The notes under the pieces were generated by a model. It had not been told where the DNA came from and made no database searches. It saw nothing but the letters and a program-made list of their open reading frames with translations. Source: an uncultured Cellvibrionales bacterium (lineage in GTDB: Bacteria > Pseudomonadota > Gammaproteobacteria > Pseudomonadales > Cellvibrionaceae). Taken from it: a DNA stretch of 36,320 bases. How positions within the stretch are numbered: position 1 is the first letter of the stretch; every line of letters starts with the position of its first letter. The stretch spans positions 1 to 36,320 of the forward strand of contig CAJWCA010000006.1 in the NCBI GenBank assembly GCA_913020395.1. The letters run 5' to 3'. The position numbers and the translations under genes are program-made. Shown here piece by piece: positions 1 through 36,320 of this stretch.

Positions 1-36
1 AATTTGTTTGCTGGGCTAGGTGGGTGCCGCTAAACA

Positions 37-1533
37 TTAACTTTCTACAAACAGTTCCCACTCTTCTTTTGGTACGGGTTCAGTCACCAGACTGACGAGG
101 ACCAAGGTGCTAACGGCAACCAAGACAGATGGAATGGCAATGTAGTCTGTGCTCAACGGGAACCAAGATGCCAATAAACCATCCGAGGCCGTGGCCCCTT
201 CATACACTTTGTTCATTACCGTGACAAACACGACCGTAGACATGCCCGCGGCTATAGAGGCGACGCCACCCGCTCGGGTCACCCCTTTCCAAAAGAAGGC
301 GGCAATCAATACCGGCGCCAGAGACGCACCAATCATGGTGTAGGAGATCAAGGCCATTTCGAGAATGGTTTCGAACTGGCTCATCATAATATAAGCCAGC
401 ACGCCGATACCCACCGTGCTAGCCCGTTGAATAAGGACTAACTGCTTTGAGCTTGCCTGCTTAAAGAAAAACAGTTGAAAGAAATCACGTGTGACATTGG
501 TTGACGTCACCATCAAAAAGGTATTGCCTGTGGAGATAATAATGGCAACACCGGCGGCTAACAGCAGCGCGCCCACAATGGCGGGCAGTTGCTCGTAGCC
601 AATGCGCAAAATAATTTCCTCGGCCATGGCGCGATTGATGCTGCCATCCATGTGAAAAAATCTGGGGTCATCGGCGTAAATGGCAAAACCGACCAAGGCG
701 ATAGTCATCATCAGAAGCTCAATCACGACCACGCCGGTGAACATACCGATAACGGCCTTTTTTGCGCTGTGTTCGTCTTTAGCTGAGGCGAATTTCTGAT
801 AGACACTACTTTCACTCACCAACAACAAAAAGGTGGGCAGGATAATGCCCATCATCCAAAGGGCATCGTGCCCACCGGTGATCGACAGGTGGTCCGGACT
901 GTGGGATTGAATAGTGGAGATGACGGCATCAACCCCACCGTGAGAGGAGATGGCAAAGGGCAGGGTGATGATCATGGCGATCAGCATAACCAGGCCGTTG
1001 AAAATATCGATGGAAATAACCGAGACCATGCCCGCCAATACGGTGAAGCCCACAATCAGGCAGGCGGCGATCAGCATGCCGGTCTCAGGGCTGACAGCCC
1101 CTTCAGTGAGAATGCTGACAAAGCGGCCGCCACCTTTGAACTGGTAACCTGCGATCACCATGTAGGCCACGATGATCGTCACCGTGCCTAACATACGTGC
1201 AGCCCGGCCATAACGTTTGTCTAGCAAATCCGTCAATGTGTATTGCGCAATCTTACGCACTTTGGCGGCCAGAAAATAAATGACAATTATGCCGATCCAG
1301 GCGCCGGCGGAGAACCACAGTTCTGAGACGCCGGTTCTGAAGGTAAGGCCCGCTGTACCAAATAAACTACCCGAGCCAATCCAGGTGCAGACAAGGGTCG
1401 CCACCAGAAAGTGAACCGGCACATTGCGTCCGGCAATCATGAAATCATCTGAGGTTTTAACAGACCGGCTTTTATAGAGACTGATGCCGATCAGCAAGCA
1501 GACATAGGCCACGACTACAACAGTATAAATCAC
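37..1533 (-). CDS. Sodium:solute symporter (SSS family)
   Basis: 498-aa multi-TM ORF; N-terminal region 'DDFMIAGRNVPVHFLVATLVCTWIGSGSLFGTAG' is typical of SSS permeases. Confidence 0.9.
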   Translation of the reverse strand: MIYTVVVVAYVCLLIGISLYKSRSVKTSDDFMIAGRNVPVHFLVATLVCTWIGSGSLFGTAGLTFRTGVSELWFSAGAWIGIIVIYFLAAKVRKIAQYTLTDLLDKRYGRAARMLGTVTIIVAYMVIAGYQFKGGGRFVSILTEGAVSPETGMLIAACLIVGFTVLAGMVSVISIDIFNGLVMLIAMIITLPFAISSHGGVDAVISTIQSHSPDHLSITGGHDALWMMGIILPTFLLLVSESSVYQKFASAKDEHSAKKAVIGMFTGVVVIELLMMTIALVGFAIYADDPRFFHMDGSINRAMAEEIILRIGYEQLPAIVGALLLAAGVAIIISTGNTFLMVTSTNVTRDFFQLFFFKQASSKQLVLIQRASTVGIGVLAYIMMSQFETILEMALISYTMIGASLAPVLIAAFFWKGVTRAGGVASIAAGMSTVVFVTVMNKVYEGATASDGLLASWFPLSTDYIAIPSVLVAVSTLVLVSLVTEPVPKEEWELFVES

Positions 1534-1735
1534 GATTTTCCCCCGAGGACAGACATGTCGGTTTTATTAGAATTTGGCGCTAGGATAGCACTACCGAAAG
1601 TTGAAATCGAAGTGGTTTAGGGGGAATTTTAAGTGAGGCGAGATATTATCTGCTGATCTGGTGCGAAATACGCTATTTCTACGATAGGCCCGTTCAGCGA
1701 GGTCGCTCCATTCCTTGGAGCTGTGCCAATGCCCC

Positions 1736-2209
1736 CTAAAGAACAGCCATTACATTGTAAGAGATGCCTGCGGGCGTTCTGAACCCCTGTGAAACAGAAA
1801 CCAGTTCGTTGAGCCACTGGTATCGCTCGTCCGAGGTTTCAAACATAATCAGGTTCCTCAGGTAGTAGTCGTCTTTGTCGACCTCTGTGCATTTTTCTGC
1901 CGAGAGCACTTGCTGCTGAAGGTGTGCTGGAATGACCCAGCGACCTTTGTAATGCATGTAAATCAGAGCTTTGTCATCAGTCTCAAGGCAAGCCCTGACA
2001 TCCAGCGTTAGGGAGCCGTCCGGGTGAAGCAGCAACCAGTCTCCACCGCTGGGTTTCAGTGTGCCATTAAGTTTCTCACCCTCAAAAAAGCCGCTCTCAA
2101 CATCAAAGATCATACGGTGCCCCACATGACTTTTACCAATATTCAGAGGCTGTTTCAGGGTGACATGCATGTCAAATAAGGGGCGGGTTTTTAGTGCGAT
2201 TGTGTTCAT
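1736..2209 (-). CDS. DUF3237-family protein
   Basis: 157 aa; 'IGKSHVGHRMIFDVESGFFEGEKLNGTLKPSGGDWLLLHPDGSLTLDVRACLETDDKALIYMHYKGRW' resembles the DUF3237 pattern. Confidence 0.8.
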   Translation of the reverse strand: MNTIALKTRPLFDMHVTLKQPLNIGKSHVGHRMIFDVESGFFEGEKLNGTLKPSGGDWLLLHPDGSLTLDVRACLETDDKALIYMHYKGRWVIPAHLQQQVLSAEKCTEVDKDDYYLRNLIMFETSDERYQWLNELVSVSQGFRTPAGISYNVMAVL

Positions 2210-2227
2210 AGAGGGTGTCCAGTTTGA

Positions 2228-2686
2228 TTACTTTTCAGTGGTTATTTCGTTTAGGAGAGCTTTCGAAGCCTGTATTAACTCCTGGGGGCTAACGCCCGAT
2301 TGCCGGCAGATCATTCCCGTATCCAGAGAAAAGACCTCTTTTGCTACGCGACTTTGCTCAAGGTGGAATTCAATAAAAACGGGTAGTGTGATCCTGGGGC
2401 AGGTCTTCTCTGGAATGTTCAGGGTTAGAGAGACCTGTCCGGTCCCGAGCAAAATGTTACCGTTAATGGCGTGTTGATCCAGGCTAACTTCGTAGTCGGG
2501 GAATAAACCAAAAAACACCCTGAGTTGGCGCTCTATCTCGGCGGTGCCCTTTGCGCTGGAGTTGAAACTTGGAGCAATCATTTCTGCATTAGTGTGGTAA
2601 ATAGCCAGAGCGGCAGGTATGTCCTGTTGGCTTTTGGCTTTTGCCAGTTCGTTCACTATGGCTAGGGTCTTGGCATCGTTGTTCAT
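2228..2686 (-). CDS. SnoaL/NTF2-like nuclear transport factor 2 family protein
   Basis: ORF 2228-2719; start MNNDAKT at 2686 preferred. 'AIYHTNAEMIAPSF...GTAEIERQLRVFFGLFPDYEVSLDQHAINGN' is SnoaL-like. Confidence 0.75.
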   Translation of the reverse strand: MNNDAKTLAIVNELAKAKSQQDIPAALAIYHTNAEMIAPSFNSSAKGTAEIERQLRVFFGLFPDYEVSLDQHAINGNILLGTGQVSLTLNIPEKTCPRITLPVFIEFHLEQSRVAKEVFSLDTGMICRQSGVSPQELIQASKALLNEITTEK

Positions 2687-2919
2687 TTTCGTTTCTCTGT
2701 GTAAGTCATGAGAGGGCATAGTTTAGGGTTACTGCCGCTGAATGAAGAGGGTCGTTTTTGACCTCTTAAAGGCTGAATTGTATGCTGTTGGCTTGTAGAC
2801 TTATTGGCCTTTAAGCCGTTTAATTGGCCCTGAATGCCTCGGGCCGCAAGGTGGGGGCGACTCGAATAGAAAGGGGGTTTAAAGGTGGCGATAGAGGGCA
2901 AACAATCGGAGAACACGCT

Positions 2920-3912
2920 GTGATTACGGTAGGGGTTTTGGTGAGCGACCGCTGTCAGGCATCCAGTGTCTTTACGGTGACTGATGTAATCATTGCAGCG
3001 AATTTCATGCTGGAGCAATACTTCGAAGGGGCTGCTCCTCTGTTTGAGTACCAACTCATTGGACCGAAGGCCCGTGTCAAAGCTTATAACGGCTGCGACA
3101 TTGGCCCGCTGGTTAAAATCAAAGAGTGTGAGCGGCCAGACATCGTGATTTTACCCGGGGCATTCGAATCAGTTTTAACGCCGGCACACACCCACTCACT
3201 TTTGAGTAAGTTGGAGGGGGTCTTCCCCACCTTAAAAACATGGCACAGTGAGGGAACTGTTATTGCCAGCATTTGCACGGGCAACTTCATACTGGCAGCA
3301 GCGCAAATTCCTTCGGGCCGAACATTGACCTGTCACTGGGCCTCAGAAAAAACGGCCAGGCAATTGTTTCCAGATGAATCCTTTGATACCGACAAGTTGT
3401 TAGTCGATCATGGCGACGTTGTCAGTGCTGGAGGGGCGATGGCAGTATCGCAATTGGTTTTGTATTTGATTTCTCGATTCCATAGCAGAGAGTTGGCTTT
3501 GGCAACGGGAAAGTTGATGATGATTGAATTAAACCTTGATCATCAAAGTCGTTTTGCCCTGTTCAGTCCGAGGAAAAATCATAAAGACCCTCTTGTCGCC
3601 AAGTTGCAAGTAAAAATTGAGTCTGCCTATCAAAAGGCCCTGAACCTTGAGGCGTTTGCTCGTGATGAGGGTATCGGTGAACGGCAACTTGCCCGTCGGT
3701 TTAAACAGGCTACAGGTGAAACGCCTTTGTCTTATTTACAGCGATACAGGATAGAAAAAGTGAAGATGCTGCTGGAGTCTACCCGTCGACCTGCCAATAG
3801 TTTACTCATGGATGTGGGTTACGAAGATCCCACATCATTTCGGCGCTTATTCAAACGTTATACCGGACTCACAATGCAAGAATACAGAAGTCGTTTTACC
3901 GTGATGCTTTAA
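2920..3912 (+). CDS. GlxA-family transcriptional regulator (DJ-1/PfpI domain plus AraC HTH)
   Basis: DJ-1-like nucleophile elbow 'IASICTGNFILAAA' and AraC C-terminus 'FARDEGIGERQLARRFKQATGETPLSYLQRYRIEKVKMLLE...VGYEDPTSFRRLFKRYTGLTMQEYR'. GTG start at 2920 with GGAG at 2908-2911 fits better than the ORF's TTG at 2824. Confidence 0.9.
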   Translation: MITVGVLVSDRCQASSVFTVTDVIIAANFMLEQYFEGAAPLFEYQLIGPKARVKAYNGCDIGPLVKIKECERPDIVILPGAFESVLTPAHTHSLLSKLEGVFPTLKTWHSEGTVIASICTGNFILAAAQIPSGRTLTCHWASEKTARQLFPDESFDTDKLLVDHGDVVSAGGAMAVSQLVLYLISRFHSRELALATGKLMMIELNLDHQSRFALFSPRKNHKDPLVAKLQVKIESAYQKALNLEAFARDEGIGERQLARRFKQATGETPLSYLQRYRIEKVKMLLESTRRPANSLLMDVGYEDPTSFRRLFKRYTGLTMQEYRSRFTVML

Positions 3913-3926
3913 TCAATTTGTTTTAA

Positions 3927-4931
3927 TTATAGGGTGGTGGCACAATTTCTGCCTGCGTTTTTTGACTGATAGAGCGCCTTGTCTGCACGGCAAAAGACAT
4001 CATCAAAATGTTTGTCCTCATTTTTGGGGTGAGTAATCCCAATGCTCATCGTGAAAGAAAATGACTGTTGTTTGTAGTTTATTTCGAGTGTTGAAATTGC
4101 GTTCTGCAGGCGTTTGGCCATGTCATTGGACGCAGCGTGATCGGCACCATTCATTATCACCATAAATTCCTCACCGCCAACTCGGGCGAATTCATCAGAG
4201 TCACGCACAGCGGTGTTGATGATGCGAGTAAATTCACACAGCGCATGATCCCCTGCGTCATGGCCATGTTGATCATTAACTTCTTTGAAGTGATCGATGT
4301 CCATGACTAACAGGGCAAAATCTTTCTGACTGGATTGCCATTGCTCCATGAGTCTCTGGCCGGTATTAAAAGCGGTACGTCGATTATACACCCCCGTCAG
4401 TGAATCGGTTGCGGCGAGCGTTTTTTGAATATCCAGTTGATAATGCGTAAATAAATGATTGGCCACCCAGTTTGCTAAACATTGCAACAGTATGGCTTCG
4501 TTCTCGCCGTAGATATCTTTTTGAGAGTGTGCGATGTTGATTGTACCAAAACAGCTTGAGCCTTTATTTAAAGGGGCATCCATGCAGGTTTTTAAACCAT
4601 TGGCCGACAGCATTTGACAGTCGTTCTCTGTCATTTCTTCCAGTGCGAGTGCAATTTCAATTTTTTTCTGGGAAAAAACCCGACCCACCATTGAGTTTTT
4701 AATGGGAACTTTTGTATCGACCGGAATCGCCTCGTTGCCCGACAACACATAGATTTCCAAGTTTTCCTCGTCGCCTGCGTCGAGGCAGATGCTGGCTCGT
4801 TCTGCGGGAATAATTTTGGGTAGCCAGTGGGCGATACAATTGAGGGTTGAAGCGATGTCTTCTGCGAGTGTAAGTTGACTGACAAAGGCGACAGGCAAGG
4901 TGATGGTCGTTATTGTGCGTTCAGATGGCAT
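3927..4931 (-). CDS. GAF-GGDEF diguanylate cyclase
   Basis: N-terminal GAF-like region; C-terminal 'DSLTGVYNRRTAFN...VMDIDHFKEVNDQHGHDAGDHAL...RDSDEFARVGGEEFMVIM' with GGEEF active site and an RxxD I-site five residues upstream. Confidence 0.93.
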   Translation of the reverse strand: MPSERTITTITLPVAFVSQLTLAEDIASTLNCIAHWLPKIIPAERASICLDAGDEENLEIYVLSGNEAIPVDTKVPIKNSMVGRVFSQKKIEIALALEEMTENDCQMLSANGLKTCMDAPLNKGSSCFGTINIAHSQKDIYGENEAILLQCLANWVANHLFTHYQLDIQKTLAATDSLTGVYNRRTAFNTGQRLMEQWQSSQKDFALLVMDIDHFKEVNDQHGHDAGDHALCEFTRIINTAVRDSDEFARVGGEEFMVIMNGADHAASNDMAKRLQNAISTLEINYKQQSFSFTMSIGITHPKNEDKHFDDVFCRADKALYQSKNAGRNCATTL

Positions 4932-5017
4932 GGCCCGAGGATACTATGTGTACAAAAAAGCCGCAATATTTATCGACTAAATTTGCGGCGATGGCGGGAG
5001 ACTGATGAGCTATAAGC

Positions 5018-6715
5018 TTATTGCCGTTTTAATTGGAACTCCCGTTCCACTTGAATCTGGTCCTTGATATCTGACTCATTCATGTCCAGTAGCCCAAGTG
5101 CATGTGCCCCAATGACCAGGCTGGACTCCAGCATCTCGGGTACAACACAATTGGCCCCGAGTGAGATCAGCTCATCAAAACCCCCATGTTCACTGCAACG
5201 AACAATAATAGGCAAAGACACACCCATTGCGCGAATATGTTCAATCGTATGTTTAGCATCTTCTATCGAACGAAAGGTCAATACCGCCATTTTTGCGGTT
5301 CTGATATGACAGGCATTCAGGATGTCTAAGTTGGAGCAGTCTCCGTAGATTACCTTGGCATTTTGTGTTCGTTCCGCATTGACTACACCAACACTGTGGT
5401 CAATGGCGATGTAATTAATATCATTGTTTTCCAAAAGGCTGGCGATTGTTTTTCCCACGCGGCCAAAGCCGCCAAGAATAACGTGCCCGTGATGTGGCAG
5501 CTCGGGTGACGGTTCGGTATTGCCAGCCTGACGGCCATTGTCTCCGCCCGCAATTCTCCACAGGGCTCCGCTGATCTTTCCGCTGTGGCGTATTAAAAAG
5601 GGGCTAATGGTCATGGTGATAATGGATAACAAAATAATGAAAGAGGCCTGATCTGCGGGCAGTAGTTGATGCATAACACCCAGAGCCATCAGTGCCAGTC
5701 CAAACTCTCCTGCCTGAGCGAGGTTGAGCCCTGTTTGCAAGGCGGTGTTTTTGCTGTTCCCTGATAATTTTACCAGCACACTGATCAGCAGTGTTTTGAG
5801 TATAATGAGACAAATACTAAACAGTAGCAGGCGCGGCCAGTAATCCTGCAGTAATTGCAGCTGCACGTTCATGCCGATGGTCACAAAAAACAAGCCCAGC
5901 AAGATATCTTTAAAGGCACGAATATCACTGTTGATTTGGTGGCGGAATGGACTCTCGCCTAACATCATGCCAATAACAAAACCGCCCAGGGCCATAGAGA
6001 GGTGGAAACTGTGGGTGACCCAGGACGCCAGCAGTACAATGACCAGTGTACTCAGCACAAATACTTCGTCAGATCGAGCCTGTGCTACTTCTTTATACAA
6101 GGGTGGAAGCAACCACTTTCCTACACTCAACAACAAGATGACGAGCAGGGCACCTTTCGCCAAGGCCCAACCGAGCGCGCTCCACAGTGAGCTTGACCCG
6201 TCTCCGGCAAGCACGGGCACCAAGATTAGAAACAGAACAGCGGCAAGATCCTGAAACAACAGAACACCTACCGACAACTGACCGTGCCGGCTGTGAACTT
6301 GACGTAGTGTGCTGAGCTCCTTGGTAACGATAGCGGTGGAGGAGAGTGCCAGTGCGCCTGCAATGATAATGGCCGCCTCAGGCGTTGCGCCCCACACCCA
6401 GACTGCAGCACCAAATATTAAGGTACAAAATGCCACTTGAATACCGCCCAAACCAAAGACCGATGCGCGCAATGAAATGAGCTTGGGAAGCGAGAACTCC
6501 AAACCAAGGGAGAACAACAGAAACACCACGCCAAACTCTGCCAGAAAAGCAAAGTCGGCCGGTTGCTCAACCCAGGTCAGCGCCTGAGGGCCAATAATCA
6601 CTCCCGCCAGAAGATAGGCGATGATGTTGGGCATTCGCAAGCGTTGCAATATCACGGTGGCTACCAGTGAGGCACACAGGATGGCAAGCAGGGATTCGAA
6701 AAAATGTTCTTCCAT
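5018..6715 (-). CDS. CPA2-family monovalent cation:proton antiporter (KefB/YbaL type) with C-terminal TrkA-N/RCK domain
   Basis: 565 aa; 'LRMPNIIAYLLAGVIIGPQAL...EFGVVFLLFSLGLEFSLPKL'; TrkA-N part 'HVILGGFGRVGKTIASLLENNDINYIAID...VIYGDCSNLDIL'. Confidence 0.92.
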   Translation of the reverse strand: MEEHFFESLLAILCASLVATVILQRLRMPNIIAYLLAGVIIGPQALTWVEQPADFAFLAEFGVVFLLFSLGLEFSLPKLISLRASVFGLGGIQVAFCTLIFGAAVWVWGATPEAAIIIAGALALSSTAIVTKELSTLRQVHSRHGQLSVGVLLFQDLAAVLFLILVPVLAGDGSSSLWSALGWALAKGALLVILLLSVGKWLLPPLYKEVAQARSDEVFVLSTLVIVLLASWVTHSFHLSMALGGFVIGMMLGESPFRHQINSDIRAFKDILLGLFFVTIGMNVQLQLLQDYWPRLLLFSICLIILKTLLISVLVKLSGNSKNTALQTGLNLAQAGEFGLALMALGVMHQLLPADQASFIILLSIITMTISPFLIRHSGKISGALWRIAGGDNGRQAGNTEPSPELPHHGHVILGGFGRVGKTIASLLENNDINYIAIDHSVGVVNAERTQNAKVIYGDCSNLDILNACHIRTAKMAVLTFRSIEDAKHTIEHIRAMGVSLPIIVRCSEHGGFDELISLGANCVVPEMLESSLVIGAHALGLLDMNESDIKDQIQVEREFQLKRQ

Positions 6716-6851
6716 TGAAGGGGCCTGTTTCTACAATTACAGATTACTGGTCAGATAGGATATACGTGTTGTAAGCAAAGTTTATTGTATGTGGTCAATT
6801 TCGATCAACAAATTCTGAAAAATGTAACGATCACTCCTGTCTGGGATAATT

Positions 6852-7649
6852 TCAGTCACTGGAGTACAGATTGATACGCCCTTTGGTTTGCCGCAACCTT
6901 TCCAGGGTGCCGTTGGCCAAACCCTTGGATGCACCGATATAGATTGGAGAGGTATACCCGAAAAAGCTGGAACAGGCGACGTGCCGGTAGTATTGACTAT
7001 TTAGATTGTAGACTGAAAAAATGTTGGCTACATAGGCGGCATCTGCCCGTCCCGATATGACAATCTTAATTGTTCTATCCAGAACGTCTTCACCATAAAT
7101 AGGCAGTAGTTGCTTGTTATACTTCTTCAAAATGGGCACCGGTTCCACCCCTCCGGGGTAAACGGTCGTGAGATTGCGCCAGTGTTTGACCGTGCTTAAG
7201 AACTGAACGAAGTTTTCTTTTCGAAAACACAGGCCGGGTGTTTCAAATAGAACGGGCTCAGCTAACATTGTTGTTATTCCTTCGGCGTTGTTGTTATACA
7301 GTGGGAAGGCCAGATCAACGTTATTGGCGACCAGCGACTGCAACAAACGTTTGCGGGGTATAGCTCTGAAGGTAGCGACATACCCAGCCTCGTCGAGAAT
7401 TGCCGAGAGGTCTTCGATGGCGCTGCCACCAATGCCGCTGTCCGTGATTGTCACAAGCGGCGGGTAGTCGAATACCCCAATGGTCAGAGAGGTTTTGTCA
7501 TTTGCTGTGGCAGCCTGAACGCTGGAGAACGGGACAGGTAAGCAGAGACCGAGAAACAAAAACCATGCAGCGGCCACAAAACCCCAACTAACGGGTCCTG
7601 TCTGAGGTGGTCTCATAGGTATTTTTGTGTTGGCAGTCTCACTTAACAT
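6852..7649 (-). CDS. Periplasmic substrate-binding protein (SBP_bac_3-like)
   Basis: Signal-peptide-like N-terminus, then 'LTIGVFDYPPLVTITDSGIGGSAIEDLSAILDEAGY...LLQSLVANNVDLAFPLY'. No adjacent permease or ATPase. Confidence 0.7.
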   Translation of the reverse strand: MLSETANTKIPMRPPQTGPVSWGFVAAAWFLFLGLCLPVPFSSVQAATANDKTSLTIGVFDYPPLVTITDSGIGGSAIEDLSAILDEAGYVATFRAIPRKRLLQSLVANNVDLAFPLYNNNAEGITTMLAEPVLFETPGLCFRKENFVQFLSTVKHWRNLTTVYPGGVEPVPILKKYNKQLLPIYGEDVLDRTIKIVISGRADAAYVANIFSVYNLNSQYYRHVACSSFFGYTSPIYIGASKGLANGTLERLRQTKGRINLYSSD

Positions 7650-7666
7650 ATTCTCTAATGCCCGCG

Positions 7667-8446
7667 TTAGTTGCTGTTTGATACAGCGGGCTGAATGTCA
7701 ATTCCGACAGATAAACTCACGCCACCCGCGAGCTCATTAAGCTTAAAATTCTGCATAGTAAAACCTGCTTTGTTTTCCGTACTCCAGGTATTTTCGGCTT
7801 TACCCTTATTGACCGGGTTGTCTGCAATGCTGCCATGGCAAGTCAGGCATTGTTGTTTGTGGTAGATCGGCTGAAGGGTGCGTAGATATTTTCCCTGCTT
7901 AGAGGCTGTCACCTCTCGAAAGCCTTCGTTGGTTCTCCAATGGCTGCCTTGCATTTTGGTCAAGGTACTTGTCTCCCATTGGTCGGGCACGTTTAGTTCA
8001 TTGACAAGCCTGTCTTTCAGCCCGACAAATTTAATCGATACAGGATATCCCCCATTTGAAAACCGTTGCGACAGCTGGAAGGCAAACACGGCGGGAATGA
8101 ACCCCTTAAAATCGATTTCCTTATCTAAAATCAGTGCTTTATTGTCATCCATGACCGCTATCATTGAATTGAGCAGATAGGCCTTGATTGGGTGGTCAGC
8201 CGCTGGAAAGGGCGAGTGATAAATCTGCTGGTGAATAAGTTTGAGCTGATCAATAAATGCCTTACCAAAAAGCTGGTCTTTGTTTTTGGCTTTTGAGTTG
8301 ATCAGTGTTTGACTCCTAAAAAGATAAATCTGAGCAGACCCAAAAATACTGAGAATCTCATCAGACAGTTTGTGAGTCTGGTTAAGGTCTTGACCAACAC
8401 AGTTTCCGGTTAAAAGAACCAGAAGTAACAAGATTCTTGCATTCAT
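7667..8446 (-). CDS. DUF3365 (Tll0287-like) haem-binding periplasmic protein
   Basis: Signal peptide; 'LRTLQPIYHKQQCLTCHGSI' contains CxxCH; N-terminal arrangement matches the DUF3365 pattern. Confidence 0.8.
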   Translation of the reverse strand: MNARILLLLVLLTGNCVGQDLNQTHKLSDEILSIFGSAQIYLFRSQTLINSKAKNKDQLFGKAFIDQLKLIHQQIYHSPFPAADHPIKAYLLNSMIAVMDDNKALILDKEIDFKGFIPAVFAFQLSQRFSNGGYPVSIKFVGLKDRLVNELNVPDQWETSTLTKMQGSHWRTNEGFREVTASKQGKYLRTLQPIYHKQQCLTCHGSIADNPVNKGKAENTWSTENKAGFTMQNFKLNELAGGVSLSVGIDIQPAVSNSN

Positions 8447-8676
8447 AAATCTGCGGGCTTTCCGATTTTTTTAATCATTAGTAAGGGGCCTTTAGGCGCT
8501 GTGATTAGGGCAATCACAAGTTATGTATCGATAATGTAAACAGTATAGTAGAGATTGCTGTGCTTGATTTCCTGTAAGTCTTCGAAGTCTTTTAAAGGGG
8601 CAGTGCTTGGTCTGAAATTCGCTATCCTATTGATTTAAATAGTGTTTTTACAGTGTCGATCCTCTCCCACCCTCTC

Positions 8677-8693
8677 TGCGCGCTGTGCGCGCA
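8677..8693. repeat. Perfect inverted repeat TGCGCGC-TGT-GCGCGCA
   Basis: 7-bp arms with 3-nt loop read directly in the 8447-8890 intergenic region. Confidence 0.6.
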
Positions 8694-8890
8694 CTCCCCA
8701 TGGACACAATAGCCAAAACTATCTAAATAGCCCTTAAGCTCGATACAGCCATATTCTGTGCACGGTAAAAGTCATTCGCTATATTGCTGAGGCAGTGTTC
8801 GAAAGACCGCGTTCTATCGCTCACGCACTCAGACAATAATGATAATTCTAAAACGGCCTATAAAATCAATCCGTTAAACTGGAGAACGTC

Positions 8891-11752
8891 ATGGTGGGAT
8901 CAACGACAAGCAATAACCTCGGTGATAGAGGTTTTAAAAAGAATCTTCTGGTAGCAGCAATGGCAACAGTGTTAATGCCACAGTTTGCGATAGCACAAGA
9001 GGCAGGTGGCGAAGAGGGCGCACTGCCGATTATCGAGGAGGTGTTTGTTACCGGCTCGAATATTCGCCGGAAGAAAGACTTCGAAACACCATCGCCTATC
9101 CAGACGATGGACAATGAAATGATTCAGGCCGCAGGCGCGGGTCAAATGCAGGATCTGCTGCGCACCCTACCTGCTAACGCAGGCTCGGAGCTGAATGCTA
9201 GCCAGAGTGATCGCCAGGGTACCTCCCAGTTTAGCTTGCGCGGGCTCGGTGTGGGTGGCACGCTCACCCTGATCAATGGTCGCCGAGGCGGGCTTGCACC
9301 CGTAACAACCACACAGGGTTTCTTTTTTACCGATGTAAACCAATTTCCCACGAACATGATAGAAAGTGTTGAGGTGCTGCTTGATGGCGCCTCCGCAACC
9401 TATGGTTCAGAGGCCGTCGGTGGTGTGGTGAATATTATTACCCGTAAAGATTTTGAAGGTTTTGAAATCGGTGCGGAGTATCACGACAATGAAAACAATC
9501 CGGCCAATGCCATTAACGGCGCTTTTGGCACCAGCTTCGATCGTGGACACTTCACAACCTTTGTTAATTATTATCACCAGGATCGCGGCCATCGGGGTGA
9601 CTACGATTGGTTAGTCGATCGTGCCGATGCGTTTTCTACAGATGCATCAGCGAACCTCTATGACTCCTCTACGGGTGCTGGTCGTTACAATCTGGCGACG
9701 GATTCTGATGGCGACGGCTACTATGAGCGTTCAGGTAGTACGGTCCCCGATCCACATTGTGGCATGCAAAATCCGGAGGGTGGGCGAATTAATACCTTCC
9801 TCGACGGGTCTAACTGCCGCTATCAATTTATCAATCAGAGAACCCTGATTGCGGAAGAAAAACGCCTGCAAGTGTTCAGTCAGTTTGACTATCGTTTAAC
9901 AGACGATGTGAATATTTTTTCCGAAATGAGCTTTTCGAGCAATGAAATAAAGGACACCATCGGTGGTGCCGTAATGGACTTGCGCTTTGACGACGATGGT
10001 CACTTTGTTCCCGGCTCTCACCCCTTCAACTATTTTGTCAATGACGGCAGCGGCAATGTCGTCTGGGATGAGGCCGCGGTTGCTGCCGACCCAAGTCAAG
10101 CCGTTGATGTGGTTGTTCGTCAGCGCCCTCTAACAACCTACGATGGCGATCTCGGCGAAGACATTACCCGTCAGTTTGACAATACTCGTATTGTTTTTGG
10201 TTTTGACGCAGATATTAATGAAAGCTGGAGTTTAAATGGTTCGGCGGTATACGCCCGTTCAAAGTTAACGGATATACAGCCAAGAAGTTACTACACGCCA
10301 GCCTACCGCGATGCAATTGCATCAGGTAGTTGGAACCCTTTTGGCAGCGGCTGGGCAACGCCAGATGCGGTGTCAGTTAAAGACGGAGAGAGTTTGGCGG
10401 GTAACACTGTCTACGGCGCTGGCAGTGATCTGAGTCAGTTTGCGGTGAACAGAACCTTTGTTAAAGAAACCATTCAAAAAGTGTATGAAACCATATTGAG
10501 CGGCGAAGCCGTTGAGTTAAACGGTGAAGTCGTTGCGGTTGCAATAGGTGCACAGTACCGGGATATGGAATTTAACGATATTGCAGACAGTTTGTCTGAG
10601 TTCCGCATCGATGGGCGAACAGACCCCGTGTTTTCTGTGTCGGGTGCCAAGCAGGATGTCTATGCGATCTTCGGTGAGGCGATCATTCCGCTCAGTGAAG
10701 ACTTTGAAATACAGGCGGCTATTCGTTACGAAGACTATGGCAGCGACCAAGGTGGAGACAGCACGGATCCGAAGCTGGGTTTCCGCTGGCGTGCAAACGA
10801 TGCACTTAGCTTGAGGGGATCATACGGCACCTCTTTCCAGGCGCCCTCAATCAGGAATATTGCAGGCTCAGTGGGTAGTGGCGCATTGCCCGACCCCATT
10901 TCGGCAGACATCTATGCCTCGGGTCCTGGGTCAGCCTGCGACTCGGGTGCTACGGACTCGTTTAACACGGCACAGATTACCAATGGCGGTGGTTTGATCC
11001 CGCAGTCTGCAACCAACTGGAATCTGGGTGCAATTTATCAAGGCGATAACTTTACCGGCTCTGTTGATTTCTGGACCTATGAGTTTGACGACCTTATTGG
11101 TGCGGGTGAAGCCTTTGGTTCAATCGTATCGGGTGAGTGTGTTAACGGTGTTTATGTGCCGGATGCACGTGTGGGCCGAAACGGTACGGGCCAGCTACGC
11201 CAGGTCACAACCAGTTTCATTAACCTGGGTGGAGTTGAAGCCAATGGTATTGACGTTTCTGCCTCCTATGCCTTTGACGATTTTCTCGACGGGCAGTTAA
11301 TTTTAGATGCCAAGGCGACCTTTGTGACGACCTTTGACATCGATGCCGGTGATGGCAGCCCTGTGTTCGACGGTGCAGGAAACAGGAACAGCTTTATTGA
11401 CCTGTTAGGTTCCGTGCCTGACCAGCGTTTGAATCTGGGTGTGTCCTGGATGCGAGACAGTCATCTTGCTGGGCTGTACATCCGTCATATCGGCGCCTAC
11501 GACGACCGTGAGTTGAACGACGTCAATGATTCGATTGAGTCAAATACTGTTCTGGATATTCAGTATGGCTATACCTTTGAAGGTTTGCTGGGCACGGGCA
11601 ATACCAACATTACCGTCGGTGTTAACAACCTGACGGATGAGGAGCCTCCCGCAATCGATCGCGGTTCCGTGAACGGCCGTGTTGGCTTCGATCAGCAGGT
11701 CCATGACCCTCGCGGTCGTACGGCCTACTTGAAAATTAAACACAGCTTCTAA
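8891..11752 (+). CDS. TonB-dependent receptor
   Basis: 953 aa; plug 'EEVFVTGSNIRRKKDFETPSPI...LLRTLPANAGSELNASQSDRQGTSQFSLRGLG...VEVLLDGASATYGSEAVGGVVNIITRKDFEG'; C-terminal barrel '...GRTAYLKIKHSF' ending in F. Confidence 0.95.
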   Translation: MVGSTTSNNLGDRGFKKNLLVAAMATVLMPQFAIAQEAGGEEGALPIIEEVFVTGSNIRRKKDFETPSPIQTMDNEMIQAAGAGQMQDLLRTLPANAGSELNASQSDRQGTSQFSLRGLGVGGTLTLINGRRGGLAPVTTTQGFFFTDVNQFPTNMIESVEVLLDGASATYGSEAVGGVVNIITRKDFEGFEIGAEYHDNENNPANAINGAFGTSFDRGHFTTFVNYYHQDRGHRGDYDWLVDRADAFSTDASANLYDSSTGAGRYNLATDSDGDGYYERSGSTVPDPHCGMQNPEGGRINTFLDGSNCRYQFINQRTLIAEEKRLQVFSQFDYRLTDDVNIFSEMSFSSNEIKDTIGGAVMDLRFDDDGHFVPGSHPFNYFVNDGSGNVVWDEAAVAADPSQAVDVVVRQRPLTTYDGDLGEDITRQFDNTRIVFGFDADINESWSLNGSAVYARSKLTDIQPRSYYTPAYRDAIASGSWNPFGSGWATPDAVSVKDGESLAGNTVYGAGSDLSQFAVNRTFVKETIQKVYETILSGEAVELNGEVVAVAIGAQYRDMEFNDIADSLSEFRIDGRTDPVFSVSGAKQDVYAIFGEAIIPLSEDFEIQAAIRYEDYGSDQGGDSTDPKLGFRWRANDALSLRGSYGTSFQAPSIRNIAGSVGSGALPDPISADIYASGPGSACDSGATDSFNTAQITNGGGLIPQSATNWNLGAIYQGDNFTGSVDFWTYEFDDLIGAGEAFGSIVSGECVNGVYVPDARVGRNGTGQLRQVTTSFINLGGVEANGIDVSASYAFDDFLDGQLILDAKATFVTTFDIDAGDGSPVFDGAGNRNSFIDLLGSVPDQRLNLGVSWMRDSHLAGLYIRHIGAYDDRELNDVNDSIESNTVLDIQYGYTFEGLLGTGNTNITVGVNNLTDEEPPAIDRGSVNGRVGFDQQVHDPRGRTAYLKIKHSF

Positions 11753-11780
11753 GCCTGAAACCAAACTGGAGACGACAGCT

Positions 11781-12347
11781 ATGTTGAGCACAACACAAGC
11801 CAAAACAGGGTCTGTCGATTCCAGCTTGGGTAATCAGGGGTCAACCCTCTATCGACAGATTGCCTTAACATTGCTGGTGATTTGTCTGACGACTTTTATG
11901 TCGCTTGCTTCGGCGAGTGGAGGTGAACTGGAAAGAGCGTTAACAAAATGCTCGTTGATTTCAAATGACGGGCAGCGCCTGAAGTGTCTGGATCGGATAG
12001 TTCAATCAGTAGTTCGCCCAATGGATTTACGATCACGCGCGGATCAGGTAAACCGTGAAGATGTCAGTGCTAAGACCGCGTTGGGGCAGAAATATCTACC
12101 CAAAGCCAAAGTGATTGATTCCAAAAAGGCTCACCACTACTCATTGGTAGCGGCTGAACGGGACAAAAAAAAGCGTTGGGTATTTTCCTTTGAGGGTGGG
12201 CAGGTTTGGCGTCAAGTGGAACCTCGTTACTTCTCAATGCCGAAAAAACTTCCGACGCGGGTAGATATATTAGCGGGTGTATTTGGCAGCTTTGATCTGC
12301 GTGTCGATGGACAGCGTGGCACGGCAAAAGTGAAACGATTACGCTAG
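11781..12347 (+). CDS. Small exported protein of unknown function with '(C)-x-(RLKCLD)' and 'GGQVWRQ' motifs
   Basis: 188 aa; hydrophobic segment 'QIALTLLVICLTTFMSLASASG', then 'KCSLISNDGQRLKCLDRIV' and 'WVFSFEGGQVWRQVEPRYF...VFGSFDLRVDGQRGTAKVKRLR'. Confidence 0.7.
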   Translation: MLSTTQAKTGSVDSSLGNQGSTLYRQIALTLLVICLTTFMSLASASGGELERALTKCSLISNDGQRLKCLDRIVQSVVRPMDLRSRADQVNREDVSAKTALGQKYLPKAKVIDSKKAHHYSLVAAERDKKKRWVFSFEGGQVWRQVEPRYFSMPKKLPTRVDILAGVFGSFDLRVDGQRGTAKVKRLR

Positions 12348-12370
12348 TTTTTCGGCGACGAGGTACCCAA

Positions 12371-13366
12371 ATGAATGTTTTCAGCAGCAATACTTATTTT
12401 TGGTTCAGGCTTAAGAGCCTGGCCCTTTACTTGTCAATAGCAGTTTTGTGCAGCGCGGGTCAAAAACTCCAAGCATCGGATCGCCTGCACTTTTTAATTC
12501 CCGGCGGCGCGGGTGGCGGTTGGGACACCACCGCCAGAGGGGTAGGAGAGGCGTTAACCCGTTCAGGGATTGTCTCGCGTGCCTCCTATGAAAATAGATC
12601 GGGAGGCGATGGTAGCAAGGCGATCTCCTATTTGATCGAAACCGCTGACCGTCAGGCCAATACACTCATGGTGAGCTCTACGCCTATCATTCTAAAATCA
12701 CTGAAAAATCTTTTTCCGCAGTCCTATAAAGATCTCACCCCCGTTGCGGCGGTCATCGCAGACTACGGTGCTTTTGTTGTAAAGGCGGATTCAAAATACG
12801 ACAGTTGGCAGAAAATTATTGAGGATTACAAGGTGGACCCGCGGAATGTTCGTGTGGCTGGTGGGTCCGTTATTGGTGGCATGGATCATGTGGTCGCGGC
12901 AATGGCGATAAAGAAGTCGGGGGCTGATGCCATGGCTCTACGTTATATCCCCTACAACGCGGGCGCCAAAGCGATGGTGGGTCTACTGTCAAACGAAACA
13001 CAAATGTTATCAACAGGTTTAAGTGAAGCTCTGGCCCTGGCGGAACAGGGTGAAGTGAGAATTTTAGCGATGACAGCGCCCAAGGCCTTGGCACACGCCA
13101 AAAACGTGCCAACGCTTTCTGAGCAGGGCGTAGATCTGGTATTTACTAATTGGAGGGGGTTCTTTGGCGCCCCTGGAATGTCCCATGAGCGACTGATTGA
13201 ATTTCAATCTGCTTTAAAAGAGATGTATAGCAGTGATGAATGGGAGGCTATTCGCCTTCAGCGGGGTTGGTCAAACCTCTATATCAGCGGCGAGCAGTTT
13301 AACCAGTTTCTGGCGACCCAAGAGAAGGACATGGCGCTTTTAGTGGATGAGCTTGGTCTGCGTTAA
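12371..13366 (+). CDS. tctC: Tripartite tricarboxylate transporter substrate-binding protein, TctC family
   Basis: 331 aa; signal peptide then 'LHFLIPGGAGGGWDTTARGVGEAL...YENRSGGDGSKAI' and 'YIPYNAGAKAMVGLLSNETQ' typical of TctC/Bug proteins. Confidence 0.93.
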   Translation: MNVFSSNTYFWFRLKSLALYLSIAVLCSAGQKLQASDRLHFLIPGGAGGGWDTTARGVGEALTRSGIVSRASYENRSGGDGSKAISYLIETADRQANTLMVSSTPIILKSLKNLFPQSYKDLTPVAAVIADYGAFVVKADSKYDSWQKIIEDYKVDPRNVRVAGGSVIGGMDHVVAAMAIKKSGADAMALRYIPYNAGAKAMVGLLSNETQMLSTGLSEALALAEQGEVRILAMTAPKALAHAKNVPTLSEQGVDLVFTNWRGFFGAPGMSHERLIEFQSALKEMYSSDEWEAIRLQRGWSNLYISGEQFNQFLATQEKDMALLVDELGLR

Positions 13367-13414
13367 CAGATCGCTTGTTGTATCCCAATAATCACTAACA
13401 CAGACGTTGTCATT

Positions 13415-13903
13415 ATGAATTTTCTTACAAACAAAGATAAAGTTGGAAGTTGTTTTATCTTGCTTTTCTCCCTGGTTTATTTGACGGCCATTTTCGAAAT
13501 ACCCGTTAATCAATCATTGAGTTATGACGTGGTTAATGCACGCACCTTGCCTTTCTGTCTTGCGCTTCTTGCTATCGTTGTGAGCGCGGTGACCTTGTTT
13601 TCTTCGGCGAGTGACAGTGAGGAGGAAACCCTGTTGCAAGCGGTCGAAGGGTTTCAGTGGCGCCCTTGTTTACTCTTGGTCGGGGCGATGTTTGTTTATG
13701 CCATGTTATTTGATTATCTCGGATTTCTATTGGCCACCTCGGTTTTCCTCTATTCCGGGTTTTATATTCTAAAAGAAACGCGGCAGCTGTTTTCAATTAC
13801 AGTTGCGGTGGGTGTGGCTTTGTTTATGTGGCTTGTATTAACGCAGGTGTTCGGTATCTATCTCGATTCCGGTGAACTTTATCGACTGATTGTTAGGAGT
13901 TAA
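13415..13903 (+). CDS. tctB: Tripartite tricarboxylate transporter TctB family protein
   Basis: 162-aa four-TM protein directly between tctC and tctA; stop overlaps the tctA start. Confidence 0.88.
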   Translation: MNFLTNKDKVGSCFILLFSLVYLTAIFEIPVNQSLSYDVVNARTLPFCLALLAIVVSAVTLFSSASDSEEETLLQAVEGFQWRPCLLLVGAMFVYAMLFDYLGFLLATSVFLYSGFYILKETRQLFSITVAVGVALFMWLVLTQVFGIYLDSGELYRLIVRS

Positions 13904-15417
13904 TGATGCTTGACGGAATTCTGCAGGGTCTTGATACCGCTTTTTTACCCCTCAATATCTTGTTGTTGTTTGTGGGTTGTTTTGCGGGCACATTTATCGG
14001 CATGTTGCCGGGGCTGGGGCCAGTATCAGCCATTGCTTTAATGATCCCTATTACCTATGGGTTTGATCCTTCCTCTGGTTTGATTTTAATGGCGGGCGTT
14101 TACTACGGCGCAGTATTTGGGGGTTCTACTTCGGCGATTCTGATTAATGCGCCGGGTGTGTCGGGGGCCGTCGCAACGGCGTTTGACGGCTACCCAATGG
14201 CCCAGCGCGGTGAGGCGGGCAAGGCACTCGCGTTAGCGGCTTACTCTTCATTTGTGGGGGGGACCATCGGTGCGGTTTTTCTATTTGTGTTTGTACCGGT
14301 TTTGGCAAAGGTGAGCCTGAGTTTTCAATCGGCTGACTATTTTGCACTCATGTTGTTTGGCCTAACCGCAATAACGGCTTTTGCCGGCAAGGGCCAGGTT
14401 TTAAAAGCGGTGCTTATGGCTGTGTTGGGCCTGATGTTGGCAACAGTGGGAGAAGACCCCTCGGGCATACAGCGCTTTACCTTTGGGGTGACCGACTTGT
14501 ATGACGGCATCAGCTTCCTATTGCTGTCTATGGCAACATTTGCAATAGCCGAGGCTTTGATGGTGGTATTGAAACCTGAGCCTGTCAAAGAGGATGCCGA
14601 AGAGGGCGCGCCCGAAATGAGTTTTTCCGCATTGGGCAGCATGAAGCTGAGCAAAGAAGAGGTGCGTGCTGTTGCCCCCGTGGTGGGCCGGTCATCGGTC
14701 TTGGGGTTTCTGGTGGGTGTACTGCCCGGAGCGGGCGCCACTATTGCCTCATTTCTGGCCTATGGTATGGAAAGAAACCTGGCCTCGGTAAAAGAGAAAC
14801 TAGGTTTTGGCAAGGGGAGTGTGAAAGGTCTGGCCGCACCGGAGAGTGCGAATAATGCCGCGTCAACAGGCTCTTTTGTGCCTCTGTTGACACTGGGTAT
14901 TCCCGGTTCTGCCACCACGGCGGTGATGCTGGGAGCGCTGTTGTCTTATGGCGTGCAACCCGGGCCGCGGCTTTATATTGATAACCCTGCCGTGTTCTGG
15001 TCGGTCATCATCTCTATGTATCTTGGCAATGTTATCTTGCTGGTCTTGAATTTGCCCTTGATTCCTTATATCTCAAAATTGTTAGACATACCCAAGCCAT
15101 TCCTCACACCAGTGATTCTGTTTTTGTCATTGATGGGTGTATATTTGATCTCATTCAATACCTTTGATTTAACGATGATGGTGATTATTGGTGCGATTGC
15201 AGTATTCTTTCGTCTCCTGGATTTCCCCCTGGCACCGATGTTGTTGGGTTTTATTCTCGGGGGTATGCTTGAGGAGAACCTGCGCCGGGCATTAATGATT
15301 TCTGATGGCTCACTGTCGTTTTTATGGCAGAGGCCAATTACCGCGACCATACTACTCATAACGCTTGCGACAGTGTTATTGCCCAGATTGTTGGCGATCA
15401 TCAGAAAGCAGGCGTAA
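13903..15417 (+). CDS. tctA: Tripartite tricarboxylate transporter permease TctA
   Basis: 504 aa; 'GCFAGTFIGMLPGLGPVSAIALMIPITYGFDP...GGSTSAILINAPGVSGAVATAFDGYPMAQRGEAGKALALAAYSSFVGG' and 'APESANNAASTGSFVPLLTLGIPGSATTAVMLGAL'. Confidence 0.97.
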   Translation: MMLDGILQGLDTAFLPLNILLLFVGCFAGTFIGMLPGLGPVSAIALMIPITYGFDPSSGLILMAGVYYGAVFGGSTSAILINAPGVSGAVATAFDGYPMAQRGEAGKALALAAYSSFVGGTIGAVFLFVFVPVLAKVSLSFQSADYFALMLFGLTAITAFAGKGQVLKAVLMAVLGLMLATVGEDPSGIQRFTFGVTDLYDGISFLLLSMATFAIAEALMVVLKPEPVKEDAEEGAPEMSFSALGSMKLSKEEVRAVAPVVGRSSVLGFLVGVLPGAGATIASFLAYGMERNLASVKEKLGFGKGSVKGLAAPESANNAASTGSFVPLLTLGIPGSATTAVMLGALLSYGVQPGPRLYIDNPAVFWSVIISMYLGNVILLVLNLPLIPYISKLLDIPKPFLTPVILFLSLMGVYLISFNTFDLTMMVIIGAIAVFFRLLDFPLAPMLLGFILGGMLEENLRRALMISDGSLSFLWQRPITATILLITLATVLLPRLLAIIRKQA

Positions 15418-15455
15418 ATTCAGGGACCCATTGTGAACCCGAGAATGGATGAAAC

Positions 15456-17066
15456 ATGAAATCGCCGTGGCATTTTACCTTACAGACCAAAATGATTGTG
15501 TTTATTGTTGCCCTGGTTTTGTTTCAGCTGGGCAGCATGGCTGTGGTGTCTACCAACCTGGTTGATACGACACTTGAAGATCAGTTGGATCGGCGTGTTC
15601 TCGACATGTCCTTGATCATTGCTGCCATGCCCGAAGTTGCTGAACTTCTTGAGGCAAAAGATCCCGAGCGTAAACTTCAGGTTCTGGCTGAGAAAATTCG
15701 GGCTCAAACGGGTGCCCAGTTTGTTGTGATTGGCGATCATCAAGGTAAACGGTATTCACACCCGAACCCGAGAAAGATCGGTGAATTTATGGTGGGCGGA
15801 GACAATGATCAGGCTCTGGAGAAGGGGGAGGTCTATACCTCTAAGGCCGTAGGTACACTGGGTTTATCCCTTCGCGGGAAAGTGCCCGTGTTTAACACAG
15901 ATGGCGCGATTATCGGTATCGTCTCAGTGGGGTTTCTTGAAGAAAACATTCGTCAGATGGGGGGAGGGCTGCGAGGCATTATTATTCTTTCCAATATCGT
16001 CCTGCTGGTGTTTGGGGTATTTGTGGCGATACTCATGGCCCGAAGTTTCAAGCGGGCGACATTTGGTCTGGAACCCCAGGAAATTGGGCGCATGTTTAAA
16101 GAGCGCAGCGCCATTATTGGTTCTATTCGAGAGGGCGTTGTTGCCATTAATCGGCAGGGCCTGATCACCATGATTAATCAGGCGGCCAAAAGAACGCTGG
16201 GGCTCAGATCTGATCAGGACTATGTGAATCAGCACATCGATGATGTTTTGCCCGACAATGACATTCAAACGGTTCTGCAAACGGGTGAAAGTCAGCTCGA
16301 CAGTGAGCAGCAAGTCGGTGACACTGCGATCATAGCAAACCGTATTCCTATTTGGCACGAGCAAGAAGTCATGGGGGTTGTCTCGAGTTTTCGGGAAAAA
16401 GATGAAATGGACGCACTGGCAAAAGAGCTGTCCCAGGTGCAGGATTATTCAGAAATGCTGAGGCAGCAAACCCACGAATACTCCAATAAACTACATACAA
16501 TATCCGGGCTCATTCAGCTGGAGGCTCACGACAAAGCGGTTGAATTAATCAGCAGTGAAACCTCGGGTTATCAGGACCTGCTACAATTTCTCGTAACGGC
16601 GGTTCAAGATCCTCTGGTTGCCGGTTGCATTCTGGGGAAATATCACCGTGCCAAGGAACTTAATATTAGCTTGAATGTTGATCGGGACAGCAATTTCACA
16701 GATTTGCCGGAGTGGATGAGCCGGGAAAAAATTGTTACGGTTCTGGGGAACTTGCTCGACAACGCATTTCATGCCGTTAGTTTACTGCCGAGCGATAAGC
16801 GTCTGGTCAATCTTTCGTTAACAGATCTGGGCAACGATTTGATCATTGAGGTGGAAGACTCAGGCGGCGGAATTTCTGAGGAAGTTGCCGGACATATTTT
16901 TGAAAGTGGCGTATCAACCAGCGAAGTAAAAGGAAAGGGTATTGGTTTATATCTGGTTAAACAGGCCATTTCCTATTTCAGTGGGGAGATTGCGGTCAAT
17001 CATTCGTCTTTAGGAGGGGTATCATTTACCGTCTACATTCCAAAAAAGTTAGATGCCAATGGCTAA
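15456..17066 (+). CDS. CitA/DcuS-like sensor histidine kinase
   Basis: 536 aa; periplasmic sensor between two TM segments, PAS 'SIREGVVAINRQGLITMINQAAKRTLG', H-box 'QTHEYSNKLHTISGLIQLE', ATPase 'LGNLLDNAFHAV...VEDSGGGISEE...GKGIGLYLVKQ'. Confidence 0.93.
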   Translation: MKSPWHFTLQTKMIVFIVALVLFQLGSMAVVSTNLVDTTLEDQLDRRVLDMSLIIAAMPEVAELLEAKDPERKLQVLAEKIRAQTGAQFVVIGDHQGKRYSHPNPRKIGEFMVGGDNDQALEKGEVYTSKAVGTLGLSLRGKVPVFNTDGAIIGIVSVGFLEENIRQMGGGLRGIIILSNIVLLVFGVFVAILMARSFKRATFGLEPQEIGRMFKERSAIIGSIREGVVAINRQGLITMINQAAKRTLGLRSDQDYVNQHIDDVLPDNDIQTVLQTGESQLDSEQQVGDTAIIANRIPIWHEQEVMGVVSSFREKDEMDALAKELSQVQDYSEMLRQQTHEYSNKLHTISGLIQLEAHDKAVELISSETSGYQDLLQFLVTAVQDPLVAGCILGKYHRAKELNISLNVDRDSNFTDLPEWMSREKIVTVLGNLLDNAFHAVSLLPSDKRLVNLSLTDLGNDLIIEVEDSGGGISEEVAGHIFESGVSTSEVKGKGIGLYLVKQAISYFSGEIAVNHSSLGGVSFTVYIPKKLDANG

Positions 17067-17742
17067 CCTGACGGTAGTTGTTGCAGAAGACGATCAAAAG
17101 ATCGCCGATATTCAGTGCCGCTTTATTGAAAAAATTGCCGGTTTTGAAGTGGTGGGTGTGGGTAATACCATTGCTGAATCGGAAGAGATAATCGATGTCT
17201 TTCAGCCGGATCTTGTTCTTCTGGATGTTTATTTCCCCGACGGCAATGGCATTGATTTATTATGGAAAATCAGGCGGCAATATAAAAACACTGATGTCAT
17301 CTGTATCACTTCAGCCAAGGAAGTAGAAACATTACAAAATGCAGTGCGCGGCGGTGTCTTTGATTACATTCTAAAACCCATGACCTTCGGTCGCCTTCAG
17401 TCGACAATGAGTTCCTATCTTGCACATAGAAGTAAGCTGAGTGATATCACCGAGTTAGACCAAAGTAATGTCGATAATATTATTCGCCCTGCAGGCGATA
17501 CACATAAAACTGAAGAGAGAATCCCCAAAAGCATTGACCCTCTGACTTTAGAAAAGGTGACGGAAGAGGTCGGAAAATTAAAAGGGGAGGGTGTGAATGC
17601 AGAAGATATGGGCGCACGCGTGGGGATTGGTCGCACCACTGCCCGGCGTTATCTGGAGTTCCTGGTCTCAAAGGGCACAGTAAAACCGAATCTGGTTTAT
17701 GGCTCTGTCGGCAGGCCAGAGCGTTTATACTTTGAAGTTTAG
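17053..17742 (+). CDS. CitB/DcuR-like response regulator
   Basis: Receiver 'VVVAEDDQKIADIQCRFIEKI...PDLVLLDVYFPDGNGIDLLWKIR...DVICITSAKEVE...FDYILKPMTFGRL' plus HTH 'VGIGRTTARRYLEFLVSKG'; overlaps the kinase by 14 bp. Confidence 0.93.
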   Translation: MPMANLTVVVAEDDQKIADIQCRFIEKIAGFEVVGVGNTIAESEEIIDVFQPDLVLLDVYFPDGNGIDLLWKIRRQYKNTDVICITSAKEVETLQNAVRGGVFDYILKPMTFGRLQSTMSSYLAHRSKLSDITELDQSNVDNIIRPAGDTHKTEERIPKSIDPLTLEKVTEEVGKLKGEGVNAEDMGARVGIGRTTARRYLEFLVSKGTVKPNLVYGSVGRPERLYFEV

Positions 17743-18680
17743 GTGGGCGCCTGGCTCATATTCTCCTTCAAAAAGTCTATTAGCACTCTTACTTTATTTG
17801 GGAGGAAGTGCCGGCTAGGGTAGACAAGCCAGGCAGCGGTATCAAAGGTGTTTGCGCTCACTTGCCAATCTGGAATGCAATGGACTAGGGCACCACTGCT
17901 AATCTCACTGTCTACCAGCCAATGAGGAAGCAGGGCTGGACCTGTTCCGCAAAGAGCTGCTCTCTTCACACTGCCCGCGGGAGAAAGTGCGACCTCCCCG
18001 CTGACAGGCATTTTTTTAATCTCCCCTTTTTCGTTTTTGAATAACCAGTGAGACTGATAGTTTTTTAGAGTGAACAGAACACACTGGTGGTTGCGCAAGT
18101 CTTCTGGCGTATTCAGTGAGCCGTGATGCTTGAGATACTCTGGGCTGGCGACGACTCGATAATGTGTGTCCATGAGTTTCGATACCACCACATCGCCTTC
18201 TATGCTCGGTGCTAGTCGAATAGCTAAATCAATTCTGTCTGTCACTAAATCAACGTTGGCATCCGTAAAAAAACACTCTAGTTTCAATGACGGATATCGC
18301 AGCTTGAAGCGTGGCAGCAGCGGCACAATTTGTGTTTCCCCAAAGGTTGCCGACGCGGTAATACGCAAGGTGCCCTTGGGCGTGGCATCAGCATCTTTAA
18401 CATCGTGATGCATGCGCTCCAGTTCCTCTAACACTGGCACGGCTCGGGCCAAATAATGCTCTCCGGCTTCTGTGAGGCTCATGCTGCGTGTTGTTCTGTG
18501 AAACAGGCGCACTGCCAGCGTTGTCTCCAGTGCACTGATGGCACGCGACACTGACGATGGGTCTATATTTCTGAGTTTGGCCACTGTGGCGAAGCTTCGG
18601 TGTTGAGCAACTTCGACAAAGAGCGACATGTCTTCTGTATTCATTCGTGTAAATATTGCACTAGTCTGAGGTAATTTCAA
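17739..18680 (-). CDS. LysR-family transcriptional regulator
   Basis: 'DMSLFVEVAQHRSFATVAKLRNIDPSSVSRAISALETTLAVRLFHRTTRSMSLTEAGEHYL' is a canonical LysR HTH. Confidence 0.95.
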   Translation of the reverse strand: MKLPQTSAIFTRMNTEDMSLFVEVAQHRSFATVAKLRNIDPSSVSRAISALETTLAVRLFHRTTRSMSLTEAGEHYLARAVPVLEELERMHHDVKDADATPKGTLRITASATFGETQIVPLLPRFKLRYPSLKLECFFTDANVDLVTDRIDLAIRLAPSIEGDVVVSKLMDTHYRVVASPEYLKHHGSLNTPEDLRNHQCVLFTLKNYQSHWLFKNEKGEIKKMPVSGEVALSPAGSVKRAALCGTGPALLPHWLVDSEISSGALVHCIPDWQVSANTFDTAAWLVYPSRHFLPNKVRVLIDFLKENMSQAPT

Positions 18681-18774
18681 TCCTTTATCCTCTTATTTCT
18701 CCCTAATAAAGTCTGTCTCAGCTGTTTTCGATGGCGCAAATGTGAAATCCATAAGAGTATTCAGGGGAGAGGCA

Positions 18775-19548
18775 ATGAGAAATTTAAGCGATCAAGTAGC
18801 ATTGGTTACAGGCGCAAGCCGGGGAATTGGAGCCGAGGTTGCCAAGGGTCTGGCAGCCTGCGGGGCACGAGTTGTGGTATCTGCAAGGAAGCTACGAGAT
18901 GCAGAACGCTCTGCACAAGCCATTATTGCCAAAGGTGGCACCGCCGAGGCCGTGGTGTGTGATGTCACCGATTATGAGTCAGTCAGATCCGCTGTTAGCT
19001 ATTGTGAGGTGCGTTATGGTCGTTTGGATATTCTGGTAAACAACGCCGGCGTGATAGACCCCATTGCGAGACTTTCAGATTCTGACCCGGAGCTGTGGGC
19101 CAGTGCCGTGGACGTCAATGTCAAAGGTGTCTACTTTGGTATCAGGGCTGCGACAGGGATTATGCTTAAGCAGGGTGCCGGCACTGTCATTAACATGAGC
19201 TCGGGTGCCGCTAACAGTATTTTAGAGGGCTGGAGTCACTATTGTTCCACTAAAAGTGCAGTGAAAAAGTTAACGGAGTGTGCCCACAAAGAATTATTTG
19301 AGCAGGGCATTAGTGTCATTGGTTTGAGCCCGGGCACTGTCGCGACAGACATGATGAAAAAAATCAGAGACTCTGGCATTAACCCCGTGTCTCAGCTCGA
19401 TTGGAGTTCTCATATATCTGCGCACTCGGTCGGTGAGGCGGTCGTCTATTTATGCACGCCGGCTGCGCGGGATTTGTCCGGTACTGATTTTTCTCTCAAG
19501 ACGGAAGAAGGGCGTCGACGGGTGCAGGCTTCTGCTCAGTCTGAATAG
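18775..19548 (+). CDS. SDR-family oxidoreductase
   Basis: 'VALVTGASRGIGAEVAKGLAACGARVVVSARK', 'LDILVNNAGV', 'YCSTKSAVKKL'. ATG at 18775 after GGGGAGAGG preferred to the GTG at 18742. Confidence 0.92.
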   Translation: MRNLSDQVALVTGASRGIGAEVAKGLAACGARVVVSARKLRDAERSAQAIIAKGGTAEAVVCDVTDYESVRSAVSYCEVRYGRLDILVNNAGVIDPIARLSDSDPELWASAVDVNVKGVYFGIRAATGIMLKQGAGTVINMSSGAANSILEGWSHYCSTKSAVKKLTECAHKELFEQGISVIGLSPGTVATDMMKKIRDSGINPVSQLDWSSHISAHSVGEAVVYLCTPAARDLSGTDFSLKTEEGRRRVQASAQSE

Positions 19549-19616
19549 AGGTTTTCTTTCCCCGTAACAAATAAGCGATATAATATACAGATCACTATTC
19601 ATTACAGGTCTGCCTC

Positions 19617-20447
19617 ATGGAACAGGAAATAGAACAAGTTGTAGGGATCTACACTCTCATCATCGAGTTTTTTGTGAATTATAGCTTTCAGCTCTTTGGC
19701 GCGCTGATTGTTCTTGGGGTCGGCATCTTGATCGCGCGTAAAGTTGACGGCTGGGTATTTGCCTTGTGTCAGCGTAAAAACATCGACATAACCTTGAGTC
19801 GATTTGCGGCGTCGAGTGTCCGCATTATTATCATTGTAATGGTGGCCATTATTGCACTGGGGAAACTGGGAATCAGTGTGACGCCTTTCCTTGCAGCGGT
19901 TGGTGCACTTTCATTGGGGGCTGGTTTGGCCTTACAGGGGCTGCTGTCCAATTATAGTGCCGGGCTGAACATAATATTAGCTCGCCCCTTCGTAGTGGGG
20001 GATACCATCTCCGTTCAGGGTGTTACAGGTTTAGTCTCTGAGGTCCATTTGGCGTATACCGCGCTAGTTGATGAAGATGGTGTCATCATCACTATCCCCA
20101 ATAAACACATCGTGGGAGAAGTTATTCATAACTCCCAGGCCGACAGTATTATTGAGTTGTCGGTAGGTATTGCCTATCAAAGCCAGCCTGAGGCGGCCAT
20201 TGTCCTTGTGCGTAAAGCGCTTGAAGATATTGAAGGCATTAGCGATGCGCGTTTGCCTTTAGTGGGCATTGATGGTTTTGGCGATAGCAGTATCGATTTG
20301 GGTATTCGTTTCTGGGCTAAAACTGAAAAGCTGTTTGACGCGCGTTACAAAGCTAATTTAGCGATCTACAACGCGCTCGAACAAGGGGGGATAGAAATCC
20401 CCTATCCCCAGGCCGAGGTCAAAATAATTGCCGGAGATATTTCTTAG
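19617..20447 (+). CDS. Small-conductance mechanosensitive channel (MscS family)
   Basis: 276 aa; 'LAAVGALSLGAGLALQGLLSNYSAGLNIILARPFVVGDTISVQGVTGLVSEVHLAYTALVDEDGVIITIPNKHIV'. Confidence 0.95.
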   Translation: MEQEIEQVVGIYTLIIEFFVNYSFQLFGALIVLGVGILIARKVDGWVFALCQRKNIDITLSRFAASSVRIIIIVMVAIIALGKLGISVTPFLAAVGALSLGAGLALQGLLSNYSAGLNIILARPFVVGDTISVQGVTGLVSEVHLAYTALVDEDGVIITIPNKHIVGEVIHNSQADSIIELSVGIAYQSQPEAAIVLVRKALEDIEGISDARLPLVGIDGFGDSSIDLGIRFWAKTEKLFDARYKANLAIYNALEQGGIEIPYPQAEVKIIAGDIS

Positions 20448-20495
20448 GCAGGTTATTTAAACCATACGGCTGCTGTTGTTCTCTTTATGAGCCTA

Positions 20496-22067
20496 TTAGA
20501 GGTGGACCGTTTTATTGTAATCGATCAAACCTTTATACAAGCTCATACACATAATCAGAATGACCAGTGTAAAAGGCAACGCTGCGGTGATTGTGCCGGC
20601 TTGTAAGGCATTGAGTGCCGTTGCACCACCGCCATACAGGAGTGCGCAGGCAATCATTCCCTGAATAATTGCCCAGAAAACCCGCTGTGGAATAGGGGTG
20701 TTCAATTTGCCACCGGCGGTAATGGTATCAATGACCAGAGCGCCAGAGTCGGCCGAAGTAATAAAGAATATGAGCAGTAATAAGATGCCAAGCCCTGAGG
20801 CCAGATTGGTCAGTGGCAAGTTTTCTAACATCTGGAACATCGCCAGGCTGGCAGAGCTAATGCCGTTGGCGAGTTCACCCACTCCCGCCTCTGCCTGAAG
20901 CAGGGCGCTGTTGCCAAAAACAGTAAACCACAGCAATGCAATCACGGTGGGCACACACAGGGCGGCAATTAACAACTCCCTGATGGTGCGGCCGCGGGAA
21001 ATGCGGGCAACAAACATTCCCACAAATGGCGACCAACTAATCCACCAGGCCCAGTAAAAAACGGTCCAGGCGTGCATCCATGTTTCATCACTACGGTCGA
21101 CCCAGTTGCTCAGAGGAAGCAGGTATTGGGCATAGTTGACTACGTTGCTTGCCAGCGCAGAAGCTAGCTGTAAGCTTGGTCCTGCAAAAAAAACAAAACA
21201 CAGCAGAAGAGCCGCAAAAAACATATTGATGTTGCTGAGTAATTTGATGCCGCCTTCCAGGCCACGCATAACAGATACGGTTGTTATGATCATTATTGTA
21301 ATAATGAAAAGAATTTGAGTATTGAGCCCCTCTGAAACGCCAAAGAGGTAGTGTAATCCCGAAGCGGCTTGAGTGGCGCCAAGCCCCAGAGAAGTCGCCA
21401 GGCCAAACAGCGTGGCCACCACCGCAATGATGTCAATCGTGTGGCCCATCCAGCCCCAGCATCGATTCCCGATCAGAGGGTAGAATGCAGAGCGAATCGT
21501 TAAAGGCAAACCCTTGTTGTAATAGAAAAACCCGAGAGAGGCAGCAATAACAATGTAGACGGCCCAGGCATGCAGGCCCCAATGATAAACGGTTGCTGCA
21601 ATAGCAAGGTCCGCGGCCTCCGGGGTATTAGGCGTGACACTCAAAGGGGTGCCGGCCCAGTTGCTGTAGTAGGCCACGGGCTCTGCTACGCCCCAAAACA
21701 TAAGGCCTATGCCCACACCGGCGGCAAACAACATGGCAAGCCAGGAGGTGGTGCTGAAATCTTTATCTGAGTCTTGACCGCCCAGTCTAATTTTGCCAAC
21801 CGGCGACAAAATCAAAAATAAACAAAATAAAAGAATGGCATTGGCCGCCCCCATAAAAAACCAGTCAAAATGCTCCAAGCACCACGCCTTGCTGGCACTG
21901 AGCGACTGGTTGGCGAGCTCTGGGTTAAGCAGGGTGACGATGACAAATAAAAGGATGAGCACAGCGCTTACGGTGAAGACAGGAGCGTGAATATCAAGTC
22001 CGTATCTTTTTATGTTGTCTTGGCCAATGTAGTGGTTTATTTCGTAGTGTTCGGGGCTGATCGGCAT
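20496..22067 (-). CDS. BCCT-family transporter
   Basis: 523 aa; 'SWLAMLFAAGVGIGLMFWGVAEPVAYY', 'HWGLHAWAVYIVIAASLGFFYYNKGLPLTIRSAFYPLIG', 'WTVFYWAWWISWSPFVGMFVARISRGRTIRE'. Confidence 0.96.
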   Translation of the reverse strand: MPISPEHYEINHYIGQDNIKRYGLDIHAPVFTVSAVLILLFVIVTLLNPELANQSLSASKAWCLEHFDWFFMGAANAILLFCLFLILSPVGKIRLGGQDSDKDFSTTSWLAMLFAAGVGIGLMFWGVAEPVAYYSNWAGTPLSVTPNTPEAADLAIAATVYHWGLHAWAVYIVIAASLGFFYYNKGLPLTIRSAFYPLIGNRCWGWMGHTIDIIAVVATLFGLATSLGLGATQAASGLHYLFGVSEGLNTQILFIITIMIITTVSVMRGLEGGIKLLSNINMFFAALLLCFVFFAGPSLQLASALASNVVNYAQYLLPLSNWVDRSDETWMHAWTVFYWAWWISWSPFVGMFVARISRGRTIRELLIAALCVPTVIALLWFTVFGNSALLQAEAGVGELANGISSASLAMFQMLENLPLTNLASGLGILLLLIFFITSADSGALVIDTITAGGKLNTPIPQRVFWAIIQGMIACALLYGGGATALNALQAGTITAALPFTLVILIMCMSLYKGLIDYNKTVHL

Positions 22068-22115
22068 GTGGCCTCTGATGTCAAATATGATGGTAGAGCA
22101 GGTGTAGCGGCTATT

Positions 22116-22148
22116 GGGTGAACATTTTTAATGTGAAAAATCACACCC
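22116..22148. repeat. Imperfect hairpin GGGTG-aac-ATTTTT-aatgtg-AAAAAT-ca-CACCC
   Basis: Inverted-repeat arms read directly, between the solute-binding gene stop and the BCCT start. Confidence 0.55.
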
Positions 22149-22184
22149 TATCGTATTTAGAGTGAAAAAGGTATTTTTTCCGTG

Positions 22185-23411
22185 TCAGTGACCAGGGGGC
22201 TCCGGCCTTAGAAATTTCAGGCGTGCCGCCTCGAGCTCTTCAATAACATGCTTCGTATCGGGCTTTTCCATGAACCTTGCCAGCGCATCGAACCCACTCG
22301 TGGCAAATTCATTGTTACTATCCCGGTCAAAATATTGCGAGTAGCCGTCTGCGCTTTTTAGTAACTCGACACCGTGATGAGATAAAAGCTTGTTTGAAAC
22401 GGGAGAATCTGTGTGCGGGGACATGGTGCCAAGAGCATCATTCAGAGAGGCCATAGCTTCCCCATTGGCGACCATTTTTAAGAACGCTTTGGCGCTCTTT
22501 TTATTACTTGAATTCCTGGGGATTATGAGTGCGTCTGTTGGCGCCTCTTCGAAACTTCCTATTGTCTCATCGACAATGGGAAACCTGAAAAAACCTACAT
22601 CCTCACTGAGCTCAGCGTGTAAGTTGGCGGCCGCAAAGTTGCCGATTAAGGTCATGCCCGCCAAACCGCGGTAGACATAGGGGATAGATTCTCGCCAGCT
22701 GAGCTCCCTGTGATTTTGTAGAAAGTAGTTTTCATCAATGATCACTTTCCAGTGTTCAAATACTTTTTCCACGCGAGGGTCGTTAAAGGAAATGTCACCC
22801 TTTAAAAGATTGCGGTGAAATTGTAAGCCGTTAATTCGCAGGTTGAGGTAGTCAAACCAGCTGCCGGTGGTCCAGGGATATTTTGTGCCTATCGTTATTG
22901 GGGTGATCCCGTTTTCTTTGAGCGTTTCACAGGTCAACAGAAAATCATTCCAGCTGACAGGAGGGGGCAGCTTATACTTTTTCAATATCGATTTTCGGTA
23001 GTAGAAACCCCAGGAGTAATAGGAATAAGGCAGGCCAAAAACTTTAGCGTTTACACTGACAACTTCTTTGATGTTTGGGGGGAAAGCTCTGTCCCAATTC
23101 TCATGTTGCCAGACATCATCGATGGGCTCAATCAAACCCATATTAACAAAATGCTCCAAGCTCCTGCCGGCTTGCCAGTAGACTATGTCGGGACCGTTTT
23201 TACTGGCCAACAAGCGCCTGATTTCTTCTTTGTAGCCCGTGTCGTTACTTACCCACAAGCGGACCTTTAGCCCGGGGTGGGCCGATTCAAACCCCTTGAT
23301 AATCTGGGAGAAGACACTTCGAGCGGCTCCATCCTCCAGCATTAGGGCGATCACCAAAGAGTCCCGCTCGGCCGAGGCTGTTGGCAGCGAAAGTGAGAAC
23401 ATTAATAGCAA
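22185..23411 (-). CDS. Extracellular solute-binding protein (ABC sugar type, family 1)
   Basis: 'LVIALMLEDGAARSVFSQIIKGFESAHPGLKVRLWVSNDTGYKEEIRRLLASKNGPDIVYWQAGRSLEHFVNMGLIEPIDDVW'; the annotated 5' end uses TTG and may be frameshifted (see findings). Confidence 0.85.
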   Translation of the reverse strand: MLLMFSLSLPTASAERDSLVIALMLEDGAARSVFSQIIKGFESAHPGLKVRLWVSNDTGYKEEIRRLLASKNGPDIVYWQAGRSLEHFVNMGLIEPIDDVWQHENWDRAFPPNIKEVVSVNAKVFGLPYSYYSWGFYYRKSILKKYKLPPPVSWNDFLLTCETLKENGITPITIGTKYPWTTGSWFDYLNLRINGLQFHRNLLKGDISFNDPRVEKVFEHWKVIIDENYFLQNHRELSWRESIPYVYRGLAGMTLIGNFAAANLHAELSEDVGFFRFPIVDETIGSFEEAPTDALIIPRNSSNKKSAKAFLKMVANGEAMASLNDALGTMSPHTDSPVSNKLLSHHGVELLKSADGYSQYFDRDSNNEFATSGFDALARFMEKPDTKHVIEELEAARLKFLRPEPPGH

Positions 23412-23640
23412 TCCCGCTATTCGGCCGATTTTTCACCCCCTGACAAACTGAGTACATAAACCTGAAGAGTAGCAGAGAAAGGAGCTTACGTTTGGGGGAG
23501 ATAGGCATTTGCAGGTCTCTATGGCAGAATCAATGTGTATCATTCAGGATGACGGGGACGTCGTAAAAATGGTGCCTAATAAGCTTAAAGGCTACTCCAG
23601 GTGGTAGAACGCTTCTTTCCCCAAGAAACGGCGAAAATTT

Positions 23641-24891
23641 ATGGATAAACAACACGCTCCGACACAAGGCGACTCAAGCGCTGGTAAAGGAGGCGGTCTG
23701 GATCGACGTATCGGTCTGGGCTTACTCCTGTTATATGGGTTGGGTAACATTCTAGGGGCCGGCATCTATGTCCTGGTCGGAAAGGTTGCAGGCGAGGCGG
23801 GTTATGGCACGCCATTGGCATTTCTACTGGCTTCGGTCGCCGCAGGTTTTACGGTTTTTAGTTACGCGGAGCTCTCAGCCCGGTACCCGGTGAGTGCGGG
23901 CGAGGCCGTTTATCTTTTCGAAGGATTTCGCAAGCGAGGTTTGTCAATTTTGGTTGGCGTGCTGTTGGCGCTGTCCGGGATTGCTTCTGCGGCCACCATT
24001 TCACGTGGATTTGCTGGCTACCTTCAAGCGTTTTGGGTGCTCCCCGAATCCTTTCTTATCGTGGTATTCATCCTAAGTCTTGGCCTGATTGCGCTTTGGG
24101 GAATTGCGGAGTCCCTAAAATTTGCCGCACTGCTTACACTGGCGGAAATTCTCGGTCTGTTGATGATTGTGTGGGTTGGCAGTGATAGCTTGACCGGGCA
24201 GGTTGTTATTGATCTGTCCCAAATAGAACTGAAAGAAGTGCTTTCTCCGGGTATCTTTCTGGGGGCTTTTCTCGCGTTTTACGCATTCATCGGATTTGAG
24301 GACATGGTTAATATTGCGGAGGAGGTAGAGTCGCCGCAACGAAACCTGCCGCTGGCCGCGGTGTTGGCTTTGGCGGTGGCTACGCTGCTGTACTGCGCAA
24401 TCAGCTGGATTGCAGTGTCAGTGGTGAGCCCGGTTGAGCTGTCGGCCAGTGATGCGCCTTTGGCTTTGGTTTATGAGCGAGCCAGTGGGCAATCGTCAAC
24501 CATCATCAGTGTTATCGGTCTGCTGGCTATCGTCAACGGCGCCTTGATTCAAATTATAATGGGCTCTCGCATTATTTACGGTATGGCGTGCCGCGGATGG
24601 ATGCCCGCGGTATTCTCGCAAGTGCATCCGGGCACAAAAACGCCGATGTACGCCAGTGTGCTGGTGATTGTTATGCTTCTTGTTTTTGCGCTCAGTATGC
24701 CCTTGCTCAATCTGGCAGAGCTCACCAGCTTTCTGGTATTGTCAGTATTTTTTATGGTAAATGCGGCCTTAATTAAAGTGAAAGCGCTTTACCCTAATCC
24801 CTCGGGTGTTAGGGTGTTCCCTGTCTGGTTGCCCTGGTGTGGGCTGGTCATTAGCGCCGCATTTATCGCTTTGAAACTGATCCTGGAGTAA
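23641..24891 (+). CDS. APC-family amino acid permease
   Basis: 'GLGLLLLYGLGNILGAGIYVLVGKVAGEAGYGTPLAFLLASVAAGFTVFSYAELSARYPVSAGEAVYLFEGF', 'FLAFYAFIGFEDMVNIAEEVESPQRNLP'. Confidence 0.94.
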   Translation: MDKQHAPTQGDSSAGKGGGLDRRIGLGLLLLYGLGNILGAGIYVLVGKVAGEAGYGTPLAFLLASVAAGFTVFSYAELSARYPVSAGEAVYLFEGFRKRGLSILVGVLLALSGIASAATISRGFAGYLQAFWVLPESFLIVVFILSLGLIALWGIAESLKFAALLTLAEILGLLMIVWVGSDSLTGQVVIDLSQIELKEVLSPGIFLGAFLAFYAFIGFEDMVNIAEEVESPQRNLPLAAVLALAVATLLYCAISWIAVSVVSPVELSASDAPLALVYERASGQSSTIISVIGLLAIVNGALIQIIMGSRIIYGMACRGWMPAVFSQVHPGTKTPMYASVLVIVMLLVFALSMPLLNLAELTSFLVLSVFFMVNAALIKVKALYPNPSGVRVFPVWLPWCGLVISAAFIALKLILE

Positions 24892-24896
24892 GTTGC

Positions 24897-26399
24897 CTAT
24901 TGGTAGGAAAAAATGCCTTCATCCAAATCAATATTAGGCATTTCCTCCCGCTCTACCCAGTAGTCCTGAGTGTGTTGCCAGTTAGCTCCCGCGCCGCGTT
25001 TTGCCATTCTATGTCTCGCCCGCTGTAGGTAGCCGGGATTAAACTCATTAATGTCACCCCAGTCCAACAGTTCCATGTCTTGCTCTTCCTCGCCCAGAGC
25101 AATGTTAACTTGGCGTGCTTTTTTATCATCCATGTGCCGTAATAAGCGGCAGACAAAATCGCCAATTAAATCCACACGCAAGGTCCAGCTGGCCCGGAAG
25201 TAACCCATCACCCAAGCCATGTTGGGCAAACCAGTAAACATCATGCCGCGGTACGTGATCAGCTTGCTGAAGTCGATGGTTTCCTCATCAATTGAGAAAT
25301 TGATACCGCCGAGCACACTCAGATTAAAACCTGTTGCCGTCATCACGATGTCAGCGTCGAGTGATTTTCCTGACTTCAGTTGAATGCCGCTTTCGGTAAA
25401 ACACTCGATTTCATCGGTGACCATAGATGCCTTGCCGTCGCGGATGCCTTTAAACAGATCTCCATCGGGCACAAAGGCAATGCGTTGATGCCACGGCCGG
25501 TAGCGAGGGGTGAAGTGGGTGGCGACATCATAGCCGTCGGGCAGCAGCGGTGTAATGCCGTTAATCAATTCCTTTTTAACTTCCTCGGGGTAGTCTTTGG
25601 CAACTTTAACGTAGTCGTGTTGATCCTTAAGAATCTGGCGCCGTGTGATCTCGTGAATCCACTCTTCTTTGACCTCAAGGCTTCGCAACTGATCGGCGAG
25701 TGGGTTCTCATTTTTTCCGGGGAAAAAATAAGTGGGTGAGCGTTGTAGCACAGTAACATGTTCACAATCTTCGGCAATATTGGGGGCCAGGGTCGCCGCA
25801 GTGGCACCTGAACCAATGACAATCACTTTTTTGTTTTTGTAATCCAGGCCTTCAGGCCAGTTTTGGGGGTGAACGATTTGGCCCTTGAAGGACTCCATTC
25901 CCTGCCAATCCGGGGTGTAACCCTTGCCGTGGTCATAATACCCCTGGCACATCCAGAGGAAGTTGCAAGTATAGGTCAGCGTCTCTCCGGTATCGGTCAG
26001 AGTCACTTGCAAGGTCCAAAGTTTGTCTGCGCTCGACCAGTTGGCTTGCATGATTTTGTGTTTGTAGCGAATGTGTTCATCGAGCCCGCTGTCTTTGATG
26101 ACCTCGCCCATGTAGTTGAGGATCTCTTCCCCGGTGGCAATGGGTTTGCCACTCCAGGGTTTAAAACGATATCCAAAGGTGTACAGATCACTGTCAGAGC
26201 GAATGCCGGGGTATTTGTGCATTAACCAGGTGCCGCCAAAACTGTCCATGCTGTCCAATACACAAAAACGCTTGTCGGGGCACTGTTCTTTGAGGTGGTG
26301 TGCAGAGCCAATGCCAGAGATGCCAGCACCAATAATGAGAACGTCGAAATGCAGCTCAGAGCCTGGTGTGGGTGCCTGTTTTTCAGTAGCAGTAGTCAT
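24897..26399 (-). CDS. Flavin-containing monooxygenase (NAD(P)/FAD-dependent, Baeyer-Villiger-like)
   Basis: 'DVLIIGAGISGIGSAHHLKEQCPDKRFCVLDSMDSFGGTWLMHKYPGIRSDSDLYTFGYRFKPW' and 'KVIVIGSGATAATLAPNIAEDCEHVTVLQRSPTYF'. Start at 26399 (AAGGAG-ttcacc-ATG) preferred. Confidence 0.93.
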   Translation of the reverse strand: MTTATEKQAPTPGSELHFDVLIIGAGISGIGSAHHLKEQCPDKRFCVLDSMDSFGGTWLMHKYPGIRSDSDLYTFGYRFKPWSGKPIATGEEILNYMGEVIKDSGLDEHIRYKHKIMQANWSSADKLWTLQVTLTDTGETLTYTCNFLWMCQGYYDHGKGYTPDWQGMESFKGQIVHPQNWPEGLDYKNKKVIVIGSGATAATLAPNIAEDCEHVTVLQRSPTYFFPGKNENPLADQLRSLEVKEEWIHEITRRQILKDQHDYVKVAKDYPEEVKKELINGITPLLPDGYDVATHFTPRYRPWHQRIAFVPDGDLFKGIRDGKASMVTDEIECFTESGIQLKSGKSLDADIVMTATGFNLSVLGGINFSIDEETIDFSKLITYRGMMFTGLPNMAWVMGYFRASWTLRVDLIGDFVCRLLRHMDDKKARQVNIALGEEEQDMELLDWGDINEFNPGYLQRARHRMAKRGAGANWQHTQDYWVEREEMPNIDLDEGIFSYQ

Positions 26400-26453
26400 G
26401 GTGAACTCCTTCATTCGCTTTGGGTTGAATATATCATTGAGCTGCAAAAATCC

Positions 26454-26471
26454 TTGTCACCAAAGTGACAA
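26454..26471. promoter_or_regulatory. Palindrome TTGTCAC-CAAA-GTGACAA, candidate operator
   Basis: Perfect 7-4-7 inverted repeat 55 bp upstream of the preferred monooxygenase start. Confidence 0.55.
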
Positions 26472-26619
26472 TCGGTGAACGAAAGGGCGTAACTTGATCT
26501 CTGTCACTGCCGCAGGGGTAATCTAAAAGGTTGATTGTGTTCCCAGGGGAGAGGCTAGATAATGCCCGGCTGAGCGCCACTCTTCCCGTATCAACCACCA
26601 TTTTGGAAACCGCATTCCT

Positions 26620-27456
26620 ATGAAAACCGGCATTATTGATTGTTTAGGGCTGGCGTTGGGCAGTGTCAGCCTGGCGGCAGGTGTTGTCTTGTTTTTCACC
26701 CAGGGGCAGATTGCCGCGGGCGGAGCATCGGGAATCGCCATTATCATGAATCACCTGGCGGGGTTCAGCCCGGGGCTTGTCATGGCCGCGATCAACTTGC
26801 CATTAATGTTGGTTGGCTTGAAGCAGTTTGGAAAAACCACGTTGGTGAAAACTGCAGCAGCGATTCTGTTAACGTCTCTCTCCGCAGATTTTTTCTATTA
26901 TATGTTCCCCGACCTATCGATCACCCAAGACCGGTTTTTAAATGCAGTCATTGGAGGTGTTTTAGCAGGTATGGGCATTGGCCTCATGTTCAGAAGTGGT
27001 GGAACCTCAGGCGGATGGACCATGTTGGTTCGCCTGATAGCCGAGCGCATGCATGTGGGGGTTGGGCAAGTGCTGTTCGCCCTTGACGGCCTGGTGGTGG
27101 CAGCCACGGCCCTGGCGTTTGGCGAGCTTGAGACCGCCCTATACGGGGTAGTTGGCGTGTTTGCCGCAGGCAAGATGGTAGACCTGATTGTAGCGGGCCG
27201 GCCCAATGTTAAATCAGTCCATATTTCCAGCAGGAATGTGGCGCGTTTGCTACCGAGGATCAAAGAGGGTTTGTGCTCTCCCGGGGCGTTGATCCGTTGC
27301 GATAGTGTAGATAGTACAGGCTCGCGCGATGTATTGCTGTTGACGGTAAAACGAGACCAGATTCCGACATTGAAGAAGACTGTGATGGATTATGAAGAAG
27401 ACGCCATTATGATTGTGCTCGATGCGGTTGAATTCTATGGGAGTGCCACCGTTTAG
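26620..27456 (+). CDS. YitT-family membrane protein (DUF161/DUF2179)
   Basis: 278 aa; 'LALGSVSLAAGVVLFFTQGQIAAGGASGIAIIMNHLAG', 'GIGLMFRSGGTSGGWTMLVRLI', C-terminal 'DVLLLTVKRDQIPTLKKTVMDYEEDAIMIVLDAVEFYG'. Confidence 0.9.
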   Translation: MKTGIIDCLGLALGSVSLAAGVVLFFTQGQIAAGGASGIAIIMNHLAGFSPGLVMAAINLPLMLVGLKQFGKTTLVKTAAAILLTSLSADFFYYMFPDLSITQDRFLNAVIGGVLAGMGIGLMFRSGGTSGGWTMLVRLIAERMHVGVGQVLFALDGLVVAATALAFGELETALYGVVGVFAAGKMVDLIVAGRPNVKSVHISSRNVARLLPRIKEGLCSPGALIRCDSVDSTGSRDVLLLTVKRDQIPTLKKTVMDYEEDAIMIVLDAVEFYGSATV

Positions 27457-29597
27457 GGTGAATAGCGACGTGTCACGTGGGCTTCTAGCTCACTTCGTTT
27501 AAATAATACTGGACGCTCTTTTTGCTGCACAAATGTGTCCATTTGATCACTGTAGTGTGGCGACTGACTATCGAGGGTCGCAGAACCAAATTGATGGGAC
27601 GCTTCACTGTTTACCAAGCCGTTTTTGTCCCAGGCCACAAACATTAAAAAACCATCCCCGGCTTTGTTTTCTGTTTGACCCTGCTCATTGATCTCCTTTC
27701 CATACACCGCACGTAGAATATCCGGTCCGCCGCTGATCGCCAGATTTTTATCACCGCGTACCAGTCGCATAACATCCCCAAACGGGGTGTTGTATTTACC
27801 GTGATAATTGACCAGTTTGGTATGTGCTTGCAGGAAACTGGCCGTGACTTCGGAAAGCTCCACTGTTTTCCCTCTGGCTTTTTGAACGGGCTCTAAGGTC
27901 ATAATTGCCAATGCTGCCAACGTATTGTCTTTGTGAGTAGAGTAGTTCCACTCAGCTAAGGCCTGTCTGGCCTCTGTTTGCTGGGGAGTAAGTTGCTCCG
28001 CCAAATCCAGTTCCAGCCATCTCTTAAAATATTGAATTTGATTGGATTGGGGGTGATAACTCAGATTGTATTTAACCTCTTTTAATTCCTGTCCGCTTAT
28101 TGTGGGCATGGCAGACATCAGTGTTTCAATTTGCAACGCACGGTTGGTCTTGAAGGTTTCTATGCCCATAGAGCGTGGAAAGTCTTCCTGCTTCGCATCG
28201 TCGTTGCCGTCTGTGGCCATGAACGGTGGATTGTTGGCGTTATAAACCAAGCCGGATTCCGGATTTTTAGTTTTGGGCATCATGTCGTAGTCAAGATACC
28301 CTTGCCAAATTAGCTCCGACCGATCACCCGGTAGAATGTTTTCCCACTCCCAGCCAGAAATTCGTTTGGGAAACTTTGCATTGTAATAGTGTGCAATGTT
28401 TCCCTGTTTGTCAGCATAGATAAAATTGATACTGGGCATTGCATTCATTTTTAAGGCCGCTTCAAACTCCTCCTGGTTGTTCGCTTTGTTGGTAGCAAAC
28501 ATAAACTCCAGAGTGCGCACTTCATTCATGCCAGACCAACGGGCGGCATAAAGGCCGTGTTCAGTCTCCATTACGGGGCCGTGACGTGATATCTTGATTT
28601 CTTTTTTGAAGGTCCAGTGTAGCGGGCCAAGAAGTTTCACACGCATTTTGGTCGTCTTGGTTTCAAACGGATGCCACGCGCCATCCAACCAATATTCATA
28701 ATCATTTTCAGGGTTGATGGTCATTTTATAAAAATCGACCAGATCAGGTTTGTTCACCGTATTGGCCCAGCCCAGATTCTGGTTGTGCCCGTGAATGATC
28801 ACAGGCGCACCGGGAAAGGTAGAGCCCACCATGTTCCAACCCTCTTCGCTGTGAAGGCGCGCTTCATACCAGGCCACAGGCCCAGTCAATGGCTGGTGGC
28901 TATTGATGAGCAATCTTGTGAGCCCGTCTGACGAGCGATGTGGCGCAACGGCAATGCCCTGACTACCAATGGGGAGTGACTCGCTTGCCTGCCAGGTGAG
29001 GGCCGGATCATTTCTGGCCAGTTCATGGGGCTCGCTTGGGTCGATGAGTTCGCCGAGTGCCTGATCAAAACCATAAAACATAGGTGTTTTGAACGTGAAT
29101 CCCGCAATAATGTCCCGGGCGGTGGCGGGTAAAAAATAGCGGGATACAACATCGGGGTGTTGAGCGGCGTAAACATTGACACCGTCGGCATACGCCTGCG
29201 CAATGTCTTTAATCTTTTGGGGTACCTTGGAGTCATAGTGGGTATTAACCGTGTCCCACACTCCCATAAACTGCACAACAAAATCTGTTTCAACCGCACT
29301 AAAACCGTTTTCAGCGGCGAGTGTTCCGCGGGTCGCCATCAGCACGGTTTGAAGTGTTTGAAAGTCATCTTCGCTTTGTGCATACCCCAAACCAAAAGCT
29401 GTGTCGGTGTCTTGGTTTCCATAGATATGAGGAATCCCCAAATTGTCTCGCAATATTTCAACGTCATAGGCGTGCGCTTTGTCGATCAAGGGCTGAAGGG
29501 GTGGCAGCGAAGGCAAGTTGAAATAAGCAATGGGGAAGGCAAAAAGTGTAATTCCAGAAAGCACTTTTGCGCATAGGATCAAAATTTTTTTAAACAT
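27453..29597 (-). CDS. Penicillin acylase family protein (Ntn hydrolase, AHL-acylase-like)
   Basis: 714 aa; 'VEILRDNLGIPHIYGNQDTDTAFGLGYAQSEDDFQTLQTV' and 'LPIGSQGIAVAPHRSSDGLTRLLINSHQPLTGPVAWYEARLHSEEGWNMVGSTFPGAPVIIHGHNQNLGWANTVN'. Confidence 0.93.
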   Translation of the reverse strand: MFKKILILCAKVLSGITLFAFPIAYFNLPSLPPLQPLIDKAHAYDVEILRDNLGIPHIYGNQDTDTAFGLGYAQSEDDFQTLQTVLMATRGTLAAENGFSAVETDFVVQFMGVWDTVNTHYDSKVPQKIKDIAQAYADGVNVYAAQHPDVVSRYFLPATARDIIAGFTFKTPMFYGFDQALGELIDPSEPHELARNDPALTWQASESLPIGSQGIAVAPHRSSDGLTRLLINSHQPLTGPVAWYEARLHSEEGWNMVGSTFPGAPVIIHGHNQNLGWANTVNKPDLVDFYKMTINPENDYEYWLDGAWHPFETKTTKMRVKLLGPLHWTFKKEIKISRHGPVMETEHGLYAARWSGMNEVRTLEFMFATNKANNQEEFEAALKMNAMPSINFIYADKQGNIAHYYNAKFPKRISGWEWENILPGDRSELIWQGYLDYDMMPKTKNPESGLVYNANNPPFMATDGNDDAKQEDFPRSMGIETFKTNRALQIETLMSAMPTISGQELKEVKYNLSYHPQSNQIQYFKRWLELDLAEQLTPQQTEARQALAEWNYSTHKDNTLAALAIMTLEPVQKARGKTVELSEVTASFLQAHTKLVNYHGKYNTPFGDVMRLVRGDKNLAISGGPDILRAVYGKEINEQGQTENKAGDGFLMFVAWDKNGLVNSEASHQFGSATLDSQSPHYSDQMDTFVQQKERPVLFKRSELEAHVTRRYSP

Positions 29598-29691
29598 TAT
29601 TATGGTCTGACATTATTTGTTGAGATCAGCAGAATAACCAGTATCCCAAAGGAACACCAGTACGACCTTAAGGGGGTAAGAGGTCGTCAAC

Positions 29692-29705
29692 TTAATTGAG
29701 ATCAA
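29692..29705. promoter_or_regulatory. FNR/ANR-like site TTAAT-TGAG-ATCAA
   Basis: 9/10 matches to TTGAT-N4-ATCAA, about 100 bp upstream of the ompW-like start. Confidence 0.45.
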
Positions 29706-29777
29706 TATTGTGGTTTTTGTTTTCGTGTCCAATGGCGCTCGGCTCTGGGTGACTTTGCCCTGAATGGCCTTAACATA

Positions 29778-30497
29778 TTGATGAGCGAGAAAAAAATGAT
29801 TTCCTTTAAGCATTTGGTTATGGCAACGGCAGTTGCGGCGTCGATTTCTTCACCCTCCGCAAGCGCCCTGGAAGCAGGGGATGTAATTATTAGAACGGGC
29901 ACGACAACAGTAGACCCCCGGGAGAGCGGAAGCTCGGCGACCTTAAACGGGTCAGTGTTAAGCCTTGCGGGCGGCACCACAGAATTGGGTGTGAATAGCG
30001 ATACGCAGCTCGGTCTTACCGCCACCTATATGCTGTCGTCTCACTGGGGAGTAGAGTTACTTGCCGCAACACCATTTGAACATGTAGCCAGTGGCTTGGG
30101 TGAACTTGAGGGGCTGGACATTGCGGAGACAAAGCAGTTGCCTCCCACACTGAGTGCTATCTATTACTTCAATCCCCAAAGTCAGTTTAAAACCTATGTG
30201 GGGGCTGGTCTTAACTACACGGTATTCTTCAGTGAAGATATCACATCTGAGGCCGATGCCGCTCTCAGTGGACTGGGATTAACGGGAGCCGATGTGAACA
30301 TCGATGACTCTTGGGGTGTGTCTTTTCAAGCGGGTTTGGATGTTCAGATAGACAAGCAGTGGTCGTTCAATACGTCTGTGCGTTGGATCGACATTGATAC
30401 CGAAGCCAATATTAAATTTGATGACGGAAGCCGCATTGTTGCAGGCATTGATATTGACCCTCTGGTTTACACCGTCTCGGTCGGCTATCAATTTTAG
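29778..30497 (+). CDS. OmpW-family outer membrane protein
   Basis: 'AGDVIIRTGTTTVDPRE', 'DTQLGLTATYMLSSHWGVELLAATPFEHVASG', 'TKQLPPTLSAIYYFNPQSQFKTYVGAGLNYTVFF', C-terminal 'VYTVSVGYQF'. Start may be a downstream in-frame ATG (29796). Confidence 0.95.
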   Translation: MMSEKKMISFKHLVMATAVAASISSPSASALEAGDVIIRTGTTTVDPRESGSSATLNGSVLSLAGGTTELGVNSDTQLGLTATYMLSSHWGVELLAATPFEHVASGLGELEGLDIAETKQLPPTLSAIYYFNPQSQFKTYVGAGLNYTVFFSEDITSEADAALSGLGLTGADVNIDDSWGVSFQAGLDVQIDKQWSFNTSVRWIDIDTEANIKFDDGSRIVAGIDIDPLVYTVSVGYQF

Positions 30498-32617
30498 TTT
30501 ACTTGTAAGTAACCGAGGTATCGATCTCGAATCTGCTTCACATAATGCACCGGTTCAGAGCCGCGGACATAACCAAAGCGCGCTTTTTTATGGTACTGGG
30601 GTTTGGCCAAGAGCAGCATGGCTTCCTCCACGTGCCCGAACCAGCGGTTGGGATCTTTGCCGAGCTGGCCGGCTAGTCGCCGTGCGTCTCTGACGTGGCC
30701 TGCACCGGCATTATAAGCCGCCAGGGTAAAGAAGATGCGCTCCTGCAGGTCGAGTTCCCCAGGAAAACGTTGTTCTAACCAGTTCATATAAGCCATGCCA
30801 GCCGCGACGCCGTTTTCGGCTTGCTCGAGGTTTTTGTAACCCAGCTCGCGTGCTGTGCGAGGCATCACTTGCATCAAACCCCTGGCGCCTGCAAAAGATT
30901 TTGCCTTGGGTCGAAACTTACTCTCTTGATACATCTGCGACACAATGAGGCGCCAATCCATTCCGTACTGTTTGGCCAAGGGTTTTACCAAGTGGTCATA
31001 GGGAGACAAGTCTTCGCCGGCGAGTACACGGTCTGCTTGATGTTTGCGCATTTTGCGACTGTTTTTGAAATACTTGTTAAACGTGACATTGTAGAAAAGG
31101 CCGCGATATTCCTTTTTTATGAAGGCGTCTAGTTTTTCTTTCAGTTGAGTTTGGTCGGGGCGTAAACCCCAGGCGATATTGGCTTTTTGTTCGCTATTGG
31201 CATTCAATTCAATATTCAATTGAATGTCGTCTCGATGGGCGGTTTCGATAGCCAATAGATGGCTGTCTACTGCGGCAAAGTCAAAGTCACCGGCCACCAA
31301 CTTATCAATCAATGATTCAGTGGTGGTTTTGGGGTATTCCTTTAATTGGAATTGAATCCCCTGATCTTGTAATGCTTTAAATGCGCCATAAAAAACTGTT
31401 TCAGGGTTGACCCCAATCGTCTGTGTGGCCAATTGTTCGACGGCGGTGACGGAGGGGCCACCTTTGCGCCCCACCAATTGTTCGCTGACTTTTAAATAGG
31501 GGCGACTAAACTGTAGGCCCATTGATTCACGTTCGAGGGATTGCGTGAGTGATGCGGCGATCACGTCCCCTTCACCTTCTTGCAGGGCGGTGATAAGTTC
31601 CGGAATACTGTCTTTCAGTATCACGGCAATTTGCAACTGATTTTCTTCGGCAAATTTCTTTGTCAGGTCCAGGTCAAAACCCATCAGCTCGCCGCGCCAC
31701 ATAAAATAACTGGCCGGGTTGTTGAGTGTTAACATGCGCAATCGGCCGCGCTGTTTAATGTCTGCCCAGCTGCGTTGATCCCGCTCATTTGCCGAGGCCT
31801 GCAGATGGTGTGAGACTAAAAACTCGTTGAGCTTATTCCGTAGTTCGGGGCTACTAATTCGGGTTGCCCAAGCGATGGGTCGATGGCGCTTCAGCACCAA
31901 GCTGGAGCGCAAATTGGGGTAGTCCAGTAGCAAACGTTTAGCCACATCGCTGTCTAACACAGTTGCTTGTATCTCTCCGGATTCGATGGCATTCAATCGG
32001 TCTTTGTCACTGGTGCCCGGTTTGGCAAGGCTAAGGTTGAGTGACAATTCATGTTTTTCTGACAAGGTTTGAAGGGTATCTAAATACGCGGTGCTTTCAG
32101 GGACAGAGAGCGAGAGTGTGCTCAACAGGGCGGGTTCTTCTATGGCATCTTCAGCGCGGCTGATGAGTAGTTCACTAATTTTGTTGATAGGGCGTGAAAA
32201 AAGCACCTGTTCCTGTCGAGAGGGGGTGACAGTCATGTTGGTGACGATAACATCGCCTTCGCCCCGCTGCAGAGTAGGTATCAACGCAGAAAAATCATCG
32301 ACATAAACCCACTGAACCGTGAGTTGAAGGTGCTGGGCAAAAGCTTCGGCAATTTGTTGATAGTGTTGAGCTGGAATGCCGTCACGGGGAAGAGCCGTGG
32401 TGCCGTCAAAGCGCGGTGCAATCAGCCGCAATGTACCGCGTTCGCCAATAGCTTTCAGATCTCCTAACTCGACGTAAGCTTCAGGTTCCGGGTTGGAAAC
32501 CTGTAGGTTATGTTCTTGAGGGTCTGTTTCCTGTGCGCAACCGACGAGTAAAAGAACAATCGCGGTCAACAGTCCGAGGGTGTGTGTTTTCAAGCTAATT
32601 TTTTTTCGGGTCCACAT
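30494..32617 (-). CDS. MltF-like membrane-bound lytic transglycosylase with tandem SBP_bac_3 domains
   Basis: Lipobox 'LLVGCAQ'; two substrate-binding segments; C-terminal SLT 'DWRLIVSQMYQESKFRPKAKSFAGARGLMQVMPRTARELGY...AAYNAGAGHVRDARRLA'. Confidence 0.92.
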   Translation of the reverse strand: MWTRKKISLKTHTLGLLTAIVLLLVGCAQETDPQEHNLQVSNPEPEAYVELGDLKAIGERGTLRLIAPRFDGTTALPRDGIPAQHYQQIAEAFAQHLQLTVQWVYVDDFSALIPTLQRGEGDVIVTNMTVTPSRQEQVLFSRPINKISELLISRAEDAIEEPALLSTLSLSVPESTAYLDTLQTLSEKHELSLNLSLAKPGTSDKDRLNAIESGEIQATVLDSDVAKRLLLDYPNLRSSLVLKRHRPIAWATRISSPELRNKLNEFLVSHHLQASANERDQRSWADIKQRGRLRMLTLNNPASYFMWRGELMGFDLDLTKKFAEENQLQIAVILKDSIPELITALQEGEGDVIAASLTQSLERESMGLQFSRPYLKVSEQLVGRKGGPSVTAVEQLATQTIGVNPETVFYGAFKALQDQGIQFQLKEYPKTTTESLIDKLVAGDFDFAAVDSHLLAIETAHRDDIQLNIELNANSEQKANIAWGLRPDQTQLKEKLDAFIKKEYRGLFYNVTFNKYFKNSRKMRKHQADRVLAGEDLSPYDHLVKPLAKQYGMDWRLIVSQMYQESKFRPKAKSFAGARGLMQVMPRTARELGYKNLEQAENGVAAGMAYMNWLEQRFPGELDLQERIFFTLAAYNAGAGHVRDARRLAGQLGKDPNRWFGHVEEAMLLLAKPQYHKKARFGYVRGSEPVHYVKQIRDRYLGYLQVN

Positions 32618-32802
32618 GGTTTTAATCTATTCATTGTTTTGCCAAGGATTTTCGCAGTTTTCCTCACGTTTGTCCCGCTTGCTGTGAACTTGCCCTTTGG
32701 CTCAGAGGGTTTGTTTAAATTGAACGGTAGAATGATAGGTCTCAAAAAGGTAATGTATGGCTCCAATTATTTACATTTGAAATCCCATGAGGCCAGTGAG
32801 CG

Positions 32803-33657
32803 ATGAGCGAAACAAAGGAGTATGTTCCACCCAGTGTCTGGACCTGGGATACGGAAAGTGGCGGTAATTTTGCCAACATCAACCGCCCGATCGCAGGCTC
32901 CACTCACGAGAAGAGCCTGCCAGTTGGCAAGCACCCCCTGCAGTTGTATTCACTGGGCACACCCAACGGCGTAAAGGTCACCGTCTTGTTGGAGGAGCTG
33001 CTGGCACTGGGTAAATCGGATGCAGAATACGATGCCTGGCTTGTCAACATTGGCGAAGGTGAGCAGTTTGGCAGTGGGTTCACCGAGATCAATCCAAATT
33101 CTAAAATCCCTGCTTTGGTTGACCATAGTACCTCTCCGGCAATACGTGTATTTGAGTCGGGCGCGATAATGGTTTATCTGGCGGAAAAGTATAATGCCTT
33201 TCTGCCAAAAGAAGCTTCTGCGAGAGCGGAGTGTATGTCGTGGTTGTTCTGGCAAGTAGGTAGTGGGCCTTTCTTGGGTGGCGGCTTTGGTCATTTCTAT
33301 GCTTATGCGCCGGAGAAACTGGAGTACCCCATCAATCGTTATGCCATGGAAGTGAAACGACAGTTAGATGTGCTAGACCGCAACCTGGCTGAACGCCGCT
33401 ATCTTTGCGGCAGCGAATACAATATTGCCGATATGGCCAATTACGCTTGGTATGGGGCATTGGTAGAGGGAAAACTATATTCCGCGGGCGAATTCCTGGA
33501 TGTAGAGTCCTATCGCAATGTGATCCGGTGGAGCAGGGATATTGGAGAGCGCCCGGCAGTACAGCGTGGCCGGCGGGTCAATCGTGCGTGGGGCGCTGAG
33601 GAGCTACGTGTGCCTGAACGGCACGATGCCAGTGACTTTGAGCTTGAGCCGGCCTAA
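32803..33657 (+). CDS. yghU: Glutathione-dependent disulfide-bond oxidoreductase / GST (YghU-like)
   Basis: 284 aa; 'YVPPSVWTWDTESGGNFANINRPIAGSTHEKSLPVGKHPLQLYSLGTPNGVKVTVLLEELL' strongly resembles YghU. Confidence 0.93.
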   Translation: MSETKEYVPPSVWTWDTESGGNFANINRPIAGSTHEKSLPVGKHPLQLYSLGTPNGVKVTVLLEELLALGKSDAEYDAWLVNIGEGEQFGSGFTEINPNSKIPALVDHSTSPAIRVFESGAIMVYLAEKYNAFLPKEASARAECMSWLFWQVGSGPFLGGGFGHFYAYAPEKLEYPINRYAMEVKRQLDVLDRNLAERRYLCGSEYNIADMANYAWYGALVEGKLYSAGEFLDVESYRNVIRWSRDIGERPAVQRGRRVNRAWGAEELRVPERHDASDFELEPA

Positions 33658-33672
33658 GTGAAGGGGGCGCTC

Positions 33673-33704
33673 GCGGGCCTGCAGTACTGTTCGGCCCGTT
33701 TTTT
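33673..33704 (+). terminator. Rho-independent terminator after the yghU-like gene
   Basis: CGGGCC (33674-33679) pairs with GGCCCG (33693-33698), followed by TTTTTT (33699-33704). Confidence 0.85.
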
Positions 33705-33841
33705 GAGCACCCTAACAAAGTAGTTGACTTGTTTGGCGCCTTATTCAACAATTGTGGGCTAAGGCGGGGCTCAAAATCAGGCCCCGCAGCGCAAAATGAT
33801 GGCTTTCATATCATCAGAGCCGGTTGGCAATCCCTTCCTCC

Positions 33842-33925
33842 GCTCCGCGAACAGGCAAACCCGTGGTAACTCGGGGACGCAAAACCAGTGCCCAGCAGGT
33901 GGGTCGAACGGTTACCGACAGGAGC
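33842..33925 (+). ncRNA. Cyclic-di-GMP-I (GEMM-I) riboswitch aptamer
   Basis: P1 GCTCC (33842-33846)/GGAGC (33921-33925); conserved 'ACAGGCAAACC', P2 'CCCGtGGTAACtCGGG' with GTAA (GNRA) tetraloop, 'GGGACGCAAAACC', P3 'GCCCA-gcagg-TGGGT', and 3' 'GGTTACCGA'. Confidence 0.9.
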
Positions 33926-34090
33926 TATGCAACGTATTAGTAAAAACTAGAAGTTAACCCGTATTTTACTGAACTCATCACACTCTGTGTGGCTGGTATT
34001 TTTTTGCCTGTTTCTTTGGTCGGGGTGCTTGCGTGCATATCTTATATCCTGTGTGACATGAGTGAATTAATTCAATAATCGGAAGATTGA

Positions 34091-34447
34091 ATGATGAGTG
34101 TTGATCGGCGTAGAAGCGCCAGAGTTGTTGTGAATTGCGAAATGGCAATTAAACTCGACGGTGAAACATTTAACTGCCAGGTTCGCAACATTGCTGGAAC
34201 CGGTGTTCTGGCCCGTGTTCATGCGGGCAATACCTTGAGGCTGAATGAGCTTGAAGAGGTCGGTTGCTGGCTGGAGTATCAGGGCAAGGGTTTTGAGGCC
34301 TGGTGCAGAGTCGTCAGGGTGACCGGTTGGGATGTGGCATTGCTATTTTTGGACCTGGGTAAGGAGCAGATGTCTTTCCTTGAGGAAATAACAAAAGAAA
34401 GCCCCCAAGATCAACGGGAGTTGGAAAGTTCATACCTTTTTGAGTGA
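34091..34447 (+). CDS. PilZ-domain protein
   Basis: 118 aa; 'RRSARVVVNCEMAIKL...CQVRNIAGTGVLARVHAG...GCWLEYQGKGFEAWCRVVRVTGWDVALLFLDLGKEQ': RxxxR present, second motif NxAxxG rather than [D/N]xSxxG. Confidence 0.85.
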   Translation: MMSVDRRRSARVVVNCEMAIKLDGETFNCQVRNIAGTGVLARVHAGNTLRLNELEEVGCWLEYQGKGFEAWCRVVRVTGWDVALLFLDLGKEQMSFLEEITKESPQDQRELESSYLFE

Positions 34448-34530
34448 TAGCAATCTAGTATTACAATGTCTGTTAGTCTAACTGCTCTGTGGATAATTTA
34501 ATGGTATGTAATCCTTGTGGTTTCAAGGGA

Positions 34531-35613
34531 ATGAAAACACTACTTGTAGGCGTATTGTTGACCTTGGCTTCGGCTTCGAAAGCCGAGTGGGATGCGCTGG
34601 TTTTCTCCGATGTGATGGCCAGCCATGTTGATGGCGAACACTTCTCTGAAAAAAATGTAAAACCCTCAATTGATCTCTTTGTATCGGGGAAAAAAGGGCC
34701 GCTGCTTGTCTTGATGGAAGGGTTTGCGTCTGAAAAGGCCCAGCACATGGAGCGATTTCAGCTGGGGCTGAACGTCACTGATTCCTCGAGGTTTTGGCTT
34801 GGGCGCCATCACACTCCCTTTGGCTACTGGCATACACAATACCACCACGGGACCTACCTGCAGACCTCCGCCAGCCGCCCGGCCCTGGTTGAGTTGGGAG
34901 GGGCTGGCGGGATTCTCCCCAGTCACACCACCGGTGGGTTGTTTGAGGTGGAGGTAGAGAGCCAGGAGGCTGCCTGGCATTACGCAGTGTCGCTTGGGTA
35001 TTCTTCACAGCTGAGTACTTCCGGGGGCGGGCATCACGGTGGTGGTGCGATATCGTTGAATGACTTTGACCTATTAAATCCAAAAGCCGGCGACCATGAC
35101 ATGAGTGCTGCGTTTAGGCTGGCCTATCTGCCCAGCGCGTTGGAAGAGACCCAGTTGGGCGCGTTTTGGATGCAGACCGATATCACTCTAAATGAGTCTG
35201 CGCGTGACGATCTCGGGGTAATGCCCAATCAGCATATCAGTTTGGATATTGCCGGGGTGTTTGCCAACGTTGATTGGAGCGCTGTCAGGCTGATCGGGGA
35301 ATGGTATTACCTGGAGACCGAAGTGCCTGAGCAGTCGATCATCCATCGTTCCCAGTTTTCCGCGGCTTACCTACAGCTAGAATACTCTCACAATGAACGT
35401 TGGACACCTTACATCAGGTTTGACCACACCTCCGGAGATGAAGGGGACCCCTATCTGCATCTATTGAAAGCTTATCCGCGCAGTGGTCAGGCATTGGGGG
35501 TGCGCTATGACATTGCCTCCCGGCATGCGTTCAAATTGGAATATACCTATCGAGAGTTTGAGCACAGTGATAGCGGCCGCTGGTTGCTGAGTTGGAGCAC
35601 GGCCTGGCCATGA
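34531..35613 (+). CDS. Outer-membrane beta-barrel (porin-like) protein of unknown function
   Basis: Start ATG at 34531 after AAGGGA; signal peptide 'MKTLLVGVLLTLASASKA'; alternating strands such as 'FQLGLNVTDSSRFWLGRHHTPFGYWHTQYHHGTYLQ' and 'HAFKLEYTYREFEH'. Confidence 0.75.
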   Translation: MKTLLVGVLLTLASASKAEWDALVFSDVMASHVDGEHFSEKNVKPSIDLFVSGKKGPLLVLMEGFASEKAQHMERFQLGLNVTDSSRFWLGRHHTPFGYWHTQYHHGTYLQTSASRPALVELGGAGGILPSHTTGGLFEVEVESQEAAWHYAVSLGYSSQLSTSGGGHHGGGAISLNDFDLLNPKAGDHDMSAAFRLAYLPSALEETQLGAFWMQTDITLNESARDDLGVMPNQHISLDIAGVFANVDWSAVRLIGEWYYLETEVPEQSIIHRSQFSAAYLQLEYSHNERWTPYIRFDHTSGDEGDPYLHLLKAYPRSGQALGVRYDIASRHAFKLEYTYREFEHSDSGRWLLSWSTAWP

Positions 35614-36068
35614 ACGCCCGGCGAATGAGAATGGCAATTGTGTTTATTGGCCTGGTGATTTCACTGGGGGGGCTGCCCCGTGTGATCGCAGGTGAGTTCG
35701 TGCTTGTTGGCGCTGTCTCTCCTGATCGCGATCCTTTTACGCTGTATGAGATCCGCAAGATTTTTCTAGGTCACTCTGTTGAGCGTGATGGCGCCCGAAT
35801 AAAAGGCGTCATTAATGTGGCGGATGAAGACAATTACTCCGTTTTTCTACAGAAATTGATTCACCTGTCGGCAAAAGACTACGAAAGGCGTTTGGTCTCA
35901 AGAACCTTCCGCACGGGCGTGTCTTCGGTTTCAAAAGCAGAAACGTTTGCAGAACTGAAATTGACATTGTTGGCTGATGCGTCAGCTATTTCAGTAGTGC
36001 GCAGTGATCAGCTTGAAGGGAGTGATGGCCTCGAAGTTATACAGGTTCTCTGGAAGGTAGAAGATTGA
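35592..36068 (+). CDS. PstS-like phosphate ABC transporter substrate-binding family protein
   Basis: 158 aa; signal peptide then 'FVLVGAVSPDRDPFTLYEIRKIFLGHSVERDGARIKGVIN...FLQKLIHLSAKDYERRLVSRTFRTG'; overlaps the barrel gene 3' end by 22 bp if this start is right. Confidence 0.7.
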   Translation: MEHGLAMNARRMRMAIVFIGLVISLGGLPRVIAGEFVLVGAVSPDRDPFTLYEIRKIFLGHSVERDGARIKGVINVADEDNYSVFLQKLIHLSAKDYERRLVSRTFRTGVSSVSKAETFAELKLTLLADASAISVVRSDQLEGSDGLEVIQVLWKVED

Positions 36069-36096
36069 CAGTCGATTCTACAGAGGCGCACAAGAC

Positions 36097-36318
<222 letters not shown>

Positions 36319-36320
36319 CA

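Follow-up and report, generated by a model that had tools for sequence, protein, structure and literature searches.

Here we report a riboswitch aptamer of the c-di-GMP-I (GEMM-I) class at 33842-33925 (+) of a bacterial contig, which probably heads a transcription unit, by our best guess as a transcriptional ON switch, with a PilZ gene as the first real gene, followed by genes for a porin-like and a periplasmic-type protein, and possibly in a feed-forward arrangement. The window, i.e. the whole stretch of 36,320 nt that was analysed, is one contig (36 kb) of a draft genome in 402 contigs with 84% completeness and 5.3% contamination, whose host belongs to the same family as Pseudomaricurvus and Aestuariicella (Cellvibrionaceae). 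The locus is known from this single draft genome; the one congener that was compared has neither this PilZ gene nor this copy of the aptamer. In favour of this reading, the genome is rich in c-di-GMP enzymes, with 53 GGDEF matches, and has 16 PilZ matches; a second c-di-GMP-I aptamer is located on contig 155. The contig under study also encodes a GGDEF protein (152.9 bits; window 3927-4931, -) and, at 30494-32617 (-), a 707-aa MltF-like lytic transglycosylase whose binding domain is doubled (two SBP_bac_3 stretches; SLT domain at the C-terminus).

Positions 33844-33919 (+) match the Rfam model of the c-di-GMP-I riboswitch (RF01051) over its full length (model 1-87), with a score of 49.2 bits against a curated cut-off of 35 bits and an E-value of 7.8e-7 over the whole window, where it is the sole Rfam match above a curated cut-off. 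The initial annotation, which had read the aptamer directly from the letters and proposed a search with the Rfam GEMM model, is confirmed by this significant match, and all the elements it named are readable in the sequence. The AGGCAAACC core at 33853-33861 is followed by P2 with its GUAA loop, GGGACGCAAAACC, P3 and GGTTACCGA (order by direct reading), and the P1 helix (GCUCC 33842-33846 with GGAGC 33921-33925) lies just outside the Rfam model. In sister aptamers P1 is kept with changed letters (GCUCC/GGAGU, AGCUCC/GGAGUU, GGCUCC/GGGGUU, UGCC/GGCA, GUUC/GAAC; compared by eye). Because the bare folding energy of the 84-nt aptamer is not special (z -0.17), the aptamer call is based on the score of the covariance model and on related aptamers. 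Judged by these sequence data, 33842-33925 is a real, canonical c-di-GMP-I aptamer, ordinary for this known class of riboswitches, with predicted binding of c-di-GMP.

The GUAA loop of P2 fits the GNRA consensus, and the P3 receptor reads AGUG..UCGAAC instead of the usual CUAAG..UAUG. This receptor is conserved across the 19 aptamers of the GUAA-type subtype, where it is mostly found together with GUAA loops, CUAAG-type receptors being found with GAAA; the combination looks like an alternative tetraloop-receptor pair. A flank of the form GGRGYURUGC is conserved in five of the 19.

The GST-like gene upstream of the aptamer ends at 33657 and is followed at 33674-33704 (+) by a likely intrinsic terminator, which was found by direct reading (CGGGCC 33674-33679, GGCCCG 33693-33698, then six T) and has a loop longer than the terminator scan permits; it would likely separate the GST-like gene from the riboswitch unit. 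Upstream of the aptamer, the best candidate for a sigma-70-like promoter is TTGACT-17-AACAAT at 33724-33752 (+), with 9/12 matches, a weak candidate in that the scan of the region returned two sites (33724-33752 and 34440-34467) where 1.1 are expected by chance. A GC-rich inverted repeat (GCGGGGC..GCCCCGC, 33764-33787, +), also upstream of the aptamer, has no U run. Downstream, the same scan, with its site numbers at chance level, found no promoter-like site between aptamer and PilZ gene (33926-34090). A seven-codon open reading frame (MQRISKN, 33927-33950, +) is probably not a gene, since the GGAG in front of it belongs to P1 and is only 2 nt from the ATG. The PilZ gene (34091-34447, +; 118 aa), which starts 171 nt from the aptamer end behind an SD-like GGAAG (34081-34085), is the first gene of substance; this and the lack of a promoter-like site in 33926-34090 support it as the putative target. 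The next substantial reading frame on the strand had been assigned to PilZ in the initial annotation, and rightly so: the protein matches PF07238 with 36.6 bits against a gathering cut-off of 22.5 bits.

The second gene of the proposed unit (34531-35613, +) encodes a porin-like secreted protein of 360 aa with an N-terminus that resembles a signal peptide by eye; no Pfam family scored above cut-off, and the protein has one relative in the same genus (28%) and is nearly absent from the family Cellvibrionaceae. The third (35610-36068, +) encodes a small periplasmic-type protein of about 152 aa that by eye resembles short phosphate-type binding proteins and had no match in Pfam, NCBIfam, PHROG or PDB. 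The pair (34531-36068, +) faces a convergent response-regulator-containing gene at 36097-36318 (-), which is cut by the contig end.

Canonical c-di-GMP-binding PilZ domains combine the motifs RxxxR and D/NxSxxG (PMC3131395). The first is present in the window protein as RRSAR at residues 7-11, with the Arg invariant in an alignment of three subfamily members, namely the window protein, a paralogue on contig 368 and a protein of Pseudomaricurvus alkylphenolicus. The second reads NIAGTG (NxAxxG instead of [D/N]xSxxG), with Ala for Ser in all three. The initial annotation called the PilZ domain a c-di-GMP-binding fold; with the altered second motif, binding by this protein is plausible and not guaranteed. 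The paralogue (L005:963-1274; 50% identity), which likewise has NxAxxG, is not preceded by an aptamer. Among 144 genomes of the family, searched with a query profile that includes the P. alkylphenolicus protein, strong members of this subfamily occurred only in the window genome (two copies) and in P. alkylphenolicus. A scan of the named genomes with the window protein found no relative, and a PDB sequence search with this divergent protein returned no PilZ match.

The genes behind related aptamers were compared in a sample of 192 c-di-GMP-I aptamers from 123 genomes, taken among the matches listed, score-ranked and non-independent. The window aptamer belongs to a subtype defined by the receptor CCAGUG..GGUCGAACGG and by a loop that reads GUAA or another GNNA, which accounts for 19 of these 192 and, with one exception, is found in Cellvibrionaceae. 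In 15 of the 19, including the second aptamer of the window genome (contig 155), the first gene encodes a single-pass membrane protein of 150-190 aa (L002:1603-2064 on contig 155), and PilZ is therefore not the typical target of the subtype. The scanned members of this membrane-protein family, which share the pattern ..IPFDxxDA..C..STRF..YCYxDP.. (L002, L016, L010, L007, L045, L049 and others), matched no Pfam, NCBIfam or PHROG family; other members of the family have no aptamer.

The same 15 loci suggest a different history for the window, in which the membrane-protein gene was the native target and has been lost or broken, so that PilZ, once further down the operon, became first by default under regulation that is possibly decaying. 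We regard this as unlikely. It draws on the arrangement in P. alkylphenolicus, where a membrane-protein gene and then two PilZ genes follow the aptamer, and on a hydrophobic stretch with a broken frame at the matching position of the window, where the -1 frame is open at 33944-34078. However, the encoded peptide does not resemble the membrane-protein family to a significant degree (68 of 486 shuffled peptides match the family N-termini equally well), and no DNA similarity between the window leader and the sister loci extends beyond the aptamer. A decayed membrane-protein gene in the leader was rejected on these sequence grounds, and gene order alone keeps it as a rival. Moreover, the aptamer core is intact, and REC-PilZ genes stand first behind other aptamers.

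The linkage of aptamer and PilZ recurs elsewhere. In P. alkylphenolicus KCTC 32386 (NZ_JAAQPI010000011.1), where an aptamer of the same subtype heads the cluster just described, the first PilZ protein of the pair falls below the Pfam cut-off and the second is related to the window protein (34% identity, E 2e-21). In three other gammaproteobacteria (L190, L194, L204), a GAAA-type c-di-GMP-I aptamer lies 84-126 nt before a first open reading frame encoding REC-PilZ; in two more (L038, L202), c-di-GMP-I aptamers directly precede stand-alone CheY-like proteins. Among the matches listed, a PilZ gene was present within the examined stretch at 5 of 192 loci, in four of them as the first gene, whereas roughly one first-gene case would be expected in this score-ranked, non-independent sample if about 0.4% of genes encode PilZ as in the PilZ-rich window genome. 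The enrichment that this suggests is no more than mild. When 89 other first open reading frames were scanned with Pfam, PilZ was not among the 25 most frequent families, which leaves room for single cases. In the accessible parts of the open-access literature on c-di-GMP, riboswitches, PilZ and GEMM, no PilZ gene under such a switch was found described, the gene lists of the first GEMM studies (Weinberg 2007; Sudarsan 2008) being outside this scope. As a tentative generalisation, which we hold to be somewhat less likely than not, c-di-GMP-I riboswitches may have been placed repeatedly before PilZ or REC-PilZ genes in several gammaproteobacterial lineages, so that c-di-GMP would set both amount and activity of its own receptor, and the GUAA-loop subtype of Cellvibrionaceae may be dedicated to an undescribed family of single-pass membrane proteins that can travel with PilZ.

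The leader between aptamer and PilZ gene (33926-34090, +), the putative expression platform, contains a hairpin, a U run and complements of the aptamer. A terminator-like hairpin at 33978-33992 is followed by seven T at 33999-34005, a weak signal of which one is expected by chance. GCUGGU (33992-33997), beside the seven-U run, is complementary to ACCAGU of the aptamer (33884-33889), and UUUGCCUGUUU (34003-34013) can form an 11-bp helix with GAACAGGCAAA of the aptamer (33849-33859). Both pairings are part of the lowest-energy leader fold and conflict with the ligand-bound aptamer; none clearly exceeds those in shuffled leaders, the 11-bp helix being matched in 176 of 2000 (9%). The free fold and the aptamer fold are within about 1-8 kcal/mol of each other, close enough for the ligand to decide which one forms. 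The idea that the leader is a repeated element was dropped, as its own genome contains no further copy apart from the other aptamer. A 37-bp likeness to a site on contig 44, which was considered and set aside, lies between genes, downstream of one that resembles glyA, and has the look of terminator-type sequence common to both sites.

We infer from these features that in the absence of ligand the leader would pair with the aptamer strands (GCUGGU, beside the run of seven U, with ACCAGU, and UUUGCCUGUUU with GAACAGGCAAA); transcription would tend to stop near 34005. Binding of c-di-GMP at the three-way junction would lock P1 and P3, these pairings would be lost and the operon would be read. Transcriptional ON is our best guess, the direction of the switch having little better than an even chance. 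A point against the proposed reading is that the ribosome-binding site of PilZ changes little between the folds (0.63 to 0.80 unpaired). The PilZ product may also sense c-di-GMP. The initial annotation had called such dual control a two-level loop, a wording that we do not retain: PilZ neither makes nor destroys c-di-GMP, and control of both its expression and its activity would therefore be a feed-forward arrangement.

A translational OFF switch, in which a ligand-stabilised P1 hides GGAG (33921-33924), blocks the leader reading frame at 33927-33950 and affects PilZ by coupling, is very improbable. Although GGAG lies within P1 and the ATG comes just after it, the spacing of 2 nt is too short, both states that were modelled have GGAG base-paired, and the leader frame stops 140 nt before PilZ. 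Sister aptamers, too, keep GGAG-TT-GTG as P1 although the real genes begin 86-126 nt further on; a leader peptide with a P1-hidden ribosome site was rejected because of the short spacing and this structural role of GGAG.

The transcriptional ON switch would respond to c-di-GMP itself. In the RF01051 alignment and that of the UAU variant (RF03168), the letters at the three-way junction that we take, partly from general knowledge, to contact the ligand are G33854, A33877 and C33915; the window thus has G/A/C where the UAU model has U/A/U, which points to c-di-GMP as the most likely ligand. That the aptamer senses another cyclic dinucleotide, e.g. c-GAMP, hardly deserves consideration: the riboswitch clan does contain variants with altered contact letters, and the E-value mode lists the UAU variant first, with a lower E-value than RF01051, yet its match lacks both U's and its 46.2 bits remain below its own cut-off of 65.9.

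Studies usually treat c-di-GMP riboswitches and PilZ proteins as two outputs of one messenger, each considered on its own. If the proposed arrangement is true, an RNA sensor would set the supply of a protein sensor, so that layered sensing with two affinity ranges could be tested in a clean case; the values quoted in PMC12564702 are 1 nM for Vc2 and 840 nM for a PilZ domain from E. coli. The recurrence in P. alkylphenolicus and before REC-PilZ genes offers further test organisms, one of them cultured. The locus is a mild twist on an ordinary riboswitch, with a PilZ partner that is also found behind c-di-GMP-I aptamers in a few related bacteria.

Among known systems, the Vibrio cholerae riboswitch Vc1, which precedes gbpA, shares with the window the aptamer fold, the conserved core, the contact letters and the lack of an obvious terminator or anti-SD before the gene; it is an experimentally supported ON switch also without a visible platform (PMC4744006). 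It differs in its GAAA loop with CUAAG..UAUG (GUAA with AGUG..UCGAAC in the window) and in its downstream gene, which encodes a surface protein rather than a PilZ protein. The pilM c-GAMP riboswitch of Geobacter metallireducens, which acts at the level of transcription and in which terminator and aptamer strands exclude each other and the ligand turns expression ON (PMC9262584), served as the model for the inferred mechanism; it belongs to another ligand class and its terminator has been demonstrated, whereas that of the window is putative. The window PilZ protein resembles PA4608, VCA0042 and YcgR, c-di-GMP receptors of PF07238, in its Pfam match above cut-off and its N-terminal RxxxR, and differs from them in NxAxxG instead of [D/N]xSxxG. 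The P. alkylphenolicus cluster has a membrane-protein gene and an extra PilZ gene between the aptamer and the related PilZ gene, and no porin and periplasmic genes, but it shares with the window the aptamer subtype, P1 (GCUCC/GGAG), the flank GGAGYURUGC and a related PilZ protein.
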